The translations under genes and the position numbers were made by a program. A stretch of 62,475 nucleotides of DNA from a bacterium (GTDB lineage Bacteria; Myxococcota_A; UBA9160; UBA6930). How positions within the stretch are numbered: the first letter of the stretch is position 1; each line of letters starts with the position of its first letter. A model generated the notes under the pieces. That model saw only the letters and a list, made by a program, of their open reading frames with translations, made no database searches and was not told where the DNA came from. Below, in pieces: positions 1 through 62,475 of the stretch. The stretch spans positions 1 through 62,475 of the forward strand of contig JAAELW010000415.1 in the NCBI GenBank assembly GCA_024226235.1, in the 5' to 3' direction.

Positions 1-2
1 AG

Positions 3-185
3 GATATCTACGCGCTCTGTCAGCGCCTGATGGATGCCGGAGTCACGATCCATCGGCCGCCGCGGGATGGGCATATGGCCTTCGTGCGTTCGCCGGACGG
101 CATCTCGATCGAGCTGCTGCAGCAAGGCAATGCCCTGCCCGCGAAGGAGCCCTGGGAGTCGATGCCGAATGTCGGAGAATGGTAG
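3..185 (+). CDS. VOC (glyoxalase-fold) family protein, C-terminal part
   Basis: The window opens inside this gene; 60 C-terminal residues are visible in frame 3 before the TAG at 183-185. The end of the fold shows the final beta strands of a vicinal-oxygen-chelate repeat: [14 protein letters not shown] is the usual 'F.DPDG..iEL.q' signature, whose Glu normally ligates the active-site metal. The tail ESMPNVGEW resembles VOC proteins found in fatty-acid and steroid gene clusters. The next gene starts within its last codons or just after them, so the two are probably co-transcribed. The substrate cannot be told because the N-terminal half is missing. Confidence 0.7.
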
Positions 186-1395
186 ATCAGTGAAGTCGGG
201 ACAAACACGAGATGCTGCGATCGTCGGGATCCATGAGTTTCCGTCGCGCGATGTGGAAGGGCAGTTGTCACCCCTGCAGATCAAGGCCGAGTGCGCAGCG
301 CGAGCGCTCGAGGACGCGGGCCTTTCTCTTGGAGACGTGGATGCGATCTACGACGCGGGTGAGGCCGGCGGCATGGCCGGACTGGGGATCTCCGAATACC
401 TCGGCATCAGACCGAATGTAATCGACACGACGATGGTCGGTGGGAGTTCCTATGAGTTCCATGCCGCTCATGCGAAGCGAGCGATCGCCGCAGGCAAAGC
501 GAAGGTTGCCCTGCTCAGCTATGGGTCGACGGCCCACAGCAATGCCTTTGCGATCGGCGTCGGCGGCCATGGTGGCGGAGGCGGGATGCCTGGCCCTGCC
601 GACAACATGGAACGCTTTTGCGGCATGACCCTGGTGTCGAACTACGCGATGGTGGCCCACCGGCACATGCACGAGTACGGAACCACCAGCGAACAGCTCG
701 CCGAGATCTCCGTGGCAACGCGTCTCCACGCGATGCGCAATCCCGAGGCTGTGCAGGCCATGCGCGCCCTCGAGTTCATGGACATTCGCGAGACGACGAT
801 CCAGGACGTCGTTTCGTCGCGCATGATCGCCGATCCTCTGCATCTGCTCGAGTGCTGCATGATCTCCGACGGCGGTGGTGCCGTGGTGATCGCCTCGCCG
901 GAGGTCGCACGCGACTGCGCAACCCCGCCGGTCTGGATACTCGGCGGAGGTGAGGCCACGAAGTACCCGGAGAACGGCGGCGACATCACGACCAGTGCGG
1001 CAGCCCAGTCCGGCCCCGTGGCCTTTGCCGAGGCCGGCGTCAGCCCGGACGAGATCGACATCGCGATGATCTACGACTCGTTCAGCATCACCGTGCTGAC
1101 GCTTCTCGAGGATCTGGGATTCTGCAAGAAAGGCGAGGGTGGCAGCTGGGTCGAGGGCGGTCGGCTGCGCTTCGATCGCCCATCGGATGGCCCGGCGCTC
1201 AATACCGATGGAGGCGGCCTTTCTTCGAACCACCCCGGCATGCGGGGAATCTTCCTGCTGATCGAAGCAGCACGTCAGCTTCGTGGCCAATCGTGCTCCC
1301 AGGTGGAAGGCGCGAGCCTCGCAGTCGCCCATGGCAATGGCGGGATGCTCGGGAGCCGCCACTGCGCCGGTACCGTCATCCTGGGGAGGGATTGA
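169..1395 (+). CDS. Thiolase-fold protein lacking the nucleophilic Cys (SCP2/Ltp2-like)
   Basis: This 408-residue protein has the two-domain thiolase fold of the SCPx/lipid-transfer type. The active-site loop, which carries the acyl-accepting Cys in true thiolases, reads [17 protein letters not shown] (90-106) with no Cys. The later loop YDSF (Tyr302) and the C-terminal GGLSSNHPG with His355 are kept. In characterised Ltp2-type enzymes the same pattern goes with aldolase (retro-aldol) chemistry and dependence on a DUF35 partner, and a DUF35 gene follows 2 bp downstream. I infer C-C cleavage of a beta-hydroxyacyl-CoA, possibly a branched or sterol side chain, rather than thiolysis. The start is ATG 169 (GGGAG 10 bp upstream, overlapping the previous gene); GTG 190 is an alternative. 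Confidence 0.85.
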
Positions 1396-1397
1396 AG

Positions 1398-1811
1398 ATG
1401 GCAGATGCGACGCGGCCCCTCCCCAACGCCCGTGAACCCGATACGGGCGCTTTCTGGGAAGCGACGAAGAACCACGAGCTGCGGTATCAGCGCTGCAACG
1501 ATTGCGAAGCGGTCATCTTCTTCCCGCGGCGCCACTGCACATCATGCCTGGGCCAGAATCTCGAGTGGCAAGCTTCGAAAGGGGAAGGAACTCTCTACAC
1601 CTACAGCGTCGTGCGCCAAAGCTACCACCCGTTCTTCAAGGCTCGCGCTCCCTATGCCGTTGCGTGGATCGATCTCGATGAAGGCCCGCGCATCCTCTCG
1701 AACCTGGTTGGCATCGAAGATCCGACCCGCGACCTCACGATCGGCCAGCGCCTACGCGTCGAGTGGGAAGACCACGAACACCTCGCCATCCCCCTGTTCC
1801 GCCCGATCTGA
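1398..1811 (+). CDS. DUF35 / OB-fold zinc-ribbon acyl-CoA-associated protein
   Basis: The protein has 137 residues. A rubredoxin-like zinc ribbon holds four Cys as CNDC (33,36) and CTSC (47,50), followed by an OB-fold domain with GEGTLYTYSVV and YAVAWIDLDEGPRILSNLVG. This is the standard DUF35 architecture. Such proteins bind next to Cys-less thiolase-fold aldolases or thiolases and shape the CoA channel. The ATG at 1398 follows a strong GGGGAGGG ribosome site and lies 2 bp after the stop of the thiolase-like gene, so the two products are almost certainly made together as a complex. In steroid degraders the DUF35 domain is fused to a MaoC domain (ChsH2); here it is free-standing. Confidence 0.88.
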   Translation: MADATRPLPNAREPDTGAFWEATKNHELRYQRCNDCEAVIFFPRRHCTSCLGQNLEWQASKGEGTLYTYSVVRQSYHPFFKARAPYAVAWIDLDEGPRILSNLVGIEDPTRDLTIGQRLRVEWEDHEHLAIPLFRPI

Positions 1812-1828
1812 CCTCCCCCATCCCGCGA

Positions 1829-1863
1829 TCTCGAATCGAGAAGCGGAGCCGGAGCCCGCTCCG
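1829..1863. terminator. Palindromic intergenic segment between convergent genes
   Basis: Two inverted repeats lie in the 59-bp gap between the DUF35 and MaoC stop codons: TCTCGA-A-TCGAGA (1829-1841) and CGGAGC/GCTCCG with an 8-nt loop (1844-1863). There is no T-tract, so this is at best a weak or Rho-assisted bidirectional terminator. Confidence 0.3.
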
Positions 1864-1870
1864 AGGAAAC

Positions 1871-2281
1871 TCAGGATAGTCGAACGGTCGCAGTTCCGAG
1901 CACTCGCGTCTCACCTTCTGCGTTCTCGAGTGTGAGATCGATCTCGATCCTCTGCTCCTCCTCGTCCATGTCCGTGACGACGCCCGATACGGCGTGAGGC
2001 ATGTCTACGAGTACGGGTGCGCGGAAGATCGTGTCGATTTTTTCGAGCGTTGCATTCGATGCCCAGCGGTGAACCATCGCGACGAGGATGGCCTGGCTCA
2101 TGATGCCCGGCACGATTGCACCCGGCAGGCCCTGCTTGCGGGCGGCTTCGTGATCCGTGAAGCGGTTGTTGAACATTTTCGCTGCCATGGCGAACTTCGT
2201 GACATTGGCAAGGGAGGTATCCGGTTCGAAGGTCGGAAGGTCCTCGCCGAACTCGACATCGGAGAAGGATTTCTCGCTCAT
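1871..2281 (-). CDS. MaoC-like hot-dog dehydratase/hydratase
   Basis: The protein is 136 residues, the length of a single hot-dog MaoC domain. The hydratase region FNNRFTDHEAARKQG...GAIVPGIMSQA (37-64) matches the family, which adds water to trans-2-enoyl-CoAs. The usual D-x4-H catalytic pair is not intact: His44 is present, but Asn39 occupies the Asp position and Asp43 is adjacent instead. This suggests that activity depends on a partner, most simply the FAS1-like dehydratase encoded just upstream with a 4-bp ATGA overlap. The pair would form an alpha2beta2 hydratase like ChsH1/ChsH2, upstream of the thiolase-like aldolase on the facing strand. Substrate is unknown. Confidence 0.85.
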   Translation of the reverse strand: MSEKSFSDVEFGEDLPTFEPDTSLANVTKFAMAAKMFNNRFTDHEAARKQGLPGAIVPGIMSQAILVAMVHRWASNATLEKIDTIFRAPVLVDMPHAVSGVVTDMDEEEQRIEIDLTLENAEGETRVLGTATVRLS

Positions 2282-2712
2282 TCGGTCGGTACCTCGCGAA
2301 TCACCATTCGCGAATCCACGATCGAGGCCAATACCCCTTCATCGTAGAGCTCCATGCGGCTCACCAGGAAGATCATGCGACCCGAACGCCCAGTCTTCTC
2401 GTAGATGTCATGGAGGTGGCTTCGACCGACGAGCTTCGAACCGGGCCGGATCGGGCGCTTGTGGAACACCGCCTTGCCCGCGTCCAGCGGGAGTCCGATC
2501 CGCGGGAATTCTTCGGGCAGGAGAAGCCGGTTGTGAAAACGCGTGACGAAGGTTGGCGGGGCCTGGAAGTCCGGGTCGGAAGGGTCGACGAAGCGTGGAG
2601 TTGTTTCGCCGGAAGCCGTGGCAAAATCCACGATCTGATCGGCCTCCACCTCGAATTCATCTTCGTCGAAGTCCAGATTCAGCCAGTCCTTTTTCAGCTC
2701 GTCTATTTCCAC
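2278..2712 (-). CDS. FAS1-like dehydratase (MaoC N-terminal type)
   Basis: A 144-residue hot-dog protein of the FAS1-like dehydratase family. Signatures are the N-terminal FATASGETTPRFVDPSDPDF stretch, where other members keep 'a.a.gd.np...d', then HNRLLLPEEFPRIG and the strand-rich end GRSHLHDIYEKTGRSGRMIFL. Alone this domain usually forms the non-catalytic or substrate-binding half of a MaoC heterodimer. Its stop overlaps the start of the MaoC gene by 4 bp, and its own start lies 10 bp inside the PHP gene. It therefore sits in a translationally coupled string coaE > PHP > FAS1-like > MaoC. Both hydratase genes being adjacent and coupled supports a shared complex. Confidence 0.82.
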   Translation of the reverse strand: MEIDELKKDWLNLDFDEDEFEVEADQIVDFATASGETTPRFVDPSDPDFQAPPTFVTRFHNRLLLPEEFPRIGLPLDAGKAVFHKRPIRPGSKLVGRSHLHDIYEKTGRSGRMIFLVSRMELYDEGVLASIVDSRMVIREVPTE

Positions 2713-3329
2713 GTCACTGCCTCGAAGTCAAGGGAGCGCAGAGCTTCCACCAGAGAAGCCTCGCCGTCCACCGGCCCGGGGAAACGGGTCGCGCAGCGGC
2801 CTATGTGGCTGACGATGTGGGCATCACTCCCGCCTATTCCCTGGTAGCCGTTCTCCTCTGCAAGCAGATGAGCCGCCGCGTCTTCGCGGCCACGGCTTCC
2901 GCCGTTGTAGAGCTCGATGATGCGTACGCCGGGGACGATCCCCCTCTCCTCCACGTGGGCGCACATGCCGACCCGGGTGCGCCCGGGATGACACGGCACG
3001 GCGATGGCATCGTGGCGCTCCGTCTCCTCGAGCACTCTTGCAAGAGGCAATCGGATGCTCGTGAAGTCGAGGGCGTCCATCAACTCCTGGCTGACGCCGA
3101 AGACGAGTACATGGCCGTAGTCCGTTTCCACCTCACTGCCCTTCAGGATGCACAGGTCGAACTCGTCAGCGAGCGGCTGATAGTCGGAATCGAAGTCGAA
3201 CAATCGATGCTCGGTCAGTACGAAACCATCGATCGGAAGCTCCTTCCTGCGGATCCACTGACAGTAGTTCTCGACCTTGGCGCGGCCGTCGTCGGATTTG
3301 ATCGAGTGGGCGTGAAGGTCGAGGATCAC
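2703..3329 (-). CDS. PHP-domain metal-dependent phosphoesterase
   Basis: The protein has 208 residues with all recognisable PHP metal motifs: DLHAHS (His6, His8), TEH (Glu40, His41), CHPGR (His114) and GSDAH (Asp169, His171). The family comprises trinuclear-metal phosphoesterases such as nucleoside 3',5'-bisphosphatase/oligoribonuclease and histidinol-phosphatase. The lack of extra domains points to a stand-alone small-molecule phosphatase. It is embedded between coaE (4-bp overlap) and the dehydratase genes (10-bp overlap). A role in turnover of CoA-derived 3',5'-ADP or 3'-phosphates would suit that setting, but this is inference from position only. Confidence 0.85.
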   Translation of the reverse strand: MILDLHAHSIKSDDGRAKVENYCQWIRRKELPIDGFVLTEHRLFDFDSDYQPLADEFDLCILKGSEVETDYGHVLVFGVSQELMDALDFTSIRLPLARVLEETERHDAIAVPCHPGRTRVGMCAHVEERGIVPGVRIIELYNGGSRGREDAAAHLLAEENGYQGIGGSDAHIVSHIGRCATRFPGPVDGEASLVEALRSLDFEAVTWK

Positions 3330-3931
3330 GATCTGCGCTCGCAGAGTGCCTGCCAGGCTTCGTCTACCTGCAATTCGAGGTCCTTCAGGTCGCCCGCGTT
3401 CTCGATCACGACTCGGGCTCGGGTTTCCCGCTCGTGGTTCGAGAGCTGGGAATCGATGCGTGCGCCTGCGGCTTCCTCGTCGAGGCCACCTCGCGCCACC
3501 GCCCGGGCGATGGCCGTCTTCCGGTCGACGATCGTGACCCAGATTTCGTCGACCAGGTTCTCCCAGCCGGCTTCGAGCAGCACGGCGGCTTCCAGCACGA
3601 TGATGGCATTCGGTTCCTGGCGTGCGATCTCGTCGATCTCGTTTCGCGCCAAGCGGTGGATCTCCGGCCAGACGATACCGGTCAGTCGTTCGAGCTCTTC
3701 CGGTTTTCCGAACACGCGGCTACCAAGGGCCTTCCGGTCGATGCGACCATCCGCAGCTACGACATCGGGTCCGAACGCAGCAGCGACCGCGGCGTGGGCT
3801 CCGCTGCCCGGCTCGTAGGCACGGTGGCCGAGGATGTCTGCATCGATCACGCGGGCTCCGCGTTCCCCCAGCAACCGGGCGACGGTCGATTTCCCCGAGG
3901 CGATGCCCCCTGTGAGTCCAATGACGATCAC
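3326..3931 (-). CDS. coaE: Dephospho-CoA kinase
   Basis: CoaE phosphorylates the 3'-OH of dephospho-CoA, the last step of CoA synthesis. The product is 201 residues, typical for the family. The P-loop GLTGGIASGKST lies at residues 5-16, followed by VIDADILGHRAYEPGS, the family's 'iDaD..~r.~~..g' substrate loop. IIVLEAAVLLEAG and the RIDSQL lid region follow. I chose the GTG at 3931 because it puts the P-loop at the usual distance from the N-terminus; an in-frame ATG at 4018 would add an unmatched 29-residue leader. It leads a coupled operon whose later genes are a phosphoesterase and CoA-ester hydratases. Confidence 0.93.
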   Translation of the reverse strand: MIVIGLTGGIASGKSTVARLLGERGARVIDADILGHRAYEPGSGAHAAVAAAFGPDVVAADGRIDRKALGSRVFGKPEELERLTGIVWPEIHRLARNEIDEIARQEPNAIIVLEAAVLLEAGWENLVDEIWVTIVDRKTAIARAVARGGLDEEAAGARIDSQLSNHERETRARVVIENAGDLKDLELQVDEAWQALCERRS

Positions 3932-4095
3932 TGCGGTTCCAGGGCCTCCAGCGCTTTCCAGCCCATCCCGCCTGGACCCTCGGCCTGACAGCCCACCCGG
4001 AGCGAGGGTCGGAGACATGGGGCCGGAGGGTACGCAAAGTCCGAGCCGGCCGCGATTCCTGCTACGCCGATGCAAACGCCGGGAGTCCCCCGTGC

Positions 4096-4752
4096 CTAGG
4101 ATTGACGCATCCGCTCGTAGCTCGATGCAAAGCGGTCGAGGGTCTCCTCGGGGAGCGGAACGAGCTGCCCCAAAGCCCGTGCCCCCCAGATGATTTCTGC
4201 GGTGCGTTCGACGAGGCCGGTGACCTTGTGGGCCTGCTTCAGGTCCTTGCCGACGGCGAGCAGACCGTGATTGGCCATCAGGACGGCGCTGCGATCCTTC
4301 AAGTGACGCGCAACTTCTTCGCCCAGTGCGTCGGAGCCCGCCACCTGATAGGCGGCGACCGGGACGACGCCACCCACGAAGATGCTGAACTCTTCGATCA
4401 CGCAGGGAATTGGCTGGTGGGCGACTGCGAACATCGTCGCGTATTTTGCGTGGGAATGGATGACGGCGCCGACCTCCTCGTACGCGCGAAGGCAGGCCAG
4501 ATGTAGGGCCTTCTCGCTGGTTGGCGTGCGTTCACCCTGGATCACGTGGCCCTCGAGATCGATCACCACCAGATCGTCGGGTGTCATTTCCTCGTACTCG
4601 AGAGAAGCGGGGCTCATCACGATGTGGCCGCCCGGAAGACGGGACGACAGGTTCCCCGAGGTTCCCTCGACCAGCCCTTCGCGCAGCAGCGCTCGGGCCG
4701 TTTCGATGAGTTCTCCCTTGACCTCGGCGACTTCATCGATCGAAGGTGTCAC
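4096..4752 (-). CDS. Class II aldolase/adducin-family protein
   Basis: The protein is 218 residues and similar in length to L-fuculose-1-phosphate aldolase. Zinc ligands are visible as HSH (His99, His101) and NHG (His162). The catalytic acid position is Glu80 in PTSEKALH, and the phosphate/glycine loop is TSGNLSSR (31-38). Members cleave ketose 1-phosphates to dihydroxyacetone phosphate or lactaldehyde, or act as methylthioribulose-1-phosphate dehydratases; the exact substrate is not determined here. The GTG at 4752 is chosen because it follows a strong AAGGAGG site at 6-7 bp. The gene is divergent from the hydrolase at 4852, with about 100 bp for promoters, including an AATATA stretch near 4786. 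Confidence 0.85.
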   Translation of the reverse strand: MTPSIDEVAEVKGELIETARALLREGLVEGTSGNLSSRLPGGHIVMSPASLEYEEMTPDDLVVIDLEGHVIQGERTPTSEKALHLACLRAYEEVGAVIHSHAKYATMFAVAHQPIPCVIEEFSIFVGGVVPVAAYQVAGSDALGEEVARHLKDRSAVLMANHGLLAVGKDLKQAHKVTGLVERTAEIIWGARALGQLVPLPEETLDRFASSYERMRQS

Positions 4753-4851
4753 GCGCTTCCTCCTTCCAGGTATCCATGCCCGGCAATATACCGCGGTGTG
4801 CATTCGGCACCCGGTGGGCACATCGATCACGAGTTGTGCCAAGATGTCGCC

Positions 4852-5742
4852 ATGCCGCGCGCCAAACTCTCCGATGTCGAGCTCGACTACGAAGTCCATG
4901 GAGGCCCGGAAGGCCGGCCCCTGGTCCTGTTGCGGGGCCTCGGTACCCAGCGCATCCAATGGGATCCGGTGTTCTGCCAGGCATTGGTCGACGCCGGGCA
5001 CCAGCTCGTCGTGTTCGACAATCGCGACGCCGGTCTCTCGACCCACCTCGAGGGTGCCGGAAGACCGGACCTCCCAGCGGTGATGCAGGCCGTTCGGGAG
5101 GGCAGCCCCCCTCCGGTGCCCTACACACTCGATGCGATGGCCGACGACGTGATCGGTTTGATGGACGAACTCGATTGGACGAGTGCCCACGTGGCCGGGA
5201 TTTCAATGGGTGGGATGATCACCCAGGTCGTCGGCTGCCGGCATCCAGGTCGCGTGCGAAGCCTGGTGCCGATCATGGCCAGTACCGGAAATCCGACGCT
5301 GCCTCCGCCCACACCGGCTGCACTCGAGTGCCTGCTCTCTCCGGCACCCGAGGAGCGCAGTGCCTACATCGAGCACAGCCTGGCGGGCGCGCTCGTGTTC
5401 GGGAGCCCGGGCTATCCCCTGGATCGGGATGCCTACCGTGAACTCGCGGGTCGCGTCTTCGACCGTGCCTTCGATCCCGACGGTGTCGCACGCCAGTTCG
5501 CCGCGGTCCAGGCTCACGGAGATCGTCGACCCCGGCTGGCGCGGATCACCGCGCCCACTTTGGTGATCCACGGCCTGGACGATCCGTTGGTCCCGGTGGA
5601 GGGTGGCCGCGACACGGCGGCTTCGATTCCGGGCGCAGAGCTGCTGGAGATCCCGGGCATGGGGCACGACGTGCCGCCCGGCTTGTTCCAACAGCTGGCC
5701 TCTGCCATCGGTGATCACACGCGGAAGGCGGAGGTCTCCTAG
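4852..5742 (+). CDS. Alpha/beta hydrolase
   Basis: A 296-residue alpha/beta-hydrolase-fold enzyme. The nucleophile elbow is GISMGG (Ser118), the acid is in GLDDPLVP (Asp243/244), and the base is His272 in GMGHDVP. The FDNRDAGLST motif after strand 4 is common in the subgroup annotated as carboxylesterases and cofactor-free enzymes such as the daunorubicin methylesterase (RdmC)-like proteins. No signal peptide is seen, so it is cytoplasmic. The ATG at 4852 lies about 100 bp from the divergent aldolase gene and the gene converges on the sulfatase. Substrate cannot be inferred from context. Confidence 0.85.
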   Translation: MPRAKLSDVELDYEVHGGPEGRPLVLLRGLGTQRIQWDPVFCQALVDAGHQLVVFDNRDAGLSTHLEGAGRPDLPAVMQAVREGSPPPVPYTLDAMADDVIGLMDELDWTSAHVAGISMGGMITQVVGCRHPGRVRSLVPIMASTGNPTLPPPTPAALECLLSPAPEERSAYIEHSLAGALVFGSPGYPLDRDAYRELAGRVFDRAFDPDGVARQFAAVQAHGDRRPRLARITAPTLVIHGLDDPLVPVEGGRDTAASIPGAELLEIPGMGHDVPPGLFQQLASAIGDHTRKAEVS

Positions 5743-5782
5743 AACTCCAGCCGCCCGCGAAGATGGTCGAGCGGTCAGTCGG

Positions 5783-7453
5783 TCAGCGAGGCTCACGATC
5801 GGGGAAGCTCGTGGTGGCTTCTCCGCTCTCGGCCCATCCGTAGCGGATTGCCTTGGCCGAAATCTCGGAGCCATGGGGCATCGGGAAGGGTGTCGTATAG
5901 AGCTGCCAGGAGCCCTCATCCAGGGAGAATCCGATCGAGGCTCCTTCGCTCGTACTGGCGAGATGGACCCGGCCGTCGCGCTCCTCGATGGTCGGCATCG
6001 CGGTCACCGGCTGTACGCCACCGGGCCAGAACCGCTCGGCCAGCTCCTCTTCGGGGAGTAGGCCGAGATCGCCTGACGTCGCCAGCCACTGGTCGAGTGC
6101 GGTGCGCATGCGCTCGAGTTGCTCGGCATGCGCGGGATCGCCGGCCAGATTGTGGATCTCGTGGGGGTCGGTGGCTGTATCGAAGAGCTCCTCGGTGTCT
6201 CGCGTCTGGCGGAACCAGAGAGCCGGCGTTCCCTCGAGAGCGCCGCTCTCGGAGAGTTCGTTCATCTCCTGCATCATCGGCATCGTGTTTCGGAAAGCCA
6301 CCGGCAAGACATAGGGCTGGTCTGGGATCAGGTGGCGCACGTATTTGTAGCGGCGATCGCGAAGCGCGCGTACACGGTCATCGTGCTCATCGATGCGGCC
6401 GCGGGCGGCACGGATCCATTCGGGTTCCGGCTGCGTGCCCGGACCGAGGAACACGCGTCCCTGCACGTAGTCGGGAATCGGAACTCCAGCGGCCTGCAAG
6501 ATCGTGGGCGCGAAGTCGACACCGCTCACCAGCTCCTCATTCACGGAATTGGCTGTCGTCACGCCGGGCCAACGAATGATCAGCGGGATGCGGATGCCGG
6601 AGTCGTAGGGCCAACGCTTGGCTCGAGGCAGCCCATCGCCGTGGTCGGTCGTCCAGATCACGATCGTGCGATCCGCGAGGCCGTCCTGCTCGAGCTTGGC
6701 CAGCAGCAGGCCCACCTGTGCGTCCATCGCCTCGATGTTGTTGTAATGGCGAGCGATGTCCTCGCGGACGGTCGGTGTGTCCGGATAGTAGGGCGGTACC
6801 TGGACATCTGCGGGATCGGTCTCGTGAATCCACCGGGAGTGGTTCGCCACACGCATCGGGAGCATGGCCAGCTGCATGAGGTCACGCGGGAATTTCCAGG
6901 TGGGCCAGACCTGACTTTCATGGGTGCCCTCGAGCGTGAGGTAGGCAAAGAAGGGTTGGCCATCAGGGCGTCCGCGCCAATCGTCCACGTGGGTATCGTC
7001 CCAGATCGTGAAGGGGCCACCGAGGAAGCCATCCATACCGACATCCAACTGGTAGTCGGTCTTGCGAGCATTCATCGTGTAGTAGCCTTCCGCCCGGAGA
7101 AGCTCGGGGAAGGCCTTCATCTCGGGAGGGGGCACGGCTGCGTAGCCGCCCTGGGTGACACGCATGTGGCCAGCGCCCCAGCTATCCGCGTGTACGCCCA
7201 TGATGATTCCGGACCGGCTCGGAGCGCAGACACCGGCGCTCGTGAACGCACGCTCAAAGCGCATGCCCTCGCTCGCGAGTCGATCGATATTCGGTGTCCG
7301 AGCGATCTGATCACCGTAGGCGCCGACCCGTGGGCTCATGTCTTCGGCCATGATCAGCAGGATGTTCGGGCGCTCGGCGTGAGCCGTCGACGGCGACAGC
7401 CAGCTGAGTACCAGAGCCGCAAGGCAGGGGAGCCATCGTCCGTTCGCGATCAT
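5783..7453 (-). CDS. Exported sulfatase (arylsulfatase family)
   Basis: The protein is 556 residues with a Sec signal peptide (hydrophobic core 8-20, likely cleavage after AHA). The alkaline-phosphatase-fold metal site begins AEDMS (Asp38) and closes with TTDHGDG (Asp270, His271). The sulfatase signature CAPSRSG places Cys76 for conversion to formylglycine, so a maturase is needed; none is encoded in the window. It would hydrolyse sulfate esters in the periplasm or outside the cell, probably from polysaccharides or aryl sulfates. The start is ATG 7453, with GTG 7456 adjacent. The C-terminal 100 residues form the usual small sulfatase subdomain. Confidence 0.9.
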   Translation of the reverse strand: MIANGRWLPCLAALVLSWLSPSTAHAERPNILLIMAEDMSPRVGAYGDQIARTPNIDRLASEGMRFERAFTSAGVCAPSRSGIIMGVHADSWGAGHMRVTQGGYAAVPPPEMKAFPELLRAEGYYTMNARKTDYQLDVGMDGFLGGPFTIWDDTHVDDWRGRPDGQPFFAYLTLEGTHESQVWPTWKFPRDLMQLAMLPMRVANHSRWIHETDPADVQVPPYYPDTPTVREDIARHYNNIEAMDAQVGLLLAKLEQDGLADRTIVIWTTDHGDGLPRAKRWPYDSGIRIPLIIRWPGVTTANSVNEELVSGVDFAPTILQAAGVPIPDYVQGRVFLGPGTQPEPEWIRAARGRIDEHDDRVRALRDRRYKYVRHLIPDQPYVLPVAFRNTMPMMQEMNELSESGALEGTPALWFRQTRDTEELFDTATDPHEIHNLAGDPAHAEQLERMRTALDQWLATSGDLGLLPEEELAERFWPGGVQPVTAMPTIEERDGRVHLASTSEGASIGFSLDEGSWQLYTTPFPMPHGSEISAKAIRYGWAESGEATTSFPDREPR

Positions 7454-7503
7454 CACGATCCGTATGGTGGCGCTGCAGCCGGAGCTGCGCCATCACATGG
7501 GGT

Positions 7504-7638
7504 ATGAAAGATCACAAGGCGCTACGGGCCAGCCGGGCCATGTTCGTCACGAATCGCGACCTGGACACCACCCTGGTGAATGGCTTCCTGAAGCCCGAGA
7601 GCTTCATCCGCATCGTTTCTGAAGATCTCACCCGCTGA
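7504..7638 (+). CDS. Possible small protein or gene remnant (44 codons)
   Basis: An open frame of 44 residues (MKDHKALRASRAMFVTNRDL, then a segment ending IVSEDLTR) lies in the 193-bp gap between the sulfatase and the patatin gene. Its composition is ordinary and protein-like, and its stop lies 8 bp before the patatin start. The G-rich bases before the ATG are not a good ribosome site. A second frame just upstream (from 7464) reads LQPELRHHMG and could be the preceding part of the same protein after a frameshift, which would make this a decayed fragment. I do not recognise a family. Confidence 0.3.
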   Translation: MKDHKALRASRAMFVTNRDLDTTLVNGFLKPESFIRIVSEDLTR

Positions 7639-7646
7639 GGGAGGTG

Positions 7647-8735
7647 ATGCCCCTCGTCATTCGTGCAGGGCGTTTCGCCCGCGAGTACCTCGCCAACGAA
7701 GGCTGGCGTCCCGAGGCCTTTTCCACGTTGGTCGGGGCGTCAGGCGGGCCCAAGTGGCTCGTGCTGAGTCGCATCGACCGTGCGCTGGCGGAATGGCTGT
7801 TGCCCGGGCGTGCCGTACCCCTCGATCTGCTCGGCTCGTCGATCGGCAGCTTTCGCCATGCCGCGTTTTCGGTGAGAGAACCGGGGGCCGCGATCGCACG
7901 CCTCGAGCGTGCCTACGTGGAGCAGCGCTATGACGGGCCCGAGCGTCCTAGTCAGGCCCGGGTGAGCGGGGAGACGGCCCGGATCGTCGAGCAGGCCCTC
8001 GGTGCGACGGGTGAGGCCGAGTTGCTCGAGAATCGCGTGCTCCGCAATCACGTGGTCACCGCGCGTTGGCGCCCGGGACGGCGCGGTGCGGGGCTGGCGT
8101 TTCGGCTCGCTCTCGGAGCCTCGGCCGCGGCCAATGTCTTGTCGCGCCGTCACCTCGGTGCGTTCTTCGAACGCGTGGTGTTCGCTCCGAAAGAAGGCGC
8201 CATCCGCTTTGATCCACTGGGCTTCGGTCGTGATCGAGGGCACGGTTCTTCCGAGCGTGCGGCCCGGCCGGTCCTGACCGCGGATAATCTCCAGCCCGCG
8301 CTCCTCGCCAGCGGCTCGATCCCGCTGTTGATGGAGGGCGTCCATGATCCCGGAGGCGCTCCGCCTGGGCTCTACCTCGACGGCGGAATTCTCGACTACC
8401 ACTTCGATTTCAGCTTCCACACGGCCCCGGGCCTGATCCTCTTTCCGCACTTCTTCGACCGCATCACGCCCGGCTGGTTCGACAAACCGCTGCGTCATCG
8501 GCGGCCGCGTCTGGTGGACCTCGACCGGGTAGTGATGATTGCTCCCTCGCCTGAATTCGTGGAACGCCTGCCTGGTGGCAAGGTCCCCGATCGGGTTGAC
8601 TTCGAGAGGCTCCCGACCGACGCGCGCCAGAAGCGTTGGTGGGATGTGATCGATCGCTGTCACGAGCTCGAGGCGGCCGTTCACGAGCTATGGGCCGGCA
8701 AGAGCACGCTGGAGATTCGTTCCTTCGACGGCTGA
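7647..8735 (+). CDS. Patatin-like phospholipase
   Basis: The protein is 362 residues. It carries the oxyanion-hole glycine loop GASGGPK (30-36), the nucleophile elbow GSSIG (Ser65) and the catalytic Asp in LDGG (Asp245), which together form the patatin Ser-Asp dyad. There is no signal peptide or membrane segment, so it is an intracellular lipid acyl hydrolase. The central region is shorter than in outer-membrane PlpD-type patatins and no POTRA or barrel follows. ATG 7647 is used with AGGGAGG just upstream; GTG 7644 is in frame. The gene converges on the M20 peptidase with 30 bp between stop codons. Confidence 0.88.
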   Translation: MPLVIRAGRFAREYLANEGWRPEAFSTLVGASGGPKWLVLSRIDRALAEWLLPGRAVPLDLLGSSIGSFRHAAFSVREPGAAIARLERAYVEQRYDGPERPSQARVSGETARIVEQALGATGEAELLENRVLRNHVVTARWRPGRRGAGLAFRLALGASAAANVLSRRHLGAFFERVVFAPKEGAIRFDPLGFGRDRGHGSSERAARPVLTADNLQPALLASGSIPLLMEGVHDPGGAPPGLYLDGGILDYHFDFSFHTAPGLILFPHFFDRITPGWFDKPLRHRRPRLVDLDRVVMIAPSPEFVERLPGGKVPDRVDFERLPTDARQKRWWDVIDRCHELEAAVHELWAGKSTLEIRSFDG

Positions 8736-8765
8736 GAGCTGCCTTCTTGGGTCTTTCGATCGAAA

Positions 8766-10187
8766 TCAGGGGCTCCCTGTGCCTGCCCTTCTCAGGATGT
8801 CCGCCTGGAGCCGCACCGCGTTGGCAAAGCTCTCGATTCCCACGCGTTCATCGGTCCCATGAATGCTGGGGATCTGGGCCCGCGTGACCATCACACCGAG
8901 GAAGCGGTACGCGTCTTCTGCGAGATCCGCGTAGTGTCGGGTATCGGTCGCCGCGAGAAGCATGCCAGGCACGACGACGGCTTCCGGATAGACGTGATGG
9001 ATCGCGTCGGTCAGTACCCGGTAGCCGAGAGCGTCGACTCGTCCCGGGCGCGGTGCCTGCGACCAGGTGTCCGATGTGATTTCGATCTCGGGATCGTCGA
9101 TCACGTCGCGCACATGTGCCAAGACGTCTTCGGGCGTTTCATCCGGCAGGATGCGGAAGTTGACGGTCGCGGTCGCACGCTTGGGCACGACGTTCTCCTT
9201 CACGCCTCCCGAGATCATCGTGGCGGCGGTGGTCGTGCGCAGCATCGCAGCCTGGAAGGGATCCTCTGCCAAGCGCCTGGCGACGATCCCGCCAGTTAGC
9301 CAGAGGTTCTTCAGAGCGAGGCGCCGACTCCATGGAAGGTGGGGCGCCAGTGCTGCAAAGAGGTCGCGCACGGGCTCGGAGATGCGCAGCGGAAGCGGAT
9401 TCGCCTCCAGTCGGTGGATGGCCGTGGCCAGCTTGCCGACTGCGGTATGTGCAGGGGGGGTCGAAGAATGTCCACCGTTACTGCGCGCAGTCAGGTGGAT
9501 CGTGAAGTAGGTCTTCTCCGCGGTGCTGATCTGGGCCACGACCTTGCCCGGTATCAGGCCCAGATCCTTGCTGAGGAAGCCGCCCTCGTCGACCAGGAAT
9601 GCGAGCTTCGTACCTCGCTCGCGCAGCGTGGCGGCCAGAACCGCCGCACCCTGCTCGCCGCCGATTTCCTCGTCGTGACCAAATGCGAAGATCAGCGTTC
9701 GGTTGGGCTCGAAGCCCTGGGCCAGCAACGCCTCGGCGGCTTCGAGCCAACCGATGATGCCGCTCTTCACATCGATGGCACCGCGACCCCAGATGAAGTC
9801 CTCGTCGATCACCCCGCTGAAGGGCGGATGGGTCCAGCCTTCCAGCGCTTCCTGTTCCACCGGAACCACGTCGGTGTGGGACATGAAGAGTGCGGGTGCG
9901 AGCCCGGGATCGTTTCCCCGCCAGGTGAGCAGCAGGCTGTAGCCAGCGATGCGCTCGACCTCCAGGTGCGCGTGGACGCGTGGGTAGGTGACGCGCAGAT
10001 GCTCGAGCAGATCCTCGAAGGGCTGGCCGTCGAATTGCGAGGGATCCTGATGGCTTACGGTCGGGAAGCGGATCGCCTCCGCGAGGTGTCGAGCCACGAT
10101 CTGCGCATCCACTTCGACATCCTGAGCGTCGACCGATCCAGCGGTCGCCCAGACGGCGAGCAGAGCGAGAAGGAGAAAGCGGTGCAT
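8766..10187 (-). CDS. Exported M20-family metallopeptidase (PM20D1-like)
   Basis: The product is 473 residues with an N-terminal signal peptide ending near VDAQ. Dizinc ligands are in order His104 (SHTDVVP), bridging Asp139 (GRGAIDVKSG), the catalytic and ligand glutamates in GHDEEIGG (173/174), Asp200 (LVDEGG), and a late His in IHGTDERVG. The layout matches carboxypeptidase S/PM20D1-type enzymes, which hydrolyse or condense N-acyl amino acids and small peptides; a lid domain sits mid-protein. GGAGGG lies 4-7 bp before ATG 10187, preferred over the in-frame TTG at 10199. It lies 94 bp after the FecR gene on the same strand and could be read through from that operon. Confidence 0.9.
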   Translation of the reverse strand: MHRFLLLALLAVWATAGSVDAQDVEVDAQIVARHLAEAIRFPTVSHQDPSQFDGQPFEDLLEHLRVTYPRVHAHLEVERIAGYSLLLTWRGNDPGLAPALFMSHTDVVPVEQEALEGWTHPPFSGVIDEDFIWGRGAIDVKSGIIGWLEAAEALLAQGFEPNRTLIFAFGHDEEIGGEQGAAVLAATLRERGTKLAFLVDEGGFLSKDLGLIPGKVVAQISTAEKTYFTIHLTARSNGGHSSTPPAHTAVGKLATAIHRLEANPLPLRISEPVRDLFAALAPHLPWSRRLALKNLWLTGGIVARRLAEDPFQAAMLRTTTAATMISGGVKENVVPKRATATVNFRILPDETPEDVLAHVRDVIDDPEIEITSDTWSQAPRPGRVDALGYRVLTDAIHHVYPEAVVVPGMLLAATDTRHYADLAEDAYRFLGVMVTRAQIPSIHGTDERVGIESFANAVRLQADILRRAGTGSP

Positions 10188-10281
10188 GGGTCCCTCCAAA
10201 TGGTGGAAGGCATGCTAGCCCGACTCTCGCGGCTCTGGGATCCCTGGCCAGTCGGGTCCTGGCCCCTGGCCGCGAATTTCC

Positions 10282-11601
10282 TCAGGGAAGAACCAGGGTC
10301 GGCGGTCCCTGGAAGGCGGGCGTCACCGCGACGGTTCCACCGTCGTCGATGGTCACCAGGAACTTGCCTTCCGCAGCGGGCAGGTTGTTCTTGTTCAGGA
10401 ACGCGGCGTCCAGCGTCACGGTGCAGGGCATGCAGGCCGAGGAGATCTCGAAGTAGCTGCCACCCAGGACGAACTTCGCGTCTCCCCCCGCGCCGTTACC
10501 CCAAGGTTTGACCGTCATGAAGCCGGGTGCCGAGGCGATCGTGAGGAACGTGGTCGAGGTGAAGTTGTAGAACTTGAAGGAGACATTCCGTTGGCCGAAA
10601 TCGAGCACGACATCTGCATCGAAGACCCCAAGATTGGGCGGTTGGAGCAGTGCCCCTCTCTTTTCCCAGATGTATCTTCCCTGGAACAAGTCCGCGAACT
10701 GGACGAGCTGCTGTACGGATGTCATGCCTGGCGGGTACGTCAGCGTCCCCGTGTTCTGCGCGAGGTTGGCCAGGCCGGATGAGTCACCGCCCTGCAGCGC
10801 GGACGGATCGAGGGCTTCGATCGCTTCACTTCGCATTGCGACACGCGTCGGTGCGGTCCCGGCCTCCCGGCCGGAGACCCGAAGCGCTCCGGCGGCTCGC
10901 CAGGGTTCATGTGGTCCGATCGCCCTGTTCTGCTCGAAGTGTCCGAGAGGTGGACCGGTGGGCAGTGCGGGCAGGAATCCCAGATCCGCCGCGTCCACAT
11001 GGAATGGAGTCGAGGGGGGGGCCGTGCCGGAAAGACGCACGCCGAAGCCGGGTGTCACGAGATCTTCCGAGCCGCCCGGAGTGCGCACGTGAAGGCCTCC
11101 GACGCGTTCGTCGGCATCGTTGAAGGGCCCCGGCCCTAGAAGGGCCACGATGCTCTCGGAATCCCCGACCCGGGCCGCAGCGATCGTGCCGCGAATGCCG
11201 ATACTGCCCTCGGGCAACTTCAGGTTCACGTTCTCCGGCTCGTCTCTTGCGACCTTTCCGGTGACGAATCGAAACACGCCCTTGGCCAGGGTGGCGTCGA
11301 TGCGTCCGCCGCTGGCATTCGGATCGTAGACGAACTCGTCGATCGTCATCTCGCTGTCGGGTCCGAGTGTGAAGACGGTTTCGTCGAGAAGCAGGATCTG
11401 CAGGCCACCCACCTGATCGGTGCGGATCACATCGCCCATCAGGATCGGGTCGCCACTCTGCACCACCAGGCCAACCTGTGGTGCACGGTCCATCCTCACC
11501 TTTCCGCGCACTGCTGCAGCCACACCGGCCTGGAATGAGGTCGCAGGGGCCGCGCAGAGCAGGAGCAGGGCAATCACACCCAGATATGATTTCCGCACCA
11601 T
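10282..11601 (-). CDS. FecR-domain periplasmic/surface protein with C-terminal beta-rich domain
   Basis: The protein is 439 residues. A signal peptide (1-22, ATSFQA) precedes a FecR domain (about 28-140) containing VRGKVRM, GDVIRTDQVGGLQILLLDETVF and FVTGKV. A low-complexity middle follows. The last 130 residues are beta-rich (DVVLDFGQRNVSFKFYNF, AKFVLGGSYFEI, GKFLVTIDDGGTVAV), reminiscent of a small barrel such as those of Slam-exported lipoproteins. FecR domains read the state of an outer-membrane partner and pass it inward. Its ATG lies one base after the stop of the outer-membrane barrel gene (TGAGATG), and the CHASE2 cyclase leads the same operon, so the three probably act together. Ligand unknown. 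Confidence 0.82.
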   Translation of the reverse strand: MVRKSYLGVIALLLLCAAPATSFQAGVAAAVRGKVRMDRAPQVGLVVQSGDPILMGDVIRTDQVGGLQILLLDETVFTLGPDSEMTIDEFVYDPNASGGRIDATLAKGVFRFVTGKVARDEPENVNLKLPEGSIGIRGTIAAARVGDSESIVALLGPGPFNDADERVGGLHVRTPGGSEDLVTPGFGVRLSGTAPPSTPFHVDAADLGFLPALPTGPPLGHFEQNRAIGPHEPWRAAGALRVSGREAGTAPTRVAMRSEAIEALDPSALQGGDSSGLANLAQNTGTLTYPPGMTSVQQLVQFADLFQGRYIWEKRGALLQPPNLGVFDADVVLDFGQRNVSFKFYNFTSTTFLTIASAPGFMTVKPWGNGAGGDAKFVLGGSYFEISSACMPCTVTLDAAFLNKNNLPAAEGKFLVTIDDGGTVAVTPAFQGPPTLVLP

Positions 11602-11602
11602 C

Positions 11603-13024
11603 TCAGAACTCCCAACGCCGAGTGAGCAGGAAGCCCAGCTTCAGGTTGTCGTAGGTGAAATTCGGCAAGTTCGACGAACTCCACAGGTACTCGGCGGTCA
11701 ACGAGAACACGATGTCGGCCAGGGGCCCCTTGATCAGACCCCTCGAGAGGAATGAAAGTGGCGCGCCATACATCAAGCGGGAGCGAATGATCGCCTCCCG
11801 ACGGACCTTCGTGGAGATGAAGGTCTGGGCGTCTTTGTACCGGTTCCAATCGAAGGAGGCGCCGGCCAGCACGAACTGTCCGCCACCGGGCAGCCAGGTA
11901 TGTCGGAAGCCCAGGGTCGGTCCCCAGTAGGAGAAGTAGCGTCGTTGGGCGGAGCGGTTGTGGAAGCCCAGGGCCATCTCGCTGCGATGGCTGGGCGAGT
12001 GAATCCATTGGAGGTCGCCGCCCACGGTCGTTTCGAGGCCCGTGCGCTCGTAGGCCCTGGGCGAGTCCGGGATGCCGTCGTAGTCGAAGGATTCGACTCG
12101 CACGAGGCCGCCTGCCCGGAAACTGGAGGAAAGGCGCCGCTCGCCCCGGACCTCCCCAGCCACGTTGCGAACGAATTTTTCGGCCGACAGATCGACCAGC
12201 CCCGCAATCAGCCGCAAGGTCCAATCGACTTCCGGTGTCCGCAAGCGCAGGCCCAGCTGTCCGGTACCGGAGCGCACGTCGAAACGTTCCTGTTTTTCCT
12301 GTTCGGCGTTGTAGTAGCTGATGGCGCCGAACAGGGTGTGCTGTTCCTGGTCGCCCACATCGCGTTCGAAGGCCAGCTCGCCGATCGTCAGATAGCTGTA
12401 GTCGTCGTCCTCGGTGAGGCCATCACCCAGCTGGAAGCGGAAGTCGCGCACCAGCAGTGTGTCGGAATGAGGCGCCGAGTTCCGGTTGCTGTCGTACTGG
12501 GCGCCGCCCGAGAGCGAAAAACTGCCTCGGGTCCGGCGCTTGCGGCGCTTGATCCGGCTGGCGTATTCGGAAGCACTGGCGGCGAGTGCGGCCGTAAGCT
12601 GTGCTTTGCGAACCCGGCTCAGCTCGGCCTCGGCACCGTCGAGATCATCGAGGCGGAACAATACGATCGCGTGGTAGAGGCGGACGTTCGCCAGCTCCGG
12701 CTGCAAGAGCAGGATCCGTTCGAGGGGCGCAGCGGCCCCCTTCAGGTCCCCGCGTGCGACCTGGTTGTCGGCCCACTGGATGTTGATCTCGATGTCGTCG
12801 GGGTGGGCCAATACGTCGGCGTAGCTGATGTCTGCGTGAGTCGGTCGGAGATCCGCCGCCTGGTCCGCTCCGGCCTGGGCTTCGCGGCTACTGTGGATGC
12901 CACGTTCGGCGGTCTCCTGTTCCCGTTCCGGTTGGAGGACCTGGCCCGCAGCTGTCGATGCCAACAATGTGATCATCGTAAACAGCCAGATGAGTCGGTT
13001 GCTTTGCGGATCGATGCGACGCAT
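11603..13024 (-). CDS. Outer-membrane barrel protein with N-terminal TPR (surface-lipoprotein-assembly-modifier-like)
   Basis: The product is 473 residues. A signal peptide (about 1-27) is followed by TPR-like helices (70-160: NQVARGDLKGAAAPLERILLLQPE and the helix after it). From about residue 167 there is a beta barrel opening with SGGAQYDSNRN and ending in the C-terminal aromatic TRRWEF, the usual BAM signal. TPR plus a roughly 14-strand barrel and the 'YDSN.N' turn are hallmarks of SLAM/DUF560 proteins, which move lipoproteins to the cell surface. Next to a FecR-domain protein and a CHASE2 cyclase it could either translocate the FecR protein or sense it. ATG 13024 is chosen for signal-peptide fit; the ribosome site is weak. 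Confidence 0.75.
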   Translation of the reverse strand: MRRIDPQSNRLIWLFTMITLLASTAAGQVLQPEREQETAERGIHSSREAQAGADQAADLRPTHADISYADVLAHPDDIEINIQWADNQVARGDLKGAAAPLERILLLQPELANVRLYHAIVLFRLDDLDGAEAELSRVRKAQLTAALAASASEYASRIKRRKRRTRGSFSLSGGAQYDSNRNSAPHSDTLLVRDFRFQLGDGLTEDDDYSYLTIGELAFERDVGDQEQHTLFGAISYYNAEQEKQERFDVRSGTGQLGLRLRTPEVDWTLRLIAGLVDLSAEKFVRNVAGEVRGERRLSSSFRAGGLVRVESFDYDGIPDSPRAYERTGLETTVGGDLQWIHSPSHRSEMALGFHNRSAQRRYFSYWGPTLGFRHTWLPGGGQFVLAGASFDWNRYKDAQTFISTKVRREAIIRSRLMYGAPLSFLSRGLIKGPLADIVFSLTAEYLWSSSNLPNFTYDNLKLGFLLTRRWEF

Positions 13025-13109
13025 GGAATTACCATCGGCTGACGGCTTTCCCAGCTGGAGAGGGAGTTTCGACCCGGGAGCTGCGTACCCGTTGGCACGC
13101 AGCTGCGGA

Positions 13110-15305
13110 CTACTTTGAGGTTGCCGTGAACACGCCATCCCACTCTTTGGGGGGAGAATCCACCCGGAAACACTCGATTCGTTCGCGGATCAGCTTGTAC
13201 AGGCCCTCCAGCTCGGGTGCGGCCTCAGCGCAGATCTCGCATCGCTCCAGCGCTTCCAGCCACGCACAGCTGCGATACGCCTTCAAGAGCCCCGAGTGCT
13301 CAGCGCGCAGCTCCAGAAAGGCGGGAGTCTCTGCGTAGCTCGCATCCCCGACCAGCGCGTGAATGCGCACGGCCTCCTGCTTGCCTCTCACCCGGATCAG
13401 ATCGAGTTCGAGCGTCGCGAGTTCTGGTACCGCGCTGCAGGTTTCGTCGCCGAGAATGATGTCCACGCCGTAGGTCTTCGACTGGCCTTCGAGACGCGAT
13501 GCCAGGTTCACGGCATCGCCGATCACCGAGTAGTCGAAGCGTTGCTCACTGCCCAGGTTGCCGACGCAGGCTTGTCCGGTGTTGATCCCAATGCCGACGC
13601 GCAACGGCCCGATCTGGTTGTCTTCTTCGCACTCCAGCTCCTCGTTCAGCAATGCCAGGGCTGCGTTCATCGCAAGAGCGGCCTCACAAGCAAGGCGTGC
13701 GTGGTCGGGTACATCCAGGGGTGCGTTCCAGAAGGCCATCACGCAATCGCCCATGTATTTGTCGATCGTTCCGCTGTGCTGGAGGATGGCTTCGCTGAGC
13801 GGTGTGAGCAGTCGGTTCACCAATTGGGTGAGAGCCTCGGGGTCCAGCTTCTCCGACAGGCTGGTGAAGCCGCGCACGTCGCAGAAGAGGAACGAGAGCT
13901 CGCGCATCTCGCCGCCCAGCTGGAGCCGTGCGGGATCACGTGCCAGCTCGGCGACCAGGGCCGGTGCCAGATAGTGGCCGAATGCGCCACGCACACGGCG
14001 GCGCTGGGATTCTTCGGACAGATGGCCCAACACCGAGCCCACGAGGAAGACCGCGAGCACGCCGAGGGTGGGTGTCACCGGATCGAAGAGCCAGCTGAGC
14101 TCCGTGAAGGCCCAGGCGCTCGCTCCAATGGCTGCGAGGCTGGCCAGGACCAACACTCCCGCGCCCACGAGTGCGCTGGAAAAGCGAACGAGCAAGAGGA
14201 CGATGAGACCCAGCAGAGCCGTTGCCGTCCACTCCAGGCCGAGAGCGAAGCCCGGCCGCTCCAGATGGTGTTCGAGCAGGATCTGTTCGACCAGCTCGGC
14301 GTGCAACATCACGCCAGGCAGTGCAGGATCGAGGGGTGTGGCCCGCTGATCCTTCAGGCCGATCGCACTGGTACCCACGAAAGCGATCGCGCCCTCCAGG
14401 CTGCCCGGTGGAATCTCGCCGGCCAGCACGCGCCAGGCCGGAAGCACGCGTTTCTTGGGCGTATCCGTGAAGTGGATCCAAGCGGCTCCCTCGGGATCCG
14501 TCGGTATTTCGAAGTGGGGCGGGATTGCGATCGAGGAAATCCCCAGATCTTCGTCGGAGTTCTCGGCGCGGATCACGTAGCCGCGACTACCGACCGCGAC
14601 GCGAAGGGCTTCCAGACCGAGCCCCGGAACTACCGCATCGCCATGACGGAAGACCAGCGGGACCCGTCTGTGAACGCCGTCTGGATCGATTCGACCATTC
14701 AGCGAGCCATTTCCCTGTGCAGCTTTCTCGAGTTCGGCGATGCTGGGTACGGCGCCCGGAAAGCTCGGCACGCGGCGCAGCGGATCGCGTTTCGAGGCTG
14801 CATCCGTCTTCACTCCAACCGAGTATCTTCGCGTCGGTGCCCGGTCGCGTTTGTCGGTGACCAGGAAGAAGCCTGTCACCGTCGGGACCGTGGCGATCTG
14901 CTCCGCGAGCAAAGCATCCGGATCGGGCAATGTCTCGAGCTCAGCCCGGATAGCGGGATCCATGTCCGGCCAGGCTCGGGCGATCGGTTCGGGCCCCATC
15001 CGATCGGGCTCGGCGAATACCACATCGAACGCCAGGGCTGCCGCACCCTCAGCATGCACGCGCATCACCAGCTCCGCGATCACCCGCCGTGGCCACGGCC
15101 ACTGGCCGATCTTCGCCAGACTTGCATCGTCGATATCGATCACGCGGACCCCCGCATCCTGCCACGGGCGGGGCCAGCCGCGCTGGAGCTGGTCGAAGAC
15201 CTGATTGCGTAGATTCACGATCGGGCCGGGCTGGGCGCGTACCAGCACCAGCACGGCCAGTAGGACGATCAGCGGAGCCAGAATGCGGGCGCGGGCCATA
15301 CCCAC
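13110..15305 (-). CDS. CHASE2-domain adenylate cyclase (class III)
   Basis: The protein is 731 residues. TM1 (8-24) leads to a periplasmic CHASE2 sensor (about 30-345; VIDIDDASLAKIGQWPWPR and GFFLVTDK are typical). Further TM segments lie at about 355-430, then a cytosolic class III cyclase domain (465-650). Catalytic residues are visible: metal Asp476 (FCDVRGF) and Asp520 (DKYMGD), purine-selecting Lys517 and Asp591 (FDYSVIGD), and transition-state Asn600 and Arg604 (NLASR). The Lys/Asp pair predicts ATP, hence cAMP, rather than GTP. It is first in an operon with a barrel protein and a FecR protein. GTG 15305 and ATG 15299 are both possible starts; GAGG lies upstream. Confidence 0.92.
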   Translation of the reverse strand: MGMARARILAPLIVLLAVLVLVRAQPGPIVNLRNQVFDQLQRGWPRPWQDAGVRVIDIDDASLAKIGQWPWPRRVIAELVMRVHAEGAAALAFDVVFAEPDRMGPEPIARAWPDMDPAIRAELETLPDPDALLAEQIATVPTVTGFFLVTDKRDRAPTRRYSVGVKTDAASKRDPLRRVPSFPGAVPSIAELEKAAQGNGSLNGRIDPDGVHRRVPLVFRHGDAVVPGLGLEALRVAVGSRGYVIRAENSDEDLGISSIAIPPHFEIPTDPEGAAWIHFTDTPKKRVLPAWRVLAGEIPPGSLEGAIAFVGTSAIGLKDQRATPLDPALPGVMLHAELVEQILLEHHLERPGFALGLEWTATALLGLIVLLLVRFSSALVGAGVLVLASLAAIGASAWAFTELSWLFDPVTPTLGVLAVFLVGSVLGHLSEESQRRRVRGAFGHYLAPALVAELARDPARLQLGGEMRELSFLFCDVRGFTSLSEKLDPEALTQLVNRLLTPLSEAILQHSGTIDKYMGDCVMAFWNAPLDVPDHARLACEAALAMNAALALLNEELECEEDNQIGPLRVGIGINTGQACVGNLGSEQRFDYSVIGDAVNLASRLEGQSKTYGVDIILGDETCSAVPELATLELDLIRVRGKQEAVRIHALVGDASYAETPAFLELRAEHSGLLKAYRSCAWLEALERCEICAEAAPELEGLYKLIRERIECFRVDSPPKEWDGVFTATSK

Positions 15306-15393
15306 GAATCGGAGGCTTCCTCACCACTCTTGAGAGGAACCCAAACCTCCCCCCGCCCCACCCCAAACAGCCAAAAGTACCCACCAAGATGGG

Positions 15394-15425
15394 TGTTAAG
15401 ATAGGGGCCGGTTCCATTTGTTAAG
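15394..15425. repeat. Dispersed 32-bp intergenic repeat, copy 1
   Basis: The segment from TGTTAAG (15394-15400) through GGGGCCGGTTCC to TTGTTAAG (ending 15425) matches 62432-62463 at 29 of 32 positions in the same orientation. Both copies are intergenic. Each is itself bounded by a direct repeat GTTAAG. The remaining part of the 152-bp gap holds a C-rich run (15348-15364) and the ribosome site of the next gene. Confidence 0.75.
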
Positions 15426-15457
15426 TTGCCGTGTTCGATGAGGTGAGGTGACAGTTC

Positions 15458-17623
15458 GTGATCAAGCGCGTTGTGGCGGTGTTCTTCCTGTTCTTGTTTC
15501 TCGGGTTCGGCGTCCTGGCGTTTTGGACGGTGTTGCCTGAGGATCTTGCGCTCGACCGCGAAGCCTATCTGGCTGCAGCGGAGCGTTTTGATGTGCGCAT
15601 CATTCGCGACGCTTACGGCGTCCCCCATATCTACGGGCAACGCGATGTCGACGTGGCCTACGGTCTGGCATTCGCCCACGCCGAGGATGATTTCCTCACC
15701 ATCCAGAAGGTGAACCTGGCGACGCGTGGGCGCCTCGCTGCGGTCGATGGGCTGGACGCTGCGCCGATCGACTTCATGGTCCAGTGGATGGGCGTCTGGG
15801 ACGCGGTCGATGCGGGTTACGACAGCGAGATTTCCGCCGAGACACGTGGCATCGCGGAAGCGTACGCCGTCGGGCTCAACCACTATGCGGCCCTTCATCC
15901 CGAAGCTGTGTTGCCGGGCGCCATTCCGGTCACCGGGCGCGACATCATCGCGGGCTTCGCATTCAAGACGCCACTCTTCTACGGGTTTCAGCAGACAATG
16001 CTCGAGCTCTTCGAGGAGGAACGGCAACGCGAACTCGCGCTTTCACCTACCGAAGACGCCTTTCATCTCTCGAACCTGCCGCAACCGATCCTCGGGTCGA
16101 ATGCCGTCGCGGTCGGGCCCGGCCGCTCGGCTGACGGTGCAACTCGTCTGCTCGTCAATTCGCACCAGCCTTATACGGGTCCGGTCGCCTGGTACGAGGT
16201 CCGGCTGCATAGCGAAGAGGGTTGGGACGTGGCCGGTGGCGTCTTCCCGGGTGGTCCGGTGATGCTCCACGGCGCCAACCGTCATCTCGCCTGGGCCAGC
16301 ACTGTCAACCAGCCTGACCTCACCGATGTCTACCTGCTGGATGTCGATCCAGAGAATCCGAACCGCTACAGGCTCGACGGAGAATGGCGGGAGTTCGAGC
16401 GGGCCGAGGCTTCATTCGCGGTCAAGCTGCTCGGGCGACTTAGATGGACTGTCAACCGTGAGCTGTTGAAGAGCGCCCACGGTCCCGCTCTGCGCCGGCC
16501 CCACGGTACCTATGGCGTGCGTTTCGTCGGCATGAATGAGATCCGTGGGCTCGAGCAGTACATGCGCATGAACAAGGCTCGAGATTTCAATGAATGGCGC
16601 GACGCCATGCGAATGCAGGCCCTGCCCTCGATCAACTTCATCTACGCCGATCAGGCCGGCAACATGGGCTACGTCTACAACGCACGCTTCCCCAAGAGGC
16701 CCGAGGGATGGGATTGGAAGGGATATCTGCCGGGCGACCGATCCGACCTGATCTGGACGGAGTACCACAGCTACGAAGAGGCCCCTCAGCTGATGAACCC
16801 GGCCTCACAGGTCGTGACCAACGCCAACAGCAGCCCCTTCCGCGCCACGGTGGGCCCGGACAACCTTCGCAGAAAGGACTATCCGCAGAGCTTCGGTATC
16901 GAGCGCCGGATGACCAATCGGGCCCTGCGAGCCCTCGAGCTCTACGGTGGTGACGAATCGATCACCGCCGAAGAGTTCCGCGCTTACAAATACGACAAGC
17001 GCTATTCCACGAACAGTGCTGCACACGAGATCATTCAGACCATCCTGGCCGCTGATCCGGAGGATATCGGGGACGATCCGGACTACCTGGAGGCGCGGGA
17101 GCTTCTGGCCAACTGGGATTTCACCGCAGAGGCGGAGAGTCGCACGGCGCCCATCGCGATCATCAGTCTCACGCCGGTGATCGTCGCGATGATGAAAGAG
17201 GAGCCCGCGCTGGATCCGCTCGATTCCTTCCGGGAAGCCGTCGCCGTGCTTCGCCAGCACCATGGCCGCCTCGATCCGACCTGGGGCGAGGTGAACCGGT
17301 TTCGCCGTGGTGAGGTGGAGTTGCCCGCCGACGGCGGTCCGGATGTGCTGCGCGCCCTCGAGGCGTTTGTACTGGACGATGATGGCACCTATTCGGTCAA
17401 GTCAGGCGACTCCCTTGTGATGTTCGTCGAGTGGGATGCGAACGGGAAGCAGAGAGTCGAGACGGTCCACCAATACGGAAGCGCCACACTCGATCGATCG
17501 TCGCCTCACTATGCCGATCAGGTACCGCTCTTCATGGGCGAGCGCACCAAGAAAGTGCTGTGGACGCTCGAGGAGCTGCTTCCGACCGCTACACGCGACT
17601 ATCGACCTGGTGAATCCGGGTAA
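15458..17623 (+). CDS. Penicillin-acylase-family Ntn hydrolase
   Basis: A 721-residue Ntn hydrolase of the penicillin/acyl-homoserine-lactone acylase family. An N-terminal hydrophobic segment (4-23) targets it across the inner membrane as signal or anchor. The alpha-chain motif RDAYGVPHIYG (50-60) is followed by the autoprocessing site LGSN with nucleophile Ser214; cleavage there would give alpha and beta subunits. Beta-chain motifs include HGANRHLAWASTVNQPD and NANSSPF. Members hydrolyse amide-linked acyl chains, including AHL signals and beta-lactam side chains. GTG 15458 follows GAGGTGAGGTG. A 28-bp gap separates it from the EAL-HDOD gene. Confidence 0.92.
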   Translation: MIKRVVAVFFLFLFLGFGVLAFWTVLPEDLALDREAYLAAAERFDVRIIRDAYGVPHIYGQRDVDVAYGLAFAHAEDDFLTIQKVNLATRGRLAAVDGLDAAPIDFMVQWMGVWDAVDAGYDSEISAETRGIAEAYAVGLNHYAALHPEAVLPGAIPVTGRDIIAGFAFKTPLFYGFQQTMLELFEEERQRELALSPTEDAFHLSNLPQPILGSNAVAVGPGRSADGATRLLVNSHQPYTGPVAWYEVRLHSEEGWDVAGGVFPGGPVMLHGANRHLAWASTVNQPDLTDVYLLDVDPENPNRYRLDGEWREFERAEASFAVKLLGRLRWTVNRELLKSAHGPALRRPHGTYGVRFVGMNEIRGLEQYMRMNKARDFNEWRDAMRMQALPSINFIYADQAGNMGYVYNARFPKRPEGWDWKGYLPGDRSDLIWTEYHSYEEAPQLMNPASQVVTNANSSPFRATVGPDNLRRKDYPQSFGIERRMTNRALRALELYGGDESITAEEFRAYKYDKRYSTNSAAHEIIQTILAADPEDIGDDPDYLEARELLANWDFTAEAESRTAPIAIISLTPVIVAMMKEEPALDPLDSFREAVAVLRQHHGRLDPTWGEVNRFRRGEVELPADGGPDVLRALEAFVLDDDGTYSVKSGDSLVMFVEWDANGKQRVETVHQYGSATLDRSSPHYADQVPLFMGERTKKVLWTLEELLPTATRDYRPGESG

Positions 17624-17651
17624 GCCCCGGGTCGCCTAAGGGCTCCGCCCG

Positions 17652-18917
17652 ATGTCCCAGCCGCCTCCATCGGTCGATAGGTCCGGAATGGGGCACCCCA
17701 ACCTGTTTCTCGGTCGCCAACCGATTGTCGATCGCAACGAGCGGATCGTCGCCTATGAGCTGCTCTTCCGCTCGTCGGCCGCGAGTCAGAAGGCGGATTT
17801 CAGCGACCAGAACCAGGCCGCGGCGAGCGTCGTGGTCGATACCTTCATGCATATGGGGCCGAACCAGGTGTTGGGGGCCGCCCTGGGCTTCTTCAACGTC
17901 ACGCGTCAGGTACTCGAAAGCGGCTCGATCGCAGTCTTGCCAGCAGATCGCGTGGTGATCGAGATCCTCGAAGACATCGAGCCCGACGATGTCGCCATCG
18001 CCGCCTGCGAGGCACTTCGCAAAGAGGGCTTCTCTCTGGCCCTCGACGACTACGTACCCGGAGATCCACGCGAGGAGATGCTCCCGCTGGTGGACTGGGT
18101 GAAGGTGGACCTGCTGGAGACGGACCCGAAGAAGTTGAAGCGCCTGGTACGCCAGCTGCGCGCCACCGACGCCAAGCTCCTCGCCGAAAAAGTCTCCACG
18201 CGCGCCGAGTTCGAGCATTGCCACGCCCTTGGCTTCGAGTATTTCCAGGGCTTCTACTTCGCCCACCCGGAGATCTTGACCGGTCGTTCGATGAAGCCCG
18301 AGCAGGCTGCGCTCTTCGACCTGATGGGACGCCTCCAACGCGATGAAGACATCGCATGCGTCGTCGAGGGGTTGAAGCCTCATCCGGGCCTGAGCGTGGG
18401 CCTGCTGCGTATCGCCAATTCCCCAGCCATGGCGCGTGCCCAGCGCCTGACCCGAGTGGAAGATGCGCTCGTCTTTGTCGGCCGCCGCCAGCTGCATCGA
18501 TGGCTCGCAGTGCTGCTGTTCGCCGAAGGATGCCCGGGTGGTTTTCGGGATCCGCTGCTCATTACCGCCGCCAAGCGCGGCCGCTTGCTCGAACTGGCGG
18601 CTCTCCACCTGGACGTGGCCGCCGCCTGGTGTGATCGCGCGTTCCTGGTCGGAATCCTCGCATCGATCGATGCCCTGCTGGGCCGACCGAAGCAGGATGT
18701 GGTCCGGGAGCTGCATCTCGACGAAGAGTCGGAAAGCGCACTGCTGACCCACTCGGGCCGGCTCGGTGAACTCCTCTTCGCGGCCGAATCCTTCGATCGA
18801 AGTGAGTTCGATCGTGTAGAAGAGTCACTCGAAAGGCTCGGAATTCCCGCAGCTGAATTCCAGCTGGCCGAGATCGCCGCCTACGCTTGGGTCCACAACC
18901 TCGGCCTCGAGTCGTAG
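17652..18917 (+). CDS. EAL-HDOD signalling protein (YuxH-like)
   Basis: The protein is 421 residues. The N-terminal half (about 18-215) is a degenerate EAL domain: LGRQPIVDRNERIVAYELLFR replaces the EAL signature with YELLFR, and the usual metal ligands are not recognisable, so c-di-GMP hydrolysis is unlikely. The C-terminal half (about 220-410) is an HDOD domain with NSP and LLRIANS, also without a catalytic HD. This architecture is known in regulatory proteins that bind rather than cleave nucleotides and affect motility or biofilm. The start is ATG 17652; an internal ATG at codon 13 gives a more typical N-terminus. It converges on fumarase with 17 bp between. Confidence 0.88.
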   Translation: MSQPPPSVDRSGMGHPNLFLGRQPIVDRNERIVAYELLFRSSAASQKADFSDQNQAAASVVVDTFMHMGPNQVLGAALGFFNVTRQVLESGSIAVLPADRVVIEILEDIEPDDVAIAACEALRKEGFSLALDDYVPGDPREEMLPLVDWVKVDLLETDPKKLKRLVRQLRATDAKLLAEKVSTRAEFEHCHALGFEYFQGFYFAHPEILTGRSMKPEQAALFDLMGRLQRDEDIACVVEGLKPHPGLSVGLLRIANSPAMARAQRLTRVEDALVFVGRRQLHRWLAVLLFAEGCPGGFRDPLLITAAKRGRLLELAALHLDVAAAWCDRAFLVGILASIDALLGRPKQDVVRELHLDEESESALLTHSGRLGELLFAAESFDRSEFDRVEESLERLGIPAAEFQLAEIAAYAWVHNLGLES

Positions 18918-18934
18918 AACGTCCCGGCTTCTGC

Positions 18935-20545
<1,611 letters not shown>

Positions 20546-20592
20546 GGCACCTCCGGCCCTGTTGTGGGCGCGCGGAGGTTAGCAGCCGGCGA

Positions 20593-21837
20593 TCAGTCGC
20601 TCATGCACAGAACGCCGAGTTCGGTGGCGATCGCGTGCAGCACCTGGTCGTCGGGAGACGCGGAGAAACGGGCTCGTTCCAGCCGCTGCTCCAGGAGCGC
20701 GAGTTCCCGGGCCCGCGGGTCGATCGCCTGCGCCGCGAAGGGGTCCCCCGGATCGGTGGAGCTCTGTTTCAGGCAGGACAAGCAGCGCGCCAACGCGCTG
20801 GCTGCATTGGCCGTATCGCCTTCTTCGAGCAGCCCACGAGCCTCTTGGAGCAGATGTCCTGCGGCCTTCGCGGGATCGGCGGGTCGGGGAGCCCGGCGGC
20901 GCAGCAACCAGATGCCGCCGGATAGACCTGCGGCCAGCACGATTCCCGCGATGAGAAGGCTCGAGCCCGACGGAGACGAAGCTCCTTCGGGCGGTGGGCC
21001 GTGCTGCTTCACTGCGGTTTGACGGGCCTGTTCGCTCACACGCGTGGGCTCTGCTCCCGCTGTGACGTGGAGCGTGAGATCCGGGAGGACGTGCTCTTCG
21101 AAGTGCTCCTCGACCGGATCGAAGCTCGCCACGCGCAGCCCGGGGAAGACGAATTTGCCCTCCCTCCGCGGTACCACGTCGTATCGGTGATAGACGCGGA
21201 CGGAGAAGCCCCGACCCTTGTCGCGCTGCTCATCCGGCGGCAGCGTGAACACGTCCGCATCGGTTGGGGCGAGCATCCTCTCGATACCTGGATCCACGCG
21301 CCAGACGGTGCCCGGTCCTTCGATCCGAACGCTGAGCCGCACGGTTTCTCCGAGCGCGACACGATGGGTGGACAAGCTCCAATCGAGCCTCAGCGTGCCG
21401 ACGACGCCGTTCCAATCAGCAGGTCGGGCGGCCTCGGGAATCTTCCGAACCCGAATGCTGGTGGCGGGGACGCGCACCCGGTGGCTCTCGGCCGGTGTCT
21501 CGCAAACAAGACCCACCTCCGGAAGCAGAAGCTCTCCCGCGTGGCCCGGATGCAGCGCCCGACGCTCCTGGTAGGCGCGGGTGCCCTCGTTCGGGTCCGG
21601 CAGGCGTACGGTGGGGAGCCATTCGCTGCGCATCGATGGAAATGAGAGGGGTGGCTGAAAGCGCGCCCTCGCGACGTCGCGGCGCTGCTCGATCTGCAGG
21701 ATGTAGAGGACCTGCTGACCGACGAAGGCTTCTTCCGGTACCACCCTCGCTGTGGCCAGGCAGGGCGTCTCGCCAGCAACGGCCATCGGAAGGAGCAGCG
21801 CCAGCGCCATTGCCCAAGCAGCGCGCAGGCCTACCAA
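20593..21837 (-). CDS. BatD-like membrane-anchored protein
   Basis: The protein is 414 residues. A signal sequence (1-22) is followed by extracytoplasmic beta domains (VVPEEAFVGQQVLYILQIEQ near the start matches the BatD 'vd...v..ge...l.i.v' strand pattern), a TM helix at about 300-320, and a cytoplasmic helical tail with a TPR-like segment. BatD is the periplasmic member of the Bat (aerotolerance-type) vWA system, of ill-defined function. It is last in the Bat operon. Its TTG start overlaps the BatB/C stop by 7 bp, and GGGGGT lies upstream; ATG 21810 would shorten the signal peptide. Assignment rests mainly on context and topology. Confidence 0.75.
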   Translation of the reverse strand: MVGLRAAWAMALALLLPMAVAGETPCLATARVVPEEAFVGQQVLYILQIEQRRDVARARFQPPLSFPSMRSEWLPTVRLPDPNEGTRAYQERRALHPGHAGELLLPEVGLVCETPAESHRVRVPATSIRVRKIPEAARPADWNGVVGTLRLDWSLSTHRVALGETVRLSVRIEGPGTVWRVDPGIERMLAPTDADVFTLPPDEQRDKGRGFSVRVYHRYDVVPRREGKFVFPGLRVASFDPVEEHFEEHVLPDLTLHVTAGAEPTRVSEQARQTAVKQHGPPPEGASSPSGSSLLIAGIVLAAGLSGGIWLLRRRAPRPADPAKAAGHLLQEARGLLEEGDTANAASALARCLSCLKQSSTDPGDPFAAQAIDPRARELALLEQRLERARFSASPDDQVLHAIATELGVLCMSD

Positions 21838-23654
21838 CGCGACCCCCCGACCCAGGGTCCACTCAACGGACCGAGTTGGGCTTCGAGCGCGGCGCGCACA
21901 TCGTCACTCTGCGCGTCGAGCCAGTGCTCGGCCTCGGCCTGGTCCATGCTGGGCGGTGGCGGCTCGGTGTGGCCTTGCAGGTGGGCGGGCTCTTCTGGTG
22001 GGGTCCCCTGCTGGGGCTCGGGTCGGGTCTGCTGAGTTCTGTTGTCGGTGGGATCCGCGGCTGCCTCTTCATCGGAAGTTTCGTCCGGGTTGGGCGCATC
22101 GGTGTCGTCCGCTCGCGAGTCGTCCGTTTCCTGCCGGTCGGCAGGATCGGGGTTGGGTGCATCGTTCGGTGGGGGCGCCAGCTCGTTTCGCTGCAGCGCC
22201 GCCAGGGTCAACTCCAGGTTGAATTTCGTCTTGCGGTTCCGGGAGTCGAGGGCCAGGGATTCGAAGAATGCCTGGCGGGCGTCCTCCAAGCGTCCGCTTT
22301 CGAGCGCGAGCACTCCCAGGTCGTACCAGGCCAGCGCCGCAGTTCGAGGGTCTCCCCCCAGAAGAGCCGCAGCGCGGAAGGCATGCCCTGCATTGCTTGT
22401 GTCACCGGAACGGGCTCGCGCGATCCCGAGCGCTACGAGCACAGCGCTGCTCGGCCCCTCGGCACGGAGCCGCGCTTCGAGGCTCAGGCGTGAGTCTGGC
22501 TGACCCTCCACGGTCTGGTGCTCGGCGACCTTGGGTACGCCGACCCCGGGCTCGGCAACCCCGGGCTCGGCGGCCTGAGGCAGCAGGGTTCCGAGCACGA
22601 GCCAGGGCAACGCGTGCGCCAGGCTCGACACGCGTCGCCCGGGCAATTCGGGCGTCGCCTCCGCTGTAACTCGCCATTTCGTTCGGAACTCTCCCGGCCA
22701 GGCTTCCAGCAGAAGCAGGAGCCAGACGAGCAATGCAGGAGGTCCCACCCAGCTGATCGGCACACGCTGCACCAGGGTGCCCTCGGCCGTAGGGATCGCA
22801 TCGCGGCGGATTTCGGCAACGAGCGCGGGGAGGTCGACCTCGCCCCACCCATCGGCCAGGAACAGCCGGCCGTCGCTCGTCTCGACGAGCGGTCCAAGAT
22901 CGGCCAGCACACGCTGGGTATGGACGGGCTTACCGCCCGGGCCCCGAAGTGGCCGGCCCCGGTCGGGGATCGGCGCTCCGGCCTCCGTGCCGAGCAAGAC
23001 CGCCAACACTCGTGCCTCGGCCTGGGCCAGTTCGGCCGCGAGGCCTTTGGGCAGTCGACCGATTTCGCCGTCGCTCAGTACGAGCAGCAAGCGCGGGCGT
23101 GGGCCCGACGCCGCGAACGCGGGTAGCGCTGCGCGCAGGCCCGCTGCGCCATCGGAGCTGGCGTCCGAGAACAGTGTTGGATCGACGGCGGGGAGCATCT
23201 CGGCAAGGGCGCCCTTATCCGAGGTGAATGGAGTGATCAGCGCGCCCTGGCCAGCGAAGATGGCGAGGGCGGCCCGGTCGCCTTCACCGAGACGTTGCAG
23301 CACACCGGCCGCCACTCTTCGCGCCCGGGCCATCCGACTCGGGGGGATGTCCGCCGCATTCATGCTGCGCGAGACATCCATCAACATCACAAGGTCGAGA
23401 CCGGTCGCGGGGACGTGAAGCTCACGGGTGCCGAAACGGGGGCCGGCCAACGCGAAGGCCATCGCCAACAATGCAGTGAGCAGAAACACGTCGCGCAGTA
23501 TCCGGTCGTTCCGCCCCGGAGCCACACCGATCAGCTGCAGCAGCGCGCGCTCACCTCGCAGAAACGCCCAGCCCAGGGCCAGCGCGCAGCCGCCCGCCAC
23601 GACAGCCAGCGGCAGCAGCCACTCGGGATGCGCGATGGGCGGAATGTCGCTCAC
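21831..23654 (-). CDS. BatB-BatC fusion: membrane vWA protein with TPR and acidic tail
   Basis: The product is 607 residues. Two N-terminal TM helices (about 11-31, 53-70) precede a vWA domain with MIDAS motif DVSRS (Asp93) and a second-loop SDGEIG. A further TM (about 310-330) leads to TPR repeats (about 410-490; ALAWYDLGVLALESGRLEDARQAF), then a disordered Asp/Glu/Pro-rich tail (490-600). In other bacteria BatB (vWA) and BatC (TPR) are separate neighbouring genes, so this is a fusion. A short repeat PGVAEPGVGVPKVAE lies in the linker. Its GTG overlaps the BatA stop by 4 bp. Confidence 0.85.
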   Translation of the reverse strand: MSDIPPIAHPEWLLPLAVVAGGCALALGWAFLRGERALLQLIGVAPGRNDRILRDVFLLTALLAMAFALAGPRFGTRELHVPATGLDLVMLMDVSRSMNAADIPPSRMARARRVAAGVLQRLGEGDRAALAIFAGQGALITPFTSDKGALAEMLPAVDPTLFSDASSDGAAGLRAALPAFAASGPRPRLLLVLSDGEIGRLPKGLAAELAQAEARVLAVLLGTEAGAPIPDRGRPLRGPGGKPVHTQRVLADLGPLVETSDGRLFLADGWGEVDLPALVAEIRRDAIPTAEGTLVQRVPISWVGPPALLVWLLLLLEAWPGEFRTKWRVTAEATPELPGRRVSSLAHALPWLVLGTLLPQAAEPGVAEPGVGVPKVAEHQTVEGQPDSRLSLEARLRAEGPSSAVLVALGIARARSGDTSNAGHAFRAAALLGGDPRTAALAWYDLGVLALESGRLEDARQAFFESLALDSRNRKTKFNLELTLAALQRNELAPPPNDAPNPDPADRQETDDSRADDTDAPNPDETSDEEAAADPTDNRTQQTRPEPQQGTPPEEPAHLQGHTEPPPPSMDQAEAEHWLDAQSDDVRAALEAQLGPLSGPWVGGSRW

Positions 23655-24712
23655 GGCAGACGCCTGGCGAGCACGCGGCCCACGATCAACTGGGCGAGCA
23701 GCAAGCTTCCGGCGCAGGCGAGGAAGGGCTCGGGCAGTGGAGCACCGAGGTGGCGCGGTGCGGCTTCGCGTTCGACGCGTTCGAGCTGGTCGATCTCGCC
23801 GTACACCAGGGCCAGGTCCGATGAGCTGCGTGCGCCGAAGTAGCGGCCACCCGTATGCGCCGCGATCCGTTGCAGTGTCTGTGTGTCCAGATCGTGACGC
23901 TCCAGCTCGATCCGACGGCCGCCGCCGCGACGGGCCATCGCAACCTGGCCCTGTCCGCCGATTCCGACGGTATGCACTCGTACGCCGCGCGCTTGGGCAA
24001 TGGCCATCGCGACTTCAGGGGGGATGTTGCCCGCATTCGAGCGCCCGTCGGTCAGCAGTACGACGACGCGGCCGGCTAGTGGGTCCCCCGGGCCGCGCGG
24101 TGGGCCTGCGCGCTTCACCGCAAGGCCCAGGGCGTCGCCCAAAGCGGTGGATTCACCGGCCATGCCGGCTTCCACCCGTTCGAGCGCCGCCGCGACGAGG
24201 GCACCATCGGACGACAGGGGGCTCTGGGTGAAGGCGCGATCTCCGAATACGATCAATCCGACCCGATCGCCCTCGGCAACGCGTTCGGCAGCGAATCGGG
24301 CGACGACTTCCTTGGCCAGGTTCAGGCGGGTTTGCGGTTGTGCGACACCCCGCGCATCGAGAGCCCGCATGCTGCCCGAAGCGTCGAGAGCGAGGATCAG
24401 ATCGAGGCCGTCGTGGCGCAGCTTCACCTCCTGCTCCGAGCCCATCGGCTGCGCCAACACCAGGCCGATCAGGCTGACGGTCATCAGGCGAAGCGCGCCC
24501 ACCGCCGTGCCTGCGGGATCGAGCCTATGCGCGCCGGCGGCACTGGCTTCCGCGAGCGCCGGCCAGCCCAGGGCGGGGCGGGTCCCGAGCCAGCGAACGG
24601 CCAGCAACCACGTCCATGAAATCGGCAGGAGCCAGAGCCACAGCGGTTCGGCAAAACCCACGACGGGCCAGCCGGTGACAGATCGCACGGCCGCGGCGAT
24701 CAGCTCGCTCAA
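23651..24712 (-). CDS. BatA-like membrane vWA protein
   Basis: The protein is 353 residues. TM helices lie near 22-40 and 70-88, and a cytosol- or periplasm-facing vWA domain carries the full MIDAS motif DASGS (110-114). There is a C-terminal TM (LLLAQLIVGRVLA) before the stop. The start is inferred as TTG 24712, which overlaps the stop of the upstream Bat gene (TTGA); a longer frame extends upstream but runs over that gene in another frame. vWA pairs BatA/BatB are thought to assemble with MoxR ATPase activity on envelope or metalloprotein targets. A 4-bp GTGA overlap couples it to the BatB/C gene. Confidence 0.85.
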   Translation of the reverse strand: MSELIAAAVRSVTGWPVVGFAEPLWLWLLPISWTWLLAVRWLGTRPALGWPALAEASAAGAHRLDPAGTAVGALRLMTVSLIGLVLAQPMGSEQEVKLRHDGLDLILALDASGSMRALDARGVAQPQTRLNLAKEVVARFAAERVAEGDRVGLIVFGDRAFTQSPLSSDGALVAAALERVEAGMAGESTALGDALGLAVKRAGPPRGPGDPLAGRVVVLLTDGRSNAGNIPPEVAMAIAQARGVRVHTVGIGGQGQVAMARRGGGRRIELERHDLDTQTLQRIAAHTGGRYFGARSSSDLALVYGEIDQLERVEREAAPRHLGAPLPEPFLACAGSLLLAQLIVGRVLARRLP

Positions 24713-25674
24713 CGGGTGTTCCCGCGCGGGGTTGCATCCGTGACGAATGCCTGCGCCGTCTCGATCGTTCCTCGGAACGTCTGGACCGCCGTCCTCGGAT
24801 CGTCTGTCTGGGGCGGAAAGCGCAGCGCGTCGAGCTGCTCCAGCAGGTCGAGAAGTGGTTCCCAGCGGGTCGTCAACAGGAAGGGTGCTTCGCCGCTGCG
24901 CAGTTCTTCGCTGGTGGCACGGGTGGTTTGGGCTCGGAAGCGTCGATCCACGAATACGCGCAGCGCCGCAGAGGCCATGTCTGCGGCACGGGGCAAGTCG
25001 CTCTCGGCGATCTCGCCTGCCGCAGCCAGAGCGGCCTGGGCAGTGCGCCACGGCGCATTGCCCAGGTTCGGTTCCGCCTCCGATAGCTGTCTGGCAGCTC
25101 GTGAGCGGCGCACCCATGCGAGCAGCCCGACACCGGCCAGCGCGAGCGCTGCACCGACCAAGGCTGGCAGCACCACATCCGCGGGTCTGGCGCGCTCTCC
25201 TTGAAACACCGGACTGCGGTAGGAGAAGAAAGTCAGCTGTCCTGGGACATCTTGCGCGACCGACCGAACCTGGAATGCCCTGGCCGGGACCTCGAGTACC
25301 TGCTCCCGGTCGTCCGGCAGGATGATCCGCACCTCGCTCGCCGGCCATTCGAAGCTGCCCGTTTCGCGAGCGCGAATCCGGAAACGCGTGCGGTGAACAT
25401 CGCGCTCCGGGGAGTTCGACTCGCTCGGCCCATCGACATCGAGGATCCAGAGGCCTGGGGTTTCGTCCGGTGCGGGGACCGGGCCCACGCGGGTGCCGGG
25501 GGGTACTGCGATCGCCACCTCCAGCGTTGCGGTCTCGCCTATTTCGAGGTGCGGCGGTTCGAGGATCAGAGCTGCCGCAGGTGTGACCGGTGCCGGCGGC
25601 CGCGCGGGCGGCTGTGCTTCGCTACAAGCCATCAGTGCGAGCAGCGCACCCCATGTGATGGCGACGAATCTCAT
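24709..25674 (-). CDS. Bat-operon lipoprotein with TM and helical tail
   Basis: The protein is 321 residues. The N-terminus MRFVAITWGALLALMACSEA has a lipobox with Cys17. A beta-rich extracytoplasmic domain (35-150) is followed by a TM helix (about 167-187) and a cytoplasmic helical region like the DUF4381 proteins that sit at this place in other Bat operons. Being both lipidated and membrane-spanning is unusual, and the lipobox may simply be part of an uncleaved signal anchor. Its ATG overlaps the DUF58 stop (ATGA) and its stop overlaps the BatA start. No enzymatic motif is visible. Confidence 0.7.
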   Translation of the reverse strand: MRFVAITWGALLALMACSEAQPPARPPAPVTPAAALILEPPHLEIGETATLEVAIAVPPGTRVGPVPAPDETPGLWILDVDGPSESNSPERDVHRTRFRIRARETGSFEWPASEVRIILPDDREQVLEVPARAFQVRSVAQDVPGQLTFFSYRSPVFQGERARPADVVLPALVGAALALAGVGLLAWVRRSRAARQLSEAEPNLGNAPWRTAQAALAAAGEIAESDLPRAADMASAALRVFVDRRFRAQTTRATSEELRSGEAPFLLTTRWEPLLDLLEQLDALRFPPQTDDPRTAVQTFRGTIETAQAFVTDATPRGNTR

Positions 25675-26699
25675 CAACGGCGCCCCCTTCCCCCGGTGGC
25701 GCTGCGCTCCGCGAAGAATCGTACCAGCCCGCGCAGCGGCTCCCGATCCGTGCGAAGGGTCAGTACGGAGGCGCCGTCGCCTCGCAACCGCCGTACCAGG
25801 GCCCGGCGACGGACTTCGCTCGCCGCGCGATAGCGTCGGCGTACCTTCTGGCGGCCGGTGGCCAAGAACTGCGTTCGGCCCGGCCGCTCCGGGTCGGCGA
25901 TCCGGATCGTGCCCGATCGTGGCAACACATCTTCTCGCGGGTCGTGAATCAGGATCGCGCTCAGATCGTGACGGCGGGCGAGGGCGATCCATTCGGTTCG
26001 GGGCGATGACTCACCCTCCGTGGCGGGGGCGAAGAAGTGTTCGTCTCGGAAGTCCGAGAGCACGAAGACCAGGCCGCGTCTGCGCGCGGCGGAGCGCACC
26101 CGTGCCAGGGAATCGGCCAGTCCCGTCTGCCCCCCAAGCTGGGCAGGTGCTGCGACGAGCCGCTCCAGAATCTTGCGCGCTTGACGTCCACCACGTGCAG
26201 GTGGGAGTTCGTCGCGGATGCCATCGTCGAAGGTCCAGAGACCGACGCGATCGCCGGCTCGGAGCGCGGCTACCGAGATCAACGCGGCGGTATGTGCCGC
26301 CAGCAACCCCTTCGACCGTCCGGTGCTCCCGAATGCCATCGAGCCAGAGACGTCGATGACGAGATGCACGGTCTGGTTGCGTTCCTCGCGAAAGCGTTTG
26401 ACGTAGGGCATGCCCGTACGGGCCATTACGCTGGCGTCCAGGAAACGCACATCGTCCCCCGGGACGTAGGGCCTCGATTCCTCGAATTCGATGCCGACGC
26501 CGCGAAAGGCGCTCTGGTAGCCGCCCACGAAAGCTCCGGTGACCTCGCGTTGGCTGCGCACCAGAAGGGTCCGCGCCGCGCGGGATAGTTCGCTGGATTC
26601 GACGGCCAGGCCCGACGCTGTCTGGGCTCCAGGCGCTGCCACTCCGCCCACGGTTCCAGGTAGGCTGGCTGGCTGGGAGCGAGGGCGCAGGAGGGCCAT
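25674..26699 (-). CDS. DUF58 vWA-like protein
   Basis: The product is 341 residues. The DUF58 signature EESRPYVPGDDVRFLDA (73-89) precedes a vWA-like fold with an intact MIDAS motif DVSGS (Asp116) and a LSDFRDE loop. DUF58 genes nearly always follow MoxR ATPase genes, and the two are thought to act as chaperone and adaptor for protein-complex or metal-centre assembly. It is soluble, with no TM. It starts 3 bp after the MoxR stop and overlaps the next gene by one base of ATGA. The N-terminal 30 residues are low-complexity and probably disordered. Confidence 0.92.
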   Translation of the reverse strand: MALLRPRSQPASLPGTVGGVAAPGAQTASGLAVESSELSRAARTLLVRSQREVTGAFVGGYQSAFRGVGIEFEESRPYVPGDDVRFLDASVMARTGMPYVKRFREERNQTVHLVIDVSGSMAFGSTGRSKGLLAAHTAALISVAALRAGDRVGLWTFDDGIRDELPPARGGRQARKILERLVAAPAQLGGQTGLADSLARVRSAARRRGLVFVLSDFRDEHFFAPATEGESSPRTEWIALARRHDLSAILIHDPREDVLPRSGTIRIADPERPGRTQFLATGRQKVRRRYRAASEVRRRALVRRLRGDGASVLTLRTDREPLRGLVRFFAERSATGGRGRR

Positions 26700-26702
26700 G
26701 GC

Positions 26703-27785
26703 TCAGGGGGTTTCCACGGCCGCCAGCAGACCGCGGAGTACTTCATCCACGTCGATGCCGTCGGCTTCGGCTTCGTAGGAGAGGATCAAGCGGTGGCGCA
26801 GGACATCCGGTGCGACCTGCTTCACGTCGTGAGGTGTGACATAACGACGCCCTGCGAGCAGCGCGTGCGCTCGCGCTGCTCGGCTCAGGAAGATCGAGGC
26901 TCGAGGTGAGGCGCCGACGGCCACCGCGCCGCTGGCCGCACGTTTCTCTGGACGCTCGAGCATCGCACCAGCGAGATCCGGTTCGCGGGTCGCCCGTACG
27001 AGCCGTACCGCGTAGTCGATGACCGGATCCGCGGCGTGTACGCGCCGGGCCGCCGCGCGCAGCCCCAGGATCTGTTCCGGGTCCGCAACAGCACGCACCT
27101 CCGTCGGACCGGCGCCATCGCGGGCAACGATTTCACGCTCCTCGCCCGCGTTCGGATATCGCACCTGTAGTTTCAACAGGAAACGGTCGACCTGTGCTTC
27201 GGGCAGCGCGTAGGTGCCCTCCAGATCGATCGGGTTCTGGGTGGCCATCACCAGGAAGGGGTCCGGCAGCGGGAAGGTCTGATCGCCGATCGTCACCTGG
27301 CGCTCTTCCATCGCCTCGAGCAGGGCCGATTGTACCTTGGCCGGTGCGCGGTTGATCTCGTCGGCCAGGACGACCGGCGAGAATACCGGGCCCTTGCGTA
27401 CCTCGAAGCGTTGCTCATCCGGGACGAAGACCGGGGTGCCCACGAGATCGCTCGGCAACAGGTCCGGTGTGAACTGGATGCGTCGGAAGCCCAGGCCCAG
27501 CACCTGGGCCAGCGCGCGGACAGCTGTCGTCTTGGCCAGCCCGGGCACGCCCTCGACCAATACGTGCCCCCCGGAGAGCAGGCCGATCAGCAGGCCGTCG
27601 ACCAGGCCCTGCTGGCCCACCAGGGCCCGCGCGATCTCCTCACGCAGGGCCTTCAAGACGATTTCGGCTCCATCCATCGCGTCATTTGCGTTCAATGGCT
27701 CATCCTGGTCATAGGGTTCGTCTCGAAATCCGAATCCATGCGTACCGTTCATGCGTACCGGATAAGACGCCTGGGCCCTGGTCAT
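26703..27785 (-). CDS. MoxR-family AAA+ ATPase
   Basis: The protein is 360 residues. Walker A is GVPGLAKT (79-86), Walker B is VVLADEINRA (Asp140, Glu141), followed by sensor-1 MATQNPIDLEGTY and the arginine-rich C-terminal lid. MoxR ATPases couple ATP hydrolysis to maturation of protein complexes with vWA partners; five downstream genes encode or contact vWA proteins. ATG 27785 overlaps the stop of the RfaE2-like gene (ATGA), and ATG 27752 is a possible alternative that removes 11 residues. The first 40 residues are acidic and outside the family core. Confidence 0.93.
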   Translation of the reverse strand: MTRAQASYPVRMNGTHGFGFRDEPYDQDEPLNANDAMDGAEIVLKALREEIARALVGQQGLVDGLLIGLLSGGHVLVEGVPGLAKTTAVRALAQVLGLGFRRIQFTPDLLPSDLVGTPVFVPDEQRFEVRKGPVFSPVVLADEINRAPAKVQSALLEAMEERQVTIGDQTFPLPDPFLVMATQNPIDLEGTYALPEAQVDRFLLKLQVRYPNAGEEREIVARDGAGPTEVRAVADPEQILGLRAAARRVHAADPVIDYAVRLVRATREPDLAGAMLERPEKRAASGAVAVGASPRASIFLSRAARAHALLAGRRYVTPHDVKQVAPDVLRHRLILSYEAEADGIDVDEVLRGLLAAVETP

Positions 27786-28273
27786 CGTTTCCGTTGGATC
27801 CGCTCCACGATCGCGGTCGTCCGCGCACCGGCAACCTGGCGAAGCCGCCGCACCTCGCCCCGGAAGCCCGGGGGTAGATCCTGGGCCTTCAGGACGGTCA
27901 ATGGCCAGTCTCCGCCCTTGGCATAGACATCCGGCGACAGAGCAGCCAGCGTGGCCCGTGGCGTGGCCCCTCCGAACACCATCACCCAATCGACGCATTC
28001 CAGAGCCCCCAGCACTTCTGCCCGTTGGCGGGCTGGGACGATGGGGCGTCTCGGGCCCTTGAAGCGGCGCACCGAGGTGTCGCTGTTGATGGCCACGACC
28101 AACCGGTCGCCAAAGCTGCGTGCCTGTTCCAGGCTGCGCACGTGGCCTACGTGAATCAGATCGAAGCAGCCGCTGGTGAAGACCACGCGCTCGCCGCGAC
28201 GTTGGGCGCGGCGGATCGCCGTCTGTGCGTTGCTCCTCGTGACGATCTTGCTGCGCGCGTTCTTTCGGTTCAC
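27782..28273 (-). CDS. rfaE2: RfaE2-type heptose-1-phosphate adenylyltransferase
   Basis: The protein is 163 residues of the cytidylyltransferase fold: SGCFDLIHVGHV carries the HxGH nucleotide-binding motif (41-44). NSDTSVRRFKGPRRPI and AKGGDW match the HldE C-terminal domain and stand-alone RfaE2. The activity is D-glycero-beta-D-manno-heptose 1-phosphate + ATP to ADP-heptose, for LPS inner core. Unusually it lies between an AsmA-like gene (GTGA overlap) and moxR (ATGA overlap), not with heptose genes. Related nucleotidyltransferases act on glycerol phosphate or ethanolamine phosphate, so the exact substrate is uncertain. The basic N-terminus (1-30) may be an extension. Confidence 0.82.
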   Translation of the reverse strand: MNRKNARSKIVTRSNAQTAIRRAQRRGERVVFTSGCFDLIHVGHVRSLEQARSFGDRLVVAINSDTSVRRFKGPRRPIVPARQRAEVLGALECVDWVMVFGGATPRATLAALSPDVYAKGGDWPLTVLKAQDLPPGFRGEVRRLRQVAGARTTAIVERIQRKR

Positions 28274-31029
28274 GAGTCTTTCCTCTCGGCATTCTGGGCC
28301 GGCTGCGGCCGGGCTTGGCGAGGCAGCAGCACGGATTGGATGCGCTGGATCCCGCCCCAGACGAACCCCGGGAGGTCCTGCAGGACGAAGCTGGCCGGGC
28401 CCACTGCGGTGATCGATTTCACTGGGATGATGCGCGCCCGCGGCTCGGCAATCGCACCCTCGACCGTGAAGTAGGCACCTACCAGGTTCCGGTTGGTGCC
28501 GAGCAGGACCCGGTTCACGAGTGGCAACCGGTCGATCATCCGATCGAGTGTCGGGAAGAAGAAGATGCCCAGAACTCCTTGCAGCGGGTGAGGGTTCTCG
28601 ACGCCGAGCTCCATCGAAGCACCCATCCGGAAGGTCGGAGCCTCTATGGTCAACACGTCGCTGCGCAGACGGCCTGTTTCAATGCGGCCGTTCAAGTCGA
28701 TCGCATCGTAGGCTACCCGATCCCGACTTCCGAACGGGCTCCACCGGTCGCTGGCGAGTGTGACGGCGAGCATCAGCGGTAGCTTGCGGTGCAGCATGCC
28801 ATTGCGAGCGTGCAGTGCGAAGTAGCCTCGCGCGGAGGTCAGCGGTGGATGCTCTTCGAGCAGCTCGCCCGAGACCTGGATCGCACCGTGCAGGGTGCCC
28901 GTCAGGGCGACCTCTCCGAGGCCCGAGGAACGCCACAGATCGTCGATCGGAATACCCTCGAGCATGACTCCGCCGTCGTAGAGCACGCGGCCCTCGCGGC
29001 CGAGTTCCAGATCCAGCTTGCCGCGCACTTCGCCCTGCGGTGCGAGCTCGATCTCCAGTTCCTGCAGGGCCAGCTCGCTGCCGCGGGCGGTGAAGCTTCC
29101 CGAACTTCCGCGGATGCGGATGTCGCCGATTCGGGTCGATCTCGAATCGAAACGTCCTCGCGCCCAGATGCGTCGCGGGGCCGTCGGCTGCATTGCTTCG
29201 AAAGGCGGGCCGACTTCGACGTCTGCGACGACCTGACCGTCATGCCAATCGTCAGGCACCCCTTCGTAGAAGTCCACCCGCGCCGTCACAGGCATTCCGG
29301 CCCACACGGCGTGTTGAATATCGACATGGATGCCGCTGCTGGCGGGTGCGATCTCGGCACTCAGCTGTTCGAGAGTGCAGAGCAGTGCCGGGTGGGCCAG
29401 CCAGTCTGCCTCGATCCGGACGCGCTGCCAGGACGGGGAGCGACTCTCGTCGCGGCGCGAGCGCAGCCAATCGCGGGTTGCGTCGAAACCCGGCAGGGGC
29501 GGCACGTCCGAGGGCCGGACGCAATGGAACTCGTCGCTGGATTGGATGTGAGAGAGGCCGCGGACCTGCCCCCGGATTGCCGGGAGAGGCTTGCTGCGGA
29601 AGTCCGCCTTCAGTGAGCGCAGCGTCAGCTCGTCGCCGCGGAAGGATACGTCGGCCGTGACGTGCTCCATGCGGTCGGTCTCTCCGACGCGGATCGTGCC
29701 CTCGGCAAGAGAAAGATCGAGACCGACCGCGCCGGGCCGACCGAACAGCTCGCCCGAGAGCAGCTCGTTCCAGCCGCTCACCGTGGTCTCGGTCTCCGCG
29801 CGCAGCTGCACGATCTGCCCGCTCTCGAGGCGCTCCATCACCACCTGTATCGGCTCGCGCACTTCCGGTGGAAGTTCTGCGATTCGGCTGCGCAGCTCTG
29901 CGTCGAGGGCGAGATCCTCCACCGCGAGGGCCATGCGTACCGGAGAACCCTTGCGAACCGGTAGAGCCAGGCGTCCGTCCGCGTGGATCCGCATGCCGTG
30001 GTCGTTCCAATCGCCTCGCACCAATCGCAGGGTGTCCTCGGTGGCCTGCAATTCGAGGCGCAGCGCTGGCTTGGGCAGCTCCACCTGCCACGCGGGTTCA
30101 CCCGGCGGATCGACGCGGACCCCGAGGCGCGGCCCGTGAAGCTCGATGTTCAGCTCGTGAGCGGTCTTCGGCCGCGACCGCCAGCTCAACTTGCCGCTGA
30201 GCTTTCCCGAAAGCCGGGCAGGCTTGGTGAGTGAGGCCCACGCGGCCGCCTCGATCCCATCCAAGTCGAGCGTTGCCTGCACGACGTTCTCGTGCAGGTC
30301 GATGTCGGCTTCGAATCGCCCGCCGCTTGGACCTGTCCCGGATACTCCGATCTGGCCCCCTTCTGGCCCACAAGCCAGGGTGCCCTGCAGGTCACGGATT
30401 TCGAGGGTGCCCCGGGTCGAACGCCCGGCCGTCACCAGTCGGCCACCCAGTGCGTCGATTGCAGGCAGCAGGCAGAGCTCTTCTCGGAGCCAGTCCGCTG
30501 TGTTGGAGAGCCCGGCGGTCCATTGCTGAACGGCGTCTTCGGAGCCGGATCCCAGGTCCTGCTCTCCGTCATCCAATACCGGCAGCAGGATCTGTGGCTC
30601 CACCAGCACGAGTTGGTGGACCGGCGTGGTTCCCCTGAGCCACGCCATCAGGTCGACCTCGGCGTGAATCCGGTCCACTTCGAGGCCCGGACCCGAAAGC
30701 CCCGGCCAACCGGTCGCGTGGGAGATCTCGAGATGTACCCATGGCCACGCATCGCCCCGGCGCAGTTGGGTGCTTTCCAAGATGACCTGGGTCCCCAGAG
30801 CCTCGGAGAGCCCGCTTTCGAGAGCGGCCTCCAGATAGACCGGCCCCAGCCGGGTGGCGGAAACGAATCCCACCCCCATCGCTGCCGCGAAGATCGCGAC
30901 GAGGAACACCACGATCAGGCCGCGACGCACGCCCAAGGTCCTCACCGAAGGGGCGACTTCCGGCCTCCACCGGGCGCGGAGCCGCCCGCGAGGCGGACGG
31001 TAGCAACCAACCAAGGCTTGATTCCCCAT
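28270..31029 (-). CDS. AsmA/YhdP-like large envelope protein
   Basis: The product is 919 residues. One N-terminal TM (about 35-56) is followed by a long beta-rich periplasmic body with AsmA-type repeats. A C-terminal AsmA-2-like block contains DRMIDRLPLVNRVLLGTNRN and VEGAIAEPRARIIPVKSI. Such proteins form repeating-beta-groove bridges thought to move phospholipid between inner and outer membrane. The N-terminal start is uncertain: ATG 31029 gives a 35-residue basic cytoplasmic leader, while in-frame GTG 30945 would begin just before the TM. It heads the coupled rfaE2-moxR-Bat run by a GTGA overlap. Confidence 0.82.
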   Translation of the reverse strand: MGNQALVGCYRPPRGRLRARWRPEVAPSVRTLGVRRGLIVVFLVAIFAAAMGVGFVSATRLGPVYLEAALESGLSEALGTQVILESTQLRRGDAWPWVHLEISHATGWPGLSGPGLEVDRIHAEVDLMAWLRGTTPVHQLVLVEPQILLPVLDDGEQDLGSGSEDAVQQWTAGLSNTADWLREELCLLPAIDALGGRLVTAGRSTRGTLEIRDLQGTLACGPEGGQIGVSGTGPSGGRFEADIDLHENVVQATLDLDGIEAAAWASLTKPARLSGKLSGKLSWRSRPKTAHELNIELHGPRLGVRVDPPGEPAWQVELPKPALRLELQATEDTLRLVRGDWNDHGMRIHADGRLALPVRKGSPVRMALAVEDLALDAELRSRIAELPPEVREPIQVVMERLESGQIVQLRAETETTVSGWNELLSGELFGRPGAVGLDLSLAEGTIRVGETDRMEHVTADVSFRGDELTLRSLKADFRSKPLPAIRGQVRGLSHIQSSDEFHCVRPSDVPPLPGFDATRDWLRSRRDESRSPSWQRVRIEADWLAHPALLCTLEQLSAEIAPASSGIHVDIQHAVWAGMPVTARVDFYEGVPDDWHDGQVVADVEVGPPFEAMQPTAPRRIWARGRFDSRSTRIGDIRIRGSSGSFTARGSELALQELEIELAPQGEVRGKLDLELGREGRVLYDGGVMLEGIPIDDLWRSSGLGEVALTGTLHGAIQVSGELLEEHPPLTSARGYFALHARNGMLHRKLPLMLAVTLASDRWSPFGSRDRVAYDAIDLNGRIETGRLRSDVLTIEAPTFRMGASMELGVENPHPLQGVLGIFFFPTLDRMIDRLPLVNRVLLGTNRNLVGAYFTVEGAIAEPRARIIPVKSITAVGPASFVLQDLPGFVWGGIQRIQSVLLPRQARPQPAQNAERKDS

Positions 31030-31185
31030 GGGGACAAGACTTCACGAGCATGCGGGAAACACGCGACTTGCCTTCCATCCCCTCGGGAAATCACCACCTT
31101 TGCCCACCTGCGTCCCTTTCCCAATCCGGCTCAAGCCTTGATTTTCCTAAAGAAATCCCGCTTTCAGACGAAACGATTTGCATTG

Positions 31186-31200
31186 TGGCGGCTTGCGCCA
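31186..31200. promoter_or_regulatory. Inverted repeat upstream of the XRE gene
   Basis: TGGCG-GCTTG-CGCCA is a perfect 5-bp inverted repeat with a 5-nt spacer, centred 33 bp before the XRE start. Small XRE regulators often bind such operators near their own start. The rest of the 196-bp gap to the AsmA-like gene shows an AT-richer stretch (31138-31156) but no convincing -35/-10 pair. Confidence 0.25.
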
Positions 31201-31225
31201 GCGAAGCTCCAGTGGGGATCGGCGA

Positions 31226-31501
31226 GTGAACGAAGAGAGCAGCGGACAGTTTCCGAACCGGGTTCGAGAGCTTCGGGAGAACCGCCTGATGACCCAGGCC
31301 CAGCTCGCGCGCAAGGCCAAAGTCGCTTTGCGCACGATCCACAGTGTGGAGAAGGGCATGAACTGCCGGATGGACACCAAGCGTAAGATCCTCCTCGCCC
31401 TCGGGATGCGTTTCGAGGACAAGGACCAGGTCTTCCCGTCGGCATATCGGCGCCTGCCCTCGCCTTTCGATCAGGGCGGATCGCCTTTCGGCACGCACTA
31501 G
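31226..31501 (+). CDS. XRE-family helix-turn-helix regulator
   Basis: The protein is 91 residues. A single HTH_3/XRE domain (about 10-65) reads VRELRENRLMTQAQLARKA for helices 1-3, then VALRTIHSVEKG as the recognition helix, and ends ILLALGM. The C-terminal 25 residues are short and basic with no sensor domain. GTG 31226 is chosen because it starts just before the domain; TTG 31178 would add 16 residues with two early Cys. It lies 59 bp before the ptsP frame on the same strand, which suggests that it regulates or is co-expressed with nitrogen-PTS genes. An inverted repeat lies upstream. Confidence 0.85.
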   Translation: MNEESSGQFPNRVRELRENRLMTQAQLARKAKVALRTIHSVEKGMNCRMDTKRKILLALGMRFEDKDQVFPSAYRRLPSPFDQGGSPFGTH

Positions 31502-31560
31502 TCTCAGGTCCGGTACCCTTGAATCCCATCTGGACGATGGGGATCGGGGGGGGGTGAGTC

Positions 31561-33942
31561 ATTCCGGATCGGCAAACCCTGCTGGCGGATGTCGCCGGGA
31601 TCGTTTCGCGTTCCCATGATCTGCGCGAAACGCTCGACAACGTCGTCAACCTCGTGGCGAAGCAGCTCGACGCCGATGCCTGCTCGGTCTACCTGACGGA
31701 AACCGATCTGCGTCACTTGCAGCTGCAGGCGACGATCGGTCTTGACCGCAACGCGGTGGGTCGGGTGCGCTTGCCTCCTGGTGAGGGACTGGTGGGCCAC
31801 GCAGCGAAAGAAGGCCATCCGATCGCCTTTACCGATGCGCAGGGTCATGACGCCTACCGGTACTTCCCTGAAACCGGAGAGGAGCGCTACGCATCACTGG
31901 CTGCCGCTCCGCTGATCGTTCGTGGTTCCGAAAGCAACCGGGGCCTGACGATCGGAGTTCTCGTCGTGCAGACCCTGGAGGAGCGGGTCTTTTCCCAAGA
32001 CGATCTCGGGCTACTCGATACCTGCGCGCGGCTGATCGCACCCGTGGTCATGAATTCCCAGCTGTTGGCGGTGGTCTCCGGGAGCACTGACGACCGCGCG
32101 CGTATCACCAAAGAGCTCGGCGAGGCAGGCCTGCACCCGCGCACGAGTCCGGGCGAAACGGAGCGCGGTGTCGAGATCCACGGCATTCCGACTTCCCGCG
32201 GCATCGCCATCGGGCCGGTCTACTTCATGGACGACAGCGTGGACCTCGACCGTATCGATTACACGCCGAACCCGGATCCCGACATCGAGTGGGCCGATCT
32301 GAGTGGCGCTCTCGAGGATTCCCGGCGGGAACTCGATGGTCTTCGGGGCGATCTTGGAGATCGCTTCGGGGCCGAGTTCGGAGCCATCTTCAACACGCAC
32401 ATCCAGATGCTCGAGGACAAGGGCTTCGTCGCGAAACTCGAGACCGGCGTCCGTAACACCGGAAGCGCGCTGGCCGGGCTAACCCATGTCCTCGACGAAT
32501 ACGCCCAGACGTTTGCTGCGATCGAGGATCCGTACTTCCAGGAACGCGGCAGCGATGTACAGGAGGTGGGTCAACGCGTCATCGCGCGCTTGCTGGGTCT
32601 GCGTCACCAGGCAGCCCAGCTTGGCGAGGGCTCGGTCGTGGTCGCCTCGAATCTGCTGCCTGCCCACTTTGCCCTGCTCGACCCCGAGAAGGTCACCGCG
32701 ATCGTTTCCGAGCACGGTGGCCCCACCTCCCACGGTGCGATATTTGCGCGCGCGTTGGAGATTCCGGCGGTCACCGGTGCTGCTGGAGTGCTCGAGACGG
32801 TGCGATCCGGCGAGGAAGTGATCGTCGACGGCGATTCCGGGCGCGTCTTCCTCTCGCCGGACGACAGCCTTCGAGCCGAATATCAGCGCGCACAGCAGCG
32901 TGCCCAGGTTGCCCTGGAGCATCTGGATGCGCTTGCCGACCGACCCGCAGAAACCTGGGACGGGCATCGGGTGCGCTTGACCGCGAACGTCGGCCTGCTC
33001 TCTGATCTACGCCTCTGCGAGCGTCATGGGGCCGAGGGCGTCGGCCTCTTCCGCACCGAACTGCTGGCTCTCGTGCACCGTGGTTTCCCCAGTGAGGACG
33101 AGCAGCAACAGCTTTACGAGGGTGCTGCCCAGGCCATGTCGCCGAGGCCGGTCACGATCCGCACTCTCGACCTGGGCGGTGACAAGGCCATCCCGAACCT
33201 TCAGGTCGAGGAGGAGGAGAACCCCCAGCTCGGCTGGCGCTCGATCCGGCTCTCGCTCTCCCATCTGGACGGCTTCCGCGCGCAGCTGCGCGCCATTTTG
33301 CGGGCGAGTGCAGTCGGAAACGTGCGCATCCTGCTCCCGATGGTTTCACAGCTCGACGAGTTGCGACGCGTGTACGAGATCATCGATGAAACCAAGCACG
33401 AGCTTCGCCGCCGGGGCATGCCGTTCGATCCGAATGTGCCGATCGGCATCATGATCGAGGTTCCCTCCGCGGCCGTGACTGCTGATGTACTCGCTCGAGA
33501 ATGTGATTTCTTCAGCATCGGCACGAACGATCTCACCCAGTACACGCTGGCCGTCGATCGCGGAAACGAACGGGTCGCCCACCTCTACGATTCGCTGCAC
33601 CCCGCGGTGTTGTGTCTGATCGATCACTCCGTGCGCGCGGCCGCTCGCGCCAACATTCCGATCTCGCTCTGCGGTGAGATGGCAAACGACCCGTTGGCTG
33701 TTCCGATCCTCGTCGGCCTGGGCCTGGGCGAGCTCTCTGGCGTCGCCGGCGCAATCCCTGTCGTCAAGGAAATCGTCCGATCCCTCGATATGGGCGAAGC
33801 CGTGAGCGATGCGCGCCAGGCCCTCGACGCGGAGTCTCCCTCCGATGTCCACGCCATCGGCGCCCGTCGTCTCGAAGAGGCCGGCCTGCTCGACCACCCG
33901 GATATCGGCGACTGGCTCCGCCGCTCCATCGAACGAAGCTGA
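31561..33942 (+). CDS. ptsP: GAF-containing phosphoenolpyruvate-protein phosphotransferase (EI-Ntr)
   Basis: EI-Ntr takes phosphate from PEP and passes it to NPr. Domains are N-terminal GAF (about 1-150 of a 793-residue frame), the EI N-domain and swivelling His domain with GGPTSHGAIFAR (His about 391), and the C-terminal PEP-binding barrel with IGTNDLTQYTLAVDRGN and CGEMAND. The start is odd. The frame is closed by TGA at 31555-31557 and the first standard codon is GTG 31654, which removes the first GAF helix. An ATT at 31561 sits 6 bp after a run of nine G and GGTGA, so a non-AUG start or an assembly error is likely. A terminator follows the stop. Confidence 0.9.
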   Translation: MPDRQTLLADVAGIVSRSHDLRETLDNVVNLVAKQLDADACSVYLTETDLRHLQLQATIGLDRNAVGRVRLPPGEGLVGHAAKEGHPIAFTDAQGHDAYRYFPETGEERYASLAAAPLIVRGSESNRGLTIGVLVVQTLEERVFSQDDLGLLDTCARLIAPVVMNSQLLAVVSGSTDDRARITKELGEAGLHPRTSPGETERGVEIHGIPTSRGIAIGPVYFMDDSVDLDRIDYTPNPDPDIEWADLSGALEDSRRELDGLRGDLGDRFGAEFGAIFNTHIQMLEDKGFVAKLETGVRNTGSALAGLTHVLDEYAQTFAAIEDPYFQERGSDVQEVGQRVIARLLGLRHQAAQLGEGSVVVASNLLPAHFALLDPEKVTAIVSEHGGPTSHGAIFARALEIPAVTGAAGVLETVRSGEEVIVDGDSGRVFLSPDDSLRAEYQRAQQRAQVALEHLDALADRPAETWDGHRVRLTANVGLLSDLRLCERHGAEGVGLFRTELLALVHRGFPSEDEQQQLYEGAAQAMSPRPVTIRTLDLGGDKAIPNLQVEEEENPQLGWRSIRLSLSHLDGFRAQLRAILRASAVGNVRILLPMVSQLDELRRVYEIIDETKHELRRRGMPFDPNVPIGIMIEVPSAAVTADVLARECDFFSIGTNDLTQYTLAVDRGNERVAHLYDSLHPAVLCLIDHSVRAAARANIPISLCGEMANDPLAVPILVGLGLGELSGVAGAIPVVKEIVRSLDMGEAVSDARQALDAESPSDVHAIGARRLEEAGLLDHPDIGDWLRRSIERS

Positions 33943-33953
33943 CCCCACCGAAG

Positions 33954-33987
33954 GGGGACGCAAGGGACTTCCCTGTTCCCCAGTTTT
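33954..33987 (+). terminator. Intrinsic terminator after ptsP
   Basis: A hairpin with arms GGGGA...AGGG and CCCT...TCCCC (33954-33981, small bulges) is followed by AGTTTTCT. It lies 11 bp after the ptsP stop and ends against the stop codon of the convergent nuclease-fold gene, so it may serve both directions. Confidence 0.6.
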
Positions 33988-34677
33988 CTAGGCGAGATCG
34001 GCGACCAGTGCGGCGTGGTCGGAGCCTTCGATGGTGTGGAGGGTGCAGTCGATGATCTCGACGCCGCCGGTGAAGATGTGATCGATGCGGAGCAGGCGGC
34101 GGCCGGCAGCGAACGTCGGGCCCCAGGTGCGGGAGGGGCGTTCGCCGCGGGTGCGGGCCAGTGCGTGCGGGCCGTCGGTCAGGTGTTCGCACATGCGGTG
34201 GTAGGCCGGCCACAGGGGAGTCGCATTGAAATCGCCTGCGACGATTCGGTGGGCGTGGGGGACGCTCTCGAAGTAATCGACCAGCCCAGCGACCTGACCA
34301 CGGCGCCGGGGCAGCGTGATCCAGGGAGGCGGGGTGCCGTGGGGGGCCTGGAGGTGGACGCCGACCACCTCGAGCGGGGCGTCCAGATGAGGCCAGTCCC
34401 GTGGGTCCAGCCGCGTTACTCGCGCGTCGCGGTGAGGGAGCGGAAGCCGGTCCACCTCCCCGGGGTGGCGCAGCGCGAGGCCGGCGCCTTCGTGGTCGGT
34501 GCGAGGCTCGAGCTTGCCGTGAGGGAGCACGGTCTGGATGGCTTCCGCCTGGGCTGGGTCCAGTTCCTGGAAGCAGGCCACGTCCACCTGGAGAGTCTCG
34601 ATCAGCTGGACAACTGCTTCTGGGCGGGCACCGCCATTGAACAGATTGGCGGTCATCAGCCGAAGGTGGGGGGTCAC
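33988..34677 (-). CDS. Endonuclease/exonuclease/phosphatase-fold protein
   Basis: The protein is 229 residues. EEP-fold catalytic motifs appear in order: TANLFNG (Asn10), FQELD (Glu38), the GDFNATP pair (Asp-Asn, about 146-148) and the terminal SDHAAL (Asp-His). These four define the metal-dependent phosphodiesterase active site of the DNase I/sphingomyelinase superfamily. No signal peptide or DNA-binding addition is seen. It is first (most upstream) only of itself; the DUF374 gene lies 41 bp upstream on the same strand and may be co-transcribed. Substrate (DNA, lipid headgroup or phosphoinositide-like) is not determined. Confidence 0.87.
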   Translation of the reverse strand: MTPHLRLMTANLFNGGARPEAVVQLIETLQVDVACFQELDPAQAEAIQTVLPHGKLEPRTDHEGAGLALRHPGEVDRLPLPHRDARVTRLDPRDWPHLDAPLEVVGVHLQAPHGTPPPWITLPRRRGQVAGLVDYFESVPHAHRIVAGDFNATPLWPAYHRMCEHLTDGPHALARTRGERPSRTWGPTFAAGRRLLRIDHIFTGGVEIIDCTLHTIEGSDHAALVADLA

Positions 34678-34718
34678 GGGTCTTCTTCTCCCGGCGGGCG
34701 CCCTGAGCCGGCCTCGGA

Positions 34719-35372
34719 TCAGAGGCCTGCTTCGAGCTCCCGGTTCAATCGATCGAGCTCACGTTCCAGGGTGAGGCGGAATCGCTCCAGTTCCTCTCCC
34801 TTTGCCCCCTTCGGCACGATCAGTGGTTCACCGTAGTGGCAGTGAACCCGGGCGAAGGGCAGGGGCAGGAGCGCGCTGTCCCAGCTCCCGAACCGGATGG
34901 CTGGGCCGGCTGCAAGGCCCACTGGAACCAGTCGGACGCCCCCAGCCCTGGCCAAGGCCACCACGCCGGGTTTGGCCTGGCCGGCGGGCCCCCGGGGGCC
35001 GTCGGGTAGCATCGCGACGATCTGGCCGCTCCGGACCCGGCGGATCATCTCCCTGAGCAGGGAGGTGGCGCCCCGGGAGGTCGACCCACGGGGGCTCGCT
35101 GCAAAGCCCAGGCGCTGCATGACCGCGTCGATCTGGTCTCCGTCGCGGCTGCGGCTCACCGGGACGGCGATCCCCCGCCCCTTCCACAAAATGGCGGCAG
35201 CGAGCAGGCCCCGGTGCCAGATGGCTGCCACGAAGGGCGGGTCCACGAAGGGCGAATCGCCCGTGGTTCGCACCCGCCAGGTGGCGCCGAGCAGGCGCAG
35301 GAAGCCTGCGGCCAGCCAGGCCAGCAGTCGGACCTGGATGCGGTACTGCCACGTGTCACGAGAACGGCCCAC
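34719..35372 (-). CDS. DUF374 lysophospholipid acyltransferase-family protein
   Basis: The protein is 217 residues. An N-terminal hydrophobic helix (about 14-30) precedes the LPLAT-like motifs IWHRGLL (His53, in place of NHxxxxD) and LPDGPRGPAGQAKPGVVALA (Asp124), the DUF374 signature. Relatives acylate lipid A precursors or unknown lipids at the inner membrane. The GTG at 35372 lies 3 bp after the EamA stop, so the two are co-transcribed and probably coupled. No heptose or lipid A gene adjoins it. The acyl donor and acceptor are unknown. Confidence 0.86.
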   Translation of the reverse strand: MGRSRDTWQYRIQVRLLAWLAAGFLRLLGATWRVRTTGDSPFVDPPFVAAIWHRGLLAAAILWKGRGIAVPVSRSRDGDQIDAVMQRLGFAASPRGSTSRGATSLLREMIRRVRSGQIVAMLPDGPRGPAGQAKPGVVALARAGGVRLVPVGLAAGPAIRFGSWDSALLPLPFARVHCHYGEPLIVPKGAKGEELERFRLTLERELDRLNRELEAGL

Positions 35373-35375
35373 CGT

Positions 35376-36251
35376 TCACCCCCACAGTGCGATCATCACG
35401 ACGCCCGTGACCGTAGCGATCCCGCCCAGTAGCCGGCGCCAGGTCGTGTGCTCGCCCAACAATGCTACGGCGATGCCAAGTGCGAACAGCACCGACATCT
35501 GACGCACAGCCACCACGTAGCTGGCCGGTGCTGTCCGATAGGCTTCGAGAATCAGTCCGTAGCCGACGAATCCGATGGATGCGGCAGCCATGGACCGGAC
35601 CCGATGCCGGCGCCAGGCTTCGAGCAGCTGTTCGCGTCGCAGGCGGCGGAGCGCCAGTGGCAGGAAGCCCAGCCACCCGGTGAATGAGATCAGCAGGTAC
35701 ATCACCGCCGACCGAGGGAGCTCCCCGCGCCACGGAGAAGCCGATACCTGGGCCATGACCTGCTTGTCGAGCAGGGAGTACGCCACAGTGGTCGCCAGCG
35801 TGAAGTAGGCGAGCTGCAGGCCGCGCCCGCCTCGGGGCCCCCTGGGTGCGGTTCCCTGCAGTACCCAGATTCCAGACGCCACGATTGCAATCCCGAGCCC
35901 GCCGACCAGGCTCAGCTGCTCCCCGAGCAGCGGCACTGCAATGAACGGAAGCAGTGCCGGGGTCGAACGGATGATCGGGTAGGCCAGCGAGAGGTCGGAC
36001 TCGTCCAGGGTGCGGCTCAGCCCGTACCAATAGAGCCCGTGTGCGACGCCCGTCGCAGCGAGCAGCAGCCACACCTGGGCTCCGAGCTCAGGGAGGGCCA
36101 TCCAGGGCGTCAGCATGGCGCCCACGGCCACCGTGAGGCTCCCCTGCAACACATTGAAGGCGACCGGATCGCCGCTGCCTTTGATCGAGGCACTCCACAC
36201 CGCGTGGAGCAATGCGCTGGCCATCACCATCCAGAGCTCCGGACCATCCAT
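35376..36251 (-). CDS. EamA/DMT-family transporter
   Basis: The protein is 291 residues with ten predicted TM helices in two EamA repeats. The second repeat ends with SVLFALGIAVALLGEHTTWRRLLGG, the family's typical last pair of helices. These transporters export or import small metabolites, amino acids or nucleotide sugars, and direction cannot be told. ATG 36251 starts at the first helix (WMVMASALLHAVWSASIK); a longer in-frame stretch upstream contains repeats and is probably not translated. It is divergent from ctaB across a 170-bp gap that holds an 18-bp tandem repeat. Confidence 0.88.
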   Translation of the reverse strand: MDGPELWMVMASALLHAVWSASIKGSGDPVAFNVLQGSLTVAVGAMLTPWMALPELGAQVWLLLAATGVAHGLYWYGLSRTLDESDLSLAYPIIRSTPALLPFIAVPLLGEQLSLVGGLGIAIVASGIWVLQGTAPRGPRGGRGLQLAYFTLATTVAYSLLDKQVMAQVSASPWRGELPRSAVMYLLISFTGWLGFLPLALRRLRREQLLEAWRRHRVRSMAAASIGFVGYGLILEAYRTAPASYVVAVRQMSVLFALGIAVALLGEHTTWRRLLGGIATVTGVVMIALWG

Positions 36252-36343
36252 GGGCCGACGGTAGTGGATCGCTCGCGCAGTTCTCAGCGCCGTAGCGGGC
36301 TTTAGGGGGTTGAACCCGGTCTGAATCCGGCCCCAGTCCGGCC

Positions 36344-36379
36344 CGGCAGGAGACTCGAACCCGGCTGGAGACTCGAACC
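36344..36379. repeat. Tandem 18-bp repeat
   Basis: Two head-to-tail copies of CGGCWGGAGACTCGAACC (36344-36361, 36362-36379) differ at one base. They lie in the divergent gap between the EamA and ctaB genes, 43 bp before the ctaB start. The complement contains GGTTCGAGTCTCC, which resembles the T-loop core of tRNA genes, but no tRNA body can be folded around it. Confidence 0.7.
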
Positions 36380-36421
36380 GCGAATTCGTATCCTGTGCGG
36401 CGCAAAGGAGATGTCGCCCGC

Positions 36422-37309
36422 ATGAGCGCCCCTGCCCAGCCTGCACATTCCAGCAGTTTTTCGAACTATCTGGCACTTACGAAGCCGCGCATCCTCCTGC
36501 TCGTGATCTTCACCGCGCTGCCGGTGATGGGCATGCCGGCTGGTGGCTGGCCGGCGCTGTCCACCATTGCGGTGGTGCTGCTGGGAATCGCGGTCGCGGC
36601 CGCCGCGGCGAACACGCTGAACATGTACATCGAACGGGATCGCGATGCGCTGATGGAACGCACCCGCAACCGCCCGCTTCCAATGGCGCGCCTTACTGCA
36701 GGGTCGGCGCTTGCCTTTGGGGTGGTGCTCTCGTTGCTCTCCACCGGAATCCTCTTCTTTGCGGGAGGCCTGCCCGCGGCCCTGTGGGGTGTGGCCAGCA
36801 TCTTCTTCTATGTCTTCGTCTACACGATCTGGCTGAAGCCGCGCTCGGTCTACAACGCGGTCATCGGCGGAGCAGCGGGCGCTGCCGCGCCGCTGATCGC
36901 GGATGCAGCGGTCAACGGCAGTGTGGGCGTTCCCGGGTTGCTGCTCTTCTCGATCGTGTTCCTCTGGCAGCCGCCCCATGTCTGGGCGATCGCTCTGTAT
37001 CGCAGTGGCGACTACGCGGCTGCGGGCATTCCGATGATGCCGGATGCGATCGGTCCTGAGCGCACTCGTTGGCAGATGCTCTGGTACACGCTCGGACTGG
37101 TGGTGATTTCCATGCTGCCAGTCCCCCTGGGTCTGCTCGGGGTCACCTACGCGGTGGCAGCCATCGGTCTGAACGCCTGGTTCGTCTGGGTGGGGGTTCA
37201 GTTGATCCGCGAGCGCACGGAAGATGCCGCTCGTCGCGTCTTCTTCTCGTCCCTCGCCTACTTGTTCCTGTTGTTTGGCGCAATGATCGCGGACTTGCTC
37301 GTTCGCTGA
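36422..37309 (+). CDS. ctaB: Protoheme IX farnesyltransferase (heme O synthase)
   Basis: The product is 295 residues with about eight TM helices of the UbiA prenyltransferase superfamily. The first prenyl-diphosphate motif is NMYIERDRDALMERTRNRPL, with Asn67, Asp73 and Asp75; Glu71 stands where most CtaB/CyoE have the first Asp. Conserved FLWQPPHVWAIALY follows. It converts heme B to heme O for heme-copper oxidases, so aerobic respiration is implied although no oxidase subunit gene is in the window. AAGGAG lies 11 bp before ATG 36422. The gene converges on leuS. Confidence 0.94.
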   Translation: MSAPAQPAHSSSFSNYLALTKPRILLLVIFTALPVMGMPAGGWPALSTIAVVLLGIAVAAAAANTLNMYIERDRDALMERTRNRPLPMARLTAGSALAFGVVLSLLSTGILFFAGGLPAALWGVASIFFYVFVYTIWLKPRSVYNAVIGGAAGAAAPLIADAAVNGSVGVPGLLLFSIVFLWQPPHVWAIALYRSGDYAAAGIPMMPDAIGPERTRWQMLWYTLGLVVISMLPVPLGLLGVTYAVAAIGLNAWFVWVGVQLIRERTEDAARRVFFSSLAYLFLLFGAMIADLLVR

Positions 37310-37317
37310 CACCGCCT

Positions 37318-37394
37318 CCGCCGCGGGCCAGCGGCGGGGTTGTATGCGGGGTAGGTCAGGGTCCCGCAGCCCGATCCCTTCGGATGGGTTGCTG
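37318..37394. terminator. Two hairpins between convergent ctaB and leuS
   Basis: CCGCCGC/GCGGCGG with a 6-nt loop (37318-37337) lies just after ctaB. A second hairpin with GCAG...ATCC-CTTC-GGAT...CTGC (37366-37394) abuts the leuS stop. Neither has a T-tract, so this is a probable but not textbook bidirectional termination region. Confidence 0.4.
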
Positions 37395-40004
37395 CTAGAC
37401 GACGATGTTTACGAGCCGCCCCGGCACCACGATGACCTTTCGGGGCTCTTTCCCGTCCAGGTGTCGCTGGACGTTCTCGGTGGCCAGAGCCGCGTCCCGT
37501 ACGGTGGTTTCGTCGGCATTGGCAGGAACCCGGATTTCGTCCCGGCGCTTGCCGTTGACCTGTACGGCCACGGTGATGGTGTCTTCGACGAGCAGAGTCG
37601 GATCTGCCTCTGGCCAGGCTTCATGGGTCAGGGAAGCGGTGTTTCCCAGGTGGCTCCACAGCTCCTCGGCCAGATGCGGGGCAAACGGGGCCAGCATCCT
37701 GACGAATGCCACCGCGCCAGCGCGGGGTACCGAGCCATCCCGGCTGATGTCGCGGGACCAGACCATCAGCTTGGAGATGGCGGTATTCGGCTGAATGGCC
37801 TCCATGTCTCCCGTGACGCCCGCGATCGTTCTGGCGGTGAGGCGCGCCTGCTCTTCGGTCCCGTCACCATCGCAGAGTGTCTCCTCGGTGACGAGGCGGT
37901 GGGCGCGTTGTAGGAAGCGGAAGCAGCCCGGTATGCCGTCCGTCGACCAGGGCGCGCCCTTTTCGAGGGGACCCATGAAGAGTTCGTAGAGGCGCATCGA
38001 ATCGGCGCCGAACTCGTCGATGACGTCGTCCGGCGAGACCACGTTTCCCCGGCTCTTCGACATTTTTTCGGTGACTTCTTCCAGCGGGATGTCTTCGAGG
38101 GTCGGGTGGACAGGTACGTCGTCTTCATCGAAGCGCACGTCAGGCCGCAAGAGCCAGCGTGCCTTCACCTCGTCCCCGGTTGCAGCAGCGATCGCGCGCT
38201 CTCCCTCGAAGCGCACCGCCGAGGCGGGATAGGCATGCAGTGCGGCGTTCGGATCGTCCGACAGGTTGTCGTCGTAGTAGCGGTAGGCGTGGCCCAGGAT
38301 CATGCCCGGGTTGAGGAGCTTCTGGAAGGGTTCCTTCGTCGAGACCAGTCCGCAGTCGTACAGGACCTTGTGCCAGAAACGCGCGTAGAGCAGGTGGAGT
38401 ACTGCGTGCTCGGCGCCACCGACGTACAGGTCGACGGGCATCCAGTAGCGCTCGGCCTCTGTGGACCAGGCCTCGGCATCGTTGTGGGGATCGCAGAAGC
38501 GCAGGAAGTACCAGCAGCTGCCCGCCCATTGGGGCATGGTGTTGGGGTCGCGGCGGGCATTCGCGCCCGTTTCCGGATCGCTCGTCTGGATCCACTCCGG
38601 GACGCGGGAGAGCGGTGTCTCGAACTCTCCGGTGGGTGCCCAATCGTCGAGCTTCGGCAGCGTGATCGGGAGCTGGTCTTCGGGAACGAGCTTGACCGTG
38701 CCGTCATCGAGGTGCATCACGGGGAAGGGTTCGCCCCAGTAGCGTTGCCGGCTGAAGAGCCAGTCGCGCAGCTTGTAGTTGATCGTCGCCTCGCCTTTGC
38801 CCTGCTCCTCGAGCCAGTCGTTCATCCGGGCCTTCGCCTCTTTGGTCTGCAGGCCATCGAGGAAGCCCGAGTTCAGCGCGGTTCCGTGGCCAGTGAAGGC
38901 CGCTTCGGCCAGATTGCCCCCGGCGACGACCTCGAGGATCGGAAGGTCGAACCTGGTGGCGAAGGCGTAGTCGCGCTCGTCGTGGCCCGGGACGGCCATG
39001 ATCGCGCCGGTTCCGTAGGATGCCAGCACGTAGTCGGCGATCCAGACGGGGATGCGCGCATCATTGACCGGGTTCGTTGCGAAGGCTCCGGTGAAGACTC
39101 CGGTCTTGTCTTCGCCGTCGGCCATGCGAGCGCGCTCGCTCTTTCGAGCGGCTTCGGCGACATAGGCCTCGACGTCGCTGCGCTGCGCCTCTGTGGTGAG
39201 CTTCCGAACCAGCGGATGCTCCGGAGCCAGCACCATGTAGGTGGCGCCGAAGAGGGTGTCCGGTCGGGTCGTGAACACCTCGATCGTCGTGTCGCCATCC
39301 ACGATCGGGAAAGCGACCCGAGCTCCCTCGGAGCGCCCGATCCATTCCACCTGCATCCGCTTGATGCGTTCTGGCCAATCCACCAGATCGAGATCCGCGA
39401 GCAACCGCTCGGCGTATTCCGTGATCCGCAGCATCCATTGCCGCATCGGCAAGCGGACCACCGGATGCCCTCCGCGCTCGCTCTTGCCGTCGATCACTTC
39501 TTCGTTGGCGAGTACGGTCCCCAGCGCGGAGCACCAGTTGACGGCGACTTCGGCCTCGTAGGCGAGGCCGCGTTCGTGGAGCTTCTGGAAGATCCACTGG
39601 GTCCAGCGCACATAACGTGGATCGGTCGTGTCGACCTCCCGCGACCAGTCGTAGGAGAGTCCCAGGCTTCGGAGTTGGCGCCGGTAGGTATCGATGTTCC
39701 TCTGGGTCGTGATCGCGGGATGAGTGCCCGTTTCGACCGCGTGTTGCTCGGCCGGCAGGCCAAAGGCATCCCAGCCCATCGGGTGAAGTACGTTGAATCC
39801 ACGCATTCGCTTGTAGCGTGCGATCGCGTCGGTGCAGATGTAGCCCTTGGGATGGCCGACGTGGAGCCCTTGCCCGCTGGGGTAGGGGAACATGTCGAGC
39901 ACGTAGTACTTGGGGCGGGAAGGATCGACCTCGCAGCGGAAGCTTTCGTTGTCGAGCCAGTACCGCTGCCAACGCTCTTCGATTGTCTTGGGGTCATAGG
40001 CCAT
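37395..40004 (-). CDS. leuS: Leucyl-tRNA synthetase
   Basis: The protein is 869 residues, full length for bacterial LeuRS. The class I HIGH motif is HVGH (48-51, in MFPYPSGQGLHVGHP), and KMSKS appears as EKMSKSRGN near residue 648. The CP1 editing domain lies between (TTRPDTLFGATYMVLAPEH is its threonine-rich signature), and the C-terminal anticodon and tail domain is intact. It charges tRNA-Leu and clears norvaline or isoleucine mischarges. The ATG at 40004 lies in a CATG shared with an upstream frame of the divergent ppsR-type gene. About 67 bp separate the two preferred starts. Confidence 0.97.
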   Translation of the reverse strand: MAYDPKTIEERWQRYWLDNESFRCEVDPSRPKYYVLDMFPYPSGQGLHVGHPKGYICTDAIARYKRMRGFNVLHPMGWDAFGLPAEQHAVETGTHPAITTQRNIDTYRRQLRSLGLSYDWSREVDTTDPRYVRWTQWIFQKLHERGLAYEAEVAVNWCSALGTVLANEEVIDGKSERGGHPVVRLPMRQWMLRITEYAERLLADLDLVDWPERIKRMQVEWIGRSEGARVAFPIVDGDTTIEVFTTRPDTLFGATYMVLAPEHPLVRKLTTEAQRSDVEAYVAEAARKSERARMADGEDKTGVFTGAFATNPVNDARIPVWIADYVLASYGTGAIMAVPGHDERDYAFATRFDLPILEVVAGGNLAEAAFTGHGTALNSGFLDGLQTKEAKARMNDWLEEQGKGEATINYKLRDWLFSRQRYWGEPFPVMHLDDGTVKLVPEDQLPITLPKLDDWAPTGEFETPLSRVPEWIQTSDPETGANARRDPNTMPQWAGSCWYFLRFCDPHNDAEAWSTEAERYWMPVDLYVGGAEHAVLHLLYARFWHKVLYDCGLVSTKEPFQKLLNPGMILGHAYRYYDDNLSDDPNAALHAYPASAVRFEGERAIAAATGDEVKARWLLRPDVRFDEDDVPVHPTLEDIPLEEVTEKMSKSRGNVVSPDDVIDEFGADSMRLYELFMGPLEKGAPWSTDGIPGCFRFLQRAHRLVTEETLCDGDGTEEQARLTARTIAGVTGDMEAIQPNTAISKLMVWSRDISRDGSVPRAGAVAFVRMLAPFAPHLAEELWSHLGNTASLTHEAWPEADPTLLVEDTITVAVQVNGKRRDEIRVPANADETTVRDAALATENVQRHLDGKEPRKVIVVPGRLVNIVV

Positions 40005-40071
40005 GACGGATGGAAAGTGCCGGGCCCCCCGACCAGCGTCAACCTCGAACTGGCCCGCTAGCCTTCCCTGT

Positions 40072-40899
40072 GTGGCAGGCCAGACTCAGGACCCACAGGA
40101 TCGCCGGGAGCTCTACATCATCTCCGATGGCACCGGAGAGACCGCCCTTGCCTCGACGCAGGCGGCCGCCACCCAATTTCAGGACGACTTCACGGTCCGC
40201 ACGTTTGGAGAGGTCCGCCACGAGTCCCAGGTGCGTCGTATCCTGGAGCGCGCCGGGGAGGCCGGCGCGCTGGTGGTGTTCACGCTGGTTCACGAGCCCC
40301 TTGCCCGTGCGCTCCAGGATCGTGCCAAGAAGCTCGGCGTACCGACCGTCGATCTGCTCGGGCCCCTGATCGGATCCATCGCGACCCGCTACCGGGTCGA
40401 GCCTCAATACCGGCCCGGTGTGTTGCACGGCTTCTCGGACGACTATTTCCAACGTGTCGAGGCCGTCGAGTTCGCCGTTCGGCATGATGACGGGGCAAAC
40501 CTCCATACGCTCTTCGAGGCGGATCTCGTCTTGACCGGCGTCTCTCGGACGGGGAAGACGCCGCTCTCGATGTACCTGGCTCAACGCGGTTTCAAGACCG
40601 GCAATGTCCCGCTGATTCCCGGCATGGATCCATCTCGAGAGCTTCTGGAGATCGACCCGAAGCGGGTGTTCGGGCTGGTGGTCGACGCGGCGACCCTGCT
40701 CGGCATTCGCAAGGCTCGCCTGCGCCAACTGGGCGCACCGCCCTACAGCACCTACGACGAGCCCGGGAGCGTCACCCACGAGCTGCGCCGCGCCCGCCGT
40801 CTGTTCCGCCAGAACGGCTGGAGAGCCGTCGACATCACCGGGAAGGCAGTAGAAGAAAACGCCTCTCGCATCCTGGAACTCTTCCACCGCCGCCTGTAA
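40072..40899 (+). CDS. ppsR: PEP synthase/PPDK regulatory protein (bifunctional kinase/phosphorylase)
   Basis: The protein is 275 residues of the DUF299 family. IISDGTGETA (17-25) and the P-loop-like GVSRTGKTPLSMYLA (about 156-170) are the family signatures. It uses ADP to inactivate and Pi to reactivate PEP synthetase or pyruvate phosphate dikinase by phosphorylating the active-site Thr. The target gene is not in the window, though the PEP-consuming ptsP is 6 kb away. GTG 40072 is preferred to ATG 40003, whose extra 23 residues do not match the family and whose start codon overlaps that of leuS on the other strand. Confidence 0.92.
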   Translation: MAGQTQDPQDRRELYIISDGTGETALASTQAAATQFQDDFTVRTFGEVRHESQVRRILERAGEAGALVVFTLVHEPLARALQDRAKKLGVPTVDLLGPLIGSIATRYRVEPQYRPGVLHGFSDDYFQRVEAVEFAVRHDDGANLHTLFEADLVLTGVSRTGKTPLSMYLAQRGFKTGNVPLIPGMDPSRELLEIDPKRVFGLVVDAATLLGIRKARLRQLGAPPYSTYDEPGSVTHELRRARRLFRQNGWRAVDITGKAVEENASRILELFHRRL

Positions 40900-40936
40900 G
40901 AAGAGTCAAGAAACGGCCCCGTTTCTTGACTCTTCT
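40899..40936. terminator. Perfect 18-bp palindrome between convergent stops
   Basis: AGAAGAGTCAAGAAACGG (40899-40916) pairs perfectly with 40919-40936 around a 2-nt centre CC. It exactly spans the 36 bases between the ppsR-type stop codon and the stop codon of the RND gene, using the last base of one and the last base of the other. It is likely a shared bidirectional transcription stop; no T-tract follows on either strand. Confidence 0.65.
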
Positions 40937-43900
40937 CAACGCGTTCCGAGACGGGGGCGGATGATGGCGAGCAGGGCTGGCACGATCGTGATCGAGCCGA
41001 GCATGTTGATGACCATCAGGATGGCCAGCAGCCAGGCCATCTCGGATTGGAAGCGCAGGTTCGATGCGGTCCAGGTGGCAATTCCGGCGACCAGGGTGGT
41101 GGCGGTAAAGCTGACGGCCATGCCGGTGGTTCGGATCGCCCGGCGCAAGGCTTCGTCGAGGCCTGCTTCGCTCGATGCGATCTCCTGGCGAACCCTGTCG
41201 ACGATGTAGATCGCGTAGTCGACCCCCAGGCCGACACCTACCGACTGGACCGGAAGGGTGCTGATGTTCAAGCCCACGCCGGCGGTGGCCATGTAGGCCA
41301 GGGAGAGCATCGTCGCAGTGGCCAGCTGGATCACGATGATCGATCCGATCCACAGCGATCGGTAGGTCAGGGTCTGGAGGATGAGCACCACCAGGAGAAT
41401 CAGCGAGATGTTGGCAATGTGACCTCGCTCGACTTCCTCGTTCACCGCGGCCAGCACACCCATGACGCCACCAGCCATCACGAATCGAACACCGCGGGAC
41501 CAGGAGCGGGTCGGTTGATAGCGAGGTGCTCCATTGATGGCGTCGAGGTCATGGACGATCAGGTTGCGGGTCTTCATCGTGACGGCGTGAATGCCGAGCT
41601 GCTCGTTCTCGTAAACTGCATCGACGTCTGATACGCCCCAGTTCTGCAGTTCCGGAGGCCATGGGAAGAACTCTCCCTCCCCGACGGATTGCATTTCGCG
41701 GTGGTAGTCGCGCATGGCGGCTCTGGCGAATTCCTCGAGCCATGCAGGGGCCTCGTTCTCGTTCGGAAGCTCGGGAATGTCGGCGGAGGTGTAACTCCCG
41801 GACGCATCGCGGCTCGTCACACGGAGGGTGTGGCCCCGCCGTGGGAGCATCGGTCCGAACATGTAGTAGATGCCGTCGATCCACTTCTGGTAGTCAAAGA
41901 AGCCGGAATCGGGTCTGGCGCTGTCCTGTTCGAGACTGAGGCCGAGCTTTCCGACCGGGTTCAGGCGAATGAAATCCTCCGCCGCATGCACCACCCGGCT
42001 CAGCGTGTCCCCCTTGTGATCCGGATAGAAGAATCCCAGGTTGGCCTTGCTGTCGTCGTCGGTGGCGTAGGGCCGGAGGAAGCCGGGGGAGCCGTTCCGA
42101 CGCAGTTGGAAGAGCACGTTGCGCACGGTCCCTGGGTCGCGCGGGATGAAATTCCACTTCGGATCGCCATAGTGGTTCTGCTGCCAGTAGGCGCGAATGA
42201 TCGGCACGAGAGAAACCGAGACACGCAGGTTCGTATGAGTGCCCATCCAGCGCTCGAATTCCTCCATCTTCTGGATGATCGCGGGGTCCGCGGTGGCCTC
42301 TTCGCGATCACCATCGGCATAGATCACGAAGGAGTCCACGCCACCGAAGCGGCTGGCGATGGCGGCGGTCGCGAGGTTGAACGGGTGATCCTCTGCCAGC
42401 AGCGGTGTTCCTGGTCTCGCTTCGCCGATCTTGCTCTGGTTGAAGACGATCCAGGAGGAGGATGCCAGCAGTCCGATGGCGAGGCCCGCGACCAGGAATT
42501 TCGTCGTCGGGTCGGTGACGAAGTTCCCGGTGGCTCGTAGCAGGCGGGACATCAGCGTCGGGACATGGTGCAGGGCGGCTCGAGGCGGCGGCATGGAACA
42601 GTTCAGGATCGGGTGCAGGATGACCACGGTGAACAGGATGCTGAACACCCAGAACGCACCGAACACCGCCAGGTCACGCATCTGGGGAATGGAGGTCATC
42701 AGGATCACCAACAGCCCCAGCGCGTCGGTAATGATGCCCAGGGTGGCTGGTACGATGAGGTTCGCCATCGCAACTGTCGCGGCGGCGATCTTTGCCTGCT
42801 CCGCGTCGTTGCCGAGCCGCGGCATCAGGGCCTCGAAGTCCTCCAGGAATCGCTCTGCCATCTGCACGGAATGAGAAACGGCCCGCGCCGTGATGATCAT
42901 CGGAATCACGAGCACCAGTGGATCGAATGTGATGCCCATCCATCCGGTGAAGCCCAGGCCCCAGATGGAGGTCGTCAGGGCGGTGATCAGGGGAATCACG
43001 ACGCCTTGGATGCGGCGGAAGTAGGCAAGCAGGAGGACGAAGGTGAGGACGACCGTGAGCAGGACGTATTGAACGATCTCAAACGCATGCGTGAGGACCC
43101 AGCCGGTACCGATCGGATCGCCCGAGATGAAGATGTGGTGGTTCTCATCCTCCTCGGGCTCCCAGATCCATTCGCCCTCGGTGCAGGCCACACCGCTCTC
43201 GATTTCACCGGCGGTGCACTTCCAGCCGTTCTTGATCCGCTGCACATGGTCGAAGACCGCCATGTAGACCTCGCGGCCGGACAGGCGATCGGTGATGAAA
43301 TTGGCCGAGAGGAGTGCACCCTTCTCGTCGCGTGAAACAAGGCGCCCAAATATGAAGGGCGGGTTCTGCCGCACTTTCTCGCGGATTGCGTCCGCTTCCT
43401 TCTGGGTCTTCGGGATCGCGTCGATCAAGACCTCCGAGCTGATCGCGCCGTCGGGTTCGATTGTCACGACGCGGGTGGAGGCATGGGTGAGCGACTGGAC
43501 CCGGTCGTGGTTCACCGGGTAGGGGGGGAACTTCCGATCGAGGATCCTGATCAGCCGGGTGGTGTCGAGCTTTGCGTCATTGGGGAGGCTGGTTTCGAGC
43601 TGCTCCCGGTAGGCGTTGCGTGCGCCGATCTGGCTGTCGTAGCCCTCTCCATCCAGCCGGTGTGTGATCCGCGTCAGTTTCTCGAGTGTTTCCGGCGTGA
43701 AGATCGTCCCCTTCTTCACGACGACTGCGATTGCGACCAGCGAGGAGGATCCGAAGGTCTTGGCGAACTCGTCCTGGGCGTGGACGAAGGGATGGTCCGG
43801 CCATTGGGAGCGCGCATTGGCGTCGATACGCACGACGGGGCCGGGGAATTCGTAGCCAAGGCTCGACGAGACCGCGTTCAAGGTCGGGTAGAGGAAGAAC

Positions 43901-44013
43901 AGCGTTGTCAGGAGGAGGCCGAGCGCAATGACGAAGCGGTACCGCACGACCCAACCAGCAAAGCGGAGCGTTGCGATTTCGCGATCCGGATCCTGTCCGG
44001 GTTGTTCGGCCAT
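40936..44013 (-). CDS. RND/MMPL-type giant permease (paralogue 1)
   Basis: The protein is 1025 residues and shows the two-fold RND layout: TM1 (about 28-46), a large periplasmic loop with FPGPVVRIDANARSQWPDH, TMs 2-6 containing ITARAVSHSVQMAERFLEDF, a second half with another loop, and TMs 8-12 ending SVGVGLGVDYAIYIVDRVR. Motif VDYAIY marks the sterol-sensing/MMPL type rather than AcrB. Relatives export lipids, hopanoids or other hydrophobic compounds. Compared with the upstream paralogue it has an extra segment in loop 1 with two Cys (KCTAGEIESGVACTEGEW). It follows the paralogue by 96 bp on the same strand. Confidence 0.88.
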   Translation of the reverse strand: MAEQPGQDPDREIATLRFAGWVVRYRFVIALGLLLTTLFFLYPTLNAVSSSLGYEFPGPVVRIDANARSQWPDHPFVHAQDEFAKTFGSSSLVAIAVVVKKGTIFTPETLEKLTRITHRLDGEGYDSQIGARNAYREQLETSLPNDAKLDTTRLIRILDRKFPPYPVNHDRVQSLTHASTRVVTIEPDGAISSEVLIDAIPKTQKEADAIREKVRQNPPFIFGRLVSRDEKGALLSANFITDRLSGREVYMAVFDHVQRIKNGWKCTAGEIESGVACTEGEWIWEPEEDENHHIFISGDPIGTGWVLTHAFEIVQYVLLTVVLTFVLLLAYFRRIQGVVIPLITALTTSIWGLGFTGWMGITFDPLVLVIPMIITARAVSHSVQMAERFLEDFEALMPRLGNDAEQAKIAAATVAMANLIVPATLGIITDALGLLVILMTSIPQMRDLAVFGAFWVFSILFTVVILHPILNCSMPPPRAALHHVPTLMSRLLRATGNFVTDPTTKFLVAGLAIGLLASSSWIVFNQSKIGEARPGTPLLAEDHPFNLATAAIASRFGGVDSFVIYADGDREEATADPAIIQKMEEFERWMGTHTNLRVSVSLVPIIRAYWQQNHYGDPKWNFIPRDPGTVRNVLFQLRRNGSPGFLRPYATDDDSKANLGFFYPDHKGDTLSRVVHAAEDFIRLNPVGKLGLSLEQDSARPDSGFFDYQKWIDGIYYMFGPMLPRRGHTLRVTSRDASGSYTSADIPELPNENEAPAWLEEFARAAMRDYHREMQSVGEGEFFPWPPELQNWGVSDVDAVYENEQLGIHAVTMKTRNLIVHDLDAINGAPRYQPTRSWSRGVRFVMAGGVMGVLAAVNEEVERGHIANISLILLVVLILQTLTYRSLWIGSIIVIQLATATMLSLAYMATAGVGLNISTLPVQSVGVGLGVDYAIYIVDRVRQEIASSEAGLDEALRRAIRTTGMAVSFTATTLVAGIATWTASNLRFQSEMAWLLAILMVINMLGSITIVPALLAIIRPRLGTR

Positions 44014-44051
44014 CGGCCTGTTGCCGCCTCCTCAGGGTCCCCGTGAGCGGC

Positions 44052-44086
44052 GACGGCCCGACCCGGGAAACCCAGGCCGGGCCGTC
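44052..44086. terminator. GC-rich hairpin between the two RND genes
   Basis: GACGGCCCG (44052-44060) and CGGGCCGTC (44078-44086) form a 9-bp perfect stem with a 17-nt loop that contains CCCGGG. It lies between the upstream RND stop and the downstream RND start on the same transcript. It could attenuate read-through or stabilise the upstream mRNA. No T-tract is present. Confidence 0.4.
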
Positions 44087-44109
44087 TTGGGTAAGGGGCG
44101 CGTTGGCGC

Positions 44110-47100
44110 CTACTCGTCTCGCAGACCCTTTCGGACCTCCGCCTCCTTCTGGATGCGCAGAGCCTCCATCTGCTCATCCGTCAGCAATGCGGTGGCCACC
44201 TTGGGCCGGAAGATCGAGTAGAAGGCCGGGACCACGGTGATGGCGCCCAACATGTTGATGACCATCAGGATCGTCAGCAGCTGGGCCATCTCGCCCTGGA
44301 AGCGCAGGTCCGGGCCCAGGGGGCGTGGGAGGGCCCACATCGCAATGCCGCCGACGATCGTCGTGGCCGTGAACGTCACCGCCATTCCGGTCGTACGCAC
44401 GGCGCGGCGCACGGCCTCATCGAGGTCGCCCGTATCGGCCGTCTCCTGGCGGATGCGATCCACGATGTAGATTGCGTAGTCCACCCCGATCCCGACACCG
44501 ACCGATTGCACAGGCAGCGTGTTGATGTTCAATCCGACGCCCTTCACCGCCATGTAGGCCAGGGAGAGCATGGTGGCCGTCGCGATCTGCAACAGGATGA
44601 TGAACCCGCTCGGCACCGATTGGTAGGTGATGGAGTGCAGCACGAAGATGATCAGGAAGATGAGCGCGATGTTCGCCACGTGGCTGCGCTCGACCTCGTC
44701 GTTCGTGGCGGCCAGGATGCCCATGATGCCGCCTGCCAATACGAATTGCATGCCGCGGGTCCACGAGTTGGTGGGCTGATAGCGAGGCACTGAATCCACG
44801 GCCTTGGTGTCGTGCACGATCAGGTTGCGGGTACTCACGCCCACGGCACGGATGCCGTACTCCTCGCTCTCCCACCACCACTGCACATCACTGGCGTCCC
44901 ATTCGGCCAGGGTCTCCGGCCAGGTGAAGACATCGCCTTCCTCGAGTCCATCGAGGGCGTCTTCGTAGTCCCAGATGGCTTCCTCTGTGAAGCTTTCGAG
45001 CCAGTGCGGAGCCGATCCCTCGCCGTTCATCTGATTGACCGGGATGGTCGAGTAGTCGCCGTCAGGCTGACGGATCTGGACGTTCAACGTGTGCCCGCGC
45101 TCTGGCAGGAGCGGTCCGAGCATGTAGTAGAGGTTGTCCTTGACCTTGGCCGGGTTGAAGAAGCCCGCATCCCTCTCGGCGTGATCCTTGTCCAGCCGGA
45201 CGATGACCTGGCCGATCGGATTCGTCTTGATGTAGGCCTCCGCCGCTTTGGACACGTTGATCAGCGTGTCGCCCTTGTGGTCGCGGTAGACCAACGCGAG
45301 GTTGGCGTAGCGGCCGTCGTCCGTCATGAATGGCCGCAAGAAGCCCGGCGCACCGTTTTGGCGCAGCTGGAAGAGAGCGGCGCGCACACTGGCCGAATCG
45401 CGCGGAACGAATCCCCACTTCGGATCGCCAAAGTGGTTCTGGCCATTGTAGGCCTTCATGAATGGGACCACGGAAACCGAGGCTCCAAGGTCCGTATTCG
45501 CCTCCATCCAACGTTCGAGCTCTTCCATCCGCTGGACGGGCTCGGCGTCGCCGCTGGCATTGTCCTTGTCGCCGTCGGCGTAGACCACGAAGGTGTCTAC
45601 GCCGCCGAACTTCGTCGCGATCATGGCGGTCGCCTGGTTCCATTCCGCATCCGGCCAGAGCAGCGGCGTGCCAGGGCTCGCCTCGCCGACCTTGGAGTAG
45701 TTGAGTGTGATCCAGGTCGAGCTGATGAACAGGAATATCGTGACGCCAGCGATTACGTACTTCCACGTCGGGTGGGTCGTCGTATTCCCGACGAAACGCG
45801 TGAACCGGATCATGAATTCCGGAAGGAAATGCTCGTGCTCGGTGGGTGCCGGCATGAAGCAGATCAGGATCGGATGGAGGATCTCCACCGTCACGATGAT
45901 CGAGAGCACCCAGAAGGCGCCGAACTCACCCAGGTCACGCATCTGCGGGATCGTCGTCACCATGATGGCCAGCAGGCCGGCGACGTCCGTGACGATTCCG
46001 AGCGTGCCCGGAATGATCAGCTCGCCCATCGCGATGGTCGCGACCTCGCGCTTCGCCTCGTCTGGATTCGAGTAGCGAGGCAGCATGATCTCGTAGTCTT
46101 CGAAGAAGCGCTCCGCCATCTGGACGGTATGCGAAACGGCCCGCGCGGTGATGATCATCGGGATCACGAGGATCAGCGGATCGAAGGTGAGGCCTCGCCA
46201 GCCCGTGTAGCCGAGGCCCCAGATGACCGTGGCGAGAGCTGCGATGAACGGGATGAAGACCCCGTGCCAACGACGGAAGTACGCCCACAGCAATATGAAG
46301 ATCATCGCGATGGTCAGCAGAACGTAGAGCCCGATCTGGAATGCGTAGACCAGGATCCAGCCCACCAGGATGGGGACTCCGGACACGAATATATGCGTGT
46401 TCTCGTCCTCTTCCACGGCCTTGATGCGCTGCACGTGGTCGAAGACCGCCGAGTAGACTTCGCTTCCCGACAGACGGTCCGTGACGAAGTTCGCGGTGAT
46501 CAGCGCGGCCTTCTCGTCGTAGGAGACGTAGCGGCCGAAGATCACCGGCGGGTTCTGCCGCACCAGTTCGCGGATCGCGTCCGCTTCCTCCTGGGTCTCG
46601 GGAACCTTCGGCATCAGCAGTCGATTCTCGATCGCGCCATCCGGCTGGATCTCGAAGACCCTCGTCGAGCGGTGGCTCACCGAGCGGACCTGGTCGTGGT
46701 TGACCGGGTACGGAGGGAACACCCGGTCGAGCTTGCGGATCATCTTGAATGCGGAGACCTCTTCGTCTCCAGCATCCTCTTCCCACTGATCGCGCATGTC
46801 GTCCCGGGCATCGGTCTGGCTATCGAAGGCGGGCAGCTCGGGGCTGGCCTCGACTCCGTCCAGATTCCGGGTGATGCGGTCGATCTTCTGGAGAGTCTCC
46901 GGTGTGAAGATCGTGCCTTCTTTTACGACAACGCCGATCGCGACCGTGGTGGCCGAGCCGAACTTCGCGGAGAACTTGTCCTGAGCGTGGATGAACGGGT
47001 GATCCGGCCACTGGTCGCGCGCGTTCGTATCGATCCGTACGACAGGGCCAGGCAAGGGCGCGCCCAAACCTGTCATCACCGTATTGAAGATCGGATATCC

Positions 47101-47220
47101 GAAGAAACTTGTGGATGCGATCAACAGGAACGCGACGATCACGCGGTGCTTCACGATCATCTTCGCGAAGCGCAGGGTCATCGACTCGTGTCCGCCGGTG
47201 GGCTGTTGGGCTTCCGCCAT
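44110..47220 (-). CDS. RND/MMPL-type giant permease (paralogue 2)
   Basis: The protein is 1036 residues and collinear with paralogue 1: PLPGPVVRIDTNARDQWPDH in loop 1, IITARAVSHTVQMAERFFED in the first TM bundle, and GVGIGVDYAIYIVDRIRQET in the second. It lacks the Cys-containing insertion (the loop reads KAVEEDENTHIF) and carries a longer charged C-terminus (LLTDEQMEALRIQKEAEVRK). Twelve TM helices are expected, six around each soluble domain. The pair is a local duplication; as each half carries a full set of TMs, homotrimers or heterotrimers are possible. No membrane-fusion or TolC partner is encoded nearby. Confidence 0.88.
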   Translation of the reverse strand: MAEAQQPTGGHESMTLRFAKMIVKHRVIVAFLLIASTSFFGYPIFNTVMTGLGAPLPGPVVRIDTNARDQWPDHPFIHAQDKFSAKFGSATTVAIGVVVKEGTIFTPETLQKIDRITRNLDGVEASPELPAFDSQTDARDDMRDQWEEDAGDEEVSAFKMIRKLDRVFPPYPVNHDQVRSVSHRSTRVFEIQPDGAIENRLLMPKVPETQEEADAIRELVRQNPPVIFGRYVSYDEKAALITANFVTDRLSGSEVYSAVFDHVQRIKAVEEDENTHIFVSGVPILVGWILVYAFQIGLYVLLTIAMIFILLWAYFRRWHGVFIPFIAALATVIWGLGYTGWRGLTFDPLILVIPMIITARAVSHTVQMAERFFEDYEIMLPRYSNPDEAKREVATIAMGELIIPGTLGIVTDVAGLLAIMVTTIPQMRDLGEFGAFWVLSIIVTVEILHPILICFMPAPTEHEHFLPEFMIRFTRFVGNTTTHPTWKYVIAGVTIFLFISSTWITLNYSKVGEASPGTPLLWPDAEWNQATAMIATKFGGVDTFVVYADGDKDNASGDAEPVQRMEELERWMEANTDLGASVSVVPFMKAYNGQNHFGDPKWGFVPRDSASVRAALFQLRQNGAPGFLRPFMTDDGRYANLALVYRDHKGDTLINVSKAAEAYIKTNPIGQVIVRLDKDHAERDAGFFNPAKVKDNLYYMLGPLLPERGHTLNVQIRQPDGDYSTIPVNQMNGEGSAPHWLESFTEEAIWDYEDALDGLEEGDVFTWPETLAEWDASDVQWWWESEEYGIRAVGVSTRNLIVHDTKAVDSVPRYQPTNSWTRGMQFVLAGGIMGILAATNDEVERSHVANIALIFLIIFVLHSITYQSVPSGFIILLQIATATMLSLAYMAVKGVGLNINTLPVQSVGVGIGVDYAIYIVDRIRQETADTGDLDEAVRRAVRTTGMAVTFTATTIVGGIAMWALPRPLGPDLRFQGEMAQLLTILMVINMLGAITVVPAFYSIFRPKVATALLTDEQMEALRIQKEAEVRKGLRDE

Positions 47221-47372
47221 CTCGGTCCTCGTCCAGGGTGTGGGGGCGCGCGCCGCTGCGGTGGGCGAGAGGCTTCATCCCCCAAGGGCCTCTCGTACCG
47301 CAACGCCGACACCACGGATTTGTCCGGAGCCCGAGCCTGCCTCGGGAGCCCACTGTTCTACCGCGAACAGCA

Positions 47373-47437
47373 CCCAAATGCCAAGTTTCGGGGGATTCCG
47401 GGGACACCTGAGAGTCGCTCGCCCAAATGGGGACACC
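47373..47437. repeat. Degenerate repeat segment with paired CCCAAATG and GGGGACACC motifs
   Basis: Within the 263-bp gap upstream of the RND operon, CCCAAATG occurs at 47373 and 47422, and GGGGACACC at 47400 and 47429. ATTCCGGGGACACC resembles cores of palindromic repeats seen near REP-associated Y1 transposases, recalled from general knowledge. No transposase is present here. The rest of the gap shows nothing that I can name. Confidence 0.3.
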
Positions 47438-47483
47438 ACGGCTGAAGCTCCCGATTCAGGGCCCTGGCAGCCTCCTGGACCCT

Positions 47484-47966
47484 TCAGCTCGTGGGTGGAA
47501 GCCGTCCGTCCACCGGACAGCGGGTCAGGAAGTCCCGTGGCGAGTGGATCTGGGCCCCGCGATGTCGGGCGCGGTCGGCCAGGCGTCGATCCGCGGTCAC
47601 CACCACCAGCTGCTCTGGATTCGGGTATTTGCGGATTTCGGCCAATAACCAGTCATCGGCCGAGGGTGCGAAGACGACTCGCGGCACGGTGGCGGGGAGC
47701 GGGGAAGCCAACTCCGGATCGGAATTCTCCGCCTCCGGTCCCGGATCGGAGTCCTCTGCCTCCGGTCCCGGATCGGAATTCTCCGCCTCCGGCCGGGGCC
47801 CGTCGAAGACCACGCAGACCTCGCCGGGGCCCTCGAAGCGCTGGATACGGCTCAGCAGCTGGTTCCGAGCTTCCGCGCGCCACCAGCGGCCTCGCTCCCG
47901 GCCGTGGAGAAGGGCCACGTGCAGGACGTTGAAGCCATCGACGAGCCAATGCTCGGGCTCTTCCAT
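47484..47966 (-). CDS. NYN-domain (YacP/Rae1-like) ribonuclease-fold protein
   Basis: The protein is 160 residues. A PIN/NYN-type nuclease fold opens with HWLVDGFNVLH (catalytic Asp at about 10), continues with VCVVFDGPRP, and ends VVVTADRRLADRARHRGAQIHSP, with the Asp and Arg of the YacP/Rae1 family. Relatives cleave mRNA in the ribosome or act on tRNA/rRNA. A low-complexity insertion of three GPEAE(N/D)SDP units (about residues 57-83) comes from a 27-bp DNA repeat and sits where the domain has a loop. ATG 47966 is used. It lies upstream of the RND genes on the same strand, 263 bp away. Confidence 0.78.
   Translation of the reverse strand: MEEPEHWLVDGFNVLHVALLHGRERGRWWRAEARNQLLSRIQRFEGPGEVCVVFDGPRPEAENSDPGPEAEDSDPGPEAENSDPELASPLPATVPRVVFAPSADDWLLAEIRKYPNPEQLVVVTADRRLADRARHRGAQIHSPRDFLTRCPVDGRLPPTS
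47716..47796. repeat. Three tandem 27-bp repeats inside the NYN gene
   Basis: The unit begins GGATCGGAATTCTCCGCCTC and ends CGGTCCC; copies lie at 47716-47742, 47743-47769 and 47770-47796, with a few substitutions. The length is a multiple of three, so the reading frame is kept and copy number can vary without breaking the protein. Confidence 0.85.
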
Positions 47967-48130
47967 CGGAGCCCCATTGTAGTCCCCAGCGCGGCCACGC
48001 CGAGGCCCAATGCGAGCATCAGCGCGATGACGCTGCAGGTCTGGAAGATCCCCCTGAGCCAGGAGGTCTGGAAGATTCCGGTGAACCACGAGGGAAGGGA
48101 GCCAGGGAGCTGGGCGGGTGTGCGCGACAT
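47852..48130 (-). CDS. Possible small membrane protein overlapping the NYN gene
   Basis: This 92-codon frame starts ATG 48130 and runs past the NYN start in a different frame. The first 55 residues, outside the NYN gene, contain a duplicated nonapeptide (WFTGIFQTS then WLRGIFQTC) and one good TM helix (VIALMLALGLGVAALG). The remainder is the shifted reading of the NYN gene and looks non-biological. The ribosome site is weak. It may be a real small protein with an overlapping end, or chance. The AguB gene is divergent with about 60 bp between starts. Confidence 0.28.
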   Translation of the reverse strand: MSRTPAQLPGSLPSWFTGIFQTSWLRGIFQTCSVIALMLALGLGVAALGTTMGLRWKSPSIGSSMASTSCTWPFSTAGSEAAGGARKLGTSC

Positions 48131-48192
48131 GGCTCCAGGGTTGCCGGGCCCCGTGACAGGCGCGGTCACAGATCGTCTGCGATCTTGCCGGG

Positions 48193-49056
48193 ATGGATTC
48201 CCTGCGGTTGGCCCTGGTGCAGATGCGGCCCGGAGAGGCCCCGGACGCGAATCTCGAGCAGGCGCTCGACCAGATCGAGCTCGCAGCGGAGCAGGGTGCC
48301 CAGGTGGTCTGCCTGCCCGAGCTGTTTCTCGCGCCGTATCCCTGCCAGCAGGAGGATCCCTCCCGCTTCGACCTGGCCGAGCCGATCCCCGGCCCGAGCA
48401 GCGAGGCTCTGGCCAAGGCCGCGGCGCGGCACGAGGTGGTGCTGGTCGCCTCTCTGTTCGAGCGCCGGGCGCCCGGCGTCTACCACAACACGGCCCTCAC
48501 CTTCGATGAGGCTGGGCGCCAGGTGGGGATGTACCGGAAAATGCACATCCCCGACGATCCTCTGTATTTCGAGAAGTTCTACTTCACCCCCGGAGATCTG
48601 GGCTTCAAGGCCACGCAGACCCGGCATGGGTGTCTCGGCACGATGGTTTGCTGGGACCAATGGTTCCCAGAGGCGGCCCGGTTGGCTGCCACGGACGGAG
48701 CCGAGTTGTTGCTCTACCCGACCGCGATTGGCTGGCAGTTCGATGAAGGAGCGGAGGAGGATCGGGCGCAGCACGACGCCTGGGAGACGATCCAGCGGGG
48801 CCACGCGATTGCCAACGGTGTATTCGTTGCAGCGGTGAACCGGGTGGGACGCGAGGATCGCATCCGGTTCTGGGGGCAGTCTTTCGTGGCTGATCCCCGA
48901 GGGAGAGTGATCGCCCGGGCATCGTCGACGGAGCCAGAGCTGCTGATTGCCCAGTGCGATCTGGCTCTGGTCGAGCAGACGCGCCGGCAATGGCCCTTCT
49001 TGAGGGATCGCCGCATCGACGCGTACCGCGATCTCACCCGCCGGATCCGCGACTGA
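48193..49056 (+). CDS. aguB: N-carbamoylputrescine amidase
   Basis: The protein is 287 residues of the nitrilase superfamily. The catalytic triad is Glu43 (LPELF), Lys116 (YRKMHIPDD) and Cys153 (VCWDQWFPE), with PTAIGWQ typical of the AguB branch. It hydrolyses N-carbamoylputrescine to putrescine, CO2 and ammonia. The next gene, 8 bp downstream, is agmatine deiminase, which makes the substrate, so the pair is a complete agmatine-to-putrescine route. It is cytoplasmic. ATG 48193 is the first start compatible with the family N-terminus (LRLALVQM). Confidence 0.94.
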   Translation: MDSLRLALVQMRPGEAPDANLEQALDQIELAAEQGAQVVCLPELFLAPYPCQQEDPSRFDLAEPIPGPSSEALAKAAARHEVVLVASLFERRAPGVYHNTALTFDEAGRQVGMYRKMHIPDDPLYFEKFYFTPGDLGFKATQTRHGCLGTMVCWDQWFPEAARLAATDGAELLLYPTAIGWQFDEGAEEDRAQHDAWETIQRGHAIANGVFVAAVNRVGREDRIRFWGQSFVADPRGRVIARASSTEPELLIAQCDLALVEQTRRQWPFLRDRRIDAYRDLTRRIRD

Positions 49057-49064
49057 ACCCCGCG

Positions 49065-50111
49065 ATGAAGACTCCCCGCGAGCTCGGGCTTCGCTGGCCT
49101 GCCGAATGGGAACCCCATCGCGCCACCTGGTTGGTCTGGCCTCACAACCGTTCGACCTGGCCCGGACGCCTGGAGGGGGCCGAGCAGGCCTTCGTCGAGA
49201 TGGTGCGGGCCCTGCATGGTGTGGAGGAGGTCTGCATCGGAGTGCAGGACGAAGCCCACGGTGAGCGCGTTGCCAAGCTGCTCGCGCAGGCAGGTCCGTC
49301 CGACGGGCAGACCCTGAAGGTCATTCCCACCAATGACGCATGGGTCCGGGACCACGGGCCGGTCTTCCTGACTGACACCGACGGAGAGGTCCACGCGGTG
49401 GATTTTCGTTTCGACGCCTGGGGCAAGAAGTATCCGCCCTGGGAGCTGGACGACGCCGTCGCCGCGCAGATTTCGGAGCTTCGTGGGACCCCGTGTCACC
49501 GGGCCGACTTCGTGCTCGAGGCCGGATCCGTCGATGGCAATGGTGCCGGCACCATCCTGACCACCGCGTCGTGTCTGCTGGGAGACAACCGCCGGCTGCC
49601 CGGCGAGCCGAAGCGCAGCATTGAGCGCATGCAGCAGCGGCTTCGAGATTGGCTCGGTGCGGAATGCGTGCTCTGGCTCGGAGAGGGCATCGTCGGTGAC
49701 GACACCGACGGCCATGTGGACGACATCGCGCGCTTCGTGTCCGAGTTGGTCGTCGTGGCTGCCGTCGAGCCGGACCCGAGTGATGCGAACCATGCCCCGC
49801 TGGCAGAGAACCTGGATCGTCTGCAACGCATGCGAGATGCCCGAGGGCGTCCGTTCGACGTCGTGCCCCTGCCGATGCCTCCTCCCGTCTTCGTCGATGG
49901 CCTCCGTTGTCCGGCCAGCTACGCAAATTTCTATCTCGCAAACGATGTAGCTCTGGTACCCGTATTCGGTTCCCCGAGTGACCAGCGGGCGTTGGACGTG
50001 TTGCGCGAGGTGCTGCCGGACCGGCAGCTGGCGCCCATCCCCGCGCGCGATCTCGTGCTGGGCCTGGGCGCGTGTCATTGTGTGACCCAACAGGAGCCGG
50101 CCGGCCCCTAA
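49065..50111 (+). CDS. aguA: Agmatine deiminase
   Basis: The protein is 348 residues of the guanidino-group-modifying fold. Substrate-binding motifs NDAWVRDHGPVF, GSVDGNGAGTILTT and DDTDGHVDDIARF are intact. The catalytic Cys is Cys339 near the C-terminus. The surrounding motif is GLGACHCVTQQ where the family usually has GGGNIHCITQQ, so a glycine and the Asn are replaced and a second Cys (337) is added. It converts agmatine to N-carbamoylputrescine and ammonia, feeding AguB encoded 8 bp upstream. ATG 49065 starts at the family's usual TPRELG(L/F) N-terminus. Confidence 0.92.
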   Translation: MKTPRELGLRWPAEWEPHRATWLVWPHNRSTWPGRLEGAEQAFVEMVRALHGVEEVCIGVQDEAHGERVAKLLAQAGPSDGQTLKVIPTNDAWVRDHGPVFLTDTDGEVHAVDFRFDAWGKKYPPWELDDAVAAQISELRGTPCHRADFVLEAGSVDGNGAGTILTTASCLLGDNRRLPGEPKRSIERMQQRLRDWLGAECVLWLGEGIVGDDTDGHVDDIARFVSELVVVAAVEPDPSDANHAPLAENLDRLQRMRDARGRPFDVVPLPMPPPVFVDGLRCPASYANFYLANDVALVPVFGSPSDQRALDVLREVLPDRQLAPIPARDLVLGLGACHCVTQQEPAGP

Positions 50112-50272
50112 GATGGGAGCCCGCACGTCGGCGGACGCAGTCGACGTGTCTTGGTTTGGCAACCCGCTGCACGGATCCGGGACGCTGTAGGTCGTTCATC
50201 CGTTTCGCATCCAGCCGGGATCGGCTATCCACTGGCCGTTCCGCAATTCCCAGGAAACGCAGGGGGGAACCC

Positions 50273-51997
50273 ATGGTCGACGTCTCGCGTCATGACGTCG
50301 TGATCGTGGGCGGAGGGGGCGCCGGACTACGCGCCGCCATCGCCGCATCCGAGCTCGATCCGGAGCTCTCGATCGCGCTCGTTTCGAAGGTCTACCCGAT
50401 GCGGAGCCATACCGTCTCCGCCGAGGGCGGCGCGGCCGCCATTGCCCGGGATGACGACAGCCTCGAAATGCATGGTTACGACACCGTGAAAGGCTCGGAC
50501 TTCCTGGGCGACCAGGACGTGATCCAGTATTTCGTCGAACAGGCTCCGAAGGAGTTGACCCGTCTCGAGCACTGGGGCTGCCCGTGGAGCCGCAACGAAG
50601 ACGGCAGCGTCTCCACCCGCGCCTTTGGCGGCATGAGCACCAAGCGCACCTGGTTCGCCACCGACAAGGTGGGTTTCCACATGCTGCACACGCTCTTCCA
50701 GACCTCGATGAAGTTCGGGAACATCGATCGCTACGACGAACATTTCGTCACGAAGCTGCTAGTCGATGGGGATGTCTGCCGCGGTGTGGCGGCTTTGGAC
50801 ATCCGCACTGGCGAGGTCAAAGCCATCCTCGGCAAGGCCGTAATCCTCACCACCGGAGGCGGCGGCAAGGTGTGGCCGTTCACGACGAATGGCAACATCA
50901 AGACCGGCGACGGAATGTCACTTGCCTACCGCGAAGGTGTGGCGCTGAAGGACATGGAGTTCGTCCAGTACCACCCGACGGGTCTGCCCGGCACCGGAAT
51001 CCTGATCACCGAGGCGACGCGGGGTGAGGGCGGATACCTGCTCAACAACGAGGGCGAGCGCTTCCTGATCACACGCGACTACGGCGTGGGTACGAAGGCC
51101 GAACTCGGGCCGCGGGACATGATTTCCCGGGCCATCACCCAGGAGATCGCCGCCGGCCGCGGGGTCGAGATCCCCGGCAAGCTCGGGCGCTATGCCCACC
51201 TGGATCTCCGGCACCTCGGCGAAGAGAAGATCATGGCCCGGCTGCCGTTCGTGCGGGAGCTTTCCAAGGCCTACGCAAACGTCGATCCGGTGCACGAGCC
51301 GATTCCGATCCGCCCGGTGCTGCACTACATGATGGGCGGAGTGGATACGGACATCGACGCGAAGACCAGCATAGATGGGCTCTACGCTGCGGGGGAGACG
51401 GCCTGCGTCTCGCTGAACGGCGCCAACCGGTTGGGCTCGAACTCGTTGACCGAGTGTCTGGTGTTCGGCGCCCGGGCCGGCGAGCATGCGACCGGGTACA
51501 TCAAGGGAGCGTCGGTCGGTGAGGAGGGCCCCTTCGTGCAGCAGGCCGAGGCCGAGGCAGCGCGCGTCGACGCATTGCGCGGCCGGCAGCGCGGCGGAGA
51601 AAAGGTCTCGAAGGTTCGCGAAGACATGAACACTGCGATGGAGGAGGGCACCGGCGTCTACCGGGAGCAGGCCTCGATGGCGAAGGCCGTGAGCGAAATT
51701 GCCGCGATCCGGCAACGCTTCGAGCAGGTCAGCCTCGATGATTCCAGCAAGGTGTTCAATACCGAGTTGATCGCCGCGCTCGAGCTGGCCAACATGCTCG
51801 ACGTGGCGGAAGCCGTGACCTGCGCAGCCGTCCTGCGCAAGGAGTCCCGCGGAGCTCACGCCTGCAGCGACTTCGAGACGCGCAACGACACCGAGTACCT
51901 GCACCATTCGCTGGTCTTCCATTCCCCCGACGGTCCACGCTCCGAGAAGAAGGATGTGACGTTGGGGATCTGGGAGCCCGAGGAGCGGAAGTACTAG
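50273..51997 (+). CDS. frdA: Fumarate reductase/succinate dehydrogenase flavoprotein subunit
   Basis: The protein is 574 residues. The dinucleotide-binding motif is VIVGGGGAGLRAA (10-22). The covalent FAD attachment is His46 in RSHTVSAEGG. Substrate and catalytic motifs are QYHPTGL and the conserved Arg in the capping domain (RGEGGYL), followed by NGANRLGSNSLTECLVFG. Length and motifs match the FrdA branch. It reduces fumarate with electrons from quinol, or runs in reverse. AGGGGGGAACCC provides the ribosome site for ATG 50273. It leads an operon frdABCD plus a CoA-transferase; the next gene starts 2 bp after its stop. Confidence 0.95.
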   Translation: MVDVSRHDVVIVGGGGAGLRAAIAASELDPELSIALVSKVYPMRSHTVSAEGGAAAIARDDDSLEMHGYDTVKGSDFLGDQDVIQYFVEQAPKELTRLEHWGCPWSRNEDGSVSTRAFGGMSTKRTWFATDKVGFHMLHTLFQTSMKFGNIDRYDEHFVTKLLVDGDVCRGVAALDIRTGEVKAILGKAVILTTGGGGKVWPFTTNGNIKTGDGMSLAYREGVALKDMEFVQYHPTGLPGTGILITEATRGEGGYLLNNEGERFLITRDYGVGTKAELGPRDMISRAITQEIAAGRGVEIPGKLGRYAHLDLRHLGEEKIMARLPFVRELSKAYANVDPVHEPIPIRPVLHYMMGGVDTDIDAKTSIDGLYAAGETACVSLNGANRLGSNSLTECLVFGARAGEHATGYIKGASVGEEGPFVQQAEAEAARVDALRGRQRGGEKVSKVREDMNTAMEEGTGVYREQASMAKAVSEIAAIRQRFEQVSLDDSSKVFNTELIAALELANMLDVAEAVTCAAVLRKESRGAHACSDFETRNDTEYLHHSLVFHSPDGPRSEKKDVTLGIWEPEERKY

Positions 51998-51999
51998 CC

Positions 52000-52752
52000 A
52001 TGAGCCAGAAGCTAAAGAAGACCTTCATCGTCACCCGCTTCGATCCGGACAAGGACGAAGTTCCGAAGACCCAGACCTATGAAATCGAGGTCGAGCCCGA
52101 CTGGAAGATCCTCGATGCGCTGAATCACATCAAGGATACGGTCGACCCGACGCTCTCCCACCGCTGGTCGTGCCGCATGGCTGTCTGTGGAAGCTGTGGA
52201 ATGACCGTGAACGGCGAGCCCAAGCTTACCTGCAAGGATCCGATGTCGGACTATGGCGACACGATCGAGGTGGCGCCGCTCGCGAACTTCCCGGTCGTGC
52301 GCGACCTCGTCGTCGAACTCGAGGGCTTCATGGAGAGGTTCCAGGAGGTGAAACCCTGGATCATGGTCGCCAAGGAGCGCGCGGTCGAAGAGGGCACGAC
52401 TCAACAGTCACCGGACGAGCTGGCCGATTTCAAGCAGTTCAGCATGTGCATCAACTGCATGCTTTGTTATGCAGCTTGCCCCGTCGTATCCAACGAACCC
52501 GATTTCATCGGGCCCGCCGCTCTGGCCCTCGGCCACCGCTACAACCAGGATTCTCGTGACGAAGGCGCCCATGTGCGCAACGAGATCTTCCGCGGCGAAG
52601 GCGGGGTCTTCAGCTGCTCGTTCGCCAACGAATGCAGCGAGGTCTGCCCGAAGAGCGTGAACCCCTCGGGTGCGATCCAGCAGGCCAAGCTCGGCAACGT
52701 GATCGATTGGGCCACGTCCTTCGTGGTGAAGCGAGGGGGGGATGTGTCGTGA
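52000..52752 (+). CDS. frdB: Fumarate reductase iron-sulfur subunit
   Basis: The protein is 250 residues. The N-terminal [2Fe-2S] ferredoxin domain uses Cys58, Cys63, Cys66 and Cys78 (SCRMAVCGSCG). The C-terminal domain carries [4Fe-4S] ligands Cys150, Cys153, Cys156 with Cys160, and the [3Fe-4S] site Cys206, Cys212, Cys216 (CSFANECSEVCPK). The spacing is close to that of E. coli FrdB. It relays electrons between FrdA and the membrane quinone site of FrdCD. Its stop overlaps the start of frdC (GTGA). Confidence 0.95.
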   Translation: MSQKLKKTFIVTRFDPDKDEVPKTQTYEIEVEPDWKILDALNHIKDTVDPTLSHRWSCRMAVCGSCGMTVNGEPKLTCKDPMSDYGDTIEVAPLANFPVVRDLVVELEGFMERFQEVKPWIMVAKERAVEEGTTQQSPDELADFKQFSMCINCMLCYAACPVVSNEPDFIGPAALALGHRYNQDSRDEGAHVRNEIFRGEGGVFSCSFANECSEVCPKSVNPSGAIQQAKLGNVIDWATSFVVKRGGDVS

Positions 52753-53192
52753 GTGAGCTTCTTCCGGGAGTCGATGCGATGAAGCCCGGGGGGCCGATGC
52801 CCACGCGAACCGCGGATCCCAGGCCGCCGGACAAGTATCCGGGCCGCGGTCGCTACCCGTCCTACCTGGCGTTCGGCGCCAGTGGTGCGTTCCTGATGAT
52901 CTCGGCACTGCTGCTGATTCGCGGTGTCTGGGCGCTTGGCGATGGCGGCGCAGCCTGGGATGCCTACCGGGGGGCCCTCGGCCACCCGATCTCCCTGGTC
53001 TACCACGGGGTCGCGTTCATCGGCCTCACCTGGTTCGCACTTCGCTTGTTCCGCCTGTTCCCGGCGACCCAGCCCTACCGAATGGGCCCGATCAAACGCC
53101 CGGCGGATGCAGTGCTCGTGGCGGGCCTGTACGGGGTGTTCTTTACCGTGCTTGCGGTTGGCACTCTCTTCCTCGGAGGTGCACTGCTGTGA
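52749..53192 (+). CDS. frdC: Fumarate reductase membrane anchor subunit C
   Basis: The protein is 147 residues. After a hydrophilic Pro/Arg-rich leader (1-40) it has three TM helices (about 43-62, 80-102, 120-143), as expected for FrdC. RYPSYLAFGASGAFLMISALL and SLVYHGVAFIGLTWFALRLF form the first two, with His in the second. GTG 52749 overlaps the frdB stop; internal ATGs at codons 11 and 17 could also be used. With FrdD it anchors the FrdAB head and binds quinone. The long leader is not usual for E. coli FrdC and may be actinobacterial-like. Confidence 0.9.
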   Translation: MSELLPGVDAMKPGGPMPTRTADPRPPDKYPGRGRYPSYLAFGASGAFLMISALLLIRGVWALGDGGAAWDAYRGALGHPISLVYHGVAFIGLTWFALRLFRLFPATQPYRMGPIKRPADAVLVAGLYGVFFTVLAVGTLFLGGALL

Positions 53193-53554
53193 AGACGCTG
53201 ATGCTCAAGCTGGAGCCCGTGATCTGGATGCTCTTCAGTTCCGGCATGATGATCGGAGCTCTGCTGCTCCCGGTCTTCATCCTGGTGGTCGCGCTCGGCG
53301 GCGGCTTCGGTGTGGTGGGCGGCGAAGCACTCGGCTTCGACCGGATGGTCGCGTTGGCCACCCACCCGATCGGTACGCTCATCGTGCTCGCGGCGATGGC
53401 GCTTCCCCTCTGGGGCGGAGCCCACCACCTGCGTCACCTGTGGATCGATCTGGGTGGTCTGAAGACAGACGGCCTGGTTGGTTTTCTCTGCTACGGCACG
53501 GCCCTCGCGGGCAGCATCGTCGCAATCCTGGCGGTCGTTCGACTCCACTCGTGA
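53189..53554 (+). CDS. frdD: Fumarate reductase membrane anchor subunit D
   Basis: The protein is 121 residues with three TM helices (about 10-36, 58-76, 93-117). PVIWMLFSSGMMIGALLLP at the first helix and LPLWGGAHHLRHLWIDLG between helices are FrdD features; the HH...H cluster faces the quinone side. GTG 53189 overlaps the frdC stop by GTGA. No separate heme-binding subunit is present, so the complex is a four-subunit heme-poor type D quinol:fumarate reductase, although the His cluster leaves that open. Its stop overlaps the start of the CoA-transferase gene. Confidence 0.91.
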   Translation: MKTLMLKLEPVIWMLFSSGMMIGALLLPVFILVVALGGGFGVVGGEALGFDRMVALATHPIGTLIVLAAMALPLWGGAHHLRHLWIDLGGLKTDGLVGFLCYGTALAGSIVAILAVVRLHS

Positions 53555-54753
53555 GCGAAAAGGAGCTCCCGCTTCTGGGCGGCATCCGGATCCTCGACCT
53601 CACCCGTGTGGTCGCGGGTCCGTTCGCGACAGCGCTGCTTGCGGACCTCGGAGCTGAGGTCATCAAGGTCGAGAGGCCCGGCACCGGCGACGACTACCGT
53701 TACGGTCCTTCACCCAAGGGCGAAACCTCGCTCTCGTTCCAGAACACCAACCGGGGCAAGCGGTCGATCACTCTCGACATCCGCCAACCCGAAGGGCGCG
53801 AGGTACTGCTTCGCCTGGCCGAGAATGCGGATGCACTGGTCGAGAACTTCCGCGCCGGCTTCCTCGACAAGCACGGGCTCGGCGCGCCAGTGCTCCAGGC
53901 GCGCAATCCGCGCCTGGTCGTCGCATCGCTGTCGGGCTTCGGCCAGACGGGCCCACGTGCCGGTGAGGGGAGCTACGACATCGTCGCCCAGGCCGCCGGC
54001 GGATTGATGGGCATCACGGGTCAGGAGGGTGGTGCGCCGCTGCGCTCTGGCGGGGCGCTGGCCGATTTCGTGGGCGGTCTGTACCTGGCCGTCGGTCTTC
54101 TGGCCGGCCTGCGCGATCGCGATCGCACCGGTCGTGCCCAGGTTCTCGATCTTTCCAATCAGGACGCGATCTTCGCGATCACCGATTCGGCCGCTTCGAT
54201 CTTCGCCAGTATCGGGGTGCCGATGGAGCCGGTCGGAAACCAGCATCCCTTCACCGCCCCCTACGACGCATTTCCTACGACCGACGGCCATGTGGCCATC
54301 GGCAGCGCCAGCAACAAGCTCTTTCGTCAGCTGATGCTGGCGATCGGCCGTCCCGAGCTGGGCTCGGACGAGCGCTTCCGCAGCCACCGGGGCCGCGCTT
54401 CTGGGCGCAAGGAGATCAATGCGATCGTTGCCGGATGGGTTGCCACGCGTAGCTGCGATGAAGTACTCGCAGCTCTCGGGCCCGCGGCAGCCGACGTCCC
54501 ATGCAGCCGGGTTGCGAGCCCGCACGAGCTGCTTCTCGACGAGCAGCTCACCGCCCGCGGCATGATCGAGCGCCACGCACATCCGACCCTTGGCGAGGTC
54601 GTCTTCCACGGCAACCCGCTCCGGTTCAGTGCCTCCTCGCCCCGAGAGCGAGCGCTGGCACCCGACCTGGGGCAAGACAACGCCGCGGTCTTTGCCGAGT
54701 TGGGCCTGGGTGCGAAGGAACTCGAGGAGCTCTCCGAGAAGAAGGTGATCTAG
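53551..54753 (+). CDS. CaiB/BaiF family III CoA-transferase
   Basis: The protein is 400 residues. Family III motifs are GIRILDLTRVVAGPFATALL (11-30), LGAEVIKVERP, NTNRGKRSITLD, and the catalytic Asp in GSYDIVAQAAGG (Asp143). Such enzymes move CoA between acids, for example succinyl-CoA with aromatic or branched acids, or act as alpha-methylacyl-CoA racemases. GTG 53551 overlaps the frdD stop, so it is made in step with fumarate reductase. Succinyl-CoA as donor would link the two activities. The start codon was chosen because the longer upstream frame runs over frdC and frdD. Confidence 0.9.
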   Translation: MSEKELPLLGGIRILDLTRVVAGPFATALLADLGAEVIKVERPGTGDDYRYGPSPKGETSLSFQNTNRGKRSITLDIRQPEGREVLLRLAENADALVENFRAGFLDKHGLGAPVLQARNPRLVVASLSGFGQTGPRAGEGSYDIVAQAAGGLMGITGQEGGAPLRSGGALADFVGGLYLAVGLLAGLRDRDRTGRAQVLDLSNQDAIFAITDSAASIFASIGVPMEPVGNQHPFTAPYDAFPTTDGHVAIGSASNKLFRQLMLAIGRPELGSDERFRSHRGRASGRKEINAIVAGWVATRSCDEVLAALGPAAADVPCSRVASPHELLLDEQLTARGMIERHAHPTLGEVVFHGNPLRFSASSPRERALAPDLGQDNAAVFAELGLGAKELEELSEKKVI

Positions 54754-54809
54754 AAGCCCGGCCGAGAACGGCAACTTCCAGAGCCTCCGCCCGTGTCAAG
54801 AGAAGGCTT

Positions 54810-55328
54810 CTAGCCGTGGAAGATCCAGCCGAGAGTATGCCTTACGACTACGAAGGGCAGCGCGAAGATCGGGATGTGGTGGTGACGGCCAAGGTGGCGG
54901 TGGAAACGGCTCCGAGACTGGAAGCGGTGACCGCAGGGCCCACAGGTGTAGCTGTTGTGGCTCCGTTCGTGGCGGCCCCGGTGGCGGTAGTCGCGTCGTT
55001 CGTGCCGACGGTCGCGATGCCGGGCGTCATGTCGGTCGCCCCGACGGTCGCGGTGGCGGTAGTCGTGTCGGTCGTGTCGGCGGTCGTGATGTCGGGCGTC
55101 GTGTCGGTTGTGTCGACGGTCGCGATGCCGGGTGTCGCGTCGGTCGTGCCGACGGGAGTGATCGCGGTGGTCGCCGCGCGCGCTGCAGTAGTCGTCGTGG
55201 TAGACGACCCGGCTCCGGCGCGAGTGGCGTCGATCACCGTGACCGGCTGACGCGACGGTCGCGGTGAACAGGAAGGCGAGACCGCTGGCGAGGGCCAGGG
55301 CCCGGGTGATGCGATGGGATCGGAACAT
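54810..55328 (-). CDS. Exported His/Arg/Asp-rich protein with a C2H2 zinc-finger motif
   Basis: The protein is 172 residues. A clear Sec signal peptide (1-29, ending VASA) is followed by a low-complexity region (30-125) built from variants of RHDRRD and RHRDRR. The next part, C129-x2-C132-x3-F136-x5-F142-x2-H145-x3-H149, fits the classical C2H2 zinc-finger consensus (Cys-x2-Cys-x12-His-x3-His), followed by HH and a hydrophobic end. AAGGAGGT lies 6-7 bp before ATG 55328, so the gene is real even though the other strand is also open. The His-rich body may bind metals. I know no characterised homologue. Confidence 0.8.
   Translation of the reverse strand: MFRSHRITRALALASGLAFLFTATVASAGHGDRRHSRRSRVVYHDDYCSARGDHRDHSRRHDRRDTRHRDRRHNRHDARHHDRRHDRHDYRHRDRRGDRHDARHRDRRHERRDYRHRGRHERSHNSYTCGPCGHRFQSRSRFHRHLGRHHHIPIFALPFVVVRHTLGWIFHG
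54950..55200. repeat. Low-complexity repeat tract inside the zinc-finger gene
   Basis: Variants of GTCGGTCGTG and CGGTCGCGATG recur with a spacing of about 9-30 bp through this stretch, coding the RHDRRD-type repeats on the minus strand. Such tracts can expand or contract by slippage. Confidence 0.7.
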
Positions 55329-55382
55329 CTCGAGTACCTCCTTGCCCGATCAGACGACAGACATCGTCAGGGCATTCAACCG

Positions 55383-55434
55383 GGCTGCAAATTTCCGGAA
55401 TCGCGGTGCTCGACGGCTGCAAGTGCCCGGAATC
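55383..55434. promoter_or_regulatory. Direct repeat upstream of the zinc-finger gene
   Basis: GGCTGCAA-N4-CCGGAATC occurs at 55383-55402 and at 55415-55434 (17 of 20 bases identical), 32 bp apart, which is about three DNA turns. It lies 55-106 bp before the zinc-finger gene (minus strand) and 69-120 bp before the acyl-CoA dehydrogenase gene (plus strand), in their shared divergent promoter region. It could bind a regulator for either gene. Confidence 0.5.
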
Positions 55435-55502
55435 ACAGCGCTTGACCGGGCTTCGGAGGTTGCGGATCATCCGTGATTGCACCGATCGGACGGGGTCTCA
55501 GG

Positions 55503-56621
55503 ATGAATTTCGGCTTTACCGACGAACAGGAACTCTTGCGCAGCGAGGTGCGCAAGTTCCTGGACGAGAAGGCGCCCCTCGACGAGGTGCGTCGTGTGAG
55601 TGAGGACGAGAGCGGCCTCGGCTACGACACGGATCTTTGGGCGCGGATCGCCGAACTCGGATGGACCGGCCTGGCCATCCCCGAGGCCTATGGGGGTGTC
55701 GGCCTCGGCTGGGTCGACCTGGTCGTCCTGCTCGAGGAGACCGGTCGCAGTTTGTTCCCCTCTCCGTTGGTCGCGACGACACTCGCTGCGGATGCGATCG
55801 CGCGCGCGGGTGGTGAGGCCCAGCGGGCCCGGTTCCTGCCCGGGCTGGCTGACGGCAGCGTCATCGGCAGTGTCGCGCTGGTCGAGGAGAACGATACGCC
55901 GGATCCGACCGGGATCCAGTTTGCGGCTCGGCCGAGTGGAAAGGGTCTGATCCTCTCGGGCGAGAAGCTCTTCGTCCAGAATGCCGCCGCCGCCGATCTC
56001 TTCGTGGTGGCGTTTCGTCGCGAGGGCGAGCTGGCCCTCGCCGTGGTCGAGAAGAGCCAAGTGGGAGTTTCCGCAGAGGATTGGCCGGGCATCGACCTGA
56101 CGAAGCGGCTCGGCCGGCTGCGCCTCGAGAACGTGGAGGTCGCGGCCGACGCGATCCTCGAAGCCGGCGATTCCGCATCCGTGGCGATGCTCTTCGATAC
56201 GGGTGCGACCGCGATTGCTGCCGAAGCCATCGGTGCTGCCGAAGCCGCTCTAGCTCTCACCACTGCCTACGCCAAGGAGCGCGTCCAGTTCGGCCGCCCG
56301 ATTGGAACGTTTCAGGGTGTCAAACACCCGCTGGCAGAGATGTACGTCGACGTCGAATCCTTCAAGTCACTCACCTACTATGCAGCCTGGTGTATCGACG
56401 AAGGCCACGCCGACCTTTCGCTCGCCGCTTCTCGAGCAAAGGCCTACGCCAGCGAGGCCATTCCCCGCATCGGTATCGATGCAGTCCAGCTCCACGGTGG
56501 GATCGGCTACACCTGGGAGTACGACGCTCATCTGTTCCTGAAGCGCGCCAAATGGGTGCGTCCGATCTTCGGCGACGCCGACCACCACTACGAGCGCGTC
56601 GCCGCGTTGGGAGGGCTCTGA
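55503..56621 (+). CDS. Acyl-CoA dehydrogenase, subunit 1 of an adjacent pair
   Basis: The protein is 372 residues. FAD and substrate motifs include NFGFTDEQELLRSEVRKFL at the N-terminus, ALVEENDTPDP in the middle, KERVQFGRPIGTFQGVKHPLAEM (FAD-binding Arg), and the catalytic-base region HGGIGYTWEYDAHLFLKRA with Glu. ATG 55503 is chosen because it begins at the family N-terminus; a longer frame adds ten residues. Its stop codon shares one base with the start of the second dehydrogenase gene (TGATG). Such adjacent pairs form alpha2beta2 enzymes in steroid side-chain oxidation. Confidence 0.93.
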   Translation: MNFGFTDEQELLRSEVRKFLDEKAPLDEVRRVSEDESGLGYDTDLWARIAELGWTGLAIPEAYGGVGLGWVDLVVLLEETGRSLFPSPLVATTLAADAIARAGGEAQRARFLPGLADGSVIGSVALVEENDTPDPTGIQFAARPSGKGLILSGEKLFVQNAAAADLFVVAFRREGELALAVVEKSQVGVSAEDWPGIDLTKRLGRLRLENVEVAADAILEAGDSASVAMLFDTGATAIAAEAIGAAEAALALTTAYAKERVQFGRPIGTFQGVKHPLAEMYVDVESFKSLTYYAAWCIDEGHADLSLAASRAKAYASEAIPRIGIDAVQLHGGIGYTWEYDAHLFLKRAKWVRPIFGDADHHYERVAALGGL

Positions 56622-57775
56622 TGGATTTCGATTTCACGCCCCAGGAAGAAGCTTTCCGGGCCGAGGTGCGGGACTTCATCGAGGAAAACCTGCCGATGAA
56701 CGGCACGCTCCAGGAGATCCAGGCCTGGCAGAAAGCCGTGCGCGAGAAGCGATGGGTCGGCTTCTCCTGGCCGGAGTCGGTCGGCGGGGGCGGCGGCGGG
56801 ATCGCCCAGCAGGTGATCCTGAAGGACGAGATGGCCAAGGCGCACGCACCTCCCCTTGGCACCTGCTTCATGGGCCTGGCCTGGGTAGGCCCGGCGCTGA
56901 CCGAGTACGGCACCGACGAGCAGAAGCAGGCTTTCATTCCGGACATCCTTGACGGCAAGGTCCAGTGGTGCACCGGTTACTCGGAACCCGATTCGGGCAG
57001 TGACCTCGCCTCGTTGAAATGCAGATGCGTCCGCGATGGCGACGAGTACATCGTGAATGGCCAGAAGATCTGGACCTCGATCGCGATGTGGTCCCAATGG
57101 ATCATCCTGCTCGTGCGCACGAGCGGCGACGGCTCGAAGCACGACGGCATCACCTGTCTGCTCGTGCCGATGGACAGCCCGGGCATCACCGTTCGGCCGA
57201 TCAAGAACATGTCCGGCGGTGCCATTTTCGCCGAGGTGTTCTTCGACGACGTGAAGGTTCCGGTGAGCAACCGGCTCGGCGACGAAGGGCAGGGCTGGAA
57301 GGTCACCGTCTCGGCGCTGGCCCACGAGCGTTCCAGCATCTCCGAGGTGCACGGCCTGCAGCGCAGCCTCGCGGACCTGAAGGATCTGGCCCGCCGCTGC
57401 AAGAAAAACGGACGCCCGGCAGCCGAGGATCCGGGTCTGCGCGCGCGCATCGCGCGGGCCGATGCGCGCATCGAAGCCATGCGCTTGAACGGCATGCGCT
57501 ACCTCACCGCCCAGCTCCGAGGTGAGAAGCTCGGCAGCGAAACTTCGGTGAACAAGCTCCACCGGGCCGAGCTGGAGGTCGAGCTGGGCGAGCTTGCCCT
57601 CGAGATCCAGGGCAGCCGCGGCCCGCTGGCCATGGGTGCCGACGTGGTGCCCGACGACGGAAAGTGGCAGCGCATGGCGCTCTCCTGGCCCGAGGTCGTG
57701 ATCGGTGGCGGCACGCCCAATATCCAACGCAACATCATCGCCGAGCGCATTCTCGGCCTCCCGAAGGATCTCTAA
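56621..57775 (+). CDS. Acyl-CoA dehydrogenase, subunit 2 of an adjacent pair
   Basis: The protein is 384 residues. DFDFTPQEEAFRAEVRDFI starts the N-terminal helical domain. The CTGYSEPDSGSDLASLKCR loop contacts FAD and NGQKIWTS follows. The C-terminal end ...GGGTPNIQRNIIAERILGLP is complete. The helix that usually carries the FAD-binding RxxFG motif is different (RRCKKNGRPAAEDPGLRARI), and the Glu at the usual catalytic position cannot be identified. This fits the FadE-type heteromers in which only one subunit carries the catalytic base. It overlaps the first gene by one base and precedes bolA by 3 bp. Confidence 0.92.
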   Translation: MDFDFTPQEEAFRAEVRDFIEENLPMNGTLQEIQAWQKAVREKRWVGFSWPESVGGGGGGIAQQVILKDEMAKAHAPPLGTCFMGLAWVGPALTEYGTDEQKQAFIPDILDGKVQWCTGYSEPDSGSDLASLKCRCVRDGDEYIVNGQKIWTSIAMWSQWIILLVRTSGDGSKHDGITCLLVPMDSPGITVRPIKNMSGGAIFAEVFFDDVKVPVSNRLGDEGQGWKVTVSALAHERSSISEVHGLQRSLADLKDLARRCKKNGRPAAEDPGLRARIARADARIEAMRLNGMRYLTAQLRGEKLGSETSVNKLHRAELEVELGELALEIQGSRGPLAMGADVVPDDGKWQRMALSWPEVVIGGGTPNIQRNIIAERILGLPKDL

Positions 57776-57778
57776 CCG

Positions 57779-58063
57779 GTGAGTGAGCGCAGCGACGAAC
57801 TCGAGGCCGCGCTTCGGGAGCGCCTCGACGCGGTCCACGTCGAAGTGGAAGACGATAGCCATCTCCATGCCGGGCATGTCGGTGCCCGTGAAGGCGGTGG
57901 CCACTTCCGTGCGCTGATTGTTTCAGGGCGCTTCGAGGGGCTCTCGCGAGTCCAGGCCCAACGTGCTGTCTTCGATGCGTTGGCGATCGAGATGAAGGAA
58001 TGGATCCATGCCCTCTCCGTGCGCACGCTGACCCCGGCGCAGTGGGACACCAGGAGCGACTGA
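57779..58063 (+). CDS. bolA: BolA family protein
   Basis: The protein is 94 residues with the BolA fold: RLDAVHVEVEDDSHLHAGHVG carries the 'DeS..H.gH' motif, and the end HFRALIVSGRFEGLSRVQAQRAVF covers the helix-turn-helix-like class II KH core. BolA proteins bind monothiol glutaredoxins and [2Fe-2S] clusters, or act as regulators; no glutaredoxin gene is in the window. GTG 57779 lies 3 bp after the dehydrogenase stop. The C-terminal IHALSVRTLTP is the usual last strand region. Confidence 0.9.
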   Translation: MSERSDELEAALRERLDAVHVEVEDDSHLHAGHVGAREGGGHFRALIVSGRFEGLSRVQAQRAVFDALAIEMKEWIHALSVRTLTPAQWDTRSD

Positions 58064-58479
58064 TGAAGACTTCCCTGCTTCGATGGACGGCGATCGCCGC
58101 CGTCACCCTGCTCGCCTGTACGACAGCGGGAATCCGCGAACTGACCTACCCGCCGGACTTCCACTACATCAGTGAGGGAGAGATCCGCGGCACGATGGGC
58201 GGCCTGGCTGTTCGCATCCACGCCCTCGATCAGCAGATGGCCCAGCAGGCCCCCGACCCCGAGGCTGTCGTGGCATTGCTGACTGAAATGCAGGAGCTGG
58301 CTGGCCAGTTGAATCCGCGTGAGCACACCCAGCACCCGCGTATCAACCGAGCTGCTCCTGAACTGCGTGCCGACATCGACCGGGCGCTGGCGGGCGTCCG
58401 CTTCCGCCCGCCCAACTACTTCTGGGCCGGACAGCTCTCGGGCTCCTGTGAGTATTGCCACGTGCCGCGGCACGAATAG
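58063..58479 (+). CDS. Lipoprotein with C-terminal c-type heme motif (cytochrome c'-like)
   Basis: The protein is 138 residues. The signal sequence ends in lipobox LLAC (Cys19). The body is predicted helical (GGLAVRIHALDQQMA, AVVALLTEMQELAGQL), and a single heme site CEYCH (Cys129, Cys132, His133) sits 5 residues from the end. C-terminal CXXCH with a four-helix body is the class II cytochrome c' pattern. It would be anchored to a membrane in the periplasm. It overlaps bolA by one base (TGATG), so it belongs to the dehydrogenase operon. Electron transfer partner unknown. Confidence 0.75.
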   Translation: MKTSLLRWTAIAAVTLLACTTAGIRELTYPPDFHYISEGEIRGTMGGLAVRIHALDQQMAQQAPDPEAVVALLTEMQELAGQLNPREHTQHPRINRAAPELRADIDRALAGVRFRPPNYFWAGQLSGSCEYCHVPRHE

Positions 58480-58531
58480 CGCCAACCCTTCGGCCCTTCA
58501 GTGGGCACGGCGCTCGGCCGATTGGCCAGGC

Positions 58532-58978
58532 ATGGAAACGGCCATTCCCAGCCGCCCCGAAGCCCTCGCAACCGCGTTCGGCCGGCTCGGTATGCCCGCC
58601 CGCGCGGCGAGCACGCTCTCCGCGGACCTGGTGCTCCGCCATCCGATGGCTCGTCGCCTCGGCTTGCATCGCATGGAAGCCACGCTGCGCGAACAGGGGC
58701 TGGCGGCCGATCCGGCAGCAGACGCAGCGCCCATGCTATTTGCACTCGAGAGCTACGACCTGGGTCATCGTCTCGCAGATGTCCGCAACGAGCTGCGGAT
58801 TGCAGGCGTGACGGATGATCGCGCCGTGGCAGCTGTCTTCGAAGCAGCGCGTCTGCACCGTGAGAGCGGTGAACCGGAAGCCTCTGTTCCGCACACACCG
58901 GGCCTCGCAAGTCTGATCGCAGCGAGCCTGACGCTGTACACGGTTGCGGTCGCGTTGTGGCTGCTGGTCGAGGGATAG
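58532..58978 (+). CDS. Small protein with C-terminal membrane helix
   Basis: The protein is 148 residues and no family is recognised. Most of it is soluble and helix-rich (EALATAFGRLGMPARAAS, LADVRNELRIAGV). The end LIAASLTLYTVAVALWLLVEG is a good single TM helix, so it is a tail-anchored membrane protein with the body in the cytosol. ATG 58532 follows the cytochrome stop by 52 bp on the same strand. A weak AGG lies upstream. It may be co-transcribed with the bolA operon. It converges on the DHH gene. Confidence 0.6.
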   Translation: METAIPSRPEALATAFGRLGMPARAASTLSADLVLRHPMARRLGLHRMEATLREQGLAADPAADAAPMLFALESYDLGHRLADVRNELRIAGVTDDRAVAAVFEAARLHRESGEPEASVPHTPGLASLIAASLTLYTVAVALWLLVEG

Positions 58979-59004
58979 GCGCAGGACGCGTCAGGTCGAC
59001 CGTT

Positions 59005-59856
59005 CTAGACGAACTTCGCCAGCCACTCCTCGAGCCTTACCGAGAACCCAGCTGCATTCCGATGTCCCCCGCCGCCGAACTGGCCGGCTATCGCTGCGAC
59101 ATCGAAGTCCCCGGTCGAATACACCGAGACGTCCACCCGAGCCCCCGTCAGCCGGTAGACCGCGCCGCATGGCGAGCCGAAGCGGGCGCGAGTGGCCAGC
59201 TCGTGGCCGATCAGGCTGCGTTGCTCGCGAGCGTTCACGGCCTCGACGCGTAGCTTGCCGAGGCTCACCGGATGGGCGCCGTGCAGGGAGCGCTCGACTT
59301 CGATCTGCTGCGCGCGCACCAGGGAGCTGCCCTCGGCCACGAGTTCGGCGATCGGGCGGCTCGCCAGGGTCTCCCAGGTTTCGAAGCTTCGTGGGTAGGA
59401 GCCGATGGCGGCGTTCACCTCTCGAGAGTGGGGGAGCTTCCAGCGCCACAGGTCCATGTCCTGCACGTATGCGAGTAGTTCCGGGGGCTCCTCGTCCGGA
59501 TGGAAGTGCCGCCACGAGAGCACGGCGCCGCTGTGCTCGAGGTCGAAGACGATCTCGTGGCCCGAGCCGCGCAGGCCGTCGACCAATCCGGGCTCGTCGT
59601 CGTAGTGCCCTTTGGAGGAGAAGTGGTGGTCGAGTACGACCAGGTGTCCCACCGCATCCGCCATGGGCCGGGCGGAGGGCACGGGAGGGGCGATATCGAC
59701 GAATACGACCCATGCATCCTCGAAGCTCGCCGGGCGCAGGGGATCGTCGTGGCCCCTGGCCATGTAGTCGGCTTCTTCGCCCCAGGCTCGCCAGGCGGCC
59801 CAGGCCGCGCCGAAGCCGTCCGGGCAGCCGGCGTGGTAGATGCAGACTCTCCGCAT
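59005..59856 (-). CDS. DHH-family phosphoesterase
   Basis: The protein is 283 residues. An N-terminal DHH-like domain begins CIYHAGCPDGFGAAW (metal Asp at about 13) and includes VVLDHH (about 72-77). The C-terminal DHHA1 motif is GGGGHRNAAG near 263-272. This is the layout of small Mn-dependent phosphoesterases that cleave oligoribonucleotides or 3',5'-bisphosphate nucleotides (NrnA-like), though it is shorter than NrnA. It is cytoplasmic. ATG 59856 lies 16 bp after the stop of the epoxide hydrolase on the same strand, so the two are co-transcribed. Confidence 0.85.
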   Translation of the reverse strand: MRRVCIYHAGCPDGFGAAWAAWRAWGEEADYMARGHDDPLRPASFEDAWVVFVDIAPPVPSARPMADAVGHLVVLDHHFSSKGHYDDEPGLVDGLRGSGHEIVFDLEHSGAVLSWRHFHPDEEPPELLAYVQDMDLWRWKLPHSREVNAAIGSYPRSFETWETLASRPIAELVAEGSSLVRAQQIEVERSLHGAHPVSLGKLRVEAVNAREQRSLIGHELATRARFGSPCGAVYRLTGARVDVSVYSTGDFDVAAIAGQFGGGGHRNAAGFSVRLEEWLAKFV

Positions 59857-59872
59857 CCGGTCTCCTTCGGCC

Positions 59873-60922
59873 TCAGCCTTCGTTCCTTGAGGAAGAGGCC
59901 TTCGGAGTCGAGGAAGAGGCGGAAGTTCCGAAGCGTCGGGTCAGCCAATCGATGAGCAGAAGGTTCAGTTCTTCGGGCCTTTCCTGCTGGGTCCAGTGTC
60001 CACAGGTCTCGATCTGGTGCATCTCGAGATCGGGGATCAGCGCGGGCATCCCGGTCGCCATCTCGGGTCGCAGGGCCATGTCCCAGGCGGCCGTGATCAT
60101 CTGGCAGGGCAGCTCGATCTTCGCGACACCCAGTTCGGGCGTGGTTTCCCAGTTGTGGTCGAAGTTGCGGTACCAGTTGATGCCACCGCCGAATCCGGTC
60201 TTCTCGAAGGTTCGGACGAAGAAGTCGAGCTCTTCGGGGGTGAGGATCGGCTCGCCATCCGGGATCTCCGCCAGCCTGCGGAAAGGGTTCATGTCGAACT
60301 TGCCGTCCTCGCCGACCATGCGTGCGGCGCTCAGCGTCGGATCTTCGGGCTGTCGCATCAGCTTCTCGAACACCAGGCGCGTCTGACCATCGAGCACGCC
60401 TTCCGCAACGCCCGGCTCCTGGAACCACAAGATGTACATGCGCTCGTCTTCGCCGCCGACCAGGGTTCGCATCATCGAGGTCGGAGGGACCGGCGAGCGC
60501 GGCGTGTAGGGCGTATTCACGCCAATCACGCCCGCGGTTCGATCCGGATGGAGAATGGGCATGGCCCAGGCGACGAAACCGCCCCAATCGTGGCCGCAGA
60601 AGACGGCGCTCTCGATCTCCAGGCTGTCGAGCAGTGCGACCAGGTCTCCGGTCAGGTGGTGGATGTCGTACGCGGCGATTTTGTCGGGCCGATCACTGCC
60701 ACCGTAGCCTCGGCCATCGGCGGCGATGACCCGGAAGCCCGCCTCGGCGAGCGGTCCGAACTGGTGCCGCCAGCTATAGGCCAGTTCCGGAAAACCATGC
60801 GAGAACACCACGGCCGGGCCTTCGCCCGCTTCGTGGACGGAGACGGAGATGCCGCCGCCTCCACCGTCTTGGGCAGGAAGTTGGATGCGTCGCGCGTCGG
60901 GAAAGCTCTTGAGTGTCGTCAT
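59873..60922 (-). CDS. Epoxide hydrolase (alpha/beta hydrolase fold)
   Basis: The protein is 349 residues. SHGFPELAYSWRHQ carries the HGxP oxyanion motif (42-45), the nucleophile is Asp112 in GHDWGG, and GYGGSDRP follows strand 4. A cap with GGINWYRNF supplies a ring-opening Tyr, and the catalytic base is His in ETCGHWTQQE. This set defines soluble epoxide hydrolases rather than haloalkane dehalogenases, which lack the HGxP Pro and the cap Tyr pair. It hydrates epoxides to diols in the cytosol. It is divergent from pabB with a 45-bp gap. The C-terminal 15 residues are Ser-rich and outside the fold. Confidence 0.9.
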   Translation of the reverse strand: MTTLKSFPDARRIQLPAQDGGGGGISVSVHEAGEGPAVVFSHGFPELAYSWRHQFGPLAEAGFRVIAADGRGYGGSDRPDKIAAYDIHHLTGDLVALLDSLEIESAVFCGHDWGGFVAWAMPILHPDRTAGVIGVNTPYTPRSPVPPTSMMRTLVGGEDERMYILWFQEPGVAEGVLDGQTRLVFEKLMRQPEDPTLSAARMVGEDGKFDMNPFRRLAEIPDGEPILTPEELDFFVRTFEKTGFGGGINWYRNFDHNWETTPELGVAKIELPCQMITAAWDMALRPEMATGMPALIPDLEMHQIETCGHWTQQERPEELNLLLIDWLTRRFGTSASSSTPKASSSRNEG

Positions 60923-60967
60923 CGGAGCCGACCAGTCTATCGCGCGCGGGGGCGCTAGGCTCGGCCC

Positions 60968-62410
60968 TTGTCTTCCCCTTCCCCGGAAATCCGTTCAGCT
61001 GTTGCAGCGAAACCGGTCCCCGTGGATGGAGAGCCCGAGGCCGCATGGCGGCGGGTCGTCGACTCGCTTTCCGCTGGCCAGCGCTGGTGGCTCGATAGTG
61101 CCCAGGCCGGGCCGCCTCTCGGGCGTTGGTCGTTCGCCGGAGCGCGGCCCTACGCGACCCTGCGCGGTTTCGGTGAGGTGGGTGAGCTCGTGGTGCACCA
61201 CCCGGCTCGTCCGGATTGGCCGGGTTGCGGGCGCCACCGACATCGGGGGCCGACAATCGAATGGCTGGCCGAGCTGCTACCGCCGCCGCCGGAGAGGCCG
61301 CTCGACATTCCGTTCAGTGGTGGTGCGGTGGGTGTCCTGGGCTATGAGCTGGCGGAGCAGCTCGAGCGCGTAGTGCTCAGCGGACACGCTGATCTGGGGC
61401 TACCCGACGTCTGCTTGAGGTGGGTGGACAGGCTCTGGGCCTTCGACCACGTGGAGGCGCGGCTCTGGGCAGTGGGCTGTGGCTTCGATCGCGACACCGC
61501 ACGCGCAGCAGAACGTGCCAATGAAGCCGCGGCCTCGCTCCTGGCGTCACGCCCTTCGGAAACGGGAGGCCTCGAGGAGCCGCCGGTCCGAGAGGGGCCC
61601 CCGCCCGAACCCAGCCACGATGCCCCTGCCTACGCGAAGGCGATTGGTTTCCTGCTGGAACGCATCGAGGCGGGCGATCTCTACCAGGCCTGTCTGACGC
61701 GGCGGGAGTCCCACCCCCTGCAAGGCTCGCCATGGCAGACGTACCAGCGCCTTCGCGAGCGCAATCCGGCGCCTTTCGGTGCGTTCCTCGAGCTGCCTGG
61801 GGTTTCGGTGCTCGGCAGCTCTCCCGAGCGCTTCCTGCGCGTCACCCGGGACGGGTGGGTCGAGAGCCGACCCATCAAGGGTACGCGCCCGCGTGGCGCG
61901 AACCCAAAGGCCGATCGCGATCTGCGGCACGAGTTGGTGAACTCACCCAAGGATCGAGCCGAGAACCTGATGATCGTCGATCTGGTGCGCAATGATCTGG
62001 GCCGCATCTGCGAGTTCGGCAGCGTCCACGTCCCCGAGTTGATGGCAGTCGAGGCCTACGCGAGCGTGTTCCAGATGGTCTCTACCGTGCGTGGCCGCCT
62101 GGCGCCTGGACGCGATGCACTCGACGCCTTCGTGGCGGCCTTTCCGCCCGGCTCGATGACCGGCGCACCCAAGATCGCCGCGATGAATCTGCTGGCCAGC
62201 CTCGAGCCCGTGCGCCGCGGCTTCTACTCCGGAGCGCTCGGCTACTTCGACCTGACCGGCGCCTGTGACCTCTCCGTGGTCATCCGAACCGGCATTGCAA
62301 TAGACGGCCTCCTCCACCTCCACACCGGAGGCGCCATCGTCGCCGACTCCAACCCCACCGAAGAGTGGAACGAAACCACCGCCAAGACCCGCCCCTTCCA
62401 CGAGCTGTAA
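60968..62410 (+). CDS. pabB: Aminodeoxychorismate synthase component I
   Basis: The protein is 480 residues of the chorismate-utilising fold. The PabB-specific PIKGTRPRG carries the Lys that attacks chorismate (about 303). ENLMIVDLVRNDLGRIC, PPGSMTGAPKIAA and GGAIVADSNPTEEWNET are the metal and chorismate motifs. It makes 4-amino-4-deoxychorismate for folate synthesis with ammonia from PabA, which is not in the window. The PIKGT motif separates it from anthranilate synthase (PIAGT). TTG 60968 is the only suitable start before the fold; no strong ribosome site is visible. Confidence 0.9.
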   Translation: MSSPSPEIRSAVAAKPVPVDGEPEAAWRRVVDSLSAGQRWWLDSAQAGPPLGRWSFAGARPYATLRGFGEVGELVVHHPARPDWPGCGRHRHRGPTIEWLAELLPPPPERPLDIPFSGGAVGVLGYELAEQLERVVLSGHADLGLPDVCLRWVDRLWAFDHVEARLWAVGCGFDRDTARAAERANEAAASLLASRPSETGGLEEPPVREGPPPEPSHDAPAYAKAIGFLLERIEAGDLYQACLTRRESHPLQGSPWQTYQRLRERNPAPFGAFLELPGVSVLGSSPERFLRVTRDGWVESRPIKGTRPRGANPKADRDLRHELVNSPKDRAENLMIVDLVRNDLGRICEFGSVHVPELMAVEAYASVFQMVSTVRGRLAPGRDALDAFVAAFPPGSMTGAPKIAAMNLLASLEPVRRGFYSGALGYFDLTGACDLSVVIRTGIAIDGLLHLHTGGAIVADSNPTEEWNETTAKTRPFHEL

Positions 62411-62431
62411 CATGCCCGTCAAGCAAGGGGC

Positions 62432-62463
62432 TGTTAAGCAAAGGGCCGGTTCCATTTGTTAAG
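62432..62463. repeat. Dispersed 32-bp intergenic repeat, copy 2
   Basis: TGTTAAG...GGGCCGGTTCCATTTG...TTAAG matches 15394-15425 at 29 of 32 positions and has the same orientation. It lies 22 bp after the pabB stop, at the window edge, where the flanking sequence cannot be seen fully. Confidence 0.75.
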
Positions 62464-62475
62464 ATGCGAGTTTCC

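Follow-up and report, generated by a model that had tools for sequence, protein, structure and literature searches.

Three adjacent genes in the 62,475-nucleotide stretch of bacterial DNA analysed here (the window) probably encode a three-part trans-envelope relay, a split form of the NsrA-CyaK system of Sinorhizobium meliloti. The products are a predicted CHASE2 adenylate cyclase, an outer-membrane TPR-beta-barrel protein and an exported FecR-domain protein, and homology supports a position of the latter two upstream of CHASE2. The only CHASE2 match of the host genome (5.07 Mb) and its only FecR match, among the Pfam matches listed, lie together in this trio, which supports a joint function.

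A cyclase, an outer-membrane barrel and an exported FecR protein

All three ORFs were complete and located on the minus strand. They are collinear as first described, with the barrel gene starting 85 bp past the cyclase stop codon and the FecR gene 1 bp past that of the barrel. Comparison with a same-genus relative gave identities of 82%, 82% and 77% and dN/dS values of 0.11, 0.12 and 0.17 for the cyclase, barrel and FecR proteins, respectively, indicating that all three genes are under purifying selection.

The cyclase gene (13110..15305; 731 aa) has a GTG start at 15305 and an in-frame ATG at 15299. Pfam matched a CHASE2 periplasmic sensor domain (E 8.7e-53), which together with its N-terminal and following transmembrane helices spans 14196..15263, and a Guanylate_cyc catalytic domain (13374..13904; E 1.4e-19). 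The full set of class III residues claimed by the first-pass annotation was found (D476, K516, D520, D591, N600 and R604). With CHASE2 and a cyclase domain carrying the metal, adenine and transition-state residues, the protein is, as judged from its sequence, a CHASE2-class III adenylate cyclase. The host genome also contains nine cNMP_binding matches, none of them tied to the trio cyclase.

Slam outer-membrane proteins combine an N-terminal TPR region with a 14-stranded barrel, and the same layout was seen in the AlphaFold model of the window barrel protein (11603..13024; 473 aa). This model, built from 13 sequences with a mean pLDDT of 81, comprised TPR-like helices (residues 68-162; 12539..12823) followed by 14 long beta strands forming a predicted barrel (residues 165-472; 11609..12532). 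TPR_19 was weak in the lone sequence (E 0.0027, below the Pfam cut-off) and was matched by all 25 aligned homologues; the YDSN motif occupied residues 177-180 (12485..12496), N180 being invariant in the 25 homologues. The TPR and YDSN turn initially read from the sequence were thus corroborated. The further description of the barrel as SLAM-like was upheld in part. No Pfam barrel model matched the window protein; SlipAM (PF04575) gave no match and TPR_Slam a marginal one (E 0.014), so that assignment as a Slam by direct Pfam match was rejected and the term rests on relatives and predicted fold. Two trio barrel relatives did pass the SlipAM cut-off of 22 bits, namely L103 (33.9 bits), whose barrel is 31% identical to that of the window, and L093 (28.3 bits). 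A further SlipAM match, in the L091 genome, was rejected as a trio barrel because it sits on a different contig, and an apparent in-frame cyclase-barrel fusion at L091 was discarded since the two occupy different frames.

The FecR gene (10282..11601; 439 aa) encodes a signal peptide, a FecR domain, a disordered linker of roughly 90 aa and a beta-rich domain. Leu precedes Cys16, leaving no lipobox, and a lipidated form was therefore rejected. The FecR domain (residues 57-154; 11140..11433) scored 33.1 bits against a cut-off of 24 (PF04773, E 7.9e-8), and its model matched the PupR cell-surface signalling (CSS) domain. The linker (about residues 201-289; 10735..11001) is the least conserved part of the protein. 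The C-terminal domain (about residues 290-439; 10285..10734) carries conserved Cys390 and Cys393, is common to other window-type loci and Thalassospira, and is a candidate surface or cargo domain. Export of the FecR protein was borne out by the signal peptide, and its beta-rich end by a model of low confidence in this region (pLDDT about 50).

In the FecA-FecR-FecI relay, an outer-membrane protein signals through a periplasmic FecR domain to the inner membrane; the hallmarks of such anti-sigma relays are an N-terminal cytoplasmic anti-sigma domain on FecR, an adjacent ECF sigma factor and a FecA-type receptor. The window trio shares the outer-membrane-to-inner-membrane path via FecR, as well as the likeness to the PupR CSS domain. 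However, its FecR is a free exported protein that opens with a signal peptide, its output is a cyclase, and it has neither a sigma factor nor a TonB-dependent receptor. The reported absence of a sigma factor was confirmed: the neighbours scanned encode peptidase M20, penicillin amidase, sulfatase, EAL-HDOD and fumarase, with no ECF sigma factor or FecA-type receptor beside the trio.

Conservation and rearrangement of the trio

The first-pass annotation had staked its reading on conservation of the trio beyond close relatives, and a gene-neighbourhood survey bore this out: the trio recurs outside its own family, class and phylum, with gene order and orientation shuffled. The order is cyclase-barrel-FecR in the window genus and barrel-FecR-cyclase in other families, and both divergent (L103, L118, L215 and L256) and convergent (L109 and L133) arrangements occur. 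That adjacency persists through rearrangement argues, in our view, for function rather than operon inheritance. CHASE2 was present in 42 of 113 same-phylum genomes, and by Pfam coordinates no fewer than about 17 CHASE2 sites had a same-strand FecR match no more than roughly 3 kb away. A scan of named genomes returned 80 relatives, mostly from Alphaproteobacteria (Thalassospira, Rhizobium, Bradyrhizobium and Ruegeria), and also reached bins labelled Elusimicrobia, Omnitrophota, Marinimicrobia, SAR86 and betaproteobacteria.

In one-kb windows around related cyclases, the FecR profile gave 71 matches in the 614 windows at 0-2 kb and 6 in the 1,268 at 3-8 kb, a density about 25-fold higher within 2 kb. 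These counts may be somewhat inflated because cyclase-linked copies made up part of the training set for the FecR and barrel profiles; counts based on Pfam alone are unaffected. This distance control led us to reject chance adjacency. In a rhizobial-order sample, FecR was found within 3 kb of 21 of the 33 cyclase loci with full flanks, and a barrel at seven, all of which also had FecR. Among 21 barrel-positive genomes in a rhizobial-order sample, roughly half had the barrel near CHASE2, and several of the other barrels adjoined FecR proteins without a cyclase. A barrel-profile search of the window's own taxonomic order yielded ten strong matches: every window-type barrel with enough flank (7/7) was adjoined by both FecR and cyclase. 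Three matches lay at contig ends, and two of these had FecR beside them. A nearby FecR is absent at about half of related cyclase loci, which counts against the relay.

The output and the outer-membrane partner were exchanged at several loci. One trio from the same taxonomic order, with the window's gene order, carries CHASE2-GAF-HD_5 (HD-GYP-type output) where the window has its cyclase; at one same-phylum locus a CHASE2 histidine kinase lies with FecR and a member of the OmpA family, and a third consists of FecR, cyclase and OmpA. CHASE2 and FecR thus stay paired whichever output domain or outer-membrane partner accompanies them, which supports a direct link between the two.

Relation to known CHASE2 systems

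The closest counterpart has its FecR, TPR and barrel regions in a single chain. Directly upstream of S. meliloti cyaK on pSymB, and ending at its first base, lies a gene for a 1190-aa protein with a FecR match (1.8e-15), several TPRs and, at the C-terminus, a weak match to the barrel; we take this gene to be nsrA. The same fusion was seen at L168. CyaK, a CHASE2 cyclase, requires the outer-membrane barrel NsrA for the response to uL2 (PMC7529298, PMC13001267), and this requirement for both proteins in a relative lends support to a relay in the window. Both systems, including Clr in the S. meliloti case, place a CHASE2 class III cyclase next to FecR, TPR and barrel components (PMC7529298, PMC13001267, PMC5498481). 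They differ in that these components are divided between two proteins in the window trio, and in that NsrA-CyaK has a known ligand, uL2, and a known receptor, Clr. A second S. meliloti FecR protein, SMc02177, from a chromosomal cluster with CyaD1 (SMc02176), is dispensable for plant-signal perception, which speaks against a universal FecR role.

Two further clusters have been published. In Campylobacterota, a CHASE2 cyclase is clustered with a FecR 'outer-membrane protein', a TPR protein and a phosphodiesterase, and a single pathway has been proposed for them (PMC9239204). The likeness lies in a CHASE2 cyclase accompanied by FecR and TPR proteins. The phosphodiesterase gene has no equivalent beside the window trio, and the accessible text discusses neither a barrel nature of the TPR protein nor a link to secretion. 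The Burkholderia BiofilmReg operon (PMC5192318) encodes a response regulator, a LysM-FecR protein and a CHASE2 histidine kinase; it resembles the trio in the CHASE2 sensor adjoining an exported FecR protein and differs in its histidine-kinase output, the LysM on FecR and the lack of an outer-membrane barrel. With NsrA-CyaK and these clusters as precedents, the window relay would be a split variant of an already known kind.

A possible link to type 11 secretion

The first-pass annotation had also suggested that the beta-rich end of FecR could be cargo of the barrel. The explanation in which the barrel acts as a T11SS/Slam translocon with FecR as its stalled or anchored cargo, the C-terminus outside, the FecR domain inside and CHASE2 reading surface contact or export status, comes close to an even chance in our estimate. 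It narrows the relay explanation and is not an exclusive rival of it. The window barrel shares with Slam/DUF560 proteins the N-terminal TPR and the predicted 14 strands (PMC8406197, PMC12282271), and in relatives an adjoining protein with a C-terminal cargo beta-barrel completes the likeness. Alphaproteobacterial trios have a long FecR protein that ends, over its final 140 aa, in a domain matching the T11SS (Slam) cargo beta-barrel. A profile of these C-termini from FecR proteins beside barrels (A6) had significant PDB matches only to fHbp and NHBA/GNA2132 chains (best E 2.3e-4); FHBP_C was matched in 6/7 members and TbpB_B_D in 5/7, with individual Pfam scores just under the curated cut-offs. 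Known T11SS cargo includes both fHbp and TbpB (PMC12282271). Searching with A6 recovered nine further proteins; all of them directly adjoin a barrel, and the loci searched had no match away from one.

Additional support comes from the two relatives above the SlipAM cut-off and from the homology of window-type to alphaproteobacterial barrels, whose barrel-only profiles aligned with a probability of 99.9 over about 290 columns, against at most 1.1 in forty column shuffles. The FecR C-terminal subtype goes with the barrel subtype across loci. Many FecR proteins from related loci have adhesin-like modules; those seen were cadherin, Ig, CshA, VWA, FG-GAP, laminin-G or collagen modules.

The window itself fits less well. 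Its barrel lies under Pfam detection, and the FecR protein beside it has a different beta domain at its end, which by sequence did not match the T11SS cargo domain: comparison with the cargo-domain profile gave a probability of about 2, and no PDB sequence match was obtained. The poorly modelled C-terminus had NHBA (2lfu) as its highest-probability fold match besides FecR-family structures and one unrelated small domain, but this match was weak (probability 0.33, E 1.1). Moreover, cargo is normally exported whole, so that a FecR domain retained in the periplasm is an extra assumption. The suggestion therefore gains support from the alphaproteobacterial relatives, whereas the window FecR, in which the cargo domain was undetected by sequence, is plausibly a cargo. 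The main T11SS papers (PMC8406197, PMC12282271) mention neither FecR nor a cyclase, no paper linking FecR with T11SS was found in the literature searched, and the cargo-domain link is apparently new. Tentatively, and somewhat short of an even chance, a Slam-like translocon may show the FecR C-terminus on the surface while the periplasmic FecR domain gates the CHASE2 cyclase, such that contact with the surface protein, or its export, is converted to cAMP. If the cargo link is true, type 11 secretion gains a signalling role, and how NsrA-like barrels reach an inner-membrane cyclase is explained.

Alternatively, the barrel could be a porin or exopolysaccharide channel that is merely co-regulated with an independent periplasmic FecR-CHASE2 sensor pair. 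FecR-CHASE2 pairs without this barrel are common, and the fold matches of the barrel model include PelB, BcsC and OmpG, with no Slam structure among the best 50; the PelB and BcsC matches are the reason for keeping an exopolysaccharide channel under consideration. We nevertheless consider this explanation unlikely, given that barrel subtypes go with FecR C-terminal subtypes, that FecR-TPR-barrel fusions exist and that simple co-transcription does not explain adjacency that outlives divergent and convergent rearrangement. Chance neighbours or an annotation artefact have a negligible probability, being refuted by a neighbourhood survey that found the trio, with its low dN/dS, across families, classes and phyla and returned no evidence in their favour.

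Proposed trans-envelope relay

In the three-part relay that we favour, the outer-membrane TPR-barrel would hold, and perhaps export, the FecR protein, whose FecR domain in the periplasm would report the state of the barrel, or of the exposed FecR C-terminal end, to the periplasmic CHASE2 domain. CHASE2 would then set cyclase activity, and cAMP raised upon activation would be read by at least one of the cyclic-nucleotide-binding proteins of the genome. We infer the FecR-CHASE2 contact, the direction of the signal, export of the FecR C-terminus and a ligand. The path originally proposed, from outer-membrane state through FecR and CHASE2 to cAMP, is partly supported by the conserved unit, the constant CHASE2-FecR pair and the NsrA-CyaK precedent. 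Its starting point is less secure: the precedent senses an outside protein ligand, which makes outer-membrane state just one option. The trigger may, as with NsrA, be a ligand from outside or contact at the surface instead of damage to the outer membrane.

The sensing target of CHASE2 has been listed as unknown (PMC5192318). The present survey points to FecR proteins and an outer-membrane partner as the usual element upstream of this domain, and the many natural versions with a swapped output or outer-membrane partner mean that the relay idea can be tested by domain exchange.

Variation in gene content among CHASE2, FecR and barrel loci

The output attached to the CHASE2 domain was found to vary. 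The trio at locus L047 (5280-10409, genome and contig G094:C9) kept the gene order of the window trio, and its CHASE2 protein terminated in GAF-HD_5 (HD-GYP type) in place of the cyclase, representing a swap of output in the direction of c-di-GMP. At locus L064 (6950-17054), the CHASE2 protein located beside FecR was a histidine kinase, and an OmpA-family protein as well as one of the Ser/Thr kinase-receiver type also neighbored FecR; the same sensor pair, CHASE2 and FecR, is combined there with a different outer-membrane partner and a different output.

Barrel and FecR genes also occurred together elsewhere. In L247 (9266-17654) and L249 (9417-16415), a single TPR-barrel was followed by two FecR proteins, each carrying a type 11 secretion cargo-type C-terminal domain; additional FecR ORFs were present, and no cyclase was found near the barrel-FecR genes. 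The L090 pair (7797-10452) retained the order of TPR-barrel and FecR, and no CHASE2 gene was found near it.

The L186 trio (6197-13372), from the genus of the window, harbored a tandem duplicate of the FecR gene. Two FecR genes were also present in genome G027 (L039). The window and the same-genus L044 appeared to be syntenic over the block of fumarase, EAL-HDOD (window 17688-18917, near the cyclase), penicillin amidase and cyclase genes.

In Bradyrhizobium (L134, L144, L146 and L149), a FecR protein of ~1400-1800 aa preceded the cyclase. A domain scan of one of the four, L134, identified laminin-G and cadherin-like domains, and this protein resembles surface adhesins. In Ensifer sp. PDNC004 (L173, 747-10016), the CHASE2 cyclase was accompanied by short FecR and TPR genes; this group adjoined a cluster for NHLP-type bacteriocin export, and a cyclic-nucleotide-binding protein was encoded beside it as well.

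Follow-up and report, generated by a model that had tools for sequence, protein, structure and literature searches.

Exported bacterial proteins with a predicted eukaryotic-type C2H2 zinc finger behind a putative ECF-sigma promoter

The C2H2 zinc finger described in bacteria is of the Ros/MucR type, a DNA-binding regulator with a nine-residue loop (PMC9779718). The ligands of Ros are C79, C82, H92, and H97, the histidine pair being of the H-x4-H form (PMC9779718). The gene analyzed here lies in a window (the whole stretch of DNA under analysis, 62,475 nucleotides) and encodes a small protein, predicted to be exported, that carries a C2H2 pattern near its C terminus. It belongs to a previously unnamed family. 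The fold itself is known; none of the papers found gives a description of the compartment, architecture, tail, or regulation of such a finger family.

The coding sequence occupies positions 54810–55328 of the minus strand (172 amino acids; stop codon at 54810–54812), with an intact open reading frame and boundaries exactly as first proposed, and is supported by homologues and dN/dS. A near-perfect Shine–Dalgarno sequence (AAGGAGGT, 55336–55343, minus strand) lies 7 bases 5′ of the ATG, in agreement with the strong ribosome site of the original prediction, and nearly all homologues have a GGAG-type site. In pairwise comparisons with two congeners, the finger region gave a dN of 0.07–0.11 and a dS of ~1.1; because dN is about one-tenth of dS against the closest congeners, the finger is under purifying selection. 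The gene is convergent with a CoA-transferase III gene and divergent from an acyl-CoA dehydrogenase gene. Homologous loci are often syntenic, with acyl-CoA dehydrogenases upstream and CoA-transferase and succinate-dehydrogenase-type genes downstream; in family f7, a methyltransferase-like gene lies upstream of the finger gene. A functional operon with these neighbors was considered and rejected, as the syntenic genes are metabolically unrelated and give no functional hint. The finger gene is oriented against its neighbors and seems to be transcribed on its own.

Residues 1–28 (55245–55328, minus strand) form a signal peptide, as judged by inspection, with probable cleavage between ASA and GHG. 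By the same inspection, a signal peptide is present in each of the 28 homologues whose 5′ end is complete, with a basic n-region, a hydrophobic core, and mostly an AxA motif; A28 is at least 90% conserved. Export from the cytoplasm, as originally predicted, is almost certain from these features. At least one homologue (L055:80–457, genome G010) has a twin-arginine-type signal (LTRRQALGRSAAGVAAL); if it acts as such, that protein would be exported folded and possibly zinc-loaded. The signal peptide is followed by a low-complexity body of ~94 residues (residues 29–122; 54963–55244, minus strand), composed of 37% Arg, 21% His, and 18% Asp and predicted to be disordered, with an AlphaFold2 pLDDT of ~44–51 throughout. 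Such a His/Arg-rich body had also been foreseen, and it recurs in all 28 complete homologues, which share the layout of signal peptide, body, and finger. Its length ranges from ~40 to 190 residues and its sequence also varies, only the composition being kept. The body contains a lone cysteine, C48 (window 55185–55187), in an H-(G/D)-x-x-C context, which is found in about a dozen homologues (including L049, L053, L056, L065, L068, L070, and L075) and may provide a third metal site or a disulfide-linked dimer.

The finger comprises residues 127–150 (54879–54950, minus strand) with the pattern Y-x-C129-x2-C132-x3-F-x5-F-x2-H145-x4-H150, the sequence here being Y127-T-C129-GP-C132-GHR-F136-QSRSR-F142-HR-H145-LGRH-H150. 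The protein thus has C129, C132, H145, H149, and H150, and H149 had been taken as the second histidine ligand. The homologues correct this assignment: C129, H145, and H150 are invariant (29/29), and C132 is present in 27 of the 29, the other two having His, whereas position 149 is His in only 10. Since it is invariant, unlike H149, H150 is assigned as the second histidine ligand. The corrected spacing, C-x2-C-x12-H-x4-H, is kept in all 29 (27 as C2H2, two with C132 changed to His), and with it the 12-residue eukaryotic-type spacing, as opposed to the nine-residue Ros type. Homologues without the Cys/His pattern, named beforehand as an outcome that would speak against the prediction, did not appear: all 29 have the pattern, with Cys-to-His swaps in two as the only changes. 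These two (L060:3401–3556 and L061:9609–9764) come from different families and represent independent exchanges that give putative CHHH fingers. Position 127 is Tyr or Phe in 28 of 29 homologues, and positions 136 (Phe/Tyr/Trp) and 142 (Phe/Leu/Val) are conserved in all; by its sequence, the hydrophobic core is conserved like that of classical fingers.

When the mature sequence was shuffled 200,000 times, 1% of the shuffles contained the bare C2H2 spacing, and ~1 in 100,000 matched the full consensus including its hydrophobic positions. The sequence is of low complexity and GC-rich, and its valine-rich antisense frame likewise stays open, so that the pattern might be a chance product of a His/Arg-rich frame that is not a gene; on comparative grounds, this idea is already refuted by the 29 homologues, a dN far under dS, and the conserved ribosome sites and promoter. 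Because the C2H2 pattern is conserved in 29 homologues, the alignment indicates that it is real and excludes chance. The antisense frame (54501–55250, plus strand), which runs across the gene, was rejected as a gene; the His/Arg/Asp codon repeats account for it.

The cysteine pair could also be read as a periplasmic thiol–disulfide couple, since C129-G-P-C132 is exactly the CGPC of thioredoxin-like proteins and the predicted location of the protein is extracytosolic. However, no thioredoxin family match was found, the motif varies among homologues (CRPC, CAPC, CKPC, and CNRC), the two C132-to-His exchanges would end redox chemistry and retain a metal ligand, and H145 and H150 are invariant. 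A redox protein is therefore considered very improbable. The CxxC cysteines could become disulfide-bonded if the periplasm is oxidizing.

Positions 138, 140, 141, and 144, which we take to be the base-contacting positions of classical fingers, rank with the most variable ones (entropy of 2.5–3.2 bits in the 29 homologues). With these positions variable and one finger only, the nucleic-acid binding suggested originally is not supported. A related proposal is an extracellular binder of nucleic acids or other polyanions (extracellular DNA, LPS, or polyphosphate) that acts through its body and finger together. The strongly basic body, rich in Arg and His, and the commonness of nucleic-acid binding among C2H2 fingers would suit such a binder, but the variable base-reading positions, the single finger, and the confinement of conservation to the structural core and tail make it decidedly unlikely. 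An envelope role and not DNA reading is probable.

The whole protein gave no meaningful match to Pfam and NCBIfam. The zf-C2H2_4 model matched 12 of 18 members (best E value of 1.3e-4), with 15.6 bits for the present protein against a curated cut-off of 27; where the Pfam scans showed scores, those of all C2H2 models stayed below the curated cut-offs. When 188 genomes of the phylum were scanned in six frames with zf-C2H2_4, the top match was a member of the finger family, and none exceeded the cut-off. Another C2H2-like match in the phylum (genome G127) was rejected as a relative, having no signal peptide and not sharing the layout. The family profile aligned over about positions 5–30 to classical fingers in the PDB, with PRDM9 first and Aart, ZNF568, and others following; the best E value of 4e-21 is a sum over several fingers, and the single fingers of the top chain gave 0.03–0.16.

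Structure prediction, one of the checks originally proposed, gave a β-β-α arrangement for the finger at a pLDDT of ~90. With the full-length alignment, AlphaFold2 placed strands at residues 127–129 and 134–136 and helices at 139–150 and 154–166; the finger blocks had a pLDDT of 90–92, the confidence fell along the second helix, and the remainder was disordered. A model of the isolated domain had the same layout at lower confidence. Foldseek and VIA listed almost only C2H2 fingers, including the H-x4-H finger of ADR1 (1paa), and Ros/MucR was not among their fold lists, which does not speak against such a likeness. The matches are weak (no Foldseek E value below 0.001; VIA Z score of at most 4.1) because the domain is tiny (~30 residues). 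The best VIA match was AFV1p06 (2lvh; Z score of 4.1 over 38 residues at 1.7 Å). The C132-to-His exchanges, which keep a metal ligand, support the predicted zinc site together with the ligand conservation, and a zinc-folded C2H2 domain is very likely from the alignment and the model.

Conservation continues beyond the finger into a C-terminal tail (residues 151–172; 54813–54878, minus strand), which contains the second predicted helix (154–166) and ends in G-W-I-F-H-G. The family form of this end is G-W-[IV]-[FY]-x-G, here G167-W168-I169-F170-x-G172, and hydrophobic residues are conserved at positions 152, 157, and 161 with helix spacing. The original prediction included neither this tail nor H150 as a ligand, nor the ECF-sigma-type promoter described below.

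With the protein as the query (P0001), 22 of 97 related genomes yielded relatives. By a profile of the C-terminal domain, 90 genomes of the class included 29 with the family, and all 29 belong to one order; a stricter threshold applied to 377 genomes of the phylum gave 28, again all in that order, and a wider profile added only two doubtful fragments to the 29 loci. Each genome with the gene has a single copy, and eight families of the order are represented (f1, f2, f3, f5, f6, f7, f9, and f10). The large family f4 showed no finger gene apart from one doubtful fragment. No homologue was found outside the order among the 377 genomes of the phylum, and none in the plasmid collection.

A putative ECF-sigma promoter (TGAATGCCCTGACGATGTCTGTCGTC, 55353–55378, minus strand) precedes the gene, with GAAT as the −35 element, a 17-base spacer, and CGTC as the −10 element. 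GAAT-N16/17-CGTC was found upstream of 24 of 28 homologues, mostly 47–60 bases before the start codon; Markov shuffles gave an expectation of 0.15–0.17 per spacing and less than 1 overall, and the spacings N14 and N15 gave none. The motif has the shape of an ECF-sigma promoter, and its recurrence makes control of the gene by an ECF sigma factor likely. For the genomic search, the extended form and a shifted-spacing control were used: TGAAT-N16/17-CGTCNRA had 44 matches in five congeneric genomes versus 11 at the N20/21 spacing. The count of the plain TGAAT-N16/17-CGTC form (58 in the genome) was rejected as unclear evidence of enrichment, and the shorter GAAT form was not enriched in the window (9 versus 6.1). 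A reversed-pattern control was probably biased by codon use.

The genes 3′ of the motif include two ECF sigma genes and genes for MlaA (in three of the five congeneric genomes), a transglycosylase, an Omp glycine-zipper protein, a cytochrome c, and small exported proteins; some of the 44 matches have no convincing gene behind them. Judged by its composition, the motif-linked set is an envelope-stress regulon. Small exported families without a Pfam match lie behind the motif in at least two congeneric genomes (loci L103 (G000:C46), L219, L221, L235, L239, L253, L259, L243, and L247) and are candidates for further envelope-stress proteins.

One ECF sigma gene (G000:C172:6024–6704) is followed by an overlapping zf-HC2 anti-sigma gene and has the motif in all five congeners; the pair (G000:C172:5925–7492; L155:5925–7492) is a candidate for autoregulation. 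Orthologues of its sigma factor are present, essentially as single copies, in 65 of 79 genomes of the order, some of them from families without the finger. This first sigma gene carries the motif in 9 of the 13 family-f1 genomes examined, and not convincingly in other families. Sigma factor P0002 as a universal controller of the finger genes was not upheld outside f1: in the other families, the main candidate sigma gene lacks the motif and the finger genes keep theirs. P0002 also occurs in f4, a family without the finger. In three of the five congeners, another ECF sigma gene is preceded by TGAAT-N16/17-CGTCGAA (L233, L237, and L250, in G002, G001, and G003, respectively), and because the same motif precedes it, the two ECF factors may recognize a common type of promoter.

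His-rich exported proteins are a usual design for metal buffering, and the body has 11–27% His in every homologue. The protein might accordingly be a periplasmic buffer or store for zinc or another metal, in which the His-rich body is functional and the finger merely an extra site. Against this, the length and sequence of the body are poorly conserved and the finger and tail are kept, metal-transport genes do not recur beside the gene, where acyl-CoA dehydrogenase/CoA-transferase or methyltransferase genes are found instead, and the promoter is of the ECF type. Metal buffering by the body, which like surface attachment was among the functions first suggested, is a real alternative, but we consider the buffer or store rather unlikely as the account of the whole protein.

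Here, we propose that the protein is a periplasmic or outer-membrane-associated, zinc-stapled envelope-stress protein with a docking mini-domain and a basic tether, a reading to which we give a probability of about 60%. When the ECF-sigma envelope-stress regulon is switched on, the gene would be expressed, and the product would be exported through its signal peptide to the periplasm or the outer membrane. The C-terminal ~45 residues would fold around one zinc held by C129, C132, H145, and H150 to form the β-β-α finger, and the second, hydrophobic helix would pack with it and, together with the G-W-I-F-x-G end, complete a mini-domain. This mini-domain would dock on an envelope partner or on the membrane surface. 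The disordered His/Arg/Asp body would serve as a polycationic tether with affinity for metal, which probably covers anionic groups of the envelope, buffers zinc under stress, or does both. A docking domain with a disordered tether fits because the export signal, the metal site and core, and the tail are conserved, and the body only in composition; the specific functions assigned to the docking and the tether are tentative and less likely than not.

There is a slightly better than even chance, in our estimate, that this is the first extracytoplasmic bacterial family built on a eukaryotic-type C2H2 finger, used as a zinc-stapled module for envelope docking or sensing under ECF-sigma stress. If so, bacteria evolved or recruited the classical finger for a task that has nothing to do with DNA. 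A vertically inherited family with the 12-residue loop outside the cytoplasm would show the classical finger as a structural module of the bacterial envelope and would bear independently on the origin of the eukaryotic finger, which is debated. The gene product itself would be a small, probably zinc-dependent envelope-stress protein that can be tested.

AFV1p06 (2lvh), a single C2H2 finger of an archaeal virus, shares with the family a small finger with a C-terminal extension; it is viral and has neither a signal peptide nor a His/Arg body, and the likeness is that of a common small fold only. Ros/MucR shares the bacterial Cys2His2 site, the H-x4-H pair, and an extra helix after the finger helix (predicted here at 154–166), and no Ros/MucR family match was among the matches listed. 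The present family differs in its 12-residue loop (nine in Ros/MucR), its export, and its lineage; Ros/MucR is a cytosolic DNA-binding regulator, whereas the family has signal peptides and variable DNA-contact positions. To our knowledge, no known member of a σE-type regulon has a C2H2 finger; the family shares with the σE-type extracytoplasmic stress regulon the ECF-type promoter, export, and a motif in common with MlaA, transglycosylase, and Omp-like genes. With eukaryotic C2H2 fingers (zf-C2H2/zf-C2H2_4; PRDM9, ZNF568, and ADR1 (1paa)), the family has in common the consensus (Y/F)-x-C-x2-C-x3-F-x5-(F/L)-x2-H-x4-H, the predicted β-β-α fold, and a direct profile alignment to fingers in the PDB. 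Where scores were shown, its members individually fall under the Pfam cut-offs, and they differ from the eukaryotic proteins in having a single extracytoplasmic finger instead of tandem repeats, in lacking a TGEKP linker, in the variability of the base-reading positions, and in a conserved extra C-terminal helix with the GWIFxG tail.
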